Shown here piece by piece: positions 1-64,000 of a stretch of 64,000 nucleotides of DNA. The notes below the pieces were generated by a model. The model was not told where the DNA came from and made no database searches. It was given only the letters and a program-made list of their open reading frames with translations. Origin of the DNA: Hydrogenophaga sp. (lineage in GTDB: Bacteria > Pseudomonadota > Gammaproteobacteria > Burkholderiales > Burkholderiaceae_C); contig NZ_JAHBZK010000018.1 in NCBI RefSeq assembly GCF_019635465.1, positions 51,007 to 115,006 on the forward strand. The letters are read 5' to 3'. The position numbers and the translations under genes were made by a program. Within the stretch, counting starts at the first letter, position 1, and each line of letters opens with the position of its first letter.

Positions 1-786
1 GTCCGCTTGCTGCTGACGGGCTACTCGGACTTCGGCGCGGTACTGGCCTCCGTCAACGAAGCGGAGGTGTTTCGCTTCATCACCAAGCCCTGGGACAACC
101 AGCGCTTGCTGCACACGGTCGGTGAGGCCTCCCGCCTGGCGCGCCTGAATGCAGACACAGGGACGGGTTTCGAGGAGACCGCCATCCTCGATGACGACGA
201 CACCCCGGTGCAGGCCACCTTGCTGCTGTTCGATGCCGAGCCCGAACTGGCCGACAAAGTGACGGCCGCGGCACCCGAGGGGTCGCGCTTCGTCTCCACG
301 CACGACGTCGGTGACGCACTGGGCTTGATGGCGCGTGAGCAAGTCGCGGTGCTGGTGGCCGACCTGTCAGTGCACCGCGAGCAGCAGATCACCTTCATTG
401 CGTCGGTGCGCAAGAGCCGCCCCGACGTGGTGGTGGTCGTGCTGAGCGCGGCGCGCGACATCAAGCTCATGGCGCGCCTGATCAACGAGGGGCAGATTTA
501 CCGCTTTCTGGCGCGCCCGGTCGCGCCGCAACAAATGCGCCAGGCCCTGCGACAGGCCATCAACCGGCACCAGGCGATCTGCCGCCGGGCACAAGCCACC
601 ACCGCCAGCGCTGCGGACACCGTGGTCGACTCGGACTTTGAGCTGGACTTCAGTCAGACCACATCGATCCAACGACTTCGGACTGCGCTGCCAACGGCCA
701 ACAGGAACGAGGCGGGCCAACGCGGCGCGTTGCGGGCCTGGGTGCATCGCGTTGTCGCGCGGTGGCTGGCGCATCGGCGCCGTTGA
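1..786 (+). CDS. Tandem-receiver response regulator, 5' part missing
   Basis: The reading frame is open at the left window edge, so the N-terminus is missing. The visible part begins at the end of a receiver domain (LTGYSDFGAV, then the FITKPW motif with its conserved Lys). A second receiver-like domain of about 120 residues follows. Its candidate phospho-acceptor Asp lies in VLVADLS, but the usual Lys near the end is replaced (FLARPV), so it may not be phosphorylated normally. The C-terminal tail of about 80 residues is basic and Ala-rich and resembles no output domain I know. The gene looks like a two-component signalling or scaffold protein whose partner kinase lies outside the window. Family is fairly sure; function is unknown. 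Confidence 0.75.
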   Translation, partial: VRLLLTGYSDFGAVLASVNEAEVFRFITKPWDNQRLLHTVGEASRLARLNADTGTGFEETAILDDDDTPVQATLLLFDAEPELADKVTAAAPEGSRFVSTHDVGDALGLMAREQVAVLVADLSVHREQQITFIASVRKSRPDVVVVVLSAARDIKLMARLINEGQIYRFLARPVAPQQMRQALRQAINRHQAICRRAQATTASAADTVVDSDFELDFSQTTSIQRLRTALPTANRNEAGQRGALRAWVHRVVARWLAHRRR

Positions 787-813
787 TGCGCAGTTGACAC
801 GCCACCAGTTCGA

Positions 814-1719
814 TCAAGCCGATCGCAGGGCTGCCTTCAGTTGCACCCCGACCTCTGGTCGCTCCAGGAACGGATCCGGCGGGTTCTCCACCGCCACGAT
901 GGCTTCCATGCGCGAGCGCACGTTGCCCAAAGCCTTGGGGTGGCTGAAGACGTAGAAGCAGTCCTCGCGCATGGCCTCGAATACCTTGTGCGCCACTTCG
1001 GCCGCCGTGACCTTGCCCGAACTCACGGCCTTGTCGCTCATGGCCTGGCCGATCAGCTGGCTCTGGGTGGGCTTCTCGTCGGCCAGATTGGCGGGCTTGT
1101 TGCGGTGGCTCTGGCTGATGCCGGTGGGCACGAAATACGGGCACAGCACACTGGCGCCAATCTGGTCGGTCACCAGACGCAAGTCCTGGTAGAGCGTTTC
1201 GGTGAAGGCCACCACCGCGTGCTTGCTCACGTTGTAGATGCCCATGTTGGGCGGGGTCAGCAGGCCTGCCATGCTGGCCGTGTTGACGATGTGCCCGCGC
1301 CAGGTCGGGTCCGCCTTGGCGGCGGCCAGCATCATGGGTGTGAACAGCCGAACGCCGTGGATGACCCCCCACACGTTCACGCCAAGCACCCACTCCCAGT
1401 CCTTGACCGAGTTCTCCCAGATCAGCCCGCCGGAGCCGACGCCCGCGTTGTTGAACACGAAATGGGGGGCGCCGAAGGTGGCTTGCACCGCCTGCGCCAA
1501 TTCGGCCATCTGCGCCTCGCTGGACACGTCCACCTGGCGCGCCAGTACCTTGGCGCCGCTTGCCTTGAGCTCGGCTTCGGCCCTGGCCAGCGCATCGGCC
1601 TGCACGTCGACCAGCACCAGGTTCATGCCCAGGCTGGCGCCAATGCGGGCGCATTCGAGGCCGAAGCCGGAGCCGGCGCCGGTCAACACGGCGGTCTTGC
1701 CCTGAAAGTCGTCGATCAT
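814..1719 (-). CDS. Short-chain dehydrogenase/reductase (SDR)
   Basis: A 301-residue classical SDR. The NAD(P) motif TGAGSGFG is at residues 13-20, NNAG at 90-93, the catalytic Ser at about 149 and YNVSK at 162-166. The chosen ATG is preceded by GGAGAC; an upstream in-frame extension has no ribosome binding site. The C-terminal 60 residues exceed the minimal fold of about 250. It is the last gene of the minus-strand lipid-catabolism block and lies 29 nt downstream of elaA. Substrate is unknown; context suggests a hydroxyacyl or alcohol intermediate. Confidence 0.9.
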   Translation of the reverse strand: MIDDFQGKTAVLTGAGSGFGLECARIGASLGMNLVLVDVQADALARAEAELKASGAKVLARQVDVSSEAQMAELAQAVQATFGAPHFVFNNAGVGSGGLIWENSVKDWEWVLGVNVWGVIHGVRLFTPMMLAAAKADPTWRGHIVNTASMAGLLTPPNMGIYNVSKHAVVAFTETLYQDLRLVTDQIGASVLCPYFVPTGISQSHRNKPANLADEKPTQSQLIGQAMSDKAVSSGKVTAAEVAHKVFEAMREDCFYVFSHPKALGNVRSRMEAIVAVENPPDPFLERPEVGVQLKAALRSA

Positions 1720-1748
1720 TCGTTTGTCTCCATGTGTGTGGTGGGTGT

Positions 1749-2201
1749 TCAGCGGCGCAGCATCTCGATGTGGTCGATGCCGTCCTCCAGGTAGATCGGG
1801 CCGTCGGGCTCGAAACCGTGTTGGCGATAAAAGCCTTGCAGGTGCGCTTGCGCACCAATGCGCACGGGCTGCTCGCCCCAAAGCGTTTGCAGCTGAGTCA
1901 CGGCTTCCTGCATCAGCCGGTGTCCCAGACCGGTACCGCGGGTGGACGGGTCGCTCACCACCCGACCAATGCTGGCCTCGGGAAACTTCAGCGCCGCGGG
2001 CACCAGGCGCGCATACGCCAGCAAGGCCCCGTCGCGCGTGCCCAGCAGGTGGTGGCAGGCCGGGTCGGCGCCGTCCATGTCCTGGAACACGCAGTTCTGC
2101 TCGATCACGAAGACCTCGGTGCGCAAGCGCAGCAGGTCATACAGCGCCTGTGGCGAGAGTGCGTCGAACGGCAGGCAGCGCCAGTTGATCCCGTCGCTCA
2201 A
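1749..2201 (-). CDS. elaA: ElaA-like GNAT acetyltransferase
   Basis: A 150-residue protein matching the ElaA branch of the GNAT superfamily: the N-terminal LRTEVFVIEQNC segment, then an acetyl-CoA loop region around GRVVSDPSTRGTGLG, and a C-terminal YLEDGIDHIEM stretch. It would transfer an acetyl group from acetyl-CoA to an unknown amine. The start overlaps the stop of the upstream GST gene as ATGA, so the two are translationally coupled. Confidence 0.88.
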   Translation of the reverse strand: MSDGINWRCLPFDALSPQALYDLLRLRTEVFVIEQNCVFQDMDGADPACHHLLGTRDGALLAYARLVPAALKFPEASIGRVVSDPSTRGTGLGHRLMQEAVTQLQTLWGEQPVRIGAQAHLQGFYRQHGFEPDGPIYLEDGIDHIEMLRR

Positions 2202-3151
2202 GCCTTCACCTCGCGCAGCACATAGCCCACGCGCGGGAAGTGCACATGCACCGTGCCGGCGCGCTCGTCCTGGCGTTCGACGGTGTAGCGCGTGCGGGTG
2301 GCCGCGCGCAAAGTGCCTTCGGTGGTTTCGGTGCCGAAGGATTCCGCAGCGATGGTGACCCGGCTGCCGAGCGCGATGCCATGGTCGTCCTGGAACACCT
2401 CGTCGGGCTTGATGGGTTCGGGGGTGGCCGCGTGGGCAATGCCGACGGCGTCGGCGCTGCGCATGCGCTGCGGCTGGCCGTGACCAATGGCCTCGATGCG
2501 TTCAAACCACTCCAGCACGTCGGGCGTGCCGTCGAAGATGCCCGCCATGGCCGGGTTGATGCGCAGCGTGAACCACAGCGGATGAAACGCGGCGAAGTCG
2601 GCGACACAGGGCTGCTCGCCCAGCAGATAGGGCTGGTCGTCGAGCATGTTGGCCAGGCGCCGCAGGTAGCTGCGGTAGGCGCTGGTGGCATCGGCCGGGC
2701 GCAACTGGGTCATGTTCACCCGCATCGCCGCGCGGTCGGTGGCAAAGGTCTTGCCCTCTTCGGGCGGCGCCTTGCCGAACAGGGCCGCGGCGCCCTTGGG
2801 GCTGAGCGTGTGGCTCATCGATGCCCAGAACAGGGTGGTGTCGGCCCATTGCGCCACCAGCCTCGCCAGGCCGCGCGCGTGGACCGGAAACAAGGCCGGT
2901 TCGGGCTCGCGGTGTTCGAGCACGTCGGCGATGAGGGCGGTGTCGCAATAAATGTCGGCGCCGATCTGCAGCAGCGGCGTGCGGCGGTAGCCGCCGGTGA
3001 GCGCCACCACGTCGGGTTTGGGCATGACCGAGGGAATGTGCACGCTGTGCCAGACCAGGCCTTTGAAGCCAAGCATGCTGCGCGCCTTCTCGGCGAAGGG
3101 CGACATCGGGTAGTGGTGAAGGATCAGATCGTGCATGGTGGTGGCGTGCAT
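2198..3151 (-). CDS. Glutathione S-transferase family protein with C-terminal extension
   Basis: A 317-residue protein. Residues about 7-85 form a thioredoxin-like GST N-domain, with YPMSPFAEKAR at the usual active-site position (Ser, not CxxC) and a Pro-containing TPLLQIG segment. A helical C-domain follows to about residue 235. The last 70 residues are a beta-rich extension absent from ordinary GSTs of about 200-230 residues. An internal ATG six codons in (MHDLIL) is an alternative start. It lies directly downstream of the palindromic element at 3161-3439, and its stop overlaps elaA. Confidence 0.82.
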   Translation of the reverse strand: MHATTMHDLILHHYPMSPFAEKARSMLGFKGLVWHSVHIPSVMPKPDVVALTGGYRRTPLLQIGADIYCDTALIADVLEHREPEPALFPVHARGLARLVAQWADTTLFWASMSHTLSPKGAAALFGKAPPEEGKTFATDRAAMRVNMTQLRPADATSAYRSYLRRLANMLDDQPYLLGEQPCVADFAAFHPLWFTLRINPAMAGIFDGTPDVLEWFERIEAIGHGQPQRMRSADAVGIAHAATPEPIKPDEVFQDDHGIALGSRVTIAAESFGTETTEGTLRAATRTRYTVERQDERAGTVHVHFPRVGYVLREVKA

Positions 3152-3160
3152 GGCGGGCCC

Positions 3161-3439
3161 CTAAGGATGCTCTTCAAAACCCGCGCCGTGCGCGCCGTGA
3201 CCTGGCGGGATGAGCCGCAAGGCGCGAATGCCAGGGCAAGCCTGAACGGCTTGCCCGCATTCGCAACGCGGCGGATCGCCCGCCAGGTCACGGCCCATGC
3301 GGGTTCGGCCCAAAACGGGCGTGTGCCGCACCTGTTGGTTTGTGTGTGCCACCCGGCACACACGGCACCAAGCAGGCACGCCACTCATCCCGTTTTGGAT
3401 CCGAACGCGCATGGCGGGGGTTTTGAAGAGCATCCTTAG
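3161..3439. repeat. MITE-like palindromic element with 20-bp perfect terminal inverted repeats
   Basis: The ends 3161-3180 and 3420-3439 are perfect 20-bp inverted repeats starting CTAAGGATGC. Pairing continues inward for about 14 bp with two mismatches. Inside are two further large hairpins. One has perfect 16-bp arms (3194-3209 with 3279-3294) and a second inner stem (3224-3242 with 3248-3264). The other pairs 3295-3319 with 3389-3414, with bulges. The whole element can fold into a cloverleaf. It encodes no convincing protein. It supplies the TAA stop of aidB and fills the gap before the GST gene. This fits a non-autonomous miniature element or structured dispersed repeat; no clear target duplication is visible. 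Confidence 0.8.
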
Positions 3440-5094
3440 TGGGGTTGCGCGCGTTCGATGATGGCGTCGACATCGGTGCCGGCGGACAGGCTGCCGAAGC
3501 TGTAACCCCAGTGCCCGCCCAGGCGCGAATCGCAGAAGGCCTGGAATACCGCAGCGGGCGCCGTCTGCGCCAGCAAGGCCGCTTGCACGGCCAGCGCCAC
3601 GTCCTGAGCCAGCCGGCGCGCTTCCATCTCGGTGGCCATTTCTTCCACCCGCAGCGGCAGGCGCGCGGCCAGGTGGTCGAGTGCCGGGTGCATGCCTTTG
3701 GCGGGGGCCAGTTCATGGGCCAGTGCGGCGGCGGCGTCGGCCTTGCGAATGGCGCGCAACAGGTCGAGCGCCATGATGTTGCCCGCACCTTCCCAGATCG
3801 AGTTGAGCGGCATCTCGCGGTAGATGCGGGCCATGATGCCCTCGCCGCCCTCTTCCACATAGCCGTTGCCGCCCAGGCATTCCATGGCCTCCTGGGCAAA
3901 GTGGCTGCCGCGTTTGCAGATCCAGAACTTGGCCACTGGCGTGAGCAGTCGTGCCATCACGGCCTCGTGCGGGTCGCTCGGTCGGTCGAAGGCGCGGGCC
4001 AGTCGCAGCGCCAGCGCCGTGGCCGCTTCGCTCTCGAGCGCCAGGTCGGCCAGCACGTTCTTCATCAGCGGCTGGTCGATCAGGTACTTGCCGAAGGCCT
4101 TGCGCTGCGTGGTGTGGTTGAGCGCAATGGACAGCGCCTGACGCATCAGGCCGCTGGTGCCCAGCGCGCAATCGAGCCGGGTCATGGTGCCCATGGCCAG
4201 GATCTGGGGCACGCCGCGCCCTTCTTCGCCCACGAGCCAGGCGGTCGCGCCGTGGAACTCGACCTCGGAGCTGGCGTTGGCCTTGTTGCCCAGCTTGTCC
4301 TTGAGGCGCTGGATGTGGATGGCGTTGAGCGAGCCGTCGGGCAGCACCCGCGGCAGGAACAGACAGCTCAGGCCGCTGACGGTCTGCGCCAGGATCAGGA
4401 AGGCGTCGCACATCGGCGCCGAGAAGAACCACTTGTGCCCGGTCACGGTGAAACGCTGGCCCCAGTCGTCGCTGCCGTCGGCTTCGGCCCGCGTGGTGTT
4501 GGCCCGCACGTCGGAGCCGCCCTGCTTCTCGGTCATGCCCATGCCCATGGTCACGCCGGGTTTGTCGCGCCAGGGCTTGAGCGCCGGGTCGTAGGCGTGG
4601 CTGGTGAGCTGAGGCGCCCAGTCGCGGTAGATGGCGGCGTTGCCTTGCAGCGCGGGCGTGACGGCATAGGTCATCGAGATCGGGCACAGCATGGAGGGCT
4701 CAAGCTCGGTGAACAGCATGAAGCCCGCGGCCCGGCGCAGGTGTGCGGTGCCGCTGGCCTGCTCGCTCGGCGCAAAGGCGCTGCCATGCAGGCCCGCGCC
4801 AACGGCGGCGCGCATCAGCGCGTGGTAGCCCGGGTGAAACTCCACCTGGTCGATGCGGTGGCCGAAGCGGCTGTGCGTCTTGAGCTGCGGCGTGAACACA
4901 TTGGCCAGGCGTGCGTGCGTCTGGTACTCGGCACTGCCCACCAGGGCGCCCAGGGCGCCCAGGTCACGCAGGGTCGCGGTGTCCAGCCCAGGCGCATTGA
5001 AGGCCAGGGCCGATTGCAGCGCCCTGTTGGTCTCGAACAGGTTCACGTCCACCAGCGGCGCGGGCTGGTTGAAGACCTCGTGTGTCACGCTCAT
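3436..5094 (-). CDS. aidB: AidB-type acyl-CoA dehydrogenase
   Basis: A 552-residue protein matching the AidB branch of flavin acyl-CoA dehydrogenases: N-terminal FNQPAPL, GMTEKQGGSDV, GHKWFFSAP, RLKDKLGNKANASSEVEF and REMPLNSIWEGAGNIM, as in the 541-residue E. coli protein. Family members bind FAD and, in E. coli, DNA, and belong to the adaptive response to alkylation. The start has AGGAG upstream. The last codons lie against the palindromic element, whose terminal repeat contains the TAA stop. The chromosomal setting is lipid catabolism, so a metabolic acyl-CoA role is also possible. Confidence 0.9.
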   Translation of the reverse strand: MSVTHEVFNQPAPLVDVNLFETNRALQSALAFNAPGLDTATLRDLGALGALVGSAEYQTHARLANVFTPQLKTHSRFGHRIDQVEFHPGYHALMRAAVGAGLHGSAFAPSEQASGTAHLRRAAGFMLFTELEPSMLCPISMTYAVTPALQGNAAIYRDWAPQLTSHAYDPALKPWRDKPGVTMGMGMTEKQGGSDVRANTTRAEADGSDDWGQRFTVTGHKWFFSAPMCDAFLILAQTVSGLSCLFLPRVLPDGSLNAIHIQRLKDKLGNKANASSEVEFHGATAWLVGEEGRGVPQILAMGTMTRLDCALGTSGLMRQALSIALNHTTQRKAFGKYLIDQPLMKNVLADLALESEAATALALRLARAFDRPSDPHEAVMARLLTPVAKFWICKRGSHFAQEAMECLGGNGYVEEGGEGIMARIYREMPLNSIWEGAGNIMALDLLRAIRKADAAAALAHELAPAKGMHPALDHLAARLPLRVEEMATEMEARRLAQDVALAVQAALLAQTAPAAVFQAFCDSRLGGHWGYSFGSLSAGTDVDAIIERAQPH

Positions 5095-5118
5095 GCCATC
5101 TCCTCTCGCGGGCCAGCG

Positions 5119-5132
5119 CGGAACCGGCTTTG
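5119..5132. repeat. Short intergenic repeat, copy 1
   Basis: The 14-mer CGGAACCGGCTTTG recurs at 7477-7490. Both copies lie in gaps between minus-strand genes and are followed by GGGCC and further G/C-rich inverted sequence. It looks like a dispersed intergenic repeat family. Confidence 0.5.
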
Positions 5133-5180
5133 TAGGGCCGGCGGCGGCCCCCTGTTGGGTAACGCCGCAGGCCGTACGGC

Positions 5181-6197
5181 TTACACCAGTTTCACGAGTT
5201 GCTTGCCGAAGTTCTTGCCCTTGAGCAGACCCAGGAAAGCCTCGGGGGCGGATGCAATGCCTTGTGCGACGGTCTCGCGCGGGCGCAGCTTGCCGGTGGC
5301 CACCAGCATGCCCAGTTCCTTGAGCGCCTCGGGCCAGACCTCCATGTGCTCGCTGACGATGAAGCCCTCGACCTTGAGCCGGTTGACCAGAATAAGCGCC
5401 GGATTGGCCAGCGGCAGCGGCTGGCCGTCGTAGCCGGCGATCATGCCGCACACGGCGATGCGGCCGAAGGCGTTCATGCGCAGCAGCACGGCGTCCAGGA
5501 TCATGCCGCCCACGTTTTCGAAGTAGCCATCGATGCCGTCCGGGCAGGCTTCCTTGAGCGCCTTGGCCAGCGAGTACATGTCCTTGTGCTCGCGGTAGTC
5601 GATGCAGGCGTCAAAGCCGAGTTCTTCGACCGCGTACTTGCATTTCTCGGGGCCGCCGGCAATGCCCACCGCACGGCAGCCGCGCGCCTTGGCCAGGGCG
5701 CCGAAGGCGCTGCCGACGGCACCGGTGGCCGCGCTCACCACGACGGTGTTGCCCGGCTTGGGGTCGATGATCTTGACCAGGCCGTACCAGGCGGTGACAC
5801 CGGGCATGCCCACGGCGCCCAGGTAGTGGCTCAGCGGCACATGGGTGGTGTCGACCTTGCGCAGCGCGCCCGGCTGCTCGGCATCGACCACGCTGTACTC
5901 CTGCCAGCCGCCCATACCCACTACCTTGTCGCCCACGGCGTACTTGGGGTTTTTCGATTCGGCCACTTCACCCACGGTGCCGCCGATCATCACCTCGCCC
6001 AGCGGCTGCGAGGCCGCATAGCTCTTGCTGTCGTTCATGCGCCCGCGCATGTAGGGGTCGAGGCTGAGGAAATGGTGGCGCACCAGCACCTGGCCGTCCT
6101 TGAGTGGTGGGGTGTCGCCGCTCACGAGCTTGAAATTGCTCACCGTGGCTTCGCCTTGCGGGCGGTTGTCGAGCAGGATCTGTTGGTTCTTCGGCAT
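5181..6197 (-). CDS. curA: NADPH-dependent medium-chain reductase, CurA-like
   Basis: A 338-residue zinc-independent MDR of the leukotriene B4 dehydrogenase/CurA type: N-terminal FLSLDPYMRGRM, PGVTAWYGL, the nucleotide-binding stretch VSAATGAVGSAFGALAK and the YFENVGG motif. These enzymes use NADPH to reduce the double bond of enones. The start follows GAGGAAAC. It is 9 nt upstream of the next SDR's stop and is probably in the same transcript as the neighbouring SDR and thioesterase. The natural substrate is not evident. Confidence 0.9.
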   Translation of the reverse strand: MPKNQQILLDNRPQGEATVSNFKLVSGDTPPLKDGQVLVRHHFLSLDPYMRGRMNDSKSYAASQPLGEVMIGGTVGEVAESKNPKYAVGDKVVGMGGWQEYSVVDAEQPGALRKVDTTHVPLSHYLGAVGMPGVTAWYGLVKIIDPKPGNTVVVSAATGAVGSAFGALAKARGCRAVGIAGGPEKCKYAVEELGFDACIDYREHKDMYSLAKALKEACPDGIDGYFENVGGMILDAVLLRMNAFGRIAVCGMIAGYDGQPLPLANPALILVNRLKVEGFIVSEHMEVWPEALKELGMLVATGKLRPRETVAQGIASAPEAFLGLLKGKNFGKQLVKLV

Positions 6198-6206
6198 GGT
6201 GTTTCC

Positions 6207-6995
6207 TCAGGGCTTTCGAAGGGTGGGCAGACCCACGCCAGCGGCGTCGAATCCGCCGTCGGCCGCGAGCGTCTGCCCGTTGATGTAGCTGGCGGCCGGG
6301 CTGCACAGGAAGACCACCGCTTCGGCAATCTCCCGTTCACTGCCATAGCGCGCCAGGGGAATGGCGTCGTGGTAGTCCGCCCGGATGGCTGGCGTGTGCA
6401 CCGCGGCGGCCATGGCGGTTTCCACCGGGCCGGGGGCCACCGCGTTGACGCGGACGCCGGCGTTGCCGTACTCCACGGCCTGCTGTTTGGTCAGGTGGAT
6501 CAGCGCGGCCTTGCTGGTGCCGTAGGCCACACGCAGGGTGCTGGCGCGCAGTCCCGAGATGGAGGCGATGTTCACGATGGCGCCACCGCCGTCGTCCAGC
6601 ATCACCGGCACCACCGCCTGCGTCATCAGAAAGGCGCCGTCCAGGTTGGTGGCCATGACGTGGCGCCATTCATGAAACGTGGTCTCGCCGATCGGCTTGA
6701 AGACAGCCACGCCCGCGTTGTTCACCAGCGCGTCGATGCGGCCAAAGTGCTCGCGCGTGCGCTGCACGCAGGCCTCAACCTGCTGTGGGTGCGACACATC
6801 GGCCGGTACCGCGATGGCGCGGTTGGGGCCGATGCCCTCGTCCCGCAAGGCGGCCTCGGCGGACGCGAGCGTGGCCTCGTCGATGTCGATCAGGGCGACG
6901 CGCCAGGCCCGCTCCAGAAACAGTCGTGCCGTGGCCAGGCCAATACCGCGTGCCGCGCCGGTCACCAGAGCCACAGATTGTTGGTCGATCCGCAT
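6207..6995 (-). CDS. Short-chain dehydrogenase/reductase (SDR)
   Basis: A 262-residue classical SDR: TGAARGIG at residues 12-19, NNAG at 92-95, Ser145, and YGTSK with Tyr158 and Lys162. The LIDID stretch after the second strand has an acidic residue, which favours NAD(H) over NADP(H). The start is one base after the stop of the PaaI-type thioesterase (TGAGATG), so translation is likely coupled. The C-terminal DGG motif is typical. Substrate is unknown. Confidence 0.9.
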   Translation of the reverse strand: MRIDQQSVALVTGAARGIGLATARLFLERAWRVALIDIDEATLASAEAALRDEGIGPNRAIAVPADVSHPQQVEACVQRTREHFGRIDALVNNAGVAVFKPIGETTFHEWRHVMATNLDGAFLMTQAVVPVMLDDGGGAIVNIASISGLRASTLRVAYGTSKAALIHLTKQQAVEYGNAGVRVNAVAPGPVETAMAAAVHTPAIRADYHDAIPLARYGSEREIAEAVVFLCSPAASYINGQTLAADGGFDAAGVGLPTLRKP

Positions 6996-6996
6996 C

Positions 6997-7425
6997 TCAG
7001 TCGGTCGAAATGCGGTTCAGGCCCTGCACGCTGCCCGGCCCGGTGGGTAGGCGGGGCACGTACTTGAAGGTGCCGGTGGCGTGGCAGCAAAGCTTGCCGG
7101 CGGCATCGAAGATCTGCCCTTCGGTGAAAGCCATGGTGGCGGTGCGGTGCAGCAGCCGGCCTTTGGCCAGCAAGGGCCCCTTGGCCGCCCGCATGAAGCT
7201 GGTCTTCATCTCGATGGTCACGCAGCCCATCTCCATCTGCACCGAGCGCGCCGCGTGGGCCATCACCACGTCGAGCAGCGTCATGCTGGCGCCGCCGTGC
7301 ACCACATCAAAGGAGTTGAGGTGATCGGCGGCCGGGTCGAAGGCGATCTCGGCCTCGCCGCCGTCCATGCGGCGCAGCTCAAAACCAAGCAGATCGACGA
7401 AAGGGATGCGTACGGAAAATTCCAT
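6997..7425 (-). CDS. PaaI/hotdog-fold thioesterase
   Basis: A 142-residue hotdog-fold protein with the PaaI-type signature FDVVHGGASMTLLDVVMA. HGG precedes the central helix, and an acidic residue (Asp) lies in the helix where the family nucleophile or base usually sits. Such enzymes hydrolyse acyl-CoA thioesters, often rescuing CoA from dead-end intermediates. The setting among beta-oxidation genes fits. The ribosome binding site is weak. Confidence 0.85.
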   Translation of the reverse strand: MEFSVRIPFVDLLGFELRRMDGGEAEIAFDPAADHLNSFDVVHGGASMTLLDVVMAHAARSVQMEMGCVTIEMKTSFMRAAKGPLLAKGRLLHRTATMAFTEGQIFDAAGKLCCHATGTFKYVPRLPTGPGSVQGLNRISTD

Positions 7426-7476
7426 GGTCAGGAAAAGGATGCGGTGGTGTGCCGTGCCTGCCGGCCAGAGGCTCCA

Positions 7477-7490
7477 CGGAACCGGCTTTG
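7477..7490. repeat. Short intergenic repeat, copy 2
   Basis: Second copy of the 14-mer seen at 5119-5132. Here it is followed by a CCCCCTCGAGAGGG palindrome and G/C-rich sequence filling most of the 126-base gap between two genes. Confidence 0.5.
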
Positions 7491-7551
7491 CCGGGCCGTG
7501 GGTGCCACCCCCTCGAGAGGGTCGCGCGCAGCGCGGCGGGGGTGGGCCAAT

Positions 7552-8343
7552 TCAGCCTCCGGTGATGATGGAGACGCCACCGTCCACCGCCAGCCACTGT
7601 CCGGTGATGTGCTTGCCGGCATCGCTGGCGTACAGCAGCGTCAGGCCCTTGAGGTCTTCGTCGTCGCCCAGGCGGCCCAGCGGGGCATGGGCGGCCAGGC
7701 GCTCCTCGCCCATGGCCTTGAGCGTGCCTTGCGTCATCTTGCTGGGGAAGAAGCCCGGGCAGATGGCGTTGACGCGAATGCCGTGGGCGCCCCACTCGGC
7801 CGCCAGTGCGCGGGTGAAGTTGATCACCGCGCCCTTGGAGGTGTTGTAGGCGATGGTCTTCATGTCGCGCGGGTTGCCACCCAGGCCGGCGATGGAGGCG
7901 GTGTTGATGATGCTGCCGCGCTTGCGGGCGATCATGCTGCGGCGCGCGACCTCCTGGCTCATGATGAAGTAGCTGCGCACGTTGAGGTTCATGACCTTGT
8001 CCCAGGCCTCGACCGGGTGGTCTTCGGCCGCGGCACCCCAGGCGGCGCCGGCGTTGTTGACCAGCACATCGATGTCACCCAGGCGCTGCATGGTTTCGTC
8101 CACCAGGCGGCGGCACTCTTCTTCGCTCTGGCCATCGGCGGCGATCCAGCGTGCATCGATGCCGGCGGCCTGCAGTTCGGCAGTGGCTTCTTCCAGGTCG
8201 CTGGCCTTGCGCGAGCTCAGCATCACGCGTGCGCCGGCTTCACCCAGCGCGTGGGCCATCTGCAGGCCCAGGCCGCGCGAGCCACCGGTGATGAGCGCGG
8301 TCTTGCCCTTGAGATCGAACAGTTGGGAAACGGTGCGGGTCAT
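7552..8343 (-). CDS. SDR family oxidoreductase, FabG/RhlG-like
   Basis: A 263-residue SDR: TGGSRGLG at residues 19-26, NNAG at 96-99, Ser150, and YNTSK with Tyr166 and Lys170. The arginine-containing SSRKASDL after strand 2 suggests NADP(H) preference, as in 3-oxoacyl reductases and RhlG-type enzymes. The chosen ATG is preceded by GAGGCAGAC; an earlier in-frame ATG 15 codons upstream has no such signal. It is the fourth oxidoreductase in this minus-strand block. Confidence 0.88.
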   Translation of the reverse strand: MTRTVSQLFDLKGKTALITGGSRGLGLQMAHALGEAGARVMLSSRKASDLEEATAELQAAGIDARWIAADGQSEEECRRLVDETMQRLGDIDVLVNNAGAAWGAAAEDHPVEAWDKVMNLNVRSYFIMSQEVARRSMIARKRGSIINTASIAGLGGNPRDMKTIAYNTSKGAVINFTRALAAEWGAHGIRVNAICPGFFPSKMTQGTLKAMGEERLAAHAPLGRLGDDEDLKGLTLLYASDAGKHITGQWLAVDGGVSIITGG

Positions 8344-8456
8344 GTCTTGTCTGCCTCGTGTTGTGGGTATGAAAACGAACCGGGCCATTGTGGCCCTTCG
8401 ACTGGCGCTTGTGTGTCACCGCCGCGGCGCGGGCATGCGCGGTCTGACGCGTGTGT

Positions 8457-8759
8457 TCAGATCTCGAAATCCATGCACTGCCGCTCGGCGACGATGGCCT
8501 TCATGAAGGGCTTGAGGGCCACGTGCTGCGGGTGTTGCTGGTAGGCGGCCATGGCCTCGCGGTCGACAAAGGTGCTGTCGAGCACCACGTCGTAAGTGCA
8601 CTCCAGCCCCTCCTGCGCGATGCCCACCTGGAAATGCAGCGTGCCGGGGTCCAGTCGGGCACACGCCTCGAGCAGGGCTTTGGCCTTGAGCCGGTTGGCG
8701 ACCCGGTCGGCACCCTCGGCGTGCTCCTTGAGCTTCCACATCACGATGTGGCGCAGCAT
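8457..8759 (-). CDS. Dabb (stress-responsive A/B barrel) domain protein
   Basis: A 100-residue single-domain protein with the dimeric alpha/beta-barrel pattern: N-terminal MLRHIVMWKLK and the ferredoxin-like stretch ending HPQHVALKPFM. Family members range from stress proteins to small cyclases and decarboxylases, so no reaction is assigned. It lies just downstream of the frameshifted acyl-CoA dehydrogenase. Its ribosome binding site and ATG belong to a triplicated 14-bp unit at 8757-8791. Confidence 0.85.
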   Translation of the reverse strand: MLRHIVMWKLKEHAEGADRVANRLKAKALLEACARLDPGTLHFQVGIAQEGLECTYDVVLDSTFVDREAMAAYQQHPQHVALKPFMKAIVAERQCMDFEI

Positions 8760-8791
8760 CAGAACGCTCCCATCAGATCGCTCCCATCAGA
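8757..8791 (-). repeat. Tandem 14-bp repeat duplicating a ribosome binding site and start codon
   Basis: Read on the minus strand, the unit GGAGCGNTCTGATG occurs twice in tandem, preceded by the related GGAGGCTTTCTGATG that ends the acyl-CoA dehydrogenase. Each unit carries a GGAG box seven bases before an ATG, and the first contains the TGATG stop/start junction. Only the last ATG opens the Dabb gene. Confidence 0.75.
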
Positions 8792-10612
8792 AAGCCTCCT
8801 CGGGCAACTCGGCGCAGGTCGGGTCGCGGCTGGCCACCACGCCCAGCCAGGCACCGATCTTGGGCAGCTCGTAGTGGAAGAAGTAGCGCGCCGCCGCGAG
8901 CCGGCCAGTGCGTGCGGCCCCTTCGGGTGCGGTGATGGCCGCCAAGGCCACGTCAAGCCAGACCCAGGCCAGCACCAGGTGACCGAAGGCCTGGAGGTAA
9001 GGCACCGCGTTGGCCAAAGCGTCTGCCGGGTTGCCGGTGGCCCAGGCGGCCTTGGTGGCCGAGCCCACGTCCTGCAGCGCCTTGCCGAGCGCGTTGGCGT
9101 GGGCGGCCAGCGCTTCAAGCTGGATGGCGCGCTCGATGGTGGCGTTGATGCGCTGCGCCAGCAACTGCAGGCCCTGGCCGTTTTCCATCAGCACCTTGCG
9201 GCCCAGCAGGTCCATGGCCTGAATGCCATGCGTGCCTTCGTGAATCATGTTCAGGCGGTTGTCGCGCCAGTACTGCTCGACCGGAAAGTCGCGCGTGTAG
9301 CCATAGCCGCCGTGGATGCGGAATGGCCCAGGCTGTTCGCCTCCAGGCACCACTCGCTGGGCCAGCTCTTGGCGATCGGCGTGAGCACTTCCAGCAGCAG
9401 GCGCGCTTCGTTCGCCGCGTCGGCCGCACCGGTGTGCTGCTCGTCGACCAGCCGCGCGCAGTAAAGCTCCAGCGCCAGCGCGCCTTCGCAATAGCTCTTC
9501 TGGGCCAGCAACATACGCTTGACGTCGGCGTGTTCGATGATGCGGCTCTGCGGTCGGCTCGGGTCCTTGCCCTCCGGCCCCACCGGGCGCCCTTGCGGAC
9601 GGTCCTTGGCGTAGGCCAGGCTGGCGTGGTAGCCCGCCATGCCCAGCATGGTGGCGGCCATGCCGACGCCGATGCGTGCCTCGTTCATCATGTGGAACAT
9701 GCAGCGCAGGCCTTCGCCGGGGTTGCCCACCAGATAGCCCACCGCACCCGCTGCACCACGCACCGGAAACTTGCCCTCGCCGAAGTTGAGCAAGGTGTTC
9801 GTGGTGCCACGCCAGCCGCACTTGTGGTTGAGACCGGCCAGGGCCACGTCGTTGCGTTCACCCGTGAGTTCGGCCTCGGTGTTGACCAGCTTCTTGGGCA
9901 CGATGAACAGCGAGATGCCCTTCACCCCGGGCGGCAACTTGCCGTCGGGGCCGGGGATTTTGGCCAGCACCAGGTGGATGATGTTTTCGGTCAGCTCGTG
10001 CTCGCCGGCCGAGATCCACATCTTGTTGCCCTTGAGGCGAAAGCGCGGCCCCAGCGGGTCGTCCATGAAGTCGTCGCCATCGGGCAGCGCGCGCGTGGCC
10101 ACGTCGCTCAGGCTGGAGCCGGCCTGCGGCTCGGACAGGCACATGGTGCCCGACCAGCGACCGCCGAACTCGTTCAAGGCAAAGACACGCTTCTGGGTGT
10201 CGGTGCCGTGCGCCATCAGCAGGTTGGCGTTGCCGGTGGTGAGCATGCCGCTGCCGATGCTGACCGAGGCCATCGCAAAGAAGGCATTTGCCGCCGCCTC
10301 GACCGTGTAGGGCAACTGCATGCCGCCGATTTCGTAGTCCTGTGCGGCGCTGAGCATGCCGCTCTCGGCGTAGGCCTTCTGCGCGTCGTGCGTGGCCTGC
10401 GGCAGGATGACCTTTTCGCCGTCGAAGTGCGGCTCCTGCGTGTCCACCAGGCGGTTGAAGGGGGCGTACTTCTCGCGCGCAATGCGCTCGCAGGTGTCGA
10501 GCACCGCATCGAAGGTCTCGCGGCTGTGGTCGGCAAAGCGCTCGCGTTCGCGCAGCGACTCGACCCCCAGCCAGTCGTGCAACAGAAAGTCGACCGTGGG
10601 GCGCAGGCTCAT
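8787..10612 (-). pseudogene. Acyl-CoA dehydrogenase, interrupted by a frameshift
   Basis: The frame from ATG 10612 (GGAGACACC upstream) encodes a FAD acyl-CoA dehydrogenase with the family's extra C-terminal domain: CLSEPQAGSSLSD, GNKMWISAGEHEL and GLNHKCGWRGTTN. It loses homology after CLEANSLG. The expected continuation, RIHGGYGYTRDFPVEQ, is in another frame from about 9320 to the stop at 8787. Removing two extra bases (one G in GGG, one C in CC, within 9320-9329) restores LAIRIHGGYGYTRDF and a 607-residue protein, close to the family's usual size of about 600. It may be a real lesion or a sequencing error. If intact, it would introduce the 2,3-double bond of acyl-CoA, and it neighbours the thiolase and FadJ genes. 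Confidence 0.8.
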
Positions 10613-10625
10613 GGTGTCTCCTCGT

Positions 10626-11063
10626 TCAGGCTCTGGGCGGCAAGGCGGCGATGGTGCCCTGCGCCACGGCGCACAGCTTCTCGACACCCTCGTGCACCAC
10701 AAAGACGTCGCAGCGGCACACCGCCTGGCTCTTGCCGGTGTGCACCGCCTCGGCGCGCGCGATCAGGCGTTCGCCAATGGCCGGGCGCAGGTAGTTGATC
10801 TTGAATTCGCTCGTGACCACGGGCACCCGCAATGCGGTGCCCCCGGCGTAGGTGAGCGCGTTGTCGGCGGCGTAGCTGAGCACGCCACCGTGCACGAAGC
10901 CGTGCTGCTGCTTGACCGACTCGCCGATCGGCACCTGCAGCTCACAACGCCCCGGGCTCAGGGCGGCCAGCTCGGCACCGATCAGTTGCGAGAACGGCTG
11001 CTTCGCCAGCACATCGCGCCCCATGGCCAGAAAGGCCTCGGGGCTTACGCTGACGGCATCCAC
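10626..11063 (-). CDS. PaaI-family thioesterase
   Basis: A hotdog-fold protein of about 145 residues with HGFVHGGVLSYAADNALTYAGG, where HGG precedes the central helix and Asp lies in it, and then EFKINYLRPA. The start is uncertain. GTG at 11063 avoids overlap with the thiolase gene; GTG at 11105 would add 14 residues and overlap it, and an internal ATG gives MGRDVLAKQPF. It is probably co-transcribed between the thiolase and the acyl-CoA dehydrogenase, where it could hydrolyse stalled CoA esters. Confidence 0.82.
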   Translation of the reverse strand: MDAVSVSPEAFLAMGRDVLAKQPFSQLIGAELAALSPGRCELQVPIGESVKQQHGFVHGGVLSYAADNALTYAGGTALRVPVVTSEFKINYLRPAIGERLIARAEAVHTGKSQAVCRCDVFVVHEGVEKLCAVAQGTIAALPPRA

Positions 11064-11076
11064 GCGTCGTCCGAAG

Positions 11077-12252
11077 TCAGAGCACTTCGAACACGCCGGC
11101 AGCACCCATGCCGCCGCCGATGCACATGGTCACGCACACGCGCTTGGCGCCGCGGCGCTTGCCCTCGATGAGGGCATGGCCGGTCAGGCGCTGGCCCGAC
11201 ACGCCATAGGGGTGGCCCACGGCGATGGCGCCACCGTTGACGTTGAGCAGCTCGGGCGGGATGCCCAGCTTGTCGCGGCAGTACAGCACTTGCACGGCAA
11301 AGGCTTCGTTGAGCTCCCACAGGTCGATGTCGCTGACCTTCAGGCCCAGCTTGGCCAGCACCTTGGGCACGGCGAACACCGGGCCGATGCCCATCTCGTC
11401 GGGCTCGCAACCGGCCACCGCAAAGCCAAGGAACCGGCCGATGGGCTTCAGGCCCTTCTTCTGGGCATAGGCCTCATCAACCACCACGCAGGCACCGGCT
11501 CCGTCACTGAACTGGCTGGCGTTGCCGGCGGTGACGACGCCACCGGGCAGCGCGGGTTTGATGCCGCTGATGCCTTCCTTGGTGGTGCCTTCGCGCAGGC
11601 CTTCGTCGGCGCTGACGGTGACCTGCTTGGTCATCAGGCCCATGACCTTGTCGGCCACGCCGGCGGTCACGGTGATGGGAGCGATCTCGTCGTTGAACTT
11701 GCCGGCGGCCTGGGCAGCGCAGGCCTTTTGCTGGCTGGCGGCACCGTATTCGTCCATCACGTCGCGGCTGATGTTGTAGCGCTTGGCCACCTGTTCGGCC
11801 GTCTGCAGCATGCTCCAGTAGATCTCGGGCTTCTTCTTGTCCAGCGCCAGGTCGCGCAGCATGTGCTGGTTCATCTCCTGCTGCACGCAGGAGATGCTCT
11901 CAACGCCACCTGCCACATAGACCGAACCTTCGCCAGCGATCACGCGCTGCGAGGCCAGTGCGATGGTCTGCAGGCCCGACGAGCAGAAGCGGTTGACCGT
12001 CATGCCCGAGACGTTGACCGGGCAATCGGCCATCAGGGCAATCTGGCGCGCGATGTTGGCACCGGTGGCGCCCTCGGGGTTGGCGCAACCCATGATCACG
12101 TCCTCGACCTCAGCGGCATCGACGCCGGCGCGCTGCAGGGCGTGCTTGACGGCGTGGCCACCCAGGGTGGCGCCGTGGGTCATGTTGAAGGCGCCCTTCC
12201 AGCTTTTGGTCAGCGGCGTGCGGGCGGTGGAAACGATGACGGCGTTGCTCAT
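11077..12252 (-). CDS. Acetyl-CoA C-acyltransferase (thiolase)
   Basis: A 391-residue thiolase of normal length. The acylated nucleophile is Cys90 in NRFCSSGLQ, the catalytic His is about 347 in GHPYGVSG, and the second Cys is about 377 in [10 protein letters not shown]. It would cleave 3-oxoacyl-CoA with CoA, the last step of beta-oxidation, or run in reverse. It is flanked by the M20 peptidase upstream and a thioesterase downstream on the same strand. The pairing with a FadJ-like protein 1.5 kb upstream suggests they work together. Confidence 0.93.
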
Positions 12253-12284
12253 GATGGCTCCTCGGTCTGGGTATGTAGGGGTGT

Positions 12285-13766
12285 TTAAGGGGTCAGGTCC
12301 GCGCTGAGCAGGCGGCGGTAGAAGCGGACCATGTCGGCCAGATTGGCAATGGCGATGCGTTCGTTGGTGCCGTGAAAGCGGGGCAGATCTTCCGGCGTCG
12401 CGCGCACCGGCGAAAAGCGGTAGATGTGGTCGCTGATGGCCTGGAAATGGCGCGAGTCGGTGGCACCGATCATCAGACCCGGCGCCACCAGAGTGCCGGG
12501 AAAGACCTCGCGCACCGTGCGGTTGAGGCGCTGGTACGCCGGCGCGGCGGTGGGCGAGATGGGCGATGGCTCGGAACTGCCGGGCAACTGCGTCAGCTCG
12601 AAGCGCTCGTCAACAGCGTGCGTATGGCTGTTCACGTGGGCCATCAGGCCCTCGCGGGTGTCGCCTGGCAGGAGACGGAAGTTCACCGTTGCATCGGCGC
12701 GGCCCGGCAGCACGTTGTCTTTGCTGCCGGCGTTGACGATGGTCAGCGCGGTGGTCGTGCGCATCATGGCGTTGGTGCTGGCACCCCGCTCCAGCTGCTT
12801 TTGCACGACCGGCCCGAACAACCACAGGTTGGACAGCGCGACGCGCTGAAAGCCGCTCATCTCCGGTGCGATGGTCTCGAACATCTCGCGCGCCACACCG
12901 CGGATCGCCGCGGGCATCTGGTCGTTCTCGAGCCGCTGCAGGGCCGCGCTCATCATGGCGATGGCACTGCCGCCCCTGGCCGGCGGCATGGACGAGTGGC
13001 CGGGGGAGGCCGTCACGCTCAGGCCCACCGACAGATAGCCTTTCTCGGCAATGCCGATCAGCGCGGCGGGCGCCTTCAGACCCGGCATCACGCCGTCGGT
13101 GATGAGCAGGCCTTCGTCGAGCACGTAGTCGAGACGGACATTGCGCGACTGCAACAGCTCGGCAATGGCCTTGGCGCCGTGAATGCCGCCCACCTCTTCG
13201 TCGTGGCCGAACACCAGGTAGAGCGTGCGCCGGGGCTGGAAGCCCTGGCCAAGCAGTTGCTCCACCGCTTCGAGCTGGGCGATCAGGTTGCCCTTGTCGT
13301 CCCACGAGCCGCGACCCCAGACAAAACCGTCGCGCACGACGCCGTCGAACGGCGGCGCCGCCCAGTTGCCCTCGGTACCCGGGGCGATGGGCACCACATC
13401 CTGGTGCGCCATCCAGGCCACCGGCGGCGCCGTGGCGTCGGTGCCCGGCCAGGTCAGCAGCAGGCTGCGGCCCACCTGCTCGAGCTTCAAGGTGCCGAAC
13501 ACCTTGGGGTAGCTCTGGCGCAGGTAAGCGTGCAGCCCGTCGAACTGGTCGGCACTGGCGTCGGCATTGTCGTGGGTCGAGATGGTCTTGAAGCGCAGCG
13601 AACCGGCCAGGCGCCGGGCCAGGCCGGCTTCGTCGAGCGCGATGCGCTCGGCGGGTGGCACCTCAAGCTGGCGCGAGCCGTGGCGCCAGGTGTTGACGGC
13701 CACCATCGCGACCAGCCCGAGCACCAGCGCCAGCAGCGCCAGAGCGAACTTCTTGAGCACGCGCAA
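12285..13766 (-). CDS. M20 family metallopeptidase, membrane-anchored
   Basis: A 493-residue protein of the M20/carboxypeptidase S group. An N-terminal hydrophobic segment (about residues 6-25) suggests a membrane anchor or uncleaved signal, with the catalytic domain outside. Metal-site motifs are [17 protein letters not shown] and GHDEEVGG, and a dimerisation lid follows. The start is TTG, chosen because GAGGCG, overlapping the stop of the FadJ gene, lies eight bases upstream; GTG two codons later is the alternative. It probably hydrolyses peptides or N-acyl amino acids. The latter would fit a lipid-catabolism setting, but this is inference. Confidence 0.85.
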
Positions 13767-13776
13767 GGTCGGCGCC

Positions 13777-15888
13777 TCAGGTGAAGGACTTGCCTTCGGC
13801 CACCAGGCGCTGGATCAGCGGCGCCGGCTCCCAGAACTTGGCGTCGTCCAGCGGGTTCTTCTGGAAGCGTTTCATGGCCTGCATCACGTTGAACAGACCC
13901 ACCTCGTCGGCGTAGCGCAGCGGGCCGCCGCGGAACACCGGGAAACCGTAGCCAAAGATGTAGACCACATCGATGTCGCTGGGCTTGTTGGCAATGCCTT
14001 CTTCAAGGATGTGCGCGGCCTCGTTGACCAGCGAGAACACCAGGCGCTGCACGATCTCTTCGTCGGAGATCTTGCGCGGCGTGATGCCCAGCGCCTTGCG
14101 GTGCTCGGCAATCATCTGTTCGACCTCGGCGTTGGGGATGGCGTCGCGCTTGCCCGGCTTGTAGTCGTACCAGCCCTTGCCCACCTTCTGGCCGAAGCGG
14201 CCTTTCTCGCACAGCAGGTCGGCGGTCTTGCTGTACTTCATGTCGGGCTTCTCGGTGTAGCGGCGCTTGCGGATGGCCCAGCCGATGTCATTGCCGGCCA
14301 GGTCGCCCATGCGGAACGGGCCCATGGCAAAGCCGAACTTCTCGATGGCGCGGTCGACCTGCGCCGGCGTGCAGCCTTCGTCGAGCAGGAAGCCGCCCTG
14401 GCGACCGTACTGTTCCACCATGCGGTTGCCGATGAAGCCGTCGCACACGCCAGAGACCACGGCGGTCTTCTTGATCTTCTTGGACACGGTCATCACCGTG
14501 GCCATCACGTCCTTGGCGGTCTTGTCGCCGCGCACCACTTCCAGCAGCTTCATGACGTTGGCCGGGCTGAAGAAATGCAGACCAACCACGTCCTGCGGGC
14601 GCTTGGTGAAGCTGGCGATCTTGTTGACGTCGAGCGTGGAGGTGTTGGACGCCAGGATGGCGCCGGGCTTCATCACCTCGTCGAGCTTCTTGAACACCGC
14701 CTCTTTGACGCCGATCTCCTCGAACACGGCCTCGATCACCAGATCGGCGTCCTTGATGTCTTCGTAGTTGAGCGTGGTGCTGAGCAGGCCCATGCGCGCG
14801 TCGAGCTTGTCCTGCTTGAGCTTGCCCTTCTTGACCTGCGCTTCGTAATTGCCACGCATGACGCCCACGCCGCGGTCCAGTGCTTCCTGCTTGGTCTCCA
14901 GGATGGTCACCGGGATGCCGGCGTTGAGGAAGTTCATCGAGATGCCGCCACCCATGGTGCCGGCGCCAATCACGGCGACCTTCTCGATCTTGCGTTGCGG
15001 CGTGTCTTCCGGCACGTCGGGGATCTTGCTGGCGGCGCGCTCGGCCATGAACAGGTGGCGCAGCGCGCGGCACTCGGGCGTCCACATCAGGTTGATGAAG
15101 ATCTCGCGCTCGAAGACCATGCCCTGGTCGAACTTCATCTTGGTGGCGGCTTCCACGGCGTCCACGCACTTGGCCGGCGCCGGGAAGTTCTTGGCCATGC
15201 CCTTGACCATGTTGCGCGCGAACTGGAAGTAGGCGTCGCCGTCCTTGTGCTTGCAAGGCAGGTTGCGCACCAGGGGCAGCGCGCTGCCGTCGGCATGCTT
15301 CGCTGCGACCTCTTTCGCGAAGGCCAGCGCTTCTTCGGCCAGCTTGTCGGGGCTGCTGGCCATTTTGTCGAACAGCTTCTGGCCCGGCAGTTGCGCCAGC
15401 ATCTCGCTCTTGATCGGCTCGCCGCTGACGATCATGTTCAGCGCGGCTTCCACGCCCAGTACGCGCGGCAGGCGCTGCGTGCCACCGGCGCCAGGAATCA
15501 GGCCCAGCTTGACCTCGGGCAGGGCCACATTGCAGCCCGGCGCGGCGATTCGGTAGTGGCAACCCAGCGCCAGCTCCAGGCCGCCGCCCATGGCGACGCT
15601 GTGCATGGCGGCGACCACCGGCTTGGTGCAGTTCTCCACCGCGAGGATGACGCTCAGCAGATTGGGCTCGGCCAGTGCCTTGGGCGAGCCGAACTCGCGA
15701 ATATCGGCACCGCCCGAGAAGGCCTTGCCAGCGCCGGTCAGGACGACCGCCTTGACCTTGGCGTCGGCCTGCGCCTGCTCCAGGCCGGCCGTGATGCCCT
15801 GGCGTGTGGCCAGGCCCAGACCATTGACGGGCGGGTTGTTGAGCGTGATGACGGCCACGTCGCCATGGACCTGGTAATCAGCGGACAT
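13777..15888 (-). CDS. fadJ: FadJ-type enoyl-CoA hydratase / 3-hydroxyacyl-CoA dehydrogenase
   Basis: A 703-residue fusion. Residues 1 to about 190 form a crotonase domain (GGADIREF, AMGGGLELALGCHYRIA oxyanion region, PEVKLGLIPGAGGTQRLPR). From about residue 295 comes an NAD-binding 3-hydroxyacyl-CoA dehydrogenase domain (VAVIGAGTMGGGIS, GLHFFSPANVMKLLEVV), and the two C-terminal helical repeats complete it. It would hydrate 2-enoyl-CoA and oxidise the 3-hydroxyacyl-CoA. The start follows GAAGGAGA. A TetR-type palindrome lies 64-85 bases upstream, so it probably heads a ligand-repressed transcript running into the peptidase and thiolase genes. Confidence 0.93.
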   Translation of the reverse strand: MSADYQVHGDVAVITLNNPPVNGLGLATRQGITAGLEQAQADAKVKAVVLTGAGKAFSGGADIREFGSPKALAEPNLLSVILAVENCTKPVVAAMHSVAMGGGLELALGCHYRIAAPGCNVALPEVKLGLIPGAGGTQRLPRVLGVEAALNMIVSGEPIKSEMLAQLPGQKLFDKMASSPDKLAEEALAFAKEVAAKHADGSALPLVRNLPCKHKDGDAYFQFARNMVKGMAKNFPAPAKCVDAVEAATKMKFDQGMVFEREIFINLMWTPECRALRHLFMAERAASKIPDVPEDTPQRKIEKVAVIGAGTMGGGISMNFLNAGIPVTILETKQEALDRGVGVMRGNYEAQVKKGKLKQDKLDARMGLLSTTLNYEDIKDADLVIEAVFEEIGVKEAVFKKLDEVMKPGAILASNTSTLDVNKIASFTKRPQDVVGLHFFSPANVMKLLEVVRGDKTAKDVMATVMTVSKKIKKTAVVSGVCDGFIGNRMVEQYGRQGGFLLDEGCTPAQVDRAIEKFGFAMGPFRMGDLAGNDIGWAIRKRRYTEKPDMKYSKTADLLCEKGRFGQKVGKGWYDYKPGKRDAIPNAEVEQMIAEHRKALGITPRKISDEEIVQRLVFSLVNEAAHILEEGIANKPSDIDVVYIFGYGFPVFRGGPLRYADEVGLFNVMQAMKRFQKNPLDDAKFWEPAPLIQRLVAEGKSFT

Positions 15889-15951
15889 GCAATCTCCTTC
15901 GGGTGTTGTTCGGGAAGCGGGGGCCGGCGGCCCGGATGGGGAGGACCGCGG

Positions 15952-15973
15952 AAATAGAACGACCGTTCGATTT
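15952..15973. promoter_or_regulatory. Palindromic operator, TetR-family type
   Basis: A near-perfect palindrome with arms AAAT-x-GAACG and CGTTC-x-ATTT around a 2-bp centre; one base pair per arm is broken. The AACG-NN-CGTT core is typical of TetR-family operators. It lies in the 152-base gap between the FadJ gene (start 15888) and livF (stop 16041). The betaproteobacterial fatty-acid regulator FadP is a TetR protein and is a candidate; no TetR gene is in the window. Confidence 0.6.
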
Positions 15974-16040
15974 TAGGAGCGCAACAAGGCCGGGCAAGCC
16001 CCGCGTGTCGCCCGCAGGACTGCGCGAGCCTGGTGCCTCG

Positions 16041-16736
16041 TCAGACCTCCAGCCACTCCTTGCGGATGGCGGGATCGGCTTTCAGATCCTCGGGGGTGCC
16101 GTTGAAGACGATGCTGCCGTGGCCCATGACGAGGGTGCGGTCGGAGATGCTCAGCGCGATGGTGAGCTTCTGCTCGATCAGCAGCACCGAGATGCCGCGG
16201 GCCTTGAGCTTTTGCAGGTACTCGGCCACCAGCTCGACGATCTTGGGCGCCAGGCCCTCGGTGGGCTCGTCGATGATGATGAGGTCCGGGTCGCCCATGA
16301 GCGAACGACATAGGGTGAGCATCTGCTGCTCGCCGCCGGAGAGCACGCCGGCCTCGGTGTGCTGGCGCTCCTTGAGGCGCGGAAACATGGCGTACATGTC
16401 GTCGAAGCCCCAGCGGGGGTTCTTGGCGCCGCGCTTCTCGCCCAGCATCAGGTTCTGGTGCACGGTCAGCCGTGGAAAGATGTCGCGGTTCTCGGGCACG
16501 TGGCCAATGCCGGCGTGGGCCACCTCGAAGGGCTTGCGCCCCAGGATGGACTGCCCTTTCCAGCTGATGGTGCCGGTGGCATCGACCAGGCCCATGATGG
16601 CCTTGGCGGTGGTGGAGCGGCCCGAGCCGTTGCGCCCGAGCAGCGCCACGATCTCGCCCTGTTTCACCTCGAAGTTCACGCCATGCAGCACATGGCTTTT
16701 GCCGTAGTAGGCGTGCAGGTTCTCGACGGTCAGCAT
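16041..16736 (-). CDS. livF: ABC transporter ATPase, LivF type
   Basis: A 231-residue ATPase of the branched-chain amino-acid transporter class: Walker A-like GRNGSGRST at residues 34-42, signature LSGGEQQML, Walker B DLIIIDEPTEGLAP and an H-loop region with the usual LivF ending. The Walker A lysine is replaced by Arg40 (codon CGC), which is unusual for an active ATPase. The start is one base after the livG stop. It drives uptake through LivHM together with LivG. Confidence 0.92.
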   Translation of the reverse strand: MLTVENLHAYYGKSHVLHGVNFEVKQGEIVALLGRNGSGRSTTAKAIMGLVDATGTISWKGQSILGRKPFEVAHAGIGHVPENRDIFPRLTVHQNLMLGEKRGAKNPRWGFDDMYAMFPRLKERQHTEAGVLSGGEQQMLTLCRSLMGDPDLIIIDEPTEGLAPKIVELVAEYLQKLKARGISVLLIEQKLTIALSISDRTLVMGHGSIVFNGTPEDLKADPAIRKEWLEV

Positions 16737-16737
16737 C

Positions 16738-17511
16738 TCAGTGTCCTCCGGCCTGCTGCTCGGCCAGCACCGAGCCCAGATAGGCCTCTTGCACGCGTTC
16801 GTTGGCGCGCACGGCATCGGGTGTGTCGCAGGCAATGACCTCGCCGTAGACCACGACCGCGATCCGGTCGGCCAGCCCGAACACCACGCCCATGTCGTGC
16901 TCCACGGTCAGCAGCGTCTTGCCCACGGTCACTTCGCGGATGAGCTCGATGAAGCGCTCGGTCTCGCTCTTGCTCATGCCGGCCGTGGGCTCGTCGAGCA
17001 GCACCACCTGGGCGCCACCGGCGATGGTGATGCCGATCTCCAGTGCGCGTTGCTCGGCGTAGGTGAGGTTCATCGCGAGCACGTCGCGCTTTTTCTCCAG
17101 GTGGATCTTGCGCAGCAGGTCCTCGGCGCGTTCGTTGGCGTCGCTCAGGCTGTTGAGGAAGCGAAACAGCGTGTACCGATAGCCCAGACTCCACAGCACC
17201 CCGCAGCGCAGGTTCTCGAACACGCTGAGCTTGGGAAAGATGTTGGTGATCTGGAAGCTGCGCGACAGGCCCAGCCGGTTGATCTCGAAAGGGCGCTTGC
17301 CGTTGATGCGCTCGCCGTTGAGCAGCACGTCGCCGCTGGTGGGGGCAAAGCGGCCGGAGATCAGGTTGAACAGTGTGCTCTTGCCCGCGCCGTTGGGGCC
17401 GATGATGGCCACGCGCTCGCCGGGTTGAACGCTGAGATTGGCGCCGCGAATGATCTCGGTGCGGCCAAAGGACTTGCGCAGGTCGCGCAGTTCGAGTGCC
17501 GGCGTGCTCAT
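16738..17511 (-). CDS. livG: ABC transporter ATPase, LivG type
   Basis: A 257-residue ATPase with an intact Walker A (GPNGAGKST), the LivG-type FQITNIFP Q-loop, the degenerate signature LTYAEQRALEIG and Walker B VVLLDEPTAGMS followed by VEHDM. It pairs with LivF on the cytoplasmic side of the LivHM permease. The ATG overlaps the livM stop (ATGA), so the subunits are translationally coupled. Confidence 0.93.
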   Translation of the reverse strand: MSTPALELRDLRKSFGRTEIIRGANLSVQPGERVAIIGPNGAGKSTLFNLISGRFAPTSGDVLLNGERINGKRPFEINRLGLSRSFQITNIFPKLSVFENLRCGVLWSLGYRYTLFRFLNSLSDANERAEDLLRKIHLEKKRDVLAMNLTYAEQRALEIGITIAGGAQVVLLDEPTAGMSKSETERFIELIREVTVGKTLLTVEHDMGVVFGLADRIAVVVYGEVIACDTPDAVRANERVQEAYLGSVLAEQQAGGH

Positions 17512-18791
17512 GCCATCTCCTTGGCGCGGATGCGTTCTTCGATGACCACCTGCACCTCGTGCCATTGGCGGGTGAAGCGCCTCCGGGCCCATTCGAACAA
17601 GGCGCTGCCGACCACCGCCATGCCCACGGCCTCGCCCCAACTGGCCACACTGCGCACATGCAGGGTCGTGCCCAGGAAGCCGAGTTCATCGCCCAGCGCC
17701 GCATTGAGCTGCAGGTGGTAGATCATCTCGATCATCGCGCCGAAGCCGAACAGGCCGATCAAGCCAAACACCGCCATGAGCGCGTAGCCGCCCAGCAGGC
17801 GCTTGAGCAGGCCGTGGGCCGCCACGCGCACGTTCATCATGATGAGGCTGGCCACGCCGCCCGGGGCATACACCACCATCAGCAGGAAAGCCAAGCCCAG
17901 GTAGAGCAGCCAGGCCTTGGTGAACTCGGACAACAGCACGAAGGCCATCACCATGAGCACGCCACCGATGATGGGGCCGAAGAAGAAGGTCGCGCCACCC
18001 AGGAAGGTGAACAGCAGGTAGGCACCCGAGCGGTGGGCACTGACCACCTCGGACGTCACGATCTCGAAGTTCAGCGCAGACAGTCCACCCGACACGCCGG
18101 CAAAGAACGCCGCGATCACGAAGGCCATGTAGCGCACCACCTGCGTGTTGTAGCCCACGAATTCGACCCGCTCGGGGTTGTCGCGCACCGCGTTCAGCAT
18201 GCGTCCCAGCGGCGTGCGCGTGAACATGAACATGAGGATGGTGCACACGAAGGTGTAGGCAGCGATCAGGTAGTAGAGCTGGACTTGCGGACCGTAGGTG
18301 ATGCCGAACGGGCTGGCACCGGCCACGCGGTCGCCGGAGATGCCGCCTTCGCCGCCGAAGAACTCGGGAAACATCAGCGACATGGCCCAGACCAGTTCGC
18401 CCACGCCCAGCGTGATCATGGCGAAGGTGGTGGAGGACTTCTTGGTGGTGACCCAGCCGAACAGCAGCGCAAACATCACCGAGGCGACGCCGCCGACGAT
18501 GGGCAGCAGGCTCACTGGCATGGGAAAGTGCCCACCCGAGATCAGGTTGAGCGTGTGGATGGCCAGGAACGAACCCATGCCCGAATACACGGCGTGGCCG
18601 AAGCTGAGCATGCCGCCCTGCCCCAGCAACATGTTGTAGCTGAGGCAGACGATGATGGCGATGCCCATCTGCGACAGCATGGTGTGGGCCAGACTGCTGG
18701 TCCAGATCATGGGCGCCACGATCAGTAGCAACCCATAGGCACTCCAGATGGCGAGGCGTGCCGGTGGAAGTCGATGTGCAAGCGTGCTCAT
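17508..18791 (-). CDS. livM: ABC transporter permease, LivM type
   Basis: A 427-residue polytopic membrane protein with the LivM hallmarks LLGQGGMLSFGHAVYSGMG and RMLNAVRDNPERVEFVGYN. It is about 80-100 residues longer than many LivM proteins because the C-terminus, after VYAPGGVASLI, carries an additional hydrophobic segment and a basic tail. The chosen ATG lies 4 nt after the livH stop. It forms the transport channel with LivH. Confidence 0.92.
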   Translation of the reverse strand: MSTLAHRLPPARLAIWSAYGLLLIVAPMIWTSSLAHTMLSQMGIAIIVCLSYNMLLGQGGMLSFGHAVYSGMGSFLAIHTLNLISGGHFPMPVSLLPIVGGVASVMFALLFGWVTTKKSSTTFAMITLGVGELVWAMSLMFPEFFGGEGGISGDRVAGASPFGITYGPQVQLYYLIAAYTFVCTILMFMFTRTPLGRMLNAVRDNPERVEFVGYNTQVVRYMAFVIAAFFAGVSGGLSALNFEIVTSEVVSAHRSGAYLLFTFLGGATFFFGPIIGGVLMVMAFVLLSEFTKAWLLYLGLAFLLMVVYAPGGVASLIMMNVRVAAHGLLKRLLGGYALMAVFGLIGLFGFGAMIEMIYHLQLNAALGDELGFLGTTLHVRSVASWGEAVGMAVVGSALFEWARRRFTRQWHEVQVVIEERIRAKEMA

Positions 18792-18795
18792 GGGG

Positions 18796-19743
18796 TCAGC
18801 CTTCGCGGGTGCCAAGCAGTCCGCGCGGGCGGAAGATGAGGATGAGGACCAGGAACAGGTACGGCAGGATCGGAGCGATCTGGCTCACCTTGAGCTTCCA
18901 GAGCGCATAGCCGAAGGTCTGGTCGGTGATGGCGACGCCGAAGCTGGCCATCATGCCCATCAGCGAGGCGTCAATGGCCACCGCGAAGGTCTGGATGACA
19001 CCGATCAGCAGCGACGCGAGGAAGGCGCCCGAGAGCGACCCCATGCCGCCGACGACGACCACCACGAAGATGATCGAGCCCACCGTTGCGGCCATGCCGG
19101 GTTCGGTCACGAATGCGTTGCCGCCAATCACGCCGGCCAGGCCCGCCAGCGCTGCACCGCCGCCAAACACCAGCATGAACACGCGGGGGACGTTGTGGCC
19201 CAGTGTCTCGGCCGTTTGCGGATGGGTCAGCGCAGCCTGAATCACCAGGCCGATGCGGGTGCGCGTGAGCAGCAGCCAGATCGACACCAGCATCAGCAGC
19301 GACACGGCCATCATGAACCCGCGGTACATCGGGAACTGCGTGCCGTAGATGGTGAACAGCGGCCCCGACAGCGCGTCCGGCACGCGGTAGTCCACCGAGC
19401 TCGTGCCCCAGATGAGCTGCACCAGCTCCAGGATGATGTAGCTCAGCCCGAAGGTGACCAGCAGCTCGGGCACGTGCCCGTAGGCGTGCACCCGGCGCAG
19501 CACCGACTTTTCGAACAGGGCGCCCAACACACCCACCAGGAGCGGCGCCACGATCAGCCCCGGCCAATAGCCCACCACCAGCGTGGTGGTGTAGGCCAGG
19601 TAGGCACCCAGCATGTAGAAGCTGGCGTGCGCAAAGTTGAGCACGCCCATCATGCTGAAGATCAGCGTGAGACCGGAGCTGAGCATGAACAGCAGCAGCC
19701 CGTAACTCACACCGTTGAGCAAGGAGATGGTGAAGAACTCCAT
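18796..19743 (-). CDS. livH: ABC transporter permease, LivH type
   Basis: A 315-residue membrane protein with the typical LivH start (LLNGVSYGLLLFMLSSGLTLIFSMMGVLNFAHASFYML split over the first two helices) and the GGMGSLSGAFLASLLIGVIQT loop. No clear ribosome binding site precedes the ATG. It is separated from its binding-protein gene by a hairpin with a T-run, which should lower its expression relative to the binding protein. Confidence 0.93.
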   Translation of the reverse strand: MEFFTISLLNGVSYGLLLFMLSSGLTLIFSMMGVLNFAHASFYMLGAYLAYTTTLVVGYWPGLIVAPLLVGVLGALFEKSVLRRVHAYGHVPELLVTFGLSYIILELVQLIWGTSSVDYRVPDALSGPLFTIYGTQFPMYRGFMMAVSLLMLVSIWLLLTRTRIGLVIQAALTHPQTAETLGHNVPRVFMLVFGGGAALAGLAGVIGGNAFVTEPGMAATVGSIIFVVVVVGGMGSLSGAFLASLLIGVIQTFAVAIDASLMGMMASFGVAITDQTFGYALWKLKVSQIAPILPYLFLVLILIFRPRGLLGTREG

Positions 19744-19775
19744 GGCGGTGGTCGGCGCGTCCTTGATTGGTTACT

Positions 19776-19818
19776 GGTCAAAAACAAGCCCGCTCCCCGG
19801 GGCCCGCACGGGGGCGGG
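19776..19818 (-). terminator. Intrinsic terminator or attenuator between binding protein and permease genes
   Basis: In minus-strand transcription a G/C-rich stem (19810-19818 with 19790-19798, one G-U pair) is followed by CTTGTTTTTG. It lies 43 nt after the binding-protein stop and 33 nt before livH. Partial termination here would give the usual excess of binding protein over membrane subunits. Confidence 0.6.
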
Positions 19819-19861
19819 ACGGTGGAACGGGCTGGTCTACCCGTTGCAAACGGCGTGAAGC

Positions 19862-21094
19862 TTAGGGTCTCTTCATGTCGCAGCTGGTGGGGGTACTTGC
19901 GACATAGGACTCGATGTACTTCACCGGCGCGAAGGTATAGCCCGTGTTCTCCACGCTGTACTTGTTCTTGGCGTCCACCTTTTGCCACTTGGACAACCAC
20001 AAACCTTGCTGGAGCTGGTGGTCGGTCTTGCGGAACTGGCTTTCGCCGTTGAAGCCCTTGAAGGTCAACCCTTCGAGGGCAGCCGCCACCTTGACCGGAT
20101 CGGCGCTCTTGGCCTTGGCGATGGCGTCGCCCAGCGCCACGATGGCGTTGTAGCTGGCGTACGAGTAGTAGTCGTCGTTGAACTTCTTCTTGAATTCGGC
20201 GGAAATCTTGCCCAGCTCGCCACCGTAGTTCGAGTGGTTGTAGGCGATCTGGTAGACCTCCATGTCGCCACCCGCAGCCAGCGCGGTCGGCGTGCCGCTG
20301 ACGCCCGGGTAGTAGGCGTACAGCGGCAGCTTCAGGCCGGCGTCGATCAGCGCCTTGACGAACAAGGTCAGGTCAGCGCCCCAGTTGCCGGTGACGATGG
20401 TGTCGGCACCCGACTGCTTGATCTTGGCCACGTAGGGCGCAAAGTCTTTCACCTGGCCCAGCGGGTGCAGGTCTTCGCCAGCGATCTTCACGTCCGGGCG
20501 CTTGCGGGCCAGGCCTTCCTTGAAGTACTTGGCAACCTGCTGGCCGTGCGCGTAGTTCTGGTTGAGCAGGTAGACGCTCTTGACCTTGGGCTGGTCCTTC
20601 ATGAAGGAGGTCAGGGCCTCCATCTTCATGCTGGTGTCGGCGTCCAGGCGGAAGTGCCAGTAGCTGCAGCGCTCGTTGGTGAGCGAGGGGTCCACCGCGG
20701 CGTAGTTGAAATAGACAACTTCCTTGCCGGGGTTGCGCGCGTTGTGCTTGTTGACCGCATCGATGATCGCGGCCGCAGCGCCGGAGCCATTGCCCTGGGC
20801 CACGTAACGGAAGCCCTGGTCGATGGCGGCCTTGACCGCGTTCAGGCTTTCCTGCGGCGAACCCTTGTTGTCAAAGCCCACGACCTCGAAGTTCACGCCA
20901 GCGGGGTTGTTGGCGCCGCCCTTCTTCTCGGCGACGAACTGCCAGCCCTTGAGCAGGTTCTGCCCGACGTTGGCGAAGGGGCCCGACAGCGGGTCGATGA
21001 AGGCGATGCGCACCGTCTCGCCCTTCTGGGCGTACGCGGAAAACGCGCACGCCATCATCGAAGCGACGGCAAGGTGGCGGAAAGCAAGGCGCAT
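19862..21094 (-). CDS. ABC transporter substrate-binding protein, LivK family
   Basis: A 410-residue periplasmic type I binding protein. It has an N-terminal signal peptide ending near AYAQ (about residue 23), then RIAFIDPLSGPFANVGQN and a second lobe with VYLLNQNYAHGQQVAKYF. The start follows CAGGAGACAA. It supplies substrate to LivHMGF. The family takes amino acids, amides, aromatic acids and other organic acids, so leucine specificity should not be assumed. The flanking acyl-CoA ligase and beta-oxidation genes suggest a carboxylic acid. Confidence 0.9.
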   Translation of the reverse strand: MRLAFRHLAVASMMACAFSAYAQKGETVRIAFIDPLSGPFANVGQNLLKGWQFVAEKKGGANNPAGVNFEVVGFDNKGSPQESLNAVKAAIDQGFRYVAQGNGSGAAAAIIDAVNKHNARNPGKEVVYFNYAAVDPSLTNERCSYWHFRLDADTSMKMEALTSFMKDQPKVKSVYLLNQNYAHGQQVAKYFKEGLARKRPDVKIAGEDLHPLGQVKDFAPYVAKIKQSGADTIVTGNWGADLTLFVKALIDAGLKLPLYAYYPGVSGTPTALAAGGDMEVYQIAYNHSNYGGELGKISAEFKKKFNDDYYSYASYNAIVALGDAIAKAKSADPVKVAAALEGLTFKGFNGESQFRKTDHQLQQGLWLSKWQKVDAKNKYSVENTGYTFAPVKYIESYVASTPTSCDMKRP

Positions 21095-21224
21095 GGGTTG
21101 TCTCCTGTGGTTGGAATGGTTGACGCCAAGCTTACTGGCGCAACACTCATACCCCCTCAGGGATAGCCCCTACGCCCTATCGCGCGTGTGACTCGGCGCA
21201 CACGCGAGGGCGTTCACCCACCTG

Positions 21225-22868
<1,644 letters not shown>

Positions 22869-23001
22869 GAACGGATCTCCTGATAGTGGTTGGGGTTATC
22901 CGGCGATGCTAGCCGCTGCACACCGTCCGGCGGCTCGGGAATGTCCCGGTCGCTACAGCCCGGACAAAACCCCTGGCGCCGTGCGTGCAGGGCCCGCACG
23001 A

Positions 23002-23017
23002 GACAATCGCGCCCATG
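23002..23017 (+). promoter_or_regulatory. -10 box of a leaderless selO transcript
   Basis: GACAAT (23002-23007) is followed by exactly seven bases (CGCGCCC) and the selO ATG. No Shine-Dalgarno sequence is present. The same arrangement occurs before yciB, moaA, dnaX and others. Confidence 0.55.
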
Positions 23018-24499
23018 AATCTCGCGGTCGACTCCCCTGCCCTGGATCTCGGCTGGACCTGGCGCAACCGCTTCGCGGACCTCGGCCCGGCCTTTTTCAC
23101 CCCCACCTCGCCCACCCCATTGCCCGAGCCGCACTGGGTCGCCACCCACCCGGGCCTGGCGCGCGAACTCGGGCTGCCCCCCGACGCCTGGGCCAGCAAG
23201 GATCTGCTGGAGGCGCTGAGCGGCAACCGGACCTTGGCGGGCAGTCGGCCGCTGGCATCGGTGTACAGCGGCCACCAGTTTGGCGTCTGGGCCGGCCAGC
23301 TCGGCGACGGCCGCGCCATCCTGCTCGGCGAGGTGGACACGCCAGCCGGCCCAATGGAGCTGCAGCTCAAAGGCGCCGGCCTCACCCGCTACTCGCGCAT
23401 GGGCGACGGCCGCGCGGTGCTGCGCAGCTCGATCCGCGAATTCCTGTGCAGCGAGGCCATGCATGCGCTGGGCATCCCCACCACCCGCGCGCTTTGCGTC
23501 ACTGGCTCGCCGCAACCGGTGATCCGCGAGACGGTGGAGACCGCCGCCGTGGTCACGCGCGTGGCGCCCAGCTTCATCCGCTTCGGGCATTTCGAGCACT
23601 TTGCGGCCAACGGACAGACGGAGCAGCTGCGCCAGTTGACCGATTTCGTGATTGACGCCTTCTACCCCGACTGCCGCGAGGGCGTTGGCAACCCCTATGC
23701 CCGCCTGCTCGAAGCTGTCAGCGCGCGCACGGCCGAGATGGTGGCGCAATGGCAGGCGGTGGGTTTTTGCCACGGGGTGATGAACACCGACAACATGAGC
23801 ATCCTGGGCCTGACCATCGACTACGGCCCATTCCAGTTCATGGACGCCTTCAACCCGGCGCACATCTGCAACCACAGCGACAACGGCGGTCGCTACGCCT
23901 ACCACCGCCAACCCAACGTCGCTTACTGGAATCTGTTCTGCCTGGGTCAAGCCCTGCTGCCGCTGATGGACGACCAGCAGCAGGCACTGGACGCGCTGGA
24001 GCCCTACAAGACCCTGTTCCCGGCGGCGTTGACACGTCGCATGGGCGCCAAGCTCGGCCTGGCCGAGCCACAACCCGGCGACGCCGAGCTGGTGGACGGG
24101 CTCATGCAGCTGATGGCCAAGGATGGCGTGGACTTCACCATCGCGTTCCGCCGTTTGTGCGATGCGGCCGGTGGCGAGCGCGAATCCGCGCGCGACCTGT
24201 TTTTGCAGCGCGAGGCCTTCGACGCCTGGTTCGATCGCTGGCAGGCCCGCCTGCAGGCCCAGACCGGTTTCGACCCCGTCGAAACGTCGGCCGCCATGCG
24301 CCGGGTGAACCCGCGCATCGTGCTGCGCAACCACCTCGGGCAGATCGCCATCGAGCGCGCCCAGCAGGGCGACTTCAGCGAGGTTGACCGGCTGCTGAAA
24401 GCATTGGCCGCGCCGTTCGACGAACGTGCGGGCGAGGACGACCTCGCCGCCTTCCCGCCCGATTGGGCGCAGCAGATCGAGATCAGCTGTTCGTCTTGA
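23015..24499 (+). CDS. selO: SelO/YdiU protein AMPylase
   Basis: A 494-residue SelO-family pseudokinase fold protein: N-terminal [55 protein letters not shown] and the [24 protein letters not shown] active-site region. SelO binds ATP in a flipped orientation and AMPylates proteins on Ser, Thr or Tyr. The C-terminal CSS keeps the conserved Cys (Cys492) found where eukaryotic SelO has selenocysteine. ATG 23015 fits the leaderless promoter; an upstream in-frame extension is not needed. msrB follows 11 nt later, consistent with a redox-stress role. Confidence 0.95.
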
Positions 24500-24510
24500 A
24501 AGGACCGACC

Positions 24511-24918
24511 GTGGACTTCCCCATCAAAAAAACCGAGCAAGAGTGGTACGAAATCCTCAACGCCAAAGGCGCCGAGCCCCTGGCCTTCGAGGTGACACGC
24601 CGCGCGCACACAGAGCGTCCATACACCGGCAAATACGAAGAAGTCTGGGCCGACGGCAGCTACCACTGCATCTGCTGCGGCAACCACCTGTTTGACGCCG
24701 GTACCAAGTTCGACGCCGGCTGCGGCTGGCCCAGCTTCTGGAAGGCCATCCCGGGTGCCATCACCGAAATCACCGACCGCACCCACGGCATGGTGCGCAC
24801 CGAAACTGTGTGCAGCCAGTGCGGCGCCCACCTGGGCCACGTGTTCGAGGACGGCCCGGCGCCGACTGGCCTGCGCTACTGCATGAATTCGGCTTCGCTC
24901 GAACACAAGGACGAATAA
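24511..24918 (+). CDS. msrB: Peptide-methionine (R)-S-oxide reductase
   Basis: A 135-residue MsrB that reduces methionine-R-sulfoxide in proteins. The zinc site has two CxxC pairs (Cys53/Cys56 and Cys101/Cys104), the [11 protein letters not shown] core is present and the catalytic Cys is 124 in RYCMNSASL. The start is GTG at 24511, supported by AAAGGA seven bases upstream; starting further up would run into selO. It is probably co-transcribed with selO. Confidence 0.95.
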
Positions 24919-24926
24919 GGAGACCC

Positions 24927-25955
24927 ATGACCATGTCCCGCTCGCTGGCCGACATCCGGCTCTCCATGCTTGACCTGGTTGCCGTGCGCGAAGGCGGCAC
25001 CGTGGCCGACGCCATCGCCATCGCCACACGCACGGCCCAACACGCCGAGCGCCTGGGCTTCACCCGCTACTGGCTGGCCGAGCACCACAACATGAGCGGC
25101 ATCGCCAGCTCGGCCACGGCGGTGCTGGTGGGTCACATCGCCGGCGCCACCCGGACCATGCGCGTGGGCTCCGGCGGCGTCATGCTGCCCAACCACGCCC
25201 CGCTGGTGGTGGCAGAGGCCTTTGGCACCCTGGCCGAGATGTACCCGGGGCGCATCGACCTGGGTCTCGGTCGCGCACCCGGCACCGATGGACTGACCAT
25301 GCGCGCCCTGCGGCGCGACCGGGTGGAGACCGAGGACGACTTCCCGCGCGAGGTGGCGGAGCTGCAGGCCTTTCTGGGGCCGGCGGTGCCGGGCCAGCGC
25401 GTCATCGCCATGCCCGGCCAGGGCACCAACGTGCCGATCTGGCTGCTGGGCTCCAGCCTGTTTTCGGCCCGGCTGGCGGCGCAGCGCGGACTGCCCTATG
25501 CCTTCGCATCGCACTTTGCACCCCGCTACCTGCTGCAGGCCTTGCAGATTTACCGCGATGAGTTCCAGCCCTCGGCGGTGCTGGGCCAACCCTATGCCGC
25601 CATTGGCGTGCCCCTGATCGCGGCCCCCACCGACGACGAGGCCGAGTACCTGGCCAGCAGCACCTACCAGCGCGTGCTGGGCATCCTCACCGGCCGCCGT
25701 GGGCAGCTGCCGCCCCCTGTGCAAGGTTTCGTCGAATCGCTGGCGCCGCACGAACGCCAGGGCATCGGCGACTTTCTGGCCGCGGCCGTCATTGGCGGCC
25801 CCGACAGCGTGCGCACCGGGCTGCAGCGCCTGGCCGAACTCACCAACGCCGACGAGTTCATTGTGGTGAGCGATGTGTTCGATCCGGCGCTGCGCCTGCG
25901 CTCGCTCGACATCGCGGCCGCCGTGATGCGCGAGGGCGCTGCCGCCACCGCCTGA
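24927..25955 (+). CDS. Luciferase-like (LLM) flavin-dependent monooxygenase
   Basis: A 342-residue protein of the bacterial luciferase superfamily, YhbW-like: N-terminal [58 protein letters not shown] and [13 protein letters not shown]. Such enzymes use reduced flavin and oxygen. The start is preceded by AAGGAGA overlapping the msrB stop region; a second ATG two codons on is an alternative. The substrate is unknown. Confidence 0.88.
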
Positions 25956-25976
25956 GCAGACCGGCGGCGCAGCGCG

Positions 25977-26945
25977 TCAGCGCCCGCGCACCAGCGACAT
26001 CACCTGCGTCGCGTCCAGCGAGGCGGCCTTTTGCTGGATTTGCGGCAGGTACTGCGCCTGCATCTGCCTCGCCGGGCCCAGCAGGTCCTGAAAGGTCTCT
26101 TTCAGCATCTGCGTGCTCATCTGTCGCCCACCGGCGTAGTAGCGCTTGGCCACCTGCCCCAGCGCGTAGGTGGTGGCAAACGAAAACGCCACGCCGGTGG
26201 CGGCGCGCCCCACGCCCCCCACCAGGCGGCCAGCGGCCTTGCCCAGCAAGCCACCAATGAGTTTTCGACCGAACTGCTCCAGGTACTGCGACGTCAAGCC
26301 AACGCCCACGGCCGCGATGAACTCGCGGATATGGCCCTGGTCCAGCTCGACGCCGTGCGCCTGGCCCACCTCGTAGACCATCTTGACCTGCAAGGGAATG
26401 ATCGCCATCGACGCCCAGGACTGGGGCAAGAGTTCCAGCGCGCCGTTGAGCATGGCGTAGTTGAGGATGGACTTGTCCAGCGCGGCGGTGTCGGGGCCTC
26501 GGCGCTCGCTGACGGAAGCGGCCTGCGCAGGGGCGACATCCCGCGCGGGCGGTACCGCGACCGAGGCCGCGCTCACCAGGGCCGACTCGGCCTTCTCGAA
26601 CTCGGCGACCTCACCGGGGTTCAGAGAGAGCCGGCGCTTGAGGTCGGACAGAAACGCGATCTCGGCGTCGCTGCGACCACCGTCCGCGTCACACAGGCAC
26701 ACCGCCATCTCGTAGGCCAACTCACGAAGGCCGGGCTCGCCCAACTCAGACAAGGCGCTGCCCAGATCGACTCGCTTGAGCAGCACGGCCTGGTAGACCG
26801 CGGGCAAACCGGCCACGCCAGCAGCCCCTCCCAGGCTCTCGGCCACGTTGCGCAACTGCTCGCGCTCGGCGTCGGCTTTCTCGCCATCGGCCAGGGCGGC
26901 CATCAAGGCGACGGTGAGGATGGCTTTCTGTTCTTGGGGGGTCAT
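25977..26945 (-). CDS. TerB-like / DUF697-like protein
   Basis: A 322-residue protein. The N-terminal 120 residues resemble TerB ([22 protein letters not shown], then [15 protein letters not shown]), a helical domain found in tellurite-resistance and membrane-associated proteins. A linker rich in Ala follows, then a C-terminal part with Gly/Ala-rich hydrophobic helices ([27 protein letters not shown]) like YcjF/DUF697 proteins. It may be membrane associated. The start follows GGAGACCCC. It is divergent from yciB. Function is unknown. Confidence 0.7.
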
Positions 26946-27027
26946 GGGGTCTCCGGTTGGTGGCACCGCAGCGCCAAGGCCATGGACCTCATGCGCCCGG
27001 CGGAGGTTCCCCGTGGCCCGTGCAACG

Positions 27028-27043
27028 GATAATCGCGCCCATG
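27028..27043 (+). promoter_or_regulatory. -10 box of a leaderless yciB transcript
   Basis: GATAAT (27028-27033), then CGCGCCC and ATG. The seven-base spacing places the expected transcription start at the ATG itself, and there is no Shine-Dalgarno sequence. Confidence 0.55.
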
Positions 27044-27583
27044 CGAATGCTGATCGACTTCTTTCCGATTGCGCTGTTCTTCGGCGCTTTCAAGCTCTAC
27101 GACATCTACATGGCCACCGGCGTGCTGATGGCCGCCACCGTGGTGCAGACCGGCATCATCTACGCGGTGGATCGCAGGCTTCAGAACATCCACAAGATCA
27201 CGCTGGTGCTGGTGCTGGTGTTCGGCACCCTGACGCTGCTGCTGCACGACGAGCGCTTCATCAAATGGAAGCCCACCGTGCTGTACACCGGCATGGCGGT
27301 GGTGCTCGCGGCGGCGCTGTGGGGCTGGAAAAAGAACTTCCTGCAGATGCTGCTGGGCGGCCAGTTGAAACTGCCCGAACCCGTCTGGGCACGGCTGACG
27401 GTGGCCTGGGTCGGCTACTTCCTGTTCATGGCGGCCATCAACGCCTGGTTCGCTGCGTTCCAGACCACCGAGCAGTGGGTCAATTTCAAGTTGTGGGGCT
27501 ACATCTTCCCGGTGGTGTTCATCGTTGCGCAGGGCCTGTACGTCGCCCGGCACATGAAGGACGAGCCGGAGGCGGGTTCATGA
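27041..27583 (+). CDS. yciB: Septation protein A / inner membrane protein YciB
   Basis: A 180-residue integral membrane protein with about five hydrophobic helices, matching YciB/IspZ: the N-terminus [18 protein letters not shown] and the C-terminal half [15 protein letters not shown], then [20 protein letters not shown]. In enterobacteria it acts with cell-envelope and division machinery; its exact activity is unsettled. The stop overlaps the BolA gene start (ATGA). Confidence 0.93.
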
Positions 27584-27849
27584 GCGCCGTCCCGACCGCC
27601 ACCGCCATCGAGGACCGCTTGCGCGAGGTGCTGCACCCGACGGCGCTGCAGGTGCTCGACGAAAGTGCCGCCCACGCCGGTCACGCCGGTGCCAACGGGC
27701 TGGGTTTTGGTACCCATTTCCGGGTGCGCATCGCGGCACCGGCGTTCGTCGGACTGGGCCGGGTGGCCCAACATCGCCTTGTGTATGATGCCCTGCGCCC
27801 GTTCACCGACGCCGGCCTGCATGCGCTGGCCATCGAAATCCAGCGCTGA
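27580..27849 (+). CDS. BolA family protein
   Basis: An 89-residue BolA-fold protein: the N-terminal [20 protein letters not shown] and the [20 protein letters not shown] helix with the conserved RVxxHRxVY motif. BolA proteins bind Fe-S clusters with monothiol glutaredoxins, and some act on DNA. It is translationally coupled to yciB by ATGA and lies 79 nt before the parvulin gene, an order common in betaproteobacteria. Confidence 0.92.
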
Positions 27850-27928
27850 CAACCTTCTGTCACAAATCGTTCGAGAACCCTGCTGCGCGCAGCGGCTCCA
27901 AGCCTCTTTCCACTCCCGTAGGTACTTC

Positions 27929-28708
27929 ATGAAACTGACCCTGTCGGCCCTGACCGCGGCCGTGCTCATCGCGTCCGCCCCCTGGGCCGCTGCCCAGAAC
28001 GTGGCCATCGTCAACGGCAAGCCCGTGCCCACCGCCCGCGTGGAGGCGCTGGTCAAGCAGATCGAGGCGTCCGGCCGCGTCGTGGGCGATGAAGCCCGCG
28101 GCCAGATCAAGGAAGAGGTCATCATGCGCGAGATCTTCGTGCAAGAGGCCCAGAAGCGTGGCGTGGCCACCAGCGACGAGTTCAAGAACCAGATGGAGCT
28201 GGCCCGCCAGACGCTGCTCATCCGCGGTCTGATCGCCGACTACCAGAAGACCAACCCGGTGACCGACGAAGAGGTCAAGGCCGAGTACGACAAGTTCGCC
28301 TCCGCCAACGCCGGCAAGGAATACCGCGCCCGCCACATCCTGGTCGACAAGGAAGCCGACGCCAAGGCCATCATCGCCCGCATCAAGAAGGGCGCGAAAT
28401 TCGAAGACATCGCCAAGAAGCAGTCGAAGGACCCGGGCTCCGGCGCCAACGGCGGCGACCTCGACTGGGCGCCCGCGGCCAACTACGTGCCCGAGTTCTC
28501 GCAAGCCATGGTCAAGCTCGAGAAGGGCCAGATGAGCGATGCCCCGGTGCAGAGCCAGTTTGGCTGGCACATCATCCGCGTCGACGACATCCGCGATGCC
28601 CAACTGCCCTCAATGGACGAGGTCAAGCCGCAGATCGTGCAACAGCTGACCCAGCAGAAGCTGCAGCACTTCCAGCAGGACCTGCGCGACAAGGCCCGCA
28701 TCGAATAA
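27929..28708 (+). CDS. Parvulin-type peptidyl-prolyl isomerase, periplasmic
   Basis: A 259-residue protein with a signal peptide (MKLTLSALTAAVLIAS...WAAAQ, cleavage near residue 22), a SurA/PrsA-like N-terminal helical region, and one parvulin domain (YRARHILV, then FEDIAKKQSKDPGSGANGGDLDW and FGWHIIRVDD). It should assist folding of exported or outer-membrane proteins by prolyl isomerisation. A strong intrinsic terminator follows 25 nt after the stop. Confidence 0.92.
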   Translation: MKLTLSALTAAVLIASAPWAAAQNVAIVNGKPVPTARVEALVKQIEASGRVVGDEARGQIKEEVIMREIFVQEAQKRGVATSDEFKNQMELARQTLLIRGLIADYQKTNPVTDEEVKAEYDKFASANAGKEYRARHILVDKEADAKAIIARIKKGAKFEDIAKKQSKDPGSGANGGDLDWAPAANYVPEFSQAMVKLEKGQMSDAPVQSQFGWHIIRVDDIRDAQLPSMDEVKPQIVQQLTQQKLQHFQQDLRDKARIE

Positions 28709-28732
28709 GCGGCGACACTCGCTGCTTACCCC

Positions 28733-28760
28733 AAAGGCGCGATCACATCGCGCCTTTCTT
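28733..28760 (+). terminator. Intrinsic terminator after the parvulin gene
   Basis: AAAGGCGCGAT (28733-28743), a three-base loop, ATCGCGCCTTT (28747-28757), then CTT: a perfect 11-bp stem with a short T-run. It ends at the stop codon of the convergent membrane protein gene and, having an A-run on the other side, could serve both directions. Confidence 0.88.
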
Positions 28761-29515
28761 CATGCCCTCGGCAATACCAGGGTGGTGAGCCAGACCAAGC
28801 CCATCAACACGGGCTGGTGCAGCAGGTAGTACGACAGGCTCCACCGCCCCCACCCGGCCATCAGGCGGGCGACCATCCCCTTCGGCGTCGCAGCGCCGCC
28901 CAACCATTGCGGGCGGTGCCGAATGACCCATTGCCCCGCTGACATGCCCCACCACATCACGCCCAGCCAGGGCAGCAAGGGCACGTAGTCCTCGGTGAAG
29001 GGCTTGCGGCTGATAAAGCCGAGCACGTTGGGGCCGGGGTGGTTGAGCGCCGCCAGCTCGGGCCAGGTGGCGATGGCGGTCGGCGCCCACCAGGCCAGCA
29101 GCAAGGCCAGCGCGCCCAGGGGCCACAGCCAGCGCCCCCAGCCGGCGCTCAGGCGCACCAGCACCAGCATCACGGCAATGCCGTGCAGCACACCAAAGTA
29201 GATGAAGGTCCTGGGAAACACCAACCAGGAGCCGATGCTGACCAGCACGGCCGCGCCGGCCACCTGGGCCCAGCGCCGCCAGAAGCGCGCCCAGCCCTGG
29301 CCCTGGTGAACCGCCACGGCCTGCGACAGGCCGGCTGTGAACAGGAACAGGCTCACGATGGCCGCGCGCTGGGTGGTCCAGAACGGGTCGCTGAGGAAGG
29401 CCTGGTCAATCAGGCCGAAGTGGTCGAGGTCGAAGCAGAAGTGATAGACCGTCATCCACAGCAGCGCCAGGGCGCGCAGCCGGTCGATGCGATCAAAACG
29501 GGTGGTTGCGCTCAT
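28760..29515 (-). CDS. DUF1624 / heparan N-acetyltransferase-like membrane protein
   Basis: A 251-residue polytopic protein with about seven hydrophobic helices. It begins RFDRIDRLRALALLWMTVYHFCFDLDHFG, the start typical of DUF1624/HGSNAT-like acyltransferases with a conserved His in the first helix. It ends SLSYYLLHQPVLMGLVWL. Such proteins are thought to move acyl groups across the membrane onto sugars; no substrate is known here. The start overlaps the upstream hydrolase stop (ATGA). Confidence 0.82.
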   Translation of the reverse strand: MSATTRFDRIDRLRALALLWMTVYHFCFDLDHFGLIDQAFLSDPFWTTQRAAIVSLFLFTAGLSQAVAVHQGQGWARFWRRWAQVAGAAVLVSIGSWLVFPRTFIYFGVLHGIAVMLVLVRLSAGWGRWLWPLGALALLLAWWAPTAIATWPELAALNHPGPNVLGFISRKPFTEDYVPLLPWLGVMWWGMSAGQWVIRHRPQWLGGAATPKGMVARLMAGWGRWSLSYYLLHQPVLMGLVWLTTLVLPRA

Positions 29516-30246
29516 GCGCTGCGCCAGATGTCCAGCAAGTGGCCAGCCAGTCCGACGGGGTCGCTGACCATGGGGTCGTGACCAGTGGCCATTTCGATCA
29601 CCTGCCAGCCGGGCTCCTCGCGCACCCGCACACGCGAGGGCGCAATGGTGGGCAGCGCCGGCGCCACGCAATCGATGAAGGTTCGGGGCACCCGCTCCCA
29701 GGCGTCGCCGTCGAAATCGAGCGGCTGCTGATAGAGGCGAAACGGCTGAGGCGTCTGCCGGCGGTTCACCCAGTCGCGGTCGGCCCCCTCCAGGCCATAG
29801 ACCGAGGCGTCCGGCGGCGCGAAATGCAAACCGTGGCTTGGCTGGGCCAGGGCGATGCGCTGCGCCTTGACCTCCTCGGTGTGGTGGCTGCTCCAGCTAT
29901 CGCCGGGGTACGGCAGCGCGGCGTCCAGGTACACCAGATGCGCCAGCGCACCCGGTCGTTCACGCAGCAGCCGGTCGGCCACGCCGGTGATGACCATGCC
30001 GGCGTAGCTGTGACCCACCAGGATCACGCGCTCAAGCTCCTCTGCCTCGATCAGCCCGATCACGTCCTGGATGTGGGTGTGCAGGTCGATGTCCGGGCTC
30101 ATCAGATGGGCCCGCTCGCCCACGCCGGTGAGGGTGACGGCGTGCGGGTCGGCACCCGCATCGCGCAGCAGTGGCATCAGCCGCCGCCAGCACCACGCGC
30201 CGTGCCAGGAACCATGAACCAGAACGATGGACGTGCGTGCGGGCAA
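29512..30246 (-). CDS. Alpha/beta-hydrolase
   Basis: A hydrolase of about 244 residues: oxyanion region VLVHGSWHGAWCW, nucleophile elbow VGHSYAGM (Ser), and a C-terminal His in ATGHDPMVSDP. This subgroup resembles plant methylesterase/hydroxynitrile lyase-like and bacterial ester hydrolases. The start is uncertain: TTG at 30246 has GGAG eight bases upstream and is preferred, while TTG at 30264 adds six residues. It is coupled by ATGA to the downstream membrane acyltransferase and divergent from rlhA. Confidence 0.85.
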   Translation of the reverse strand: MPARTSIVLVHGSWHGAWCWRRLMPLLRDAGADPHAVTLTGVGERAHLMSPDIDLHTHIQDVIGLIEAEELERVILVGHSYAGMVITGVADRLLRERPGALAHLVYLDAALPYPGDSWSSHHTEEVKAQRIALAQPSHGLHFAPPDASVYGLEGADRDWVNRRQTPQPFRLYQQPLDFDGDAWERVPRTFIDCVAPALPTIAPSRVRVREEPGWQVIEMATGHDPMVSDPVGLAGHLLDIWRSA

Positions 30247-30293
30247 TCGGCTTCTCCAGGACAATCTCGGGTTTCGCGATTCTGCCCGCCCCC

Positions 30294-32258
30294 ATGCTGC
30301 ACCACCAGATCGAGCTGCTCTCCCCTGCCCGCACGGCCGACATCGGCATCGAGGCGGTCAACCATGGTGCCGATGCCGTGTACATCGGCGGGCCCTCGTT
30401 TGGTGCCCGCACCTCGGCCGACAACAGCGTTCAAGACATCGCGCGCCTGGCCCGGCATGCACACCGCTTTGGCAGCCGCATCTACGTCACGGTCAACACC
30501 ATCCTTCGCGACGACGAACTGGAGCCGGCGCGCAAGCTGATCCGCCAGCTCTACGACGCCGGTGTCGACGCCCTGATCATTCAGGACATGGGGCTGCTTG
30601 AGCTCGACCTGCCCCCCATCCAGCTGCACGCCAGCACGCAGACCGATATCCGCTCGGTCGAGAAGGCGGTGTTTCTGCAGGACGCGGGCCTGTCCAAGCT
30701 GGTGCTGGCGCGCGAGCTCACGCTGCCTCAGATCCGGGCCATTCACGATGCGCTCGACCCGCAACGCTGCCTGGTGGAGTTTTTCATTCACGGTGCGCTG
30801 TGCGTGGCCTACAGCGGCCAGTGCTACGTCAGCCATGCCCAGACCGGGCGCAGCGCCAACCGCGGCGACTGCTCGCAGGCCTGCCGTCTGCCCTATGAGG
30901 TCAAGGACACCCAGGGCCGCATCGTGGCGCACGACAAGCACGTGCTGTCGATGAAGGACAACAACCAGAGCGACAACCTGCGTGCCCTCATAGATGCCGG
31001 CGCCCGCAGTTTCAAGATCGAGGGCCGCTACAAGGACCTGGGCTACGTCAAGAACATCACCGCGCACTACCGCCAGCTCTTCGACCAGATCCTGGAGGAG
31101 CGCCCCGAGCTGGCCAGCGCCTCGTCGGGACGCACCACCTTCACGTTCACGCCCGACCCCGACCAGAACTTCAACCGCGAGTTCACCGACTATTTCGTCA
31201 ACGGCCGACAGGAAGACATCGGCGCCTTCGACACCCCCAAGAACCCTGGCCGCCCGATCGGTTTTGTCACCCAGGTCGGCCCCAACTGGGTCGAGCTGCA
31301 ATGCGACGACGAGGCCACCACCGTCCACAACGGCGATGGCCTGTGCTACCTCGATCTGCACCGCGAGCTGGTGGGCCTGCAGATCAACCGCGCCGAGGCC
31401 GCAGGCGCTGCCGGGCGCTGGCGCGTCTTCCCCAAGGACGCCATCGAAGGCCTGCGCCACCTCAAGCGCGGCACCGTGATCAACCGCAACCGCGACATGG
31501 ACTGGGTGCGCACCCTCGAGAAGAGATCGGCAGACCGCCGCATCGGCGTGTGGGTGCGCCTGTCGCGCAGCGACGCCGGCCTGCGCCTTGACCTGACCGA
31601 CGAAGACGGGCATGCGGCCCACGCCGAGCTGACCTGTGAGGTCGAGGTCGCACGCGATGCCAATCAGGCCCGCGCCAGGTTGCACGACGCACTGGGGCGC
31701 CTGGGAGAGACGATCTTTTCGCCCATCGACGTCAGCATCGAGGCCGACCAGGCCTGGTTCGTACCGGCCTCGCTGTTGAACGCCTTGCGCCGCGAAGCGG
31801 TGGCGCAACTGGAACTGGTGCGCGCCAAGGCCTTCACCCGCTTGCCGCGCGGGCAGGCGGTGGAGCCCCCGGTGAAGTTCCCCGAAGACACGCTGACCTA
31901 CCTGGCCAACGTGTTCAACCACAAGGCGCGCGACTTCTACGCCAAACATGGGGTGCAGGTGATTGCCAGTGCGTATGAATCGCACGAGGAGACCGGCGAG
32001 GTCAGCCTCATGATCACCAAGCACTGCGTGCGCTACTCACTCAGTCTGTGCCCCAAGCAGGCCAAGGGCGTGACCGGGGTGCAAGGCACGGTGCGAGCCG
32101 AGCCGCTCACCATCACCCACGGCGACCACAAGCTCACCCTGCGTTTTGACTGCAAGCCCTGCGAAATGCACGTCGTGGGCAAGCTCAAGCCCGCGGTGGC
32201 CAACGCCGCCACCAGCCCGCTCACCTTCTACCGCCAACGGCCGACCGAAGCGGTCTGA
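30294..32258 (+). CDS. rlhA: U32 family 23S rRNA C2501 hydroxylase, RlhA
   Basis: A 654-residue U32-family protein. The signature EFFIHGALCVAYSGQCYVS carries two of the family Cys residues and is followed by the second pair in GDCSQACRLPYE. A third conserved Cys region near the C-terminus (FDCKPCEMHVVGKLKP) and the full length match E. coli YdcP/RlhA, which makes 5-hydroxycytidine at 23S rRNA position 2501 with an Fe-S cluster and prephenate-linked chemistry. The stop lies in a 13-bp tandem repeat. It is divergent from the hydrolase gene. Confidence 0.9.
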   Translation: MLHHQIELLSPARTADIGIEAVNHGADAVYIGGPSFGARTSADNSVQDIARLARHAHRFGSRIYVTVNTILRDDELEPARKLIRQLYDAGVDALIIQDMGLLELDLPPIQLHASTQTDIRSVEKAVFLQDAGLSKLVLARELTLPQIRAIHDALDPQRCLVEFFIHGALCVAYSGQCYVSHAQTGRSANRGDCSQACRLPYEVKDTQGRIVAHDKHVLSMKDNNQSDNLRALIDAGARSFKIEGRYKDLGYVKNITAHYRQLFDQILEERPELASASSGRTTFTFTPDPDQNFNREFTDYFVNGRQEDIGAFDTPKNPGRPIGFVTQVGPNWVELQCDDEATTVHNGDGLCYLDLHRELVGLQINRAEAAGAAGRWRVFPKDAIEGLRHLKRGTVINRNRDMDWVRTLEKRSADRRIGVWVRLSRSDAGLRLDLTDEDGHAAHAELTCEVEVARDANQARARLHDALGRLGETIFSPIDVSIEADQAWFVPASLLNALRREAVAQLELVRAKAFTRLPRGQAVEPPVKFPEDTLTYLANVFNHKARDFYAKHGVQVIASAYESHEETGEVSLMITKHCVRYSLSLCPKQAKGVTGVQGTVRAEPLTITHGDHKLTLRFDCKPCEMHVVGKLKPAVANAATSPLTFYRQRPTEAV

Positions 32259-32280
32259 GGTAGCGGTCTGAGGTAGCGGT
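32249..32280. repeat. 13-bp tandem repeat across the rlhA stop codon
   Basis: AGCGGTCTGAGGT occurs at 32249-32261 and 32262-32274, followed by a partial third copy AGCGGT. The first copy contains the last rlhA codons and the TGA. This looks like a recent slippage duplication. Confidence 0.85.
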
Positions 32281-32285
32281 TCAGA

Positions 32286-32831
32286 TCAGATGTAGGGCAC
32301 GGGTTGCGGCGCGTGCCGCATGTGCAGTGACAGGCCCAACGCCGCCATGTGGTTGCCATTGCGCCCGAGGATGGTTTCTGCCAGCGGCAGGAAGGACGAT
32401 TCCTCGAAGCCGGCGTGCGCCTGGTACTCGCTCACCAGGCGGTGCAGGTCGGCAATCTCCAGATCGCTGTCCTGGCCCTTGGCCACGCGGCGCAGATCCT
32501 TCTCAAGCGAGCGCCACAAGGCTTCCAGCGTGCGGTGCTGCGAGGTCAGTCGCTCCACCATGGCCTGCACCTGGGCGCGCTCTTCGCCCGGTTGGGCGCT
32601 TGCCAGCACGGCGGGGAACAGCTCGCGCTCTTCGTCCAGGTGGTGTTCGAAGATCGCTTCGCGAAAGAAGGCCAGCGATTGCTCGGCGATCGAGCGCGCC
32701 CGCGCGGCGGGGGCCAGAAGGCCCGGCAGTTCGTCCAATGCCCTGAGCCGCCGCACGATGCCGGCGTGGCACTGGGTGAAGTTGGTCAAGGGGGCGTCGT
32801 CGGTGGTCGGGGTGTCCGCAACGGTGCTCAT
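32286..32831 (-). CDS. Hemerythrin HHE-domain protein
   Basis: A 181-residue four-helix hemerythrin-like protein with candidate di-iron ligands in FTQCHAG, the HHLDEERELFP pair, SQHRTL and YQAHAGFEESSFLPLAE. It probably binds oxygen, nitric oxide or iron. The start at MSTVAD has AGGAGACACGC upstream; a longer frame lacks this. It is convergent with rlhA and downstream of the TIR gene. Confidence 0.87.
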   Translation of the reverse strand: MSTVADTPTTDDAPLTNFTQCHAGIVRRLRALDELPGLLAPAARARSIAEQSLAFFREAIFEHHLDEERELFPAVLASAQPGEERAQVQAMVERLTSQHRTLEALWRSLEKDLRRVAKGQDSDLEIADLHRLVSEYQAHAGFEESSFLPLAETILGRNGNHMAALGLSLHMRHAPQPVPYI

Positions 32832-32924
32832 GCGTGTCTCCTGAGGCAATGGCGGCAGTCTAGGGCGCCAGGCATCTGGCGCTTTGACGCACGTCAAGCG
32901 CAGGCAAGGCGGCGCGCCATGTCG

Positions 32925-34466
32925 CTAACCCCCGCTGTGTGACACGAGTTCGAGCAGATCGCGATCGATCTCCTGGCCGCCTGCGCTGTGCACCTGGCGC
33001 TGCAAGCGCACATAGCGCCGCGCTTCAGGCGCGTACCACACGAGGGTGCGCACACGGATCGGCTCCAGTGTCAGCGTGGCCGCACCCCCTGTGGGCATGC
33101 GGTTGCTCCAGATCTCGACCTTGTAGGCGTTGAATCGACCGGCCGGCACCGTCACCGATTCGCGCCCGACCAGCTTGGCTTGCGACGACCAGCCCGTCCA
33201 CTGCGGGTCGGGCCAGGGCGTCTTCACGTCGCTGTCGCCGCGCCAGGCGCCGATGTCGCCAGTGGCCAGGTAGGGGCTGAACTCCAGTCCCAGCGACGGC
33301 CAGTTGATGAAGGCGGCCTGGCCCGCACGCGAGCGGCGCAACTCTGACGTGCCCGCGTTGTCGCTCAGTCGGTCGGTGACCAGGTCCTCGCGCAGTTCGG
33401 CCACGGCGATCGTGACGTCGCGGCGGGGGCTGGATGGCCACTTGCCGCTGAAGCGATAGGTCCAGCGCTCGCCCACGCGCGGCAGCCGGTCGTTGGTGGA
33501 CGGGTTGGGCACGGAGGCCGTCGCTGACGGTGGGGGCGATGGTGCAGCGGAGGCGGTGGTGGTGCGCTGTGGTGCCGGTGTCGGTGCAGCGGGCGCCCGC
33601 GAGAGCGCCGCCGGCAAGCTGGGACGGACCTGCGTCGCCGAGGGCGTCGGTGCAGCGGCGATCACCGCGGTGGCCGGCCGTGTTGCCGGCGGAGCTGGTG
33701 GCGGTGCAGCGGCCACGCTGGCCACTGCGGCAGGGGCCGGGGCGGGGGAAGGCGTTGGCGACGCAGCGGCAGCGACCTCCGTCGGCGCGGTAGCGTTGAC
33801 TGGCGATGTCGGGCTTTCTGCTGGGGTGGCCGCAGCCGGTGGCGTCGCCGGCACAGCAGCCACCAGCGTGCCCTCGGGCACCTCAGAGACCCGGCCCTCG
33901 GGTGGCTCGCGCCAGGCCCACCAGCCCGCAGCGGCCAGGCCGGCCAGCCCCGCGGTCATCGCACCCCAGGCCCAGCGCTTTCCACCACCGTCGGCGCCAT
34001 GGCCCTCCCCCAGCAACTTTTCCAGCGCCTGTACCAGCGACGCGGTGGTGGCCTCCCATTGTTGGTGATGCACGGCGATTGCCTGTCGCCGGGCCAGGCC
34101 CTGCATGTCCTGCGGCAGCTCTTCGGCGCGGGGCATGACCGCGCCGGCCACCAGCACGGGCACCACACGGATGTTGCGTTTCAACGCGGCCCCGACCTCC
34201 AGCCGAATGAAGTCGTGGGGGTCTTCGAGCCGTCGTCGCCCGGCCGCATCGCGGGTGTTCAGCCATTCATCGCCGATGACGACGATCAGCACCCGGCAGG
34301 CGGCCACCGCCGCTTCGATCGACTGCACGAAGTCGGCACCGAGCTCGATGCCCTCGACGTCCATGAACACGCGCCCGGCGCCGAAATGGGACGCGAGCCG
34401 GTCGTACAGGCGACCGGCGAACCCCGAGGCATCGTCACGGCGGTAGCTGATGAAGATCCCGTCCAT
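32925..34466 (-). CDS. TIR-domain transmembrane protein with periplasmic domain
   Basis: A 513-residue protein in four parts. Residues 1 to about 150 form a bacterial TIR domain ([32 protein letters not shown]); Glu90 in [10 protein letters not shown] is at the place of the catalytic Glu of NAD-cleaving TIRs. One membrane helix lies at about 165-185, then comes a 130-residue linker rich in Ala, Pro, Thr and Ser. A folded C-terminal domain of about 190 residues ([40 protein letters not shown]) resembles DUF3108-like periplasmic modules. The predicted topology is TIR inside, sensor outside. The start has GGGAG upstream. The partner and trigger are unknown. Confidence 0.85.
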
Positions 34467-34506
34467 GGCCTGCTCCCGCGCCGTCCCTGGGGTGGGCGGC
34501 TCGGGC

Positions 34507-34512
34507 ATTCTA
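34507..34512 (-). promoter_or_regulatory. -10 box for the TIR gene
   Basis: On the minus strand this reads TAGAAT, about 40 bases before the chosen ATG, which has its own GGGAG site. No good -35 is visible. Confidence 0.4.
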
Positions 34513-34606
34513 GGACCGCTGCCACGGCGTGTGCGAGGCCTGACGCCCGCAAAAGTCCCCCGTTTGGGTGGGGATGTACCTTGCTGGAGCCCCCGGGGGC
34601 ATCACC

Positions 34607-34622
34607 CATAATTCGGCCCATG
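34607..34622 (+). promoter_or_regulatory. -10 box of a leaderless moaA transcript
   Basis: CATAAT (34607-34612), then seven bases (TCGGCCC) and the moaA ATG, with no ribosome binding site. No molybdenum-cofactor riboswitch could fit in so short a leader. Confidence 0.55.
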
Positions 34623-35735
34623 TCCGAACGCGTGATCCCCCTCATCGACCAGCGCCTGCAGACGCGCGCGGTGCCGATACCCGCACAAGCCATAGCGGCC
34701 ACGGGCCAGCTGCGCGACGCCAGGGGCCGTGCGTTGCGCGATCTGCGCATCAGCGTGACCGATCGCTGCAACTTCCGCTGCAGCTACTGCATGCCCAAGG
34801 AAATCTTCGACAAGGACTACCAGTACCTGCCGCACAGCGCGCTGCTGACCTTCGAAGAGATCACCCGCGTGGCCAAGGTCTTCGTGGCACACGGCGTGCA
34901 GAAGCTGCGCCTGACGGGTGGCGAGCCCCTGCTGCGCAAGCACCTGGAGATCCTCATCGAACAACTGGCGGCCTTGCGCACGGTCGACGGCGCGCCGCTG
35001 GACATCACCCTCACCACCAACGGCTCGCTGCTGCGCAGGAAGGCACAGGCCCTCAAGGACGCGGGCCTGCAGCGCGTCACGGTCAGCCTGGACGGTCTGG
35101 ACGATGCGGTGTTTCGCGCCATGAACGACGTGGACTTTCCGGTGGCGGACGTGCTCGACGGCATTGCGGCGGCGCAGGCGGTGGGCCTGGGGCCCATCAA
35201 GGTCAACATGGTCGTCAAACGCGGCACCAATGACGACCAGATCCTGCCCATGGCGCGGCACTTCAAGGGCAGCGGCGTGGTGCTGCGATTCATCGAGTAC
35301 ATGGACGTGGGCGCCACCAACGGCTGGCGCATGGACGAGGTGCTGCCCAGCGCCAAGGTCATCGAACGCATCCACCGCGAGATGCCGCTGGTGCCGCTGG
35401 AGCAGGCGGCCGAAGGCGAGACCGCACAGCGCTGGGCCTATGCCGACGGCAGCGGCGAGATCGGGGTCATCAGCAGCGTGACCCAGGCCTTCTGCAGCGA
35501 CTGCAACCGCGCGCGCCTGTCCACCGAAGGACAGCTGTACCTGTGCTTGTTCGCCAGCGAAGGCCACGACCTGCGGCACCTGATCCGCGGCGACGCCAGC
35601 GACGAAGACCTGGCCAGCGCCATCGCCTCGGTGTGGCAGCCCCGGGCCGATCGCTATTCCGAACTGCGCGCCAGCCTGCCACCCGACAGCACGCCGGGCA
35701 AGCGCCGCGTCGAAATGTCCTACATCGGCGGTTGA
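34620..35735 (+). CDS. moaA: GTP 3',8-cyclase MoaA
   Basis: A 371-residue radical SAM enzyme. The N-terminal cluster Cys are 50, 54 and 57 (CNFRCSYC). The C-terminal cluster has [18 protein letters not shown], and the family-typical C-terminal GG (SYIGG) is present. It cyclises GTP in the first step of molybdopterin synthesis. About 40 extra N-terminal residues precede the usual start [10 protein letters not shown]. It begins a moaA-mobA-moeA operon, 17 nt before mobA. Confidence 0.96.
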
Positions 35736-35751
35736 GCCCGCCCAAAGCCAC

Positions 35752-36377
35752 ATGATCGAAGCGAACCAGATCACCGGGCTGGTCCTGGCCGGCGGGCGCG
35801 GTGCCCGCATGGGCGGTGCCGACAAAGGCCTGCAGAAGTTCAACGGCACACCGCTGGCACTGCACGCGCTGTTGCGCCTGCAGTTGCAGGAAGGCGGCCT
35901 CGTGAGCGAACTGATGATCAACGCCAACCGTAACCTGGGTGCCTACGAGGCCTTCGGCGCGCCGGTGTGGCCCGACTCACTGAGCGACTACGCCGGCCCG
36001 CTGGCGGGCTTTCTCACCGGCCTGGAGCGGGTGGAGACGCCCTACCTGCTGACCGTGCCCTGCGACGTGCCGCGCTTCCCGCTTGACCTCGCCAAGCGTC
36101 TGGCCAGCGCGTTCGACGATCCGGCCACCGAGATCGCGATGGTCGGCGCGCCCGAGGCCGACGGCCAGGTGCGCGCCCAGCCGGTGTTCTGCCTGCTCAA
36201 GGCCGAGCTGCTGGAAAGCCTGAGCGCGTTCACCCAGGGCGGCGGGCGCAAGATCGATCGCTGGACGGCGCAGCACCACACGGTGCTCGTGCCCTTCGAC
36301 CAGGCGGGCGACGACCCGCGCGCCTTTGCCAACACCAACACCCTCGACGAACTGCACGCGCTCGAACAAGCCGGCCC

Positions 36378-36381
<4 letters not shown>
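35752..36381 (+). CDS. mobA: Molybdenum cofactor guanylyltransferase MobA
   Basis: A 209-residue nucleotidyltransferase: [19 protein letters not shown] at the GTP-binding N-terminus, and PCDVPRFP with the metal-binding Asp. It adds GMP to molybdopterin to give MGD. The stop overlaps the moeA start (ATGA). Confidence 0.95.
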
Positions 36382-37655
<1,274 letters not shown>

Positions 37656-37665
37656 GTTTCGCCTC

Positions 37666-37696
37666 GGGCGCCGTTCACTTGGCGGGTACGGCGCCC
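37666..37696. repeat. Inverted repeat at the moeA/RND convergent junction
   Basis: GGGCGCCG (37666-37673) and CGGCGCCC (37689-37696) are perfect 8-bp arms with a 15-base loop containing the stop codon of the RND gene. No T-run follows on either strand, so it is at most a weak or Rho-assisted terminator. Confidence 0.4.
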
Positions 37697-40600
37697 GGTG
37701 CGTCCGTGTCGTGTGTTTCCGGCCGGACCAGAGCGGCCGGCTGGTGCGCCTTCATGCGCGAGAGCAAGGTGTACATCGTTGGCACCACGAAGATGGTCAG
37801 CAAGGTGCCCACGCTCATGCCACCCACGATCACCCAGCCGATCTGCTGACGGCTTTCGGCGCCGGCGCCGGTGGCCAGCGCCAGCGGAATGGCCCCCAGC
37901 ACCATGGCGCCGGTGGTCATGAGGATGGGCCGCAGGCGCAGGCCGGCCGCCTGCTTGACCGCCGCGAGCTTGTCCATGCCCTGCTCGCGCAGCTGGTTGG
38001 AGAACTCGACGATCAGAATGCCGTGCTTGGTGATCAGCCCCACCAGCGTGATCAGGCCGATCTGACTGAACACGTTGAGCGTGCCGCCCGAGAGCTTGAG
38101 CGCGAGCAAAGCGCCCAGCATGGACAACGGCACCGACAACATGATGATCAGCGGGTCGATGAAGCTCTCGAACTGGGCCGACAGCACCAGGTAGATGAAC
38201 AGCAGCGACAGCACGAACACCAGTGCCAGCGAGCCCGAGGCCTTGCGGAACTCGCGGCTCTGACCGTTGAGATCGGTGGTGTAGCCCGGCGGCAGGATCT
38301 CGGCCGATATCCGGTCCATGAACTGCAAGGCCTCGCCCAGGGAATAGTCGGGCCCGATGTTGGCGGTGATGGACGCACTGCGCCGCTGACCAAAGTGGTT
38401 GAGCTCGCGCGGCACCACGATCTCGCGCGTGGTGATCAGTGAAGCCAGCGGAATCATGGCGTCACCGCGGCCACGCACGAACAGGCGATCGATGTCTTCG
38501 GGCGTGCTTCGGTTGGCCGAGACGGTCTGCACCACCACGTCGTACTGCTCGCCGTCGCGCTTGTAGCGGGTGACGGTGCGCCCGCCCAGCATGGTCTCCA
38601 CCGTGCGGGCGATGGCGTCCACACTGACGCCCATGTCGGCCGCGCGTTCGCGGTCGACGTCGAGGCGGATTTCGGGCTTGTTCAAACGCAGGTCGGTGTC
38701 GACCTGCACGATGCCGGGGTTCTGCGCCATGCGCTCCTGCAGCTTGCGCACCACACCCGAGAGATTCTCGTAGCTGTCGTTGGTCACCACGACGAAGTTC
38801 AGCGGCCGCTCGCGAAAGCCCTGCCCCAGCGAAGGCGGCGTGATCGGGAACGCACTGATGCCCGGCAGGCCGGCCAGCTTGGGTGCGATGGTGCGCGCGA
38901 TTTCCATCGTGGTGCGCTCGCGCTCCTCCCACGACTTGCCACGCATGATCACGCTGCCCTGGGCCACCGACGGGTTGCCCACCACGGTGAAGACGCGGTC
39001 GAACTCCGGCTGGCTGCGCGCAATGGTCTCGATCGCTTCGGCATAGCGCCTGGTGTAGGCCTGGGTGGCGCCGTCCGGCCCGTTGATCGAGGCCAGGATG
39101 ACGCCGCGGTCTTCCATCGGGGCCAGTTCGGACCGCGTGGTCATCAGCAGCCACGCGCTGCCGGCGGCGCTGGCCAGCATCACGCCCACCACCAGCCAGC
39201 GCACCCGCAGCGAGCCCGCCAGGGCGCGGTCGTAGCCCCGGTTGACGCCACTGAGCACGCGCTCCATGAAGCGGTCGAAGCGGCCTGGCTTTTCGACGTG
39301 GCGCAGCAGCTTGGAGCACATCATGGGCGAGAGGGTCAACGCCACGAAACCCGACACCACCACGGCGCCGGCCAGTGCCAGCGCGAACTCGGCGAACAAG
39401 CGGCCCGTGCGCCCGGGCGTGAAGGCCAGCGGGGCGTACACGGCGGCCAGCGTCAGCGTCATGGCCACGATGGCAAAGCCGATTTCGCGAGCGCCCCGGA
39501 TGGCAGCATCGAAGGGCTTCATGCCCTCTTCGATGTGACGGTAGATGTTCTCGAGCATGACGATGGCGTCGTCCACCACCAGGCCGATGGCCAGCACCAG
39601 CGCCAGCAGCGTGAGCGTGTTGATCGAAAAGCCGAACAGCGCCATCAGCGCGAACGAGCCGATCAGGCTCACCGGGATGGTGATGATGGGGATCACCGAC
39701 GCGCGCAAGGTGCGCAAGAACACGAAGATCACCAGCGCAACGAGTACCACGGCCTCGGCGATCGTGGTGTATACGGCCTTGATCGAGCGGTCGATGAAGA
39801 TGGAGTTGTCGTTGGCGATCTCGACGCGGATGCCCGGCGGCAAATCCTGCGAGATCTGCGGCAGCATGGCCTGCACCGCGGCCGACAGCTCCAGCGGGTT
39901 GGCCGTGGCCTGGCGGATCACGCCCAGCGAGATGGCGTCGCGGCCGTTGTAGCGCACCGAGACCCGCTCATCCTGCGGCGCTTGCTCGACGCGCGCCACG
40001 TCGCCCAGGCGGATGGTCTGACCGTTGACGGTGCGGATGCCGATGGCGCGAAATTGCTCGGGCGACTGCACATCGGTGGCGGCGGTGACGTTGAACTCGC
40101 GCTGCGCGCTTTCGATGCGACCGGCCGGCACTTCGAGGTTGGAGCGGCGCAGCGCGTCCTCGGCGTCCTGCACCGTGAGGTTGTAGGCGGCCAACCGGTC
40201 CGGGTCGAGCCACACCCGCATGGAGTAGCGACGCTCGCCGTAGATGCGCACGTCGGCCGCGCCGGGTGCGGTCTGCAAACGCGGCTTGACCAGGCGGTTG
40301 GCCACGTCGCTGAGCTCCAGCGGCGTAAGCGTGTCCGAGTTGAGGGCCAGCCAGATGACCGGGCTGGCGTCGGCCTCGACCTTGGCGATGGTGGGCTCGT
40401 CCACGTCCTGCGGCAGCTTTTGCCGCACGCGGCTGACCTTGTCGCGCACGTCGGCGGCCGCGGCGTCCGGGTCACGCTCGAGCTTGAAGCGCACCGTGAT
40501 CTGGCTTTGCTCCTGGCGGCTGATGGAGGTGATCACGTCCACCCCTTCGATGCCGGCCAGCGAGTCTTCGAGCACCTTGCTCACCTGCGACTCGATCACC

Positions 40601-40770
40601 TCGCTGGAGGCGCCGCCAAAGCGGGTGGTGACCGTGACGGTGGGTTCGTCGATGCGGGGGTACTCGCGCACCGACAGCCCGTTGAACGACACCACCCCGA
40701 CCAGCAGGATGAGCAGCGACAGCACGGTGGCGAACACCGGGCGGCGAATGGCGATTTCGGGCAACTGCAT
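37675..40770 (-). CDS. RND efflux transporter permease
   Basis: A 1031-residue inner-membrane proton-driven pump of the AcrB/MexB superfamily: FATVLSLLILLVGVVSF first helix, porter domain with FKLERDPDAAAADVRDKVS, and the proton-relay pair Asp-Asp in LVVDDAIVMLENI of the central helix. The large loops between helices 1-2 and 7-8 are present. Sequence style matches the MdtB/MexF-like drug pumps rather than metal pumps. It is 9 nt after its adaptor gene; no outer-membrane channel gene is adjacent. Confidence 0.93.
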   Translation of the reverse strand: MQLPEIAIRRPVFATVLSLLILLVGVVSFNGLSVREYPRIDEPTVTVTTRFGGASSEVIESQVSKVLEDSLAGIEGVDVITSISRQEQSQITVRFKLERDPDAAAADVRDKVSRVRQKLPQDVDEPTIAKVEADASPVIWLALNSDTLTPLELSDVANRLVKPRLQTAPGAADVRIYGERRYSMRVWLDPDRLAAYNLTVQDAEDALRRSNLEVPAGRIESAQREFNVTAATDVQSPEQFRAIGIRTVNGQTIRLGDVARVEQAPQDERVSVRYNGRDAISLGVIRQATANPLELSAAVQAMLPQISQDLPPGIRVEIANDNSIFIDRSIKAVYTTIAEAVVLVALVIFVFLRTLRASVIPIITIPVSLIGSFALMALFGFSINTLTLLALVLAIGLVVDDAIVMLENIYRHIEEGMKPFDAAIRGAREIGFAIVAMTLTLAAVYAPLAFTPGRTGRLFAEFALALAGAVVVSGFVALTLSPMMCSKLLRHVEKPGRFDRFMERVLSGVNRGYDRALAGSLRVRWLVVGVMLASAAGSAWLLMTTRSELAPMEDRGVILASINGPDGATQAYTRRYAEAIETIARSQPEFDRVFTVVGNPSVAQGSVIMRGKSWEERERTTMEIARTIAPKLAGLPGISAFPITPPSLGQGFRERPLNFVVVTNDSYENLSGVVRKLQERMAQNPGIVQVDTDLRLNKPEIRLDVDRERAADMGVSVDAIARTVETMLGGRTVTRYKRDGEQYDVVVQTVSANRSTPEDIDRLFVRGRGDAMIPLASLITTREIVVPRELNHFGQRRSASITANIGPDYSLGEALQFMDRISAEILPPGYTTDLNGQSREFRKASGSLALVFVLSLLFIYLVLSAQFESFIDPLIIMLSVPLSMLGALLALKLSGGTLNVFSQIGLITLVGLITKHGILIVEFSNQLREQGMDKLAAVKQAAGLRLRPILMTTGAMVLGAIPLALATGAGAESRQQIGWVIVGGMSVGTLLTIFVVPTMYTLLSRMKAHQPAALVRPETHDTDAPGAVPAK

Positions 40771-40779
40771 GAAGGGGCC

Positions 40780-41928
40780 TCAGTTGCCCGCGGGCGCGGC
40801 CTTGAGGTTGACGACCTGCACGGCGGTGCCGTCGCGCTGCAGGCGCTGCTGGCCGGCCACCACCACCGTCATGCCCGGCGTCAGGCCCGACAGGATCTGC
40901 ACCTCGGCCCCGCGCCGCACGCCCAGCTCGACCTCGACGCGCCGCGAAACGAGCTTCTTCGCGTCGCCCTGCCCCTGTTCTTCGGCCAGCACCACGTACT
41001 GCTTGCCCGACTGGGGAAACACCGCCTCTTCGGGCACCACGACCGCCGCCTCGTTGACCGAGAACACGATGAGCACGCGCGCGAACATGCCAGGGCGCAG
41101 GTTGGCATCGGCCACGCGCGGCATGACCGCACGCACCGCGATCGAGCGACCGTTCGCGTCGAGCAACGGATCCACCGCCAGCACCCTGGCCTCGAAGCGC
41201 CGCCCGGGCAATGCGTCAAGTTGCACCTGCACCATCTGCCCGGCGGCGATGCTGCTCTGGTAGCGCTCGGGCAGGCGGAAATCGACGGTGAGCTCGGAGG
41301 TGTCCTCCAGGTTGACAAGCTCGTCGCCGTCCTTGACGTACTGGCCCAGGTTGATGCTGCGCAGGCCGAGGGTGCCATCGAAGGGGGCGGTGATGCGCAT
41401 GCGCTGCAAGCGCGCATCGGCCAAGGCCACCTGGGCTTCGGCCACCTGCAGTGCAGCGCGGCTTTCGTCCACCACGCGCGCGGCCACAAAGCTTTGTGCC
41501 AGCAGTTCCTCGTTGCGCTTGAGGTTGGCGCGCGCGATCGACAGCTGCGCCTGTGCCTGGCTGAGTTCGGCGCGCTGCAGTGTGTCGTCGAGTTGCACCA
41601 GCACCTGGCCACGGCGCACCCGGGCGCCGTCGGCAAAGGCAATGCGCGCCACGCGGCCGGCGGTTTCGGGCTTGAGGGTGACGCTCTGGCGGGAGCGCAG
41701 GCTGCCCACGGCCTGGGCATCGTCTTGCAGGCGCACGGTGCGCACCTGGGTGACTTCCACGCTGGCCGGCCCACCAGCGCGGGCACTGCCCGCCGATGGC
41801 TGGGCTGCGGCCGCCGTCGGCGACTGCGCCGTGGATCGGGCGGGGCGCTGTTGCCACCACCACGCGGCCAGAACCGCCACCACCAGACCGGCGACCGCCA
41901 CCGAGGCGGTCAGGGAAGGTTTCGCCAT
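40780..41928 (-). CDS. RND efflux periplasmic adaptor (membrane fusion protein)
   Basis: A 382-residue adaptor. It has an N-terminal hydrophobic anchor (about residues 7-25), an Ala/Ser-rich linker, a lipoyl-like half (GRVARIAFADGARVRRGQVLVQLDD), an alpha-helical hairpin, the second half (ITAPFDGTLGLRSINLGQYV), and beta-barrel and membrane-proximal domains. It would bridge the RND pump to an outer-membrane factor. It is first of the two-gene operon. Confidence 0.92.
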   Translation of the reverse strand: MAKPSLTASVAVAGLVVAVLAAWWWQQRPARSTAQSPTAAAAQPSAGSARAGGPASVEVTQVRTVRLQDDAQAVGSLRSRQSVTLKPETAGRVARIAFADGARVRRGQVLVQLDDTLQRAELSQAQAQLSIARANLKRNEELLAQSFVAARVVDESRAALQVAEAQVALADARLQRMRITAPFDGTLGLRSINLGQYVKDGDELVNLEDTSELTVDFRLPERYQSSIAAGQMVQVQLDALPGRRFEARVLAVDPLLDANGRSIAVRAVMPRVADANLRPGMFARVLIVFSVNEAAVVVPEEAVFPQSGKQYVVLAEEQGQGDAKKLVSRRVEVELGVRRGAEVQILSGLTPGMTVVVAGQQRLQRDGTAVQVVNLKAAPAGN

Positions 41929-42005
41929 GAACTCACTCGCTCAAGAGATGACCGCCGGCGGCCGACCCCACGCGGGCTTACCGACCGTTGCCGTGCTTAC
42001 GATGG

Positions 42006-42018
42006 CGCACATTGTGCG
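42006..42018. promoter_or_regulatory. Palindrome upstream of the RND operon
   Basis: CGCACATTGTGCG is a perfect 13-bp palindrome in the 183-base gap between the adaptor gene start (41928) and rnhA, 78 bases from the start. It is a candidate operator for a local repressor; no regulator gene is adjacent. The rest of this gap shows nothing else recognisable. Confidence 0.35.
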
Positions 42019-42111
42019 GCCACGTTGTGAACCGTGGGTAAACGCCGCACTTGTCCCGGTCGAACGGCGGGAAACGTCTGTCGCAACCCGCCCGATCCGG
42101 CTCAACCCGGT

Positions 42112-42546
42112 TCAGCCCGGCACACCCCGGTTGGCCAGGGCGTCGGCGCGTTCGTTGCCCGGGTTGCCCGAATGGCCCTTGACCCAATGCCACTCGATGC
42201 GGTGCTGCCCACCATGCACCAGAGCGTCCAGGCGCTGCCAGAGTTCCACGTTCTTGACGGGTTGCTTCGACGCGGTCACCCAGCCCTTCTTCTTCCAGTT
42301 GTGGATCCACTCGGTGATGCCCTGGCGCACGTACTGGCTGTCCAGATGCAGCGAGACGCGGCAGGGCCGCTTCAGCGCTGACAGCGCTTCAATCACCGCC
42401 ATCAACTCCATGCGGTTGTTGGTGGTGTTGGCCTCACCCCCCCACAACTCCTTCTCATGTCCCTCGGTCTGCAGGTACGCCCCCCAGCCGCCAGGGCCCG
42501 GATTGCCCTTGCAGGCGCCATCGGTGTAGATCACCACGTGGTTCAA
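42112..42546 (-). CDS. rnhA: Ribonuclease HI
   Basis: A 144-residue RNase HI with the DEDD catalytic set: Asp9 ([11 protein letters not shown]), Glu47 (NNRMELMA), Asp69 (LDSQYV) and Asp135 (NERADALA), plus the basic handle [12 protein letters not shown]. It cleaves RNA in RNA-DNA hybrids. The start is TTG (AAGAG six bases upstream), which gives the family-typical [10 protein letters not shown] start. It is 23 nt after the YafS-like methyltransferase gene, in the order known from E. coli. Confidence 0.95.
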
Positions 42547-42569
42547 CTTGGTCTCTTCTTTCTGTTCAA

Positions 42570-43337
42570 TCAATGGCGGTTGGCAATGGACACCGGTGCC
42601 GCCGCAGGCGCGCGGCGTGGCTTCCAGGCTGGCCCCAGCACACGCATGCCACGCACCCGCTTGACCGCCACCACGAAATACACCGCCCCCAGAATGCGCC
42701 ACCAGCGCTCGCCCGCCTGGTCCATCCAGGCGTAGCGCTGCAACCATTTGTCGCTGTGCACCGCCGGGCGGTAACAGCCGTAGCGCTCCGATTCGAGCTC
42801 AAGGCTGAGCAGGCGCAGCCAGTCGCGCAAACGCCAGGGGCCGATGAAGGCGCCAGCGTCGGGCAGGTACAGCCGGGAGGCGCCGAACCAGCCGATGCCC
42901 ATGCGCTGCATCAGCCGCGCCCGGCCCTGGCGGGCGCCCCACAGGCTGGCAGGGTTGAAGCCACTGATCACGACCCGCCCTTCGGGCACCAGCACGCGCT
43001 CGACCTCGCGCAGCACATGGTGCGGGTCGGCGCTGAACTCCAGTGTGTGCGGCAGCACCAGGAGGTCAATGCTGGACTCTGGGAATGGCAGCGCGGCGGC
43101 ATCAGCCACCAGTGCGCAGTTGAGCGGTGACGCGTCGGGAACTTCGGGCAGTGCCAGCCATCTGTGGGGCATGCGGTTGGCGCGCAGGGTCGCCAGCTGC
43201 GGCAACCCCAGTTGCAAGGCGTTGAAGCCGAAGATGTCGGCCACCGCGAGGTCGAAGCGATCCTGCTCCCAGGCCAGGAGGTATTGGCCGGGTGCCGTGT
43301 CGAACCAGTCGGACAGGCTGTGCAGGGAATCGGTCAT
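42570..43337 (-). CDS. YafS-like SAM-dependent methyltransferase
   Basis: A 255-residue class I methyltransferase-type protein: LQLGLPQL in the first-strand region, [52 protein letters not shown] (split here over motifs II-IV) and a 90-residue basic C-terminal tail. The first SAM loop is degenerate. The place between rnhA and gloB matches E. coli yafS. Substrate is unknown. Confidence 0.85.
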
Positions 43338-43426
43338 GCGTCAGGGGCGTTCTGCGCCGCAATGTCTGCGACACTTCGGGGGTCTTGCGAACGAGCCCGC
43401 ACTCTACACGTCCCTCGACCGTCCCC

Positions 43427-44200
43427 ATGCAGCCGATCCCGATTCCTGCCTTCACCGACAACTACATCTGGATGCTGCACAACGGGCAGCGCGCGCTGGT
43501 GGTGGACCCGGGCGAAGCCAGCGGCGTGTTGCAAGCGCTCAAGGAAGCCGGGCTCACGCTGGACACCATCCTGATCACCCACCACCACGCCGACCACACC
43601 GGCGGCGTGGCCGAGCTGCGCGAGGCCACCGGCGCGCGGGTGATCGGCCCGGCTTTCGAGACCATGCCCGAACCGCTGGCGCGGGTCAGCGGCGGCGAGC
43701 AGGTGCAGGCCCTGGGCCTGACCTTCGACGTCATCGACGTGCCCGGCCACACCAGCGGGCACATCGCGTATTTCTGCGGCGATGTGGGCGGCCTGCCTCT
43801 CGTGTTCTGCGGCGATACCTTGTTCTCGGGCGGCTGCGGTCGCCTGTTCGAGGGCACTCCGGCGCAGATGCACGACTCCCTTGGCCGGCTGGCTGCGTTG
43901 CCCGGCAACACCCGCGTGTGCTGCACGCACGAGTACACCCTGTCCAACCTGCGCTTTGCGCTGGCGGTTGAACCCGCCAACGCCGAGCTGGTTGCGTACC
44001 AGGCGCGCTGCGAGGCCCTGCGCGCGCGCCAGCAACCCACCCTGCCCAGCTCGATCGAGCTGGAGCGCCACATCAACCCCTTCCTGCGCACAACAGAGCC
44101 CGCCGTGGTGCGGGCCGCCGCTGCGCAGGCACCCGGTAGTGGCAGCGACCCCGTGTCGGTGCTGGCCGCCCTGCGGGAATGGAAAAACGTGTTCCGATGA
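43427..44200 (+). CDS. gloB: Hydroxyacylglutathione hydrolase (glyoxalase II)
   Basis: A 257-residue metallo-beta-lactamase-fold enzyme: THHHADH at residues 51-57 binds the two metals, with further ligands in GHTSGH and [13 protein letters not shown], and [11 protein letters not shown] contributing the substrate site. It hydrolyses S-lactoylglutathione to lactate and glutathione. The stop overlaps mltD (ATGA), and the gene is divergent from the YafS-like gene. Confidence 0.95.
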
Positions 44201-45783
44201 TTCGTCTGTCTCTGGCGCTGCGCCGCGGTTGGCAAGCCGCCTGCGCCTCCACCCTGGCTGCCTTGCTCGCGGGCTGCGCCAGCACCGTCACCGTTGACAA
44301 CGGCACTGCGCCCGCCACAAAAACCGCGACCACGCCTGCTGCCACCGACGCTGCGTCCGCGGCAGCGGCACCCCTGCCGCCACAACGGCTGCCGGCGAAC
44401 GTGCCGCTGAGCGAAATCGCCGTGGCGCCGTTGAACACACCCACCGTGACCTCGCTGGACGCGCCCGCCGACCTGTGGGAGCGCATCCGCCGCGGCATGG
44501 CCATGCCCGACCTCGACGATGAGCTCGTGCGCCAGCACGAGCAGTGGTACCTGGCCCGGCCTGACTACATCCAGCGCATGACCGAGCGCTCGCGGCGCTA
44601 TCTGTTCCACATCGTCGAGGAGCTCGAGCGCCGTGGCATGCCCAGTGAACTGGCCTTGCTGCCCTTCATTGAAAGCGCCTTCAACCCGACGGCCGTGTCC
44701 AGCGCACGCGCCGCCGGCATGTGGCAGTTCATGCCCGCCACCGGCGCGTCGTTCGACCTCAAGCAAAACGCCTTCAGGGACGACCGGCGCGATGTGCTGG
44801 CGTCCACGCGCGCCGCGCTCGACTACCTGGAGCAGCTGTACGCGCGCTTTGGCGACTGGCAACTGGCGCTGGCCGCCTACAACTGGGGCCAGGGCAATGT
44901 GGGGCGGGCCATCACGCGCAACCAGCGCAGCGGGTTGCCCACCGGCTACCTCGACCTGAGCATGCCCAACGAGACCCGCCACTATGTGCCCAAGCTGCAG
45001 GCGGTCAAGAACATCGTGGCGCACCCCGAGCGCTACAACGCCACGCTGCCCGACATCGGCAACCACCCCTTCTTTGACACCGTGACCATCGAGCGCGACA
45101 TGGACGTGTCCCTGATTGCTCGGCTGGCGGAGGTGAGCGAAGACGACGTGCGTGCGCTCAACCCGTCCCTCAAGCAGCCTGTGGTCATGGCCAACGGCAC
45201 GCCCAATGTGCTGCTGCCCTGGGACAACGCCCTCATCTTCCAGCGCAACCTCAAAGCCCACCAGGGCCCGCTGGCGAGCTGGACGGCCTGGGTCGTGCCC
45301 AAGACCATGACCGCTGCCGAGGCGGCCAAGCGGGTCGGCATGAGCGAGCGCGACCTGCGCAGCGTCAACAACATCCCGGCGCGCATGCGGGTGCGCGCCG
45401 GCTCCAGCCTGATCGTGCCGCGCAGCGACCGCTTCGACCGCGACGTGCCCGCCCATGTGGCCGACAACGGCATGCTCAACTTGCAACCCGAGGCGGGCAC
45501 CCGTCGCGTGGTGGTGCGGGCCCGCAAAGGCGACAACGTGGCCAAGGTGGCACGGCGATATGGCCTGAGCGCCGTGCGTGTGGCCGAGTGGAACGGGATG
45601 TCGGTCAACACGGCGCTCAAGAGCGGCCAGCGCCTGACCTTGCACCTGCCGCCCAAGGCCGGCAGTGCCACCGCCAAGAAGCGCAGCAAGCCCACGGCCA
45701 ACAAGACCCGCAACGCCGCCAGCGGCAAGAAGAAATCGGGCAGCGACAAGACCCGCGTGGCCAGCAAGGTCAAGGCGCCCTGA
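44197..45783 (+). CDS. mltD: Membrane-bound lytic transglycosylase D, LysM
   Basis: A 528-residue lipoprotein. A lipobox (LLAGC, Cys27) ends the signal peptide. After an Ala/Thr-rich spacer, an SLT domain carries the catalytic Glu159 ([11 protein letters not shown]), [12 protein letters not shown] and [16 protein letters not shown]. Two LysM-like segments follow (around 300-410 and 430-485), then a Lys-rich tail. It cleaves peptidoglycan glycan strands with 1,6-anhydro ends at the outer membrane. It is coupled to gloB as in E. coli gene order. Confidence 0.94.
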
Positions 45784-45812
45784 AGCCAGTCAAGACCTCT
45801 GGCCTCAGGAAT

Positions 45813-46859
45813 TCAGGCGCGGAATCGCTCCTTGGCCTTCGCCGCAAACACGTTGGTGAAGCGGCGTGCCAGGTCCACCGGCCCGATGCTCGCCTCGCCC
45901 AGCGCACGCGCCGCGGCTTCGGGCCCGCCCTTGGGCATCAGCCCGTCCACCGTCCAGGCCTCGCGCGAGCGTTCGACCGACGCGAGGTAGAGCGCGCGGT
46001 CGCCCTGGAAGTGGCCTTCCGGCACCGTCTTGATCAGGTCGGAAGGGCCCGCCGTCTGCAACCATTTGAGCGCGTGCACCATGGCGTCCGTCAGTGCCTG
46101 TGTCAGACGCGGAAACTGCTCGACAAAGCCGGCGGGGGCGCTCAGACAGCCCACCGGCAGCGGTCCGCCAAACACCTCGTGCGTACCGCGCAGGTTGCGC
46201 GCGTCGGCCACCACCCGCAGCTCGCCCGACTGCTCGAGCTGGGTGATCACTGGGTCGGCGTGGCACAGCGCATCGAGCTGGCCAGCGCGAAAGGCCTGCA
46301 AAGCCGCCGTGTGGTTCGCCAACATGGCGAGCTGGATCTCCGCTTCACCCACACCGTCGCGCTGCAGCACCCGCGACAGCAACTGGCGGCTCGTGTCGTC
46401 ATGCACCGAACAGCCCACGCGCCGACCCCGCAAGTCCTTGCCATTGCGGTAGCCCGTCAGGGTGCGGGTGGACACGCCCAGCACCACCTGCGGCGCGCGC
46501 GCCTGCACCACGAAGCTTTGCCACATCGACTCGCGCAAGGCCGGGTTCAGCAGCTGTGTGAAGGGCGCGCTCAGCACATGCGCCTCCTTGGCCAGCACGG
46601 CGGCCATCGCCTGGCCGGTGTCGGCGTAGTCGCGCAACTCGATGTCCAGCCCCTCCTCGCGGAAGAAGTTGAGCTGCTGCGCCACGGTCAGTGGCAGGTT
46701 GGGCAAGCCGACCCGGTGATCCATCGCAATGACGATGCGGGTGTCGACCAGCTTGGGGGGGAACGGCACCGGGCGCGCGAGCGGACCCTGGGCGTGCAGG
46801 GCCCGGGCACCCAACAGCCCACCGACAAACGCAATGCCCAACGCACGGCGACCCAACAT
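45813..46859 (-). CDS. THI5/NMT1-type ABC substrate-binding protein
   Basis: A 348-residue periplasmic protein with an N-terminal signal (cleavage near ALHAQ, residue 24) and the SsuA/NMT1-like fold: QQLNFFREEGLDIELRDYADTGQAM, GCSVHDDTSRQLL and LDALCHADPVITQL. Family ligands are sulfonates, nitrate, pyrimidines or thiamine precursors; which one applies cannot be told. No permease or ATPase gene is adjacent, so it is an orphan. The 146-base gap upstream has imperfect nested inverted repeats (46879-46910). Confidence 0.82.
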   Translation of the reverse strand: MLGRRALGIAFVGGLLGARALHAQGPLARPVPFPPKLVDTRIVIAMDHRVGLPNLPLTVAQQLNFFREEGLDIELRDYADTGQAMAAVLAKEAHVLSAPFTQLLNPALRESMWQSFVVQARAPQVVLGVSTRTLTGYRNGKDLRGRRVGCSVHDDTSRQLLSRVLQRDGVGEAEIQLAMLANHTAALQAFRAGQLDALCHADPVITQLEQSGELRVVADARNLRGTHEVFGGPLPVGCLSAPAGFVEQFPRLTQALTDAMVHALKWLQTAGPSDLIKTVPEGHFQGDRALYLASVERSREAWTVDGLMPKGGPEAAARALGEASIGPVDLARRFTNVFAAKAKERFRA

Positions 46860-47005
46860 GACCTCGACGTCCTTCCCCGACCTGTGATTCGTGTGACCAC
46901 AGATTAGGTCGAGGCACGCGACACGCCATCCGGACGAGTCCCGAGCGGGTTTTTACCGAGCGGATTCGGCGAACTCAGGTACGCCGGCGTACTCGAAGGC
47001 GACGC

Positions 47006-47608
47006 TCAGCGCCGGTCGACCAGCGCGTGCGCGATGGTGCCAAGGTCGACGTATTCGAGCTCGCTGCCAATGGGCACGCCGCGGGCCAGGCGCGTGACCT
47101 GCAGGCCACGGTCCTTGAGGGCCTGCGCGATCACGTGCGCGGTCGTTTCGCCTTCGGCGGTGAAATTGGTGGCCAGGATGATTTCGCGCAGCGGCACCTC
47201 GGGGTCCGCTTCGTCGATGCGATCAAACAGCCGATCCAGGCCGATGTCGCGCGGCCCGACGCCGTCGAGCGGACTGAGTTTGCCCATCAGCACGAAGTAC
47301 AGCCCCTTGTAGGCGCCGGTGCGCTCCATCGCGGCCTGGTCGGCGGGCGTCTCGACCACGCACAACACGCTGCGATCGCGCCGCGGATCGCGGCATGTGC
47401 TGCAGATTTCGTCCTCGGTGAAGGTGTGGCAGCGCGCGCAGTGGCGCACGTTGTCCACCGCCTGCGTCAGCGCACCCGCCAGGCGGCGCGCGCCCTCGCG
47501 GTCGTGCTGCAGCAGATGAAACGCCATGCGCTGGGCCGACTTCACCCCCACGCCGGGCAAGCGGCGCAGCGCATCGATCAGCCCGTCAAGGGTGCGGTGG
47601 TCGGACAA
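47006..47608 (-). CDS. recR: Recombination mediator RecR
   Basis: A 200-residue RecR: the helix-hairpin-helix region [20 protein letters not shown], a four-Cys zinc finger (CARC and CSTC) and a Toprim domain ([15 protein letters not shown]). With RecFO it loads RecA at gaps. The start is TTG, 13 nt after the ybaB stop. Confidence 0.95.
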
Positions 47609-47621
47609 GGCGTGGCGCGGA

Positions 47622-47954
47622 TCAGAACGGGAACTTCATACCCGGCGGCAGGCCTGGCATGCCGGCGGTGAGCTTGCCCATTTTCTCGTTGCTGGTCTCT
47701 TCGGCCTTGCGCACGGCCGCATTGAAGGCGGCGGCCACCAGGTCTTCGAGCATGTCCTTGTCGTCGGCCAGCAGGCTGGGGTCGATGGTGACGCGCTTGA
47801 CGTCGTGCTTGCAGGTCATGACCACCTTGACCAGACCAGCACCGGATTCGCCCGTGACCTCGATGGTGGCGAGTTCGTCCTGCGCCTTCTTGAGGTTGTC
47901 CTGCATGGCCTGGGCCTGTTTCATCAGGCCGGCGAGTTGTCCTTTGTTGAACAT
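47622..47954 (-). CDS. ybaB: YbaB/EbfC nucleoid-associated protein
   Basis: A 110-residue small DNA-binding protein: N-terminal [20 protein letters not shown] and the [20 protein letters not shown] helix. It binds DNA as a tweezer-like dimer. The dnaX-ybaB-recR order is conserved widely, and all three are one transcript here. Confidence 0.95.
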
Positions 47955-47979
47955 GGGGGAAGTCCTTGTCAGAGAGAAA

Positions 47980-49866
47980 TCAGGTGCTGGCCTTGAGGGA
48001 GCCGGGCACGATTGTGCCGCCGAAGTCGCGCATCATCGTCTGCACGAACGGGTCGGCCAGGATCTGCTGCTCGGCCTCGCGTTGCCGCCGCTCGGCCTCG
48101 GCCGCGTTGCGCCGGGCTGGCGAATCGGACACCGCGCCGGCCTCGACCAGCAATTCAACCGCATGCCCCAGCGACTGCAGTGCCGCTTGCAGCCGCTCAC
48201 GGTTGCTGCCCTGGTTGAGCGACTCGCGCTCGATGCGCAGGCGCCAGCGCAGCGCCTCTCGCTCGACCAGCTGGGATTGCAGGGCCAGCTCGCGCACCAG
48301 CGCCGAAATCGCGCCGGCGTCAATCAATTGCTGCACCACCTCGGCCCAGAACTCGCCCTCGGGGGTGAGCTGCAAGGGTGTGGTGCTTCGGGGTTGGTCC
48401 AGCCGACCCGCGCCGGGCTGCTCGCGCACCGGCACCTTGACCAAGGGAGGTGCAGGCGGTGCCACCGGGGTTGGCGCTGCCGGCTGCGACGGCAGCGCGT
48501 CCCAGGGCGGCAGGTCTTCGTCCTGGGGGTCGGGCCAGGGCGCGTCATCGACAGGTGGCTCTGGTGCGGCCGGCACAGTGTGCGTCTTTGCCTGGGGTGG
48601 GCTGATCGGCGCGGGAGGGACAGCCTCCTGGCGCACCACCGGCCGAGGCTGCGCAGCCGGCTGCACGGGTGGCATCGCTGGCGGCAAAGACACTGCCGGC
48701 GCGGCCGAAACCGGCGCTCGCGCCGGCTCAGCCGCCTTCAGCGAAGTTTTTTTTTCCGCGGTGCCCGAGGGCTTGAAGGCCAGCAGCCGCAACAGCACCA
48801 TGGTCAGACCGGCGTATTCGTCGGGGGCCAGACCGAGCTCGGCGCGCCCGTGCAGGCACAGGCTGTACAACAACTGCGTCTCGTCGGCCGGCAACGCCGC
48901 GGCCAGAGCAGCGATCTGCGCCTCGTCGGGGTCGGTGCTGGCGGACACGGCGTCGGGTGCGCTCTGGTGCACCGCCATGCGCTGCAGCACGCCCGTCATT
49001 TCTTCGAGGGTGGAGGCCGCGTTCTGCCCATTGACCCGCAAGGCTTCGACCGTGTTGACCACGCCCGCGCCATCGCCCGCCGCCAGGGCCTCGATGATGC
49101 GAAAGGCATGGCCACGATCCACCGCGCCCAGCATCTGGCGCACCGGTGCCTCTTGCAGCTGCCCGTTGCCGAAGGCAATCGCCTGATCGGTGAGTGAGAG
49201 CGCATCGCGCATCGAACCGCGGGCGGCCCGTGCAAGCAGGCGCAGGGCGGCCGGTTCGGCGCTCACCTGCTCGGCCTGCAGCACCTGCTCCAGGTGCTCG
49301 GCCACCGTCTCGGGTGCCATGGGGCGCAGGTTGAATTGCAGGCAGCGCGAGAGCACCGTCACCGGTACTTTTTGCGGGTCGGTCGTGGCCAGCACGAACT
49401 TGAGGTACTCGGGTGGCTCTTCCAGCGTCTTCAACATCGCGTTGAAGGCGGTGTTGGTCAGCATGTGCACCTCGTCGATCATGAAGACCTTGAAGCGCCC
49501 CTGCACCGGCTTGTAGACCGCTTGTTCGAGCAGCGACTGGACCTCATCGACCCCGCGGTTGGAGGCGGCGTCGAGCTCGGTGTAGTCGACGAAACGCCCG
49601 GCGTCGATGTCGGTGCAGGCCTGGCAGACGCCACAGGGCTCGGCAGTGATGCCACCCTGCCCGTCCGGTCCGACACAGTTGAGCGACTTGGCCAGGATGC
49701 GCGACACCGTGGTCTTGCCCACGCCACGGGTGCCGGTGAACAGGTAGGCGTGGTGCAGACGCTGGCTCTGCAGCGTGTTGGACAAGGCCTGGACCACGTG
49801 CCCCTGGCCCACCATCTCGCGGAAGTTGCGCGGTCGGTACTTGCGGGCCAGAACGACATATGACAT
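47980..49866 (-). CDS. dnaX: DNA polymerase III subunits tau (and probably gamma)
   Basis: A 628-residue clamp-loader ATPase: Walker [10 protein letters not shown] at residues 45-53, a zinc module (CVGPDG, then CGVCQAC), Walker B region [10 protein letters not shown] and sensor 1 [10 protein letters not shown]. The first 370 residues are domains I-III; a Pro/Ala-rich linker and the tau-specific polymerase- and helicase-binding part follow. At codons 371-374 nine consecutive A occur, and the two alternative frames both stop within eight codons, so a gamma-like form of about 376-379 residues is predicted. The TAGAAT box is seven bases before the ATG, so the mRNA is probably leaderless. Confidence 0.96.
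48747..48755 (-). other. A9 slippage site in dnaX
   Basis: Nine A in the coding strand read GAA AAA AAA ACT in frame. A -1 shift reads AAC TTC GCT GAA GGC GGC TGA; a +1 shift reads CTT CGC TGA. A hairpin (CCGGCG-CGAG-CGCCGG) begins 20 bases after the A-run, too far for classic ribosomal frameshifting, so transcriptional slippage as in Thermus dnaX is favoured. Confidence 0.6.
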
Positions 49867-49879
49867 GGCCGCGATTCTA
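49867..49879 (-). promoter_or_regulatory. -10 box of a leaderless dnaX transcript
   Basis: On the minus strand: TAGAAT (49879-49874), seven bases (CGCGGCC), then the dnaX ATG at 49866. It faces away from the SRP RNA promoter 45 bases off. Confidence 0.55.
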
Positions 49880-49922
49880 TGCGGGGGGTCCCTGCCTTCA
49901 TCGGGGCTTTACCGCCGTCGCC

Positions 49923-49928
49923 TACAAT
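49923..49928 (+). promoter_or_regulatory. -10 box of the SRP RNA gene
   Basis: TACAAT followed by seven bases (CGCCCCC) and then G49936, the first base of the paired SRP RNA end. This fixes the local -10 to start distance at seven. Confidence 0.65.
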
Positions 49929-49935
49929 CGCCCCC

Positions 49936-50031
49936 GACGGGCCTTCCCGCATGGTGAAGCGGCCAACCGGGTCAGGTGGGGAACCAAGCAGCCCTAACCG
50001 TGAAGCCAGTGCCGGGGTCAAGGCTCGTCAC
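49936..50031 (+). ncRNA. ffs: 4.5S signal recognition particle RNA
   Basis: The conserved domain IV core GGTCAGG...GGAA...AAGCAGCCC is at about 49969-49994. The ends pair: GACGGGCCTT (49936-49945) with AAGGCTCGTC (50020-50029), with one G-U. The length of about 96 nt is usual for small bacterial SRP RNA. It binds Ffh and targets nascent membrane proteins. The exact 3' end is uncertain by a few bases. Confidence 0.93.
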
Positions 50032-50052
50032 CCCCATCTCCCCCACCCACCC

Positions 50053-50406
50053 ATGCCCTCGCGCGATCCCGCCGTCATCGCCAGCTGGCACGCTCACGTC
50101 TACTTTGACGCCGCCACGCGCGACGCTGCCTGGACCTTGCGTGGGTTGATCGGCGAGGCCTTGGGCAATCAAGTGCAGATCGGCCGCTTTCACGAGAAGC
50201 CGGTCGGCCCCCATCCGGTCTGGACGTATCAGCTGGCATTTGAGGCCGAGCGCTTTGCCCATGTGGTGGGCTGGCTGACGCTCAACCATGGCCCATTGGA
50301 CGTGTTGATCCACCCCAATACCGGTGACCCATTGAGCGATCACCGCGACGGCGCACTCTGGCTTGGCCGCTCCCATGCGCTCGATCTGAGCGCGTTGCAG
50401 GCGTAA
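50053..50406 (+). CDS. DOPA 4,5-dioxygenase family protein
   Basis: A 117-residue protein matching the small DOPA-dioxygenase family: WHAHVYFD near the N-terminus, FHEKPVGPHPVWTYQLAF in the middle and LTLNHGPLDVLIHPNTGD, which together hold the conserved His residues for iron. In fungi and plants relatives open the DOPA ring; the bacterial substrate is unknown. It follows the SRP RNA by about 22 nt and may be read through from its promoter. Confidence 0.85.
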   Translation: MPSRDPAVIASWHAHVYFDAATRDAAWTLRGLIGEALGNQVQIGRFHEKPVGPHPVWTYQLAFEAERFAHVVGWLTLNHGPLDVLIHPNTGDPLSDHRDGALWLGRSHALDLSALQA

Positions 50407-50423
50407 CGCGCCAGGCCTGCGCC

Positions 50424-51710
50424 TCAGGCCGGTGGGTGGTCAGCGAGCCACCGCACCATGGCGTCTGCGGCCCATGCTCCGCTGGCCATGCTGGCGGTGA
50501 GCAGATAACCGCCCGTGGGGGCTTCCCAATCCAGCATTTCGCCGGCAAAAAAGAAACCAGCGCGCTCGCGCGCCATCAGGCCGGCGTCGAGCGCCGCCGC
50601 GCGTACACCCCCCGCGGTGCTAATGGCTTCGGCCACGGGCCTCGCTCGCAGCAAGCCCAGAGGCAAGGCCTTGATGGCGTCGGCCAGGCGCTGCGGATCG
50701 TGCATGGCGTCGCGATCAAGGCACTCGTGCAGCAGGGACAGCTTGATGCCGTCGAGCCCAAGCCGCCCCTTGAGATGGCTGGACAGGCTGCGCGAGCCCC
50801 GAGGGTGCGACACCTCGCTGCGCACCCATTCTGCGCTGTGATCGGGCAACAGATCGATCCACACCGTGGCCCGGCCTTCGCGCGCGATCTGATCGCGCAA
50901 AGGCGCCGACAACGCATAGATCAGGCTGCCCTCGACGCCGGTGGCGGTGGCGACGAACTCGCCACGCTGCCAGGCTCCTGCGTCGGTGCGCAAGGCCACG
51001 GTCTTGAAGGGCTGGCCGACCCAGCGCTCGGCAAAGCGCGGGCTCCAGCCTTCGCTCACACCATGCACCGGTGAGCCGGCCACGTCGAAGCCGCAGTTGG
51101 CGGGTTGCAGCTCGGCCACCGGCACGCCGCGCTCACGCAACCAAGGCACCCAGGCGCCGTCCGAGCCCAGGCGCGGCCAGCTGGCGCCGCCCAGGGCCAG
51201 CAAGGTGGCCCGGGATTGCAGCACACGCTCACCGTCGGGCGTGTCGAAGCGCAAATGCCCGGCGTCGTCGAAGCCGGTCCATCGGTGCCGCATGTGAAAC
51301 CGCACCGGTGGGCCGCCGTTGGCCGGATGCCGCAGGCGGTGCAACCAGGCCCGCAGCAACGGTGCGGCCTTCATGTCCACCGGGAACACGCGCCGCGAGC
51401 TGCCGACGAAGGTCGCCACACCCAGGCCTTCGGCCCATTCGCGCAGTTGTTGCGGACCGAACGCCGTCAGCATGGGGCGCACCCAGTCGGCGCGTGCGCC
51501 GAAGCGCGACACAAAGGTCTCGAACGGCTCGGCGTGGGTCAGGTTGAGGCCACCCTTGCCGGCCAGCAGGAACTTGCGTCCCACCGAGGGCATGGCGTCG
51601 AACAGATCGACCGCGATGCCCGCGCGCGACAGCACCTCGGCCGCCATCAGGCCTGCCGGACCGCCGCCCACGATGACCACATCGATGTTGGTTTCGCTGA
51701 CGGCGCTCAT
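50424..51710 (-). CDS. HI0933/YhiN-like FAD-dependent oxidoreductase
   Basis: A 428-residue flavoprotein: FAD-binding VVIVGGGPAGLMAAEVLSRAG at the N-terminus, GRKFLLAGKGGLNLTH, typical of HI0933-like proteins, and a C-terminal GFFFAGEMLDWEAPTGGYLLTASMASG segment. Its reaction is not established. The start overlaps the addA stop (ATGA); an earlier in-frame start would overlap addA further. Confidence 0.87.
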   Translation of the reverse strand: MSAVSETNIDVVIVGGGPAGLMAAEVLSRAGIAVDLFDAMPSVGRKFLLAGKGGLNLTHAEPFETFVSRFGARADWVRPMLTAFGPQQLREWAEGLGVATFVGSSRRVFPVDMKAAPLLRAWLHRLRHPANGGPPVRFHMRHRWTGFDDAGHLRFDTPDGERVLQSRATLLALGGASWPRLGSDGAWVPWLRERGVPVAELQPANCGFDVAGSPVHGVSEGWSPRFAERWVGQPFKTVALRTDAGAWQRGEFVATATGVEGSLIYALSAPLRDQIAREGRATVWIDLLPDHSAEWVRSEVSHPRGSRSLSSHLKGRLGLDGIKLSLLHECLDRDAMHDPQRLADAIKALPLGLLRARPVAEAISTAGGVRAAALDAGLMARERAGFFFAGEMLDWEAPTGGYLLTASMASGAWAADAMVRWLADHPPA

Positions 51711-54700
51711 GTCTCGCCTAGCCATTCAATCAGGCGTCCGGTGGGGTTGATGAACGCCAGACGCAGCGGCTCGCCCGGATGGATGGCCGCAACCGCGGCC
51801 CGGTAGGCCGCCATCTGTTCCCGGTGCGCTGGCACGGTGTGCGGCGCGTCGTGGGTCTTGAAGTCCAGCACCCACCAGGTGCCGCTGGCGCGCTCAAGCA
51901 GCAGTCGGTCCAGGCGGCGAACCTGACCCGCGTGCAGCAACTCCACCTCGTTGCCCCATTGCTCTACCTGGCGATCGTCCCAGGCCCAGGCGGCCTCGCC
52001 GCGCACCATGCGACGCGCGGCCTCGAGGGCCTGCGTCGCCATTCCGTCCTCGAGTTGGTGCGACGCGGCCACCGCCTGCCGGTGCGCCTCGCCCCAGTCG
52101 AACCCGTCGGCCGGCGTCGGACACCACTGCAGCAGTTGGTGCACGGCTCGCCCGAACCGGGTCTGGACGTCGGCCTCGACAGTCGCTGGCGTGGGCACCG
52201 GCTCAGGCAAGGCGCGCAGGGTCGGCAGGTCAAACAGATCGAGCGCAGGGGCAGCGCCGTCCTTGACGGTGGTTGTCGCCGTCGGCAGTGTTGTCGATTG
52301 CGCCAGGGGCTGCAGACGTTGCCACCAGGAGGTGGCGCCTGCGCTGCGGCCCGGCTCGAAGCTGGAGACGACCAGGCGGCGCGCGGCACGGGTCATCGCC
52401 ACATACAGGGCGTTCAGCTCTTCCAGCGAGCGCGCCGCCTGCTCGGCCGTCAGCAGGTGCTGCGCGCACAACGGGGCGCGCTTCTCGCTGGCCACGAAAA
52501 CAAAGGCCCGCGGATGCGCCGCTTCACCCGGCCAGTCGACCAGTACGCCCATGGTGTCGGCGCGCGCAGGTCCGGCATCGGTGTCGAGCAGCATCACGGT
52601 GTCGGCCTCCAGGCCTTTGGCGCCGTGAATGGTGAGCAGGCGCACGGCGCCGGGCGAGGCCAGCGCGGGCAACGCAATGCCACCGGCCTTGATCGCACGA
52701 ACAAAGCGGTAGGCGGTGAGAAAGCGGCCACCTTCGTGACCCAGCGCCTGCGCCAACAGGGCTTGCAGTTGGGCGATGGTGGCCCGGCGCTGGGCCGGCG
52801 GGACCGCTTGCGCATAGCGCGCCAGCACCTGCCCCTCGCGGTACACGAGCGACAGGGCGTCGTGGGGCGGCAATTGCAGCAGCGCTTGCTGCCACGCCTG
52901 CCAGCGCTCGGCGGTGGTTTGCCACAGCGGCAACGCGTCGGGGTGCGCGGCAGACTCGAGCAGCACCGTCCACCAGTGCGCACCCTGCCCGGCCGCGCGC
53001 ACCGCCATGGCCAGCGCGGCCAGATCGTCGTCGCTCCAACCGCCGATGGGCGAGCGCAGGGCCCGCGCAAGGCTCAGATCATGGCCGGGCGAGACCAGGG
53101 CATCGACCAGCGCGATCACGTCCTGCACGGCGGGTGCTTCGCCCAACTCGAGCTTGTCGGGTTGCTCGCTGGCAATGCCTCTTTCGCGCAACGCCTGGTG
53201 CATCCAGCCCAGGCGCTCGCGTTTGCGGGCCAGCACCATGACATCGTCCGGCTTGACGTGGCCAGCGGCGATTTCGCTGGCGATCCAGTCGGCCGCCTGG
53301 CGGGCTTCGAGATCGCTCATCAGCTCGTCGGCGAGGTGCCGCGGTGTGTTCAGGCTGTCGCGCCATTCGCTGACCGCGCCACTGTTGTCGCCATCGTCGC
53401 CAACACGTGCCCGGGCGCTGCGGGCCAGCTGAGGCAAGGCGAGGACCGCGCCAGGCTCGTCGCTGGCGGTGGTGTGCGTGCGAAACGCCGCGCCCACAGT
53501 CTCGCCGTATTCGCCGGCCTGTTCGGCGCGCTGCATGGTCGTGTTCAAGGCATCGATCACGCCGATGGCACATCGGCGGGTGTGGTCGCACGACAGGCGC
53601 GCGCCCCCCAGCCCCTGCACCACGAAGGCCTGCGCCGCGCGAAAGACCTGCGGCTCGGCGCGCCTGAAGCGGTAGATGGACTGTTTGGGATCGCCCACGA
53701 TGAACACGCTGGGCGCCTCGCCGGCACCTGCGCCCGCGTAGGCGGACAGCCAGCCGTACAGGGCCTGCCATTGCAGCGGGTTGGTGTCCTGGAATTCGTC
53801 GATGAGCAAATGCCGCACACGCGCGTCCAGCCGCTGCTGCATCCAGCCGGACAGCTCGGCATCGCCCAGCAGACGGCGTGCGGCGCCCTCCACGTCGTTC
53901 ATGTCGACCCAGCCGCGCTCGAGCTTGAGCTCGGCCAGCACGCGCAGCAGCACACGGGTGAGGCGGGCCATGCGTTGGTGGTGGACCCACGCGCGCTGCT
54001 GCCGCTCGGCCTGCAAGGCTTCTTCGATGCGTGCCAGCGCGGCTTGCACCGCGGGGTGGGCATCGGGCTGCTCGCCCAGCTTGCGCGGCGTGCCCTTGGC
54101 CGTCAGCAGCGCAGCGATCGCCGCACGGCCGTCGCCATTGCTGACGGCCGTTTCAAGCTCGCGCGCAGCGGTGTCGGCCTTCTTGAGCTTGGCGAATCCG
54201 CCCAGCGCTTGGGACGCGGCCAGGAGCTCGGCGCGAAAGCGTTCGTGCCGCACCAGCCAAGCCACAGGGTCGGCCTCGGCTCCTGCCCATGCCGGCATGA
54301 GATCGCCCAAGGGGCGCACGGCGTTGTCCACCGCGCCGGCTGCGTCGGCCCACTGGAACTCGACACGCTTGCCCACCGCGTTGCGCAAGGCCTGCAACGT
54401 CTGGTGGCGTCCAATGTCGGCCACGCTGGCAAAGAAGTCGTCGCGCGCGGGCTCGTCGCCCGCCAGTGCCCGATAGAAGCGGGGCCAAAGCCGCTGCAGG
54501 ATGGAGTCGTCATTCTCCTGAAGCTCATACTGGGTCGGCAGCCCCAGCTCTTGCAGCACCGCCAGTGGTGCCCCACGCAACAAGGCCGCGAACCAGCTGT
54601 GAAAGGTGCGCAGTTGCACCGGTCGCCCTTGTTGGTGCAGGCGCGCCCGAAGGCCTCGCGCATCGGCCAGACGCTCGCGCGCTTGCGCCTCGGACATTCC

Positions 54701-54997
54701 GCGCTGGCTCAGCGCAACGCACAGCCTGTCGTCGTCAAGCTCGCTCCATTCGCTCAGCACCTGCTGCAACCGCTCGCGCATTTCGGCCGCCGCCTTCTTG
54801 GTGAAGGTGATGGCAAGAATGTCCTGCGCAGGCACGCCGTCCAGCAAGGCGCGCAGGATGCGCGACACCAGCATCCAGGTTTTGCCCGCCCCGGCGCAGG
54901 CCTCCACGGCCACGCTGCGCGCCGGGTCGCAGGCGCACGCGTAGAAAGCCTGGGGATCGACCGCCCGGTCATCGATGCGATAGGCGAGCGCGCTCAT
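51707..54997 (-). CDS. addA: AddA-type helicase-nuclease
   Basis: A 1096-residue UvrD/RecB-like protein. Walker A is EACAGAGKT at residues 32-40, followed by ITFTKKAAAEMRERL, LLIDEFQDTNPLQW, IVGDPKQSIYRFRRAEP and the late motif LTIHGAKGLEADTVMLLD with VAMTRAARRL. A C-terminal RecB-family nuclease domain is seen in RFGRAVHQLLQW and LDRLLLER...WWVLDFKTHD. With AddB it resects double-strand breaks up to Chi and loads RecA. It is coupled by ATGA to addB upstream and to the flavoprotein downstream. Confidence 0.92.
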   Translation of the reverse strand: MSALAYRIDDRAVDPQAFYACACDPARSVAVEACAGAGKTWMLVSRILRALLDGVPAQDILAITFTKKAAAEMRERLQQVLSEWSELDDDRLCVALSQRGMSEAQARERLADARGLRARLHQQGRPVQLRTFHSWFAALLRGAPLAVLQELGLPTQYELQENDDSILQRLWPRFYRALAGDEPARDDFFASVADIGRHQTLQALRNAVGKRVEFQWADAAGAVDNAVRPLGDLMPAWAGAEADPVAWLVRHERFRAELLAASQALGGFAKLKKADTAARELETAVSNGDGRAAIAALLTAKGTPRKLGEQPDAHPAVQAALARIEEALQAERQQRAWVHHQRMARLTRVLLRVLAELKLERGWVDMNDVEGAARRLLGDAELSGWMQQRLDARVRHLLIDEFQDTNPLQWQALYGWLSAYAGAGAGEAPSVFIVGDPKQSIYRFRRAEPQVFRAAQAFVVQGLGGARLSCDHTRRCAIGVIDALNTTMQRAEQAGEYGETVGAAFRTHTTASDEPGAVLALPQLARSARARVGDDGDNSGAVSEWRDSLNTPRHLADELMSDLEARQAADWIASEIAAGHVKPDDVMVLARKRERLGWMHQALRERGIASEQPDKLELGEAPAVQDVIALVDALVSPGHDLSLARALRSPIGGWSDDDLAALAMAVRAAGQGAHWWTVLLESAAHPDALPLWQTTAERWQAWQQALLQLPPHDALSLVYREGQVLARYAQAVPPAQRRATIAQLQALLAQALGHEGGRFLTAYRFVRAIKAGGIALPALASPGAVRLLTIHGAKGLEADTVMLLDTDAGPARADTMGVLVDWPGEAAHPRAFVFVASEKRAPLCAQHLLTAEQAARSLEELNALYVAMTRAARRLVVSSFEPGRSAGATSWWQRLQPLAQSTTLPTATTTVKDGAAPALDLFDLPTLRALPEPVPTPATVEADVQTRFGRAVHQLLQWCPTPADGFDWGEAHRQAVAASHQLEDGMATQALEAARRMVRGEAAWAWDDRQVEQWGNEVELLHAGQVRRLDRLLLERASGTWWVLDFKTHDAPHTVPAHREQMAAYRAAVAAIHPGEPLRLAFINPTGRLIEWLGET

Positions 54998-57588
54998 GCC
55001 CAGAAATCCTTGCGGCACAGGCCACGCGCGGCGCAGAAATCGCAGGCGACGCCCTCGCCCAGGGCCCGCATGGGGGCACCGTCGGCCACGCGTGCGAGGT
55101 CTTGCTGCAGCCCTTCAAGAATGGCGTCGCGTGCGGTCAGGATGTCGGGCTGCTTGATCAGGCGGGCCGCTTCGCCCTGCTCGCCGCGGGTGTCCACGAT
55201 GCTGAGGTAGCCCGCGCGCAGGCGCTGCGCCGGCAGCAACGCGGCATAGAAAGCCAGTTGGGTGTCTTCCAGAGGCTCTTTCACCCTGGCCTCGGTGCGC
55301 GTGCGGCTCTCGGTCTTGTGGTCGATGACATAGGTTTCATCGCCTTCACCATCACGCCGCACGTCGATGCGGTCCAGGCGACCGAACAGCGTCCAGCGCC
55401 CAGCCTGTTGTTCTCGCTCGGCTTCGGCGGCCTCGAACCGCCAGCCTTCGTCCTCGTGCGGCCAGAGCCAGTTCAGGTAGGCGTCACGCAAGGCGGGCCA
55501 CACAGCGCGGTAGGGCAAAAAGCCGCCCTCCCTCGCGTCGTCGCCCAGGCCCATGGTCTGCGCCACGCGCTCGGCCACCATGTCCATGGCAGCGCGGTCG
55601 GCCGCCTGTCCAGGTCTCAGGTCGCCGCGTTGCTCGTGAAAGGCCTTGAGCACCGCATGCAGCCAGTTGCCCAGATCGCTTTGATCGGGTTCGGCGTCGA
55701 GTTCATCGACCGCGTCCAGGCGCAACTGGCGCCGGGCAAAGAAGCGATAGGGGCAGGTGCGCAGATCGTCGTAGGCGCTGGCCGAAAAGCGCTGAGGCAA
55801 CAGGGCTGGCGCACTGGCCGCCGGCATGGACGTTGCACCAGCGGGTGTCGGGCGGGCATCGAGCAAGGATTCGCCTGGCGACTCGGGCAGACCGTCGACG
55901 AAGGCGCTGGGCAGCAAGGCATCGGCGCCGTCGTGGCGTCGCCAAAGGGCGTCCACAGGCCCGTCGCCAAACAGGTGCGCCCACGCCGTGGCCTGGGCCT
56001 GCGCAAGCGCGTCGCGCTCGGGCAGACCCAGGGCCGCGCGTTGTGCGGCACTCCAGCTGGTGTCGGGCTCGGGGCTCGGGCTCAGGTGCTGGTCGTCGCA
56101 GCCGGGCACCACGACGGCCGCCACGCTGCGTCCCAGCCGTTGCGCCATGGGCATCACGATGACCTGGGGCACACCGGGTACCTCGGGCTGGAACACCCCG
56201 CCTTCAAGCACATCGCGTGTCCAGGCGGCAAAGCCGGCCAGCGTCCATCGCTGTGCTCGCTCCCGCTCACCGGTGGCGCCCTCGCCCAGGCCATCCAGTT
56301 CGTGCGCGGCCTCGCCCAGGCGCAACACACCGATGAGCTGTCGGCCGGCTTCATCGGCCTGCAGAAGGTCCCACTGGCCGCTGAGCGCGAGCGCCTGCGC
56401 GGTGTCTCGCAACCAATGCACCAGGGGCCGCGGCGCCTGCAGGCTGGCGCGTACCGACTCGACCGACGCGTCGCGCAAGGCCACCGGCGCAGTGGCCCAG
56501 CGGGACACGGCCTTCTGCCGCAGCTGGCGCTCCAAGTCTGCCATGGACTCGCCCTGCAGCGCCGGGCTGACCTTGAGCCACTCAAGCACGTCGTCGGTAC
56601 TGGCTCGCGCATCTGCCGCGCGCATCAACGCCATGAAGCTTGCCGCCGCGTGGGTGGTGGACAGCTTCCAGCCTGTTTCGTCCTTCAAACGCACGCCCGC
56701 ACCCACCAGCAACGCGCTGGCGCGTCGGGTGAGCAAGCGGTCGTTGGCGATCAGCGCCACGGGTGTGCGACCGGCATTGAGGTGTGCGATTACGCTGGCG
56801 GCGGCGGCTTGCGCCTCGGGTTCGAAGCCGTCACAAGACCACAGGCTGGGCGGCGCCGCGTCGGGCGGCGACCACGTCAGTCGCCCTCCCTGCGGGCCCC
56901 ACCGATCGAGCAAGGCATCGGCCAGTGGATCTGGATGAGGGCCTGGCAGCACCAGCAGCCGATCGGCGTCGGCGCCCGGCGCCGCGATCGGGCTCCAAAG
57001 CGCATCCGTGACCTGCCCGGAGCTGGCGGCCCAGGTGACCGCCAGGTTGGCCACCAGCGACTCCCAATGGGTGGAGGCAGCGCTGCCGATGGTGGCCAAA
57101 GCGCCTCGGCGCGCCTCGGCCCATGCGCCACGCGCCCCGGGCGGCAGCGCGGCGGCCAATGGGGCCAGCTGCCGCGCGGCGGCGATCAATCTGGCGACCA
57201 GTTCACGCCGAAGACCGGCGTCCGCACGAGCGCCTGCGACCCGATCGATCCAGGCGCCGGCCACCAAAGCATCGCGCGCCATGTCGTGGCTGATGTCGTC
57301 CGATCCCGCTCGCCAGGGCGCCAGCGCCGCCGCCCACTCGCGCAAGGTGGTGAAGCGAGGTGTCAAACCGGTGCCGTCGGGCAGCAAAGCCGACCAGGCT
57401 CGCCGGGCTTCGGCCACCAAGGGTGCGTAGGGCAAAGCCACCACCACCCGGCCCATCGGGACGCCCGCTGTCGCCATGGCGACGAGTTCGCTGAGCGGCG
57501 CGTGCCACACACACGACATTGCGCCGCCGTGCACGGGGCCCGCCGCAAGGGCCGACTCGTCGTGAGGTCTCGTGTCCGCTGGCGTCAT
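54994..57588 (-). CDS. addB: AddB-type nuclease with Fe-S cluster
   Basis: A protein of about 864 residues. The inactive helicase-like N-terminal part lacks a Walker A. The C-terminal nuclease domain has LFGRLDRIDVRR...YVIDHKTESRT, and four Cys (RTCPYRFF, then CDFCAARGLC) form the Fe-S staple of AddB proteins. AddB recognises Chi and cuts one strand. The start is uncertain: ATG 57588 lacks a ribosome binding site, and ATG 57519 (MSCVWHAPL) fits the conserved start better. It is divergent from trxA. Confidence 0.88.
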   Translation of the reverse strand: MTPADTRPHDESALAAGPVHGGAMSCVWHAPLSELVAMATAGVPMGRVVVALPYAPLVAEARRAWSALLPDGTGLTPRFTTLREWAAALAPWRAGSDDISHDMARDALVAGAWIDRVAGARADAGLRRELVARLIAAARQLAPLAAALPPGARGAWAEARRGALATIGSAASTHWESLVANLAVTWAASSGQVTDALWSPIAAPGADADRLLVLPGPHPDPLADALLDRWGPQGGRLTWSPPDAAPPSLWSCDGFEPEAQAAAASVIAHLNAGRTPVALIANDRLLTRRASALLVGAGVRLKDETGWKLSTTHAAASFMALMRAADARASTDDVLEWLKVSPALQGESMADLERQLRQKAVSRWATAPVALRDASVESVRASLQAPRPLVHWLRDTAQALALSGQWDLLQADEAGRQLIGVLRLGEAAHELDGLGEGATGERERAQRWTLAGFAAWTRDVLEGGVFQPEVPGVPQVIVMPMAQRLGRSVAAVVVPGCDDQHLSPSPEPDTSWSAAQRAALGLPERDALAQAQATAWAHLFGDGPVDALWRRHDGADALLPSAFVDGLPESPGESLLDARPTPAGATSMPAASAPALLPQRFSASAYDDLRTCPYRFFARRQLRLDAVDELDAEPDQSDLGNWLHAVLKAFHEQRGDLRPGQAADRAAMDMVAERVAQTMGLGDDAREGGFLPYRAVWPALRDAYLNWLWPHEDEGWRFEAAEAEREQQAGRWTLFGRLDRIDVRRDGEGDETYVIDHKTESRTRTEARVKEPLEDTQLAFYAALLPAQRLRAGYLSIVDTRGEQGEAARLIKQPDILTARDAILEGLQQDLARVADGAPMRALGEGVACDFCAARGLCRKDFWA

Positions 57589-57707
57589 CAAAAGGGGGTT
57601 TCTGTCACAATGCGGCCGCTGCCTGAGGGGGGCCGACGTCGTCGCCCGGTTCACCGCATGCGCCGCACTGTAACCTCACCCCGCTCACCGAAACCAAGGA
57701 CGAATCC

Positions 57708-58040
57708 ATGGCCAGCGATCTCATCAAACATGTCTCCGATGCCACCTTCCAGGCCGACGTGCTGGACAACAAGGCCCCCGTGCTGGTGGACTTCTGGGCC
57801 GAATGGTGCGGCCCCTGCAAGATGATCGCACCCATCCTCGACGAAGTGGCCGGCAGCTACGACGGCAAGCTCAAGGTGGCCAAGCTCAATGTGGACGACA
57901 ACCGCGACGTGCCCGCCAAATTCGGCATCCGTGGTATCCCCACGCTGATGCTGTTCAAGGACGGCCAGTTGGCCGCCACCAAGGTTGGCGCGCTGAGCAA
58001 GGCACAACTCACCGCCTTCATCGACCAGCAACTGGCCTGA
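57708..58040 (+). CDS. trxA: Thioredoxin 1
   Basis: A 110-residue thioredoxin with the WCGPCK active site (Cys34, Cys37), the buried Asp in VDFWAEW and the cis-Pro in RGIPTLMLF. It reduces cytosolic disulfides and serves ribonucleotide reductase and Msr enzymes. It is upstream of rho, a common order in proteobacteria. Confidence 0.97.
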
Positions 58041-58052
58041 TCGCTGTCATCC

Positions 58053-58073
58053 GGCCCGGACGGTGTCCGGGCC
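58053..58073 (+). terminator. Hairpin after trxA
   Basis: GGCCCGGAC-GGT-GTCCGGGCC is a perfect 9-bp stem 12 nt after the stop. No T-run follows, so it may protect the 3' end or act as a weak or Rho-linked terminator. Confidence 0.5.
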
Positions 58074-58121
58074 ATCGGGCTGCGCGCAGGCCCGAGGGCA
58101 GGTCGCCACGGTCGCGATTCC

Positions 58122-58140
58122 TGTCATAATCCGCCGCATG
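58122..58140 (+). promoter_or_regulatory. rho promoter, extended -10
   Basis: TGTCATAAT (58122-58130) combines an extended -10 TG with CATAAT. It is seven bases before ATG 58138, which opens the 33-codon leader frame. Confidence 0.55.
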
Positions 58141-58239
58141 CGGGCCCACCCAGCGCCCGCAAACATTCGCGCAATGCCCGCCAACCGGGCCACCGCGCTC
58201 ACCCCCCCGCTCACCTCATTCGCCTCCTTGCTGGAGTGA
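58138..58239 (+). CDS. Possible rho leader peptide
   Basis: A 33-codon frame starting [16 protein letters not shown] and ending FASLLE. Its ATG is seven bases after the -10 box, so it would be translated from a leaderless end. The GAG TGA end contains the GGAG of rho, and rho starts five bases later, so ribosomes leaving this frame would sit on the rho start. E. coli also has a 33-residue rho leader, of different sequence. Supported only by arrangement; coding use is unproved. Confidence 0.4.
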
Positions 58240-58244
58240 CGTCC

Positions 58245-59510
58245 ATGCACCTTAACGAACTCAAGGCCCTGCACGTATCCGAAGTGCTCAAGCAGGCCGA
58301 AGCGCTGGAAATCGAGAACACCGGCCGCATGCGCAAGCAAGAGCTGATGTTCGCCATCATCAAGAAGCGCGCCAAAGCGGGCGAACAGATATTCGCCGAC
58401 GGTGTGCTTGAGGTCCTGCCCGATGGTTTCGGCTTCCTGCGCGCACCGGACACCAGCTACACCGCCAGCACCGACGACATCTACATCTCGCCCAGCCAGA
58501 TCCGTCGCTTCAACCTGCACACGGGCGACATGATCGAAGGCGAAGTGCGCATCCCCAAGGATGGCGAGCGCTACTTCGCACTGAACAAGCTCGACAAGAT
58601 CAACGGCTTGCCCCCCGAGGACAACAAGCACAAGATCATGTTCGAGAACCTCACGCCGCTGTTCCCCAAGGAGCAGATGAAGCTTGAGCGGGACAACTTC
58701 AAAGGCGACGAGAACATCACCGGGCGCATCATCGACATCATCGCGCCCATTGGCCGCGGCCAGCGTGCGTTGATCGTCGCCCCGCCCAAGAGCGGCAAGA
58801 CGGTGATGATGCAGCACATCTGCCACGCCATCACCGCCAACCACCCGGACGTGGAACTCATGGTGCTGCTGGTGGACGAGCGCCCCGAGGAAGTGACCGA
58901 AATGCAGCGCACGGTGCGCGGCGAGGTCATCGCCTCCACCTTCGACGAGCCGGCGGCGCGTCACGTGCACGTCGCCGAAATGGTGATCGAGCGCGCCAAG
59001 CGCCTGGTCGAGCTCAAGAAGGACGTGGTGATCATGCTGGACTCGATCACGCGTCTGGCCCGTGCCTACAACAACGTGCTGCCTTCGTCCGGCAAGGTGT
59101 TGACCGGTGGTGTGGATGCCAACGCGCTGCAACGCCCCAAGCGCTTCTTCGGCGCCGCCCGCAAGGTCGAGGAAGGTGGTTCACTGACCATCATCGCCAC
59201 TGCGCTGGTCGACACCGGCTCCCGCATGGACGAAGTGATCTTCGAAGAGTTCAAGGGCACCGGCAACTGCGAACTCCACCTCGACCGGCGCCTGTATGAG
59301 AAGCGCGTCTTCCCCTCCATTCAGCTCAACCGCAGCGGCACCCGCCGCGAGGAACTGCTGCTGGCCCCCGAGATCCTGCAAAAGACCCGCATCCTGCGCC
59401 AGTTCATGTACAACATGGACGAAATCGAGGCCATGGAGATGGTGCTCAAGAGCATGCGCGCGACCAAGACCAACGTCGAATTCTTCGACATGATGCGCCG
59501 CGGTGGCTGA
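58245..59510 (+). CDS. rho: Transcription termination factor Rho
   Basis: A 421-residue hexameric RNA helicase: N-terminal [12 protein letters not shown] helical bundle, RNA-binding cold-shock-like fold ([14 protein letters not shown], then [14 protein letters not shown]), Walker A at residues 179-186 (APPKSGKT), [12 protein letters not shown] and Walker [13 protein letters not shown]. The sequence is highly conserved. The start follows GGAG, seven bases off. A hairpin with a T-run lies just after the stop. Confidence 0.98.
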
Positions 59511-59520
59511 CACCTTCGCC

Positions 59521-59555
59521 AAGCCCTTGATTTCATTGTATAATTGAGGGCTTTT
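59521..59555 (+). terminator. Possible rho terminator overlapping the rpmE2 promoter
   Basis: AAGCCCT (59521-59527) pairs with AGGGCTT (59547-59553), followed by TT. The 19-base loop contains a consensus TATAAT (59539-59544), the likely -10 of rpmE2. The same DNA could end rho transcripts and start rpmE2. Confidence 0.5.
59539..59544 (+). promoter_or_regulatory. rpmE2 -10 box
   Basis: A perfect TATAAT 69 bases before the rpmE2 ATG. The best -35 candidate is TTCGCC (59515-59520), 18 bases upstream. It leaves a G/C-rich leader of about 60 nt that could hold a regulatory structure. Confidence 0.65.
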
Positions 59556-59613
59556 GTGCGGAAAGTAGGCTGGACGGTCCGGCCCGGCTCCCGCAGCTGA
59601 CTCGAGGAAGATC

Positions 59614-59883
59614 ATGAAAGAAGGCATTCACCCCAACTACCGCGAAGTGCTCTTCGTGGACCTGTCCAACGGTTTCAAGTTCGTGACCCGTTCCTGCGTG
59701 AACACCAAGGAAATGGGGAAGACCGACGACGGCCGCGAGCTGCCGCTGTTCAAGCTGGACACCTCCAGCGAATCGCACCCCTTCTACACGGGCACGCAGA
59801 AGTCCGTGAACGACATGGGTGGCCGCGTCGACAAGTTCTTCAAGAAGTTCGGCAAGCCTGCAGCAGGCAAGACCGCCGCCTGA
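59614..59883 (+). CDS. rpmE2: Ribosomal protein L31, type B
   Basis: An 89-residue L31: MKEGIHPNYREVLFVDLSNG, SSESHPFYTG and GRVDKFFKKFG. It lacks the CxxC zinc motif, so it is the zinc-free type B form. GAGGAAG lies before the ATG. An intrinsic terminator follows 24 nt after the stop. Confidence 0.96.
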   Translation: MKEGIHPNYREVLFVDLSNGFKFVTRSCVNTKEMGKTDDGRELPLFKLDTSSESHPFYTGTQKSVNDMGGRVDKFFKKFGKPAAGKTAA

Positions 59884-59906
59884 TACGCTGCGTTCCGCCA
59901 GATACT

Positions 59907-59940
59907 GGGCAGCCCGGTTTACCGCGCTGCCCTTTTTTTT
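59907..59940 (+). terminator. Intrinsic terminator after rpmE2
   Basis: GGGCAGC (59907-59913) pairs with GCTGCCC (59926-59932), with an inner CGG/CCG stem, followed by eight T. Confidence 0.92.
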
Positions 59941-59987
59941 GGTCTGCGGTCTCTGCCTTCGGGGGGCCGCACCCCGGCATCGGGGCC

Positions 59988-60003
59988 CATAATTTGCCGA
60001 GTG
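59988..60003 (+). promoter_or_regulatory. -10 box of a leaderless transcript
   Basis: CATAAT (59988-59993), seven bases (TTGCCGA), then the GTG start of the membrane protein gene; no ribosome binding site. Confidence 0.5.
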
Positions 60004-61689
60004 AACCAGCCCACCCCCGCCATCGTCACCCAGACCGCCGTGCGGCGCTTGCCGCGGCTCGCACTGCTGCTGTTCTGCCTGGCGTACGTGCTGCCTGGCT
60101 TCATCGGCCGCGAGCCCTGGAAGAACGCCGACATGACGGCGTTTGGCTACATGGCGGAGCTGGCCTCCGGAGCGTCGCACTGGCTGCATCCGACACTGCT
60201 GGGACAGCCCCCCGAGTTTGACGCACTGCTGCCCTACTGGCTCGGGGCCTGGGCCATCCAGCTAGCTCCTCCCTGGATTCCCGCCGATTTCGCGGCCCGC
60301 ATCCCGTTTGCACTGTTGCTCGCACTCACGCTGGTCGCTACCTGGTACGGCGTGTACTACCTTGCCCGCAGTCCACAAGCCCAGCCTGTCACTTTTGCGT
60401 TCGGCGGGGAGGCGCAGCCGACCGACTATGCCCGCGCCATGGCGGATGGAGGACTGCTGGCACTCATCGCTTGCCTGGGCCTGGCCCAGCTGTCCCATGA
60501 AACCACACCCGCGCTGGCCCAGGTTGGCTTCACGGCACTGACTTTCTACGCCCTGGCCGCCATTCCCTGGAGGACCTGGTGGCCCATCGTCGGGCTGCTT
60601 TTGGGCACATCCGGGCTGGCCCTGAGTGGCGCCCCCGCCATGGCACTGCTGTTTGCCCTCGCAGGTGCGGCCCTGTCCCTGGCAGACCGCTCACCCGATC
60701 CGGCACTGCGGCGGCGTCATCGCTACTGGGCGGGCGGGATCGTATTGATCGCCCTGGGCACTGCGGCCATGGCCTGGGCGCTCGAGGCCTTTCGCTGGCG
60801 CATTGGGCTGCCCGCCGGGGGCTGGCGGGACTGGCGCAGCCTCGGGCGCCTGCTGCTCTGGTTCACCTGGCCCGCCTGGCCCCTGGCCTGCTGGACGCTC
60901 TGGCGCTGGCGCCGGCAGCTGGGCAGCCGCCACGTCGCCTTGCCCCTGGTGTTCGTGGTGACCTCCGTGGTCACCACACTGGTTACGCCTTCTTCCGACC
61001 GGTCACTGCTGCTGGGCCTGCCCGCATTGGCCGCGCTGGCGGCCTTCGCCCTGCCCACGTTGCAGCGCAGCGTGGCCGCGTTGATCGACTGGTTCACCCT
61101 GCTGTTCTTCAGTGCCTGTGCCTTGGTGATCTGGGTGGTGTGGGTCGCCATGCAGACCGGAGTGCCGGCCAAACCCGCGGCCAACGTGGCCCGGCTCGCC
61201 CCCGGCTTCGAGCCCAGCTTCTCTCTGCTGGCCCTGGTCGTCGCCCTGCTGGCCACCCTGAGCTGGGCCTGGTTGGTCCGCTGGCGCGCCGGCCGCAATC
61301 GTGCGGCCATCTGGAAGAGCCTGGTGCTACCTGCTGCCGGCGCAGCGCTATGCTGGTTGCTGCTGATGACGCTGTGGATGCCGCTGCTCGACTACGCCCG
61401 GGGCTACACCCCGTTGGTCAGACAGGTGGTGCGGCAGATCGATGATGGCGGGTGCGTGGAGATCCACGGCCTGAGTCGCGGCCAGGTCGCCGCCCTGCGG
61501 TACCACAGCCGGCTGAAATTGCAACCTGTCGAGCTCAAACCCAGCTGCCCGTGGCTGGCGGTGGGCGCGGATTCCCTGGCAGCGCTGACCGCCGCGCTGG
61601 ACATGCGCCAATGGACGCTGCAGGCCAATCTGCATCCCCCTGCCGATGCGGCCGACAACGTGCTGCTGTTCAAACACGTCGGCCCGTGA
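60001..61689 (+). CDS. Polytopic membrane protein, GT-C glycosyltransferase-like
   Basis: A 562-residue protein with about 11-12 hydrophobic helices and a C-terminal soluble part of about 100 residues. The N-terminal loop GFIGREPWKNADMTAFGYM resembles the acidic first loop of ArnT/PMT (GT-C) transferases that use lipid-linked sugars. No close family is recognised. The start is GTG, fitting the -10 box seven bases before it. A GNAT gene follows 10 nt on. Confidence 0.7.
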   Translation: MNQPTPAIVTQTAVRRLPRLALLLFCLAYVLPGFIGREPWKNADMTAFGYMAELASGASHWLHPTLLGQPPEFDALLPYWLGAWAIQLAPPWIPADFAARIPFALLLALTLVATWYGVYYLARSPQAQPVTFAFGGEAQPTDYARAMADGGLLALIACLGLAQLSHETTPALAQVGFTALTFYALAAIPWRTWWPIVGLLLGTSGLALSGAPAMALLFALAGAALSLADRSPDPALRRRHRYWAGGIVLIALGTAAMAWALEAFRWRIGLPAGGWRDWRSLGRLLLWFTWPAWPLACWTLWRWRRQLGSRHVALPLVFVVTSVVTTLVTPSSDRSLLLGLPALAALAAFALPTLQRSVAALIDWFTLLFFSACALVIWVVWVAMQTGVPAKPAANVARLAPGFEPSFSLLALVVALLATLSWAWLVRWRAGRNRAAIWKSLVLPAAGAALCWLLLMTLWMPLLDYARGYTPLVRQVVRQIDDGGCVEIHGLSRGQVAALRYHSRLKLQPVELKPSCPWLAVGADSLAALTAALDMRQWTLQANLHPPADAADNVLLFKHVGP

Positions 61690-61702
61690 TAATGGCCGCA
61701 TG
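61688..61702 (+). promoter_or_regulatory. -10 box of a leaderless GNAT transcript
   Basis: GATAAT (61688-61693) overlaps the stop of the preceding gene and lies six bases before the ATG at 61700. No ribosome binding site is present. Confidence 0.45.
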
Positions 61703-62374
61703 GCCAAACTGATTGTCCGCCCCACGGCGTCCGCCGACATCGACGCCCTGCTCCGGCTGCAGGCGCAGGTCTATCCCAGCATTGCCCCCTGGAAACGGGA
61801 CCAGCTGGCGCATCAGCTCGAGCTGTTCCCCCAAGGCCAACTGGTCGCCGAACTCGACGGCCGCCTGGTGGGCTGCGCGAGTTCCCTGGTGATTCTGTGG
61901 GATGAGTGGGCCGAAGAGCACACATGGAGCGAGATCACCGCATCCGGCACTTTCGACACCCACACGCCGCAGGGCCTGACGCTGTACGGCGCCGAAGTGT
62001 TCGTCGATCCGCGCCTGCGTGGCAAACGCGTCGGCCATCTGCTCTACGAGGGCCGCAGAAAGCTGTGCAAGCAGCTCAACCTGCGCCGGATCATCGCCTG
62101 CGGCCGCCTGCCGGGGTATGCCCGCGTGGCAGATCAGATGCCCATCGAGCTGTACGCCAGGAAGGTGCTGTGGGGCGATCTGTTCGACCCCGTGCTGAGC
62201 TTCCAGTTACGCGAGGGATTCAGGTACTGCGGTATCATGAAAAACTATCTGCCGGATGACCATGAATCCAGTGGCCATGCGTCACTGATCGTCTGGATCA
62301 ATCCGGACTATGACCCGTCGCAGGGCACCGCGCTTCAACGCGCTGCAAGCGGCGCAACGGAGTCGCCCCCATGA
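61700..62374 (+). CDS. GNAT family acetyltransferase
   Basis: A 224-residue GNAT protein: VRPTASADIDALLRLQAQVYP at the N-terminus and the acetyl-CoA loop VDPRLRGKRVGHLLYEGRRKL, followed by the long insert VADQMPIELYARKVLWGDLFDPVLSFQLREGFRYCG (split over two helices). It matches the N-terminal half of known GNAT-nitrilase fusion proteins. The stop overlaps the nitrilase-like gene (ATGA). Substrate is unknown. Confidence 0.88.
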   Translation: MAKLIVRPTASADIDALLRLQAQVYPSIAPWKRDQLAHQLELFPQGQLVAELDGRLVGCASSLVILWDEWAEEHTWSEITASGTFDTHTPQGLTLYGAEVFVDPRLRGKRVGHLLYEGRRKLCKQLNLRRIIACGRLPGYARVADQMPIELYARKVLWGDLFDPVLSFQLREGFRYCGIMKNYLPDDHESSGHASLIVWINPDYDPSQGTALQRAASGATESPP

Positions 62375-63297
62375 GCCAGCAACACCCCGACCTTGCCAAG
62401 GACCCGGCGCACAAGCCCACCCAGAACACCGTGCGCATCGCGGCAGTCCAGTACCTGCTGCGCTCGATCAACGACTGGAACGGATTCGAGAACCAGGTTC
62501 GCTTCGTCATGAAGGCGGCGGGTGACTACAAGCCGCAGTTTGTCGTGTTCCCCGAAATATTCACGACCCAGCTGCTGTCGTTCATGGACACCAGCGACCT
62601 GCGTCGCGCGGTGCGCAACATGAATGATTTCACCAGCCGCTACATCGACCTGTTCACCGAACTCGCGGCGCATTGGGGGGTGCACATTGTGGGAGGCAGC
62701 CACCCCACCATCACCGACGGTCAATTGCTCAACACCGCCTACCTGTTCACGCCCGGCGGCAAGGTGTTCACGCAGGACAAGATCCACCTGACGCGCTGGG
62801 AAAGGGAAAAATGGAAAGGCGATCCGGGACACCATCTGCGCGTGTTTGACACGCCCCATGGCCGCATCAGCATCCTGATCTGCTACGACATCGAGTTTCC
62901 CGAGCTGGCGCGCAAGGTCTGCGAGCAGGGAGCGGACATCATCTTCGTTCCCTCGTGCACCGATGACCGGCAGGGCTTCTGGCGGGTGCGCTATTGCTGC
63001 CACGCACGCGCCATCGAAAACCAGGTCTATGTGGCCGTCACCGGCACGGTGGGCAACCTCGCCGTGGAAGGCCTGGGACTGCATTTCGGCCAGGCGGCCA
63101 TCATCACGCCGTCCGATTTTCCGTTTGCACGCGACGGGATTGCCGCCGAGGGCGTGCCCAACATGGAGCAGATCGTCATTGCCGATGTCGATCTCGGCAA
63201 GCTCATCAGCAATCGCGTCAACGGCACGACCATTCCGCTGTACGACAACCGGATCGACGTCTACGAAAAAGACGTCGACGTGATCACGACACGCTGA
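62371..63297 (+). CDS. Carbon-nitrogen hydrolase (nitrilase superfamily)
   Basis: A 308-residue protein with the Glu-Lys-Cys triad: Glu62 (VFPEIF), Lys137 (QDKIHLT) and Cys171 (LICYDIEFPE). It is an amidase-like enzyme of the branch that is often fused to GNAT domains. The overlapping upstream GNAT gene supplies the partner as a separate protein. It overlaps the convergent kinase gene by 14 bases. Confidence 0.9.
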   Translation: MSQQHPDLAKDPAHKPTQNTVRIAAVQYLLRSINDWNGFENQVRFVMKAAGDYKPQFVVFPEIFTTQLLSFMDTSDLRRAVRNMNDFTSRYIDLFTELAAHWGVHIVGGSHPTITDGQLLNTAYLFTPGGKVFTQDKIHLTRWEREKWKGDPGHHLRVFDTPHGRISILICYDIEFPELARKVCEQGADIIFVPSCTDDRQGFWRVRYCCHARAIENQVYVAVTGTVGNLAVEGLGLHFGQAAIITPSDFPFARDGIAAEGVPNMEQIVIADVDLGKLISNRVNGTTIPLYDNRIDVYEKDVDVITTR

Positions 63298-64000
63298 CCC
63301 GCTTGTCCGCCATCGGGACCGCGGCGGGCGCGCTGACGGCAACCTGGCGCACACGGCTCGCCGGAAACAGCAGCGAGAAAGTCGAACCCGCGCCCGGGGT
63401 GCTGCTGACCTTCAGTTCAGCACCATGGCGTTGCATCACGTGCTTCACGATGGCCAGGCCCAGGCCGGTCCCACCGGTTTCACGCGACCGGCTGCGGTCC
63501 ACCCGGTAGAAGCGCTCGGTCAATCGAGACAGGTGTTCAGCCGCGATGCCAGGGCCGGTATCGCGCACGGTGAATTCGCCACGCCCGTCCGGCAGAATCC
63601 GCCATCCCGCTTCGATCCGGCCGCCCGCCGGCGTGTAGCGAATCGCGTTGCTCAGCAGGTTGGACATGGCACTCAGCAGTTCGCTGGGCGAGCCTGCCAG
63701 CTCGGCCGCCGGCGAGGCATTGAACAGCATCTCATGCGGCCGGGTGGAGGCCAGCAAGGCAGACAGCGATCGCCCTTCCTGTTCGCACTGGCTGAGAAGC
63801 ACCGCCAGGGGCGTCCACTCGGCACTGCCCGGCGGTGGACTGCCCTCCAGGCGCGACAGGGTCAGCAGGTCGTTGACGAGGGTCTGCATGCGGTGGGCCT
63901 GCTGGGCCATCAACCCCAGATAGCGCCGGCGATCGTCCTCATCGAGCGGCAGGTTCTGCAGCGTCTCGACAAAGCCGGCCAGTACGGTCAGCGGAGTGCG
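63284..64000 (-). CDS. phoR: PhoR-like sensor histidine kinase, N-terminal part missing
   Basis: The frame is open at the right edge. The visible 238 residues start inside the H-box just after the expected His (RTPLTVLAGFVETLQNLPL, PhoR-like), then MMAQQAHRMQTLVNDLLTLSRLE. The ATPase domain has an N-box (NLLSNAIRYTP), G1 (DTGPGIA), an F-box (RFYRVD) and G2 (GGTGLGLAIVKH). It should phosphorylate a PhoB-type regulator in phosphate control. The PhoR identity rests on the H-box style. Confidence 0.85.
   Translation of the reverse strand, partial: RTPLTVLAGFVETLQNLPLDEDDRRRYLGLMAQQAHRMQTLVNDLLTLSRLEGSPPPGSAEWTPLAVLLSQCEQEGRSLSALLASTRPHEMLFNASPAAELAGSPSELLSAMSNLLSNAIRYTPAGGRIEAGWRILPDGRGEFTVRDTGPGIAAEHLSRLTERFYRVDRSRSRETGGTGLGLAIVKHVMQRHGAELKVSSTPGAGSTFSLLFPASRVRQVAVSAPAAVPMADKRVSVS

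Follow-up and report, generated by a model that had tools for sequence, protein, structure and literature searches.

The window analysed here, a stretch of 64,000 nucleotides from a Hydrogenophaga sp. contig, carries on its minus strand an aidB-like acyl-CoA dehydrogenase gene (3436..5226; its true start probably lies further in) and, downstream of it, a glutathione S-transferase-like (GST) gene (2198..3151) that stands 284 nt from the aidB stop. Between the two lies an element of 279 bp (3161..3439, no strand assigned) with a cloverleaf-like fold, in which a stem of terminal inverted repeats (TIRs) encloses two hairpins and a linker hairpin. The outer arms, 3161..3182 on the plus strand and 3418..3439 on the minus strand, form a perfect TIR, the left arm reading as an IS5-type end, (Y)TA followed by RGGATGCTCTKCAAAACCC. 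The initial annotation had given perfect TIRs of 20 bp; the repeat search and the fold agree on their perfection and set their length at 22 bp. Complementarity of 92% extends over 37 bp (3158-3194 with 3406-3442). A TA that is a putative target duplication is found on the left at 3162..3163 and on the right at 3437..3438, the latter within the aidB stop TAA on the minus strand.

Inside the TIR stem, the stem of hairpin module H1 (3194..3294, plus strand) pairs perfectly over 16 bp (3194-3209 with 3279-3294), and the module scores 108 bits with R1, a covariance model of H1 alone that was built with the window copy included. The linker hairpin CCC-ATGC-GGG (3294..3303, plus strand) joins H1 to module H2 (about 3304..3405, minus strand, with limits taken from the fold). 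The kinship of the two modules is visible in the window copy as the motif CGGGATGAG in H1 (3206..3214, plus strand), of which CGGGATG is nearly invariant in alignment A2, and as its reverse complement in H2 (3384..3392, minus strand; CTCATCCCG on the plus strand). The predicted RNA fold has a minimum free energy of -208.3 kcal/mol against -118.7 +/- 5.5 for 200 shuffled sequences, none of which equalled it (z -16.4), and the corresponding DNA fold has -126.3 (z -16.7). The element's folding is beyond chance, and RNA folding, which had been suggested as a check, bears out the description of almost the entire 279 bp as self-pairing with two internal hairpins. The longest listed frame wholly within the element has 90 aa, and there is no transposase gene.

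The aidB frame ends CAC TAA, its TAA sitting on the minus strand in the right junction, just as the annotation had placed it in the right TIR. It had also been suggested that insertion replaced the original end of aidB, and here the relatives disagree. Homologues of aidB are present in 57 of the 67 genomes of the genus, and the loci compared were those of the host and 29 relatives (L226-L254). The protein terminates after residue 596 (host numbering) in the host, as it does in 25 of the 29 relatives, and at 597-607 in the other four; therefore, the element is placed in the stop codon and the end of the AidB protein is unaltered. The R1 core is absent from the aidB-GST gap in all 29 relatives; across the 30 aidB loci, R1 found the host element and two weak matches (24-27 bits; L232 and L247) outside the gap. 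Comparison of AidB C-termini and of the empty site, as had been proposed, thus returned an unchanged end and a site free of the core. In the relatives, the distance from the GST start to the aidB stop ranges from -23 to 398 nt and is below 30 nt in 23 of the 29. A different short repeat (about TTCGACARGCTCAGGGCGAACGG) occupies the gap in L239 and L242, and the gap may therefore be a spot that collects repeats.

The IS5 target is given as YTAR in the relevant passage of PMC10359306, and the location of the element in a stop codon is consistent with it. From the flanks, the pre-insertion site would have been CAC-TA-G, a YTAR, and the empty site would have read CAC TAG GGGCCCGCC ATG. Relatives end aidB with TGA in 28 of 29 cases, the exception being L227 (91% identity), whose CGC TAA is the sole CTAA among them. 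TGA is not a YTAR, so in the host lineage the stop must have been TAA or TAG before the element arrived, and this predominance of a non-YTAR stop counts against the explanation that we prefer below.

The host genome (G000, a MAG of 3.9 Mb in 29 contigs, 88% complete) holds four full or near-full-length copies on four contigs, namely C10 (the window copy), C24 (96%), C6 (92%) and C28 (90%). Since these four copies on separate contigs are 90-100% identical, the element is of mobile origin and not a local structure. The statement that a second copy is absent from the window holds, the 20-bp end having no further match in the 64 kb with up to three mismatches allowed (chance expectation 0), and the three additional copies lie elsewhere in the genome. 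A single copy conserved at the same site had been named as the outcome that would speak for a local structure; the opposite was found, with four copies in the host and a site without the core in 29 of 29 relatives, and a structure conserved at aidB-GST is rejected on the latter ground. The annotation's reading as a non-autonomous transposable element or dispersed repeat gains from the spread over four contigs, the empty site in relatives and the IS5-like ends. Among 100 genomes, host included, 13 matched the element at E <= 0.001, seven of them (host counted) over more than 130 nt and six over 52 nt or less only. A tRNA or tmRNA can be discarded, none being present in the window. Carriage by a phage or plasmid is likewise rejected: the window copy had no match among the plasmids or phages searched, a type-c element gave one distant match (a Comamonas plasmid), and two other element types had no plasmid match.

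The host carries a second cloverleaf subfamily with ends at or near CTAGGGCCTGTTCACAC, which accounts for seven further R1 matches (L261-L267, on contigs C5, C9, C26, C28, C23, C25 and C2); the junction TAG of L261 and of L266 closes a 56-codon frame that extends open to the edge of the locus. Palindromes of about 51-57 bp that consist of two TIRs only, without hairpin modules, were seen in L286 (G453), L288 (G404), L075 (G106) and L080 (G007). The type-c elements in L285, L287, L289 and L290 (G453) contain internal GC-rich repeats in blocks of the GGGGCGCCC type, which have apparently been doubled or exchanged between copies.

The ends connect the element to IS5-family insertion sequences (ISs). 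The end TAGGGATGCTCTGCANAACCC, with up to three mismatches, occurs in 38 of the 67 genomes of the genus, against seven hits in total for a reversed control pattern. Several facing pairs of it bound ISs of about 1.18-1.21 kb, including L066 (G025) and L069 (G043), and the end of the G043 IS, TAGGGATGCTCTGAAAAACCC, is one base off the host C6 copy and three off the window copy. The transposases of L066 and L069 each score 329 bits with the NCBIfam IS5-family model NF033581 (cut-off 140). That of L069 (P0001) carries the Pfam domains DDE_Tnp_1 and DUF772 and has relatives in 38 of the 67 genomes; no P0001-related transposase was found in the host MAG, which is 88% complete. TA flanks both sides in four of the eight copies checked, the window copy included, and is missing on one side in the other four. 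These one-sided copies and the lack of a transposase match in the host also count against the explanation preferred below. The ends of the congeners' IS5-family ISs are similar, not identical, to those of the element. In short, the element is like IS5-family ISs and their MITEs in its TIRs, its TA/YTAR target, its small size without a transposase gene and its dispersed copies, but differs from them in its core, which a search of 28 IS loci did not turn up and which is common to elements with other ends.

Only short spacings separate the facing type-c ends listed (in G404, 30 of 51 ends), and thus there is no autonomous partner among them. A search with PF01609 gave matches in six of ten genomes. 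In the best inverted repeat of each of 30 PF01609 loci, IS5-like ends were present in G404, G124 and G233, and ends of type c or d in none.

The position at a stop codon is not peculiar to the window copy. Ten IS5-type end strings gave 179 unique junctions, of which 115 were YTAR; only these 115 were counted in a test that asked for a frame of 150 codons or more ending exactly at the junction. Such a frame ends at 8 of 22 core-bearing junctions versus 4 of 80 at IS-type loci (Fisher p = 0.0004) and 40 of the 1081 YTAR sites that served as controls in these loci (core-bearing versus control, p = 1.4e-6). IS-type junctions are without bias (4/80 versus 40/1081, p = 0.54). When L121 is left out, whose 158-codon frame may be spurious, the core-bearing count becomes 7 of 21 (p = 0.0013). 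The core and IS sets were chosen by locus, the IS set including partial and contig-end loci, and loci with a lone end, as well as others such as L036, L061, L071, L072 and L081, were in neither. Nine of ten junction-ending ORFs examined have Pfam matches (HNH, LuxR-type regulator, DprA, CMD, PAP2, EamA, GNAT, hydrolase and LacI) and one has none; four of the ten (DprA, CMD, PAP2 and the unmatched one) are not among the 22 junctions. The simplest explanation would be that the bias reflects survival, because GC-rich coding DNA offers few YTAR sites and insertion into a TAR stop that follows a pyrimidine would be harmless. Our guess is that the IS-type junctions are younger insertions.

The core reaches much further than the element's own sequence. 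A single-copy query (L014) matched, with the host counted, 14 of the 399 family genomes, from 12 of the 141 genera. In the family, R1 at E <= 1e-4 with up to ten candidates scored per genome matched 182 of the 399 genomes and 84 of the 141 genera; in a sample of the class it matched 38 of 274 genomes and 34 of 221 genera (host included in both), with scores of 70 bits at most outside the family; 197 plus 20 family genomes and 236 class genomes had no match. As a negative control, the second-best R1 match within the window reached 18.8 bits. In 17 stretches from a contig pattern scan, R1 was strong in L117, L121, L122 and L129 (87-109 bits), weak in L120, L125, L126 and L127 (27-45 bits), and null at E up to 0.1 in nine.

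The terminal repeats of the loci read are unlike, with at least six kinds among them. Loci of the single-copy search have in common the core but not the ends: besides the window type TAGGGATGCTCTGCAAAACC, we found TAGGGAAGGTCTGAACAAGTC in L134, L148 and L150, AGAACSTGTTYACGATC in L142, L153 and L122 with a similar end in L143, GCAGGCTGTTGAAATACC in L140 and L146, GGAGCTTGCCTTTCAGATATTTG in L019, and others. Of the R1 matches, 30 family loci (the excerpt of L177 lying off its match) and 26 class loci (that of L258 likewise) were read; in other families of the class, further ends included TTACTAAGACAAACGATAACAAAGCCTCATTCAG (L268), CTAGTACTCTTTCAAGGT (L273) and GGGAAGCTCTGCACGAAT (L270). One locus, L281 (G254:C1:1634000-1637600), holds two cloverleaf elements in opposite orientation 2.5 kb apart, one of which begins some 12 bp before a start codon. 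A composite element around its own gene was considered there and rejected on reading the sequence, since what they flank looks like an ordinary two-component system. The core is undescribed in the PMC literature searched, an absence that is provisional since it is limited to that collection.

H2 resembles an inverted H1 in most of the loci searched. In 27 of 30 chosen loci, seven of the 27 belonging to the host's second subfamily, R1 picks H2 up on the opposite strand, with scores that include 52 bits in L262, 50 in L263, 45 in L141, 43 in L259, 34 in L138 and 30 in L019. At E up to 0.01 it was unrecognised in L001 (the window copy), L134 and L122, the last with 21 bits and E 0.06. From 27 extracted elements we derived alignment A2 (24 rows, without L004, L026 and L030) and alignment A3 (21 rows and 76 pairs, without L026, L030, L141, L144, L145 and L146). 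In A3, 93.9% of paired cells can pair, compared with 75.4% in shuffled and at most 42.7% in slid alignments; 54 of the 76 pairs have changed on both sides versus 35.3 in shuffles, and the covariation score is 0.482 versus 0.156. Both sides have changed in 17 of the 18 pairs of the outer stem, and between the four host copies there are 2-5 compensated pairs where 0.15-0.69 would be expected at random.

In the structure taken as a whole, G.U (33) and A.C (36) are about equal, a balance that speaks against selection on a single RNA strand. In H1 alone, across 46 distinct sequences, G.U exceeds A.C (20 versus 7, p = 0.019), one pair giving 9 of the 20; this excess leans toward a role of the RNA, contrary to a reading at the DNA level. 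In ten hand-read cases of a gene running into the element, the H1 side came first in five and the H2 side in five. Given the covariation, the overall balance of G.U and A.C and the even orientation, we favour folding at the DNA level, maintained either by selection or through correction of one arm by the other as the DNA replicates. The core would then be kept as folded DNA, as a cruciform or a single-stranded hairpin bound by protein, and not as a functional RNA of one strand.

Other readings must be weighed against this. The RNA processing or attenuation element of the initial annotation may occur as a by-product. In its strong form, a cis-acting RNA would be selected at aidB-GST as a site of attenuation or processing by which the ratio of the two products is set, and its case is built on the exceptional stability of the fold, on flanking genes that lie less than 30 nt apart in most relatives (23/29), on the G.U excess in H1 and on the suggestion, in the passage of PMC2229807 on Neisseria NEMIS, that their transcripts are RNase III substrates. 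We judge it improbable, since the core is missing here in 29 of 29 relatives, copies lie at other sites in the genome, both orientations relative to an incoming gene are seen, and G.U and A.C balance over the whole structure. Simple scans yielded no terminator or promoter match, and there was no bacterial Rfam match: the window copy and 15 further loci gave only chance-level matches to eukaryotic miRNAs below the gathering score, so a known Rfam family is rejected for them. Neither the scans, nor Rfam, nor the G.U/A.C balance provides positive evidence for this role.

REPINs are pairs of REPs mobilised by RAYTs, whose genes usually have their own REPs on either side. A REPIN-like origin, with a Y1 (RAYT) transposase recognising the two inverted hairpins and moving the element, would account for the resemblance of H2 to an inverted H1 (27/30 loci, the window copy not among them), which recalls the two inverted units that form a REPIN. 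Y1_Tnp matches occurred in 17 of 20 genomes, which had been chosen mainly for high copy number, and were single in 10 of the 17; the one Y1 protein scored against NCBIfam REP_Tyr_transpos fell just under the cut-off (76.8 versus 80). Yet in none of 30 Y1_Tnp loci (L291-L320, out of 35 matches) did a core match appear within about 1.5 kb (E up to 0.1), so RAYT genes flanked by the core are rejected for these loci; Y1_Tnp matches are absent from G000, G404 and G491, and the window subfamily has IS5-like ends. The element also differs in having long TIRs outside the hairpins, no Y1 gene found beside the core, and hairpins of about 100 nt as against the 20-40 bp given for REPs in a passage of PMC3733652. 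We regard this origin as very improbable. An internally deleted IS5, that is, a decayed IS whose interior folds by accident, would explain why the ends resemble full IS5-family elements, but it is hardly credible when the core model, run on 28 IS loci with E up to 1, finds nothing (0/28, which rejects IS interiors as the source of the core there), one core is joined to unlike terminal repeats, and covariation far exceeds that of shuffles.

Known small elements offer parallels. The Correia/NEMIS elements of Neisseria share a TIR, a TA at the ends and long stem-loop transcripts, and differ in size, at about 107 and 155 bp in the description in PMC2229807 against 279 bp here, where two covarying hairpin modules lie inside the TIR stem. 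QMITE1 and QMITE2 of Coxiella are likewise gammaproteobacterial MITEs with very stably folding transcripts, and one QMITE2 lies at a gene 3' end, like the window element, in the account of PMC5896051. The passage on QMITE1 there reports no orthologues in other genomes.

We therefore return to mobility and consider it highly probable that the window holds a non-autonomous MITE-type element with IS5-family ends, mobilised in trans and inserted at the YTAR stop of aidB. An IS5-family transposase acting in trans would be the most likely mobiliser, and the junctions suggest that insertion into the YTAR that formed the stop codon duplicated the TA. AidB kept its end, as the core-free site in 29 relatives and the shared end after residue 596 in 25 of them show. 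The GST gene would have been shifted from about 9 nt to 284 nt past the aidB stop, and a very stable hairpin would have been added to any shared aidB-GST transcript. Because of this shift and this hairpin, weaker translational coupling would be expected, and RNase cleavage might be invited.

Bacterial MITEs are often described from one species or family, as shrunken copies of one IS. Matches of one hairpin model in 84 of 141 genera sampled in the family and 34 of 221 sampled in the class, with varied ends in the loci read, open two questions to test: how an element that is not autonomous might switch transposase, and why a folded core without a transposase product persists. As a tentative proposal, which we hold with less confidence than its opposite, these elements may form a superfamily of Gamma/Betaproteobacteria with a lasting core of inverted hairpins and exchangeable TIRs, served by several transposases in turn, with folded DNA as the substrate and the stop codon as a safe harbour. 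The stop-codon bias itself suggests a simple reason why YTAR-targeting elements persist at gene ends in GC-rich genomes.
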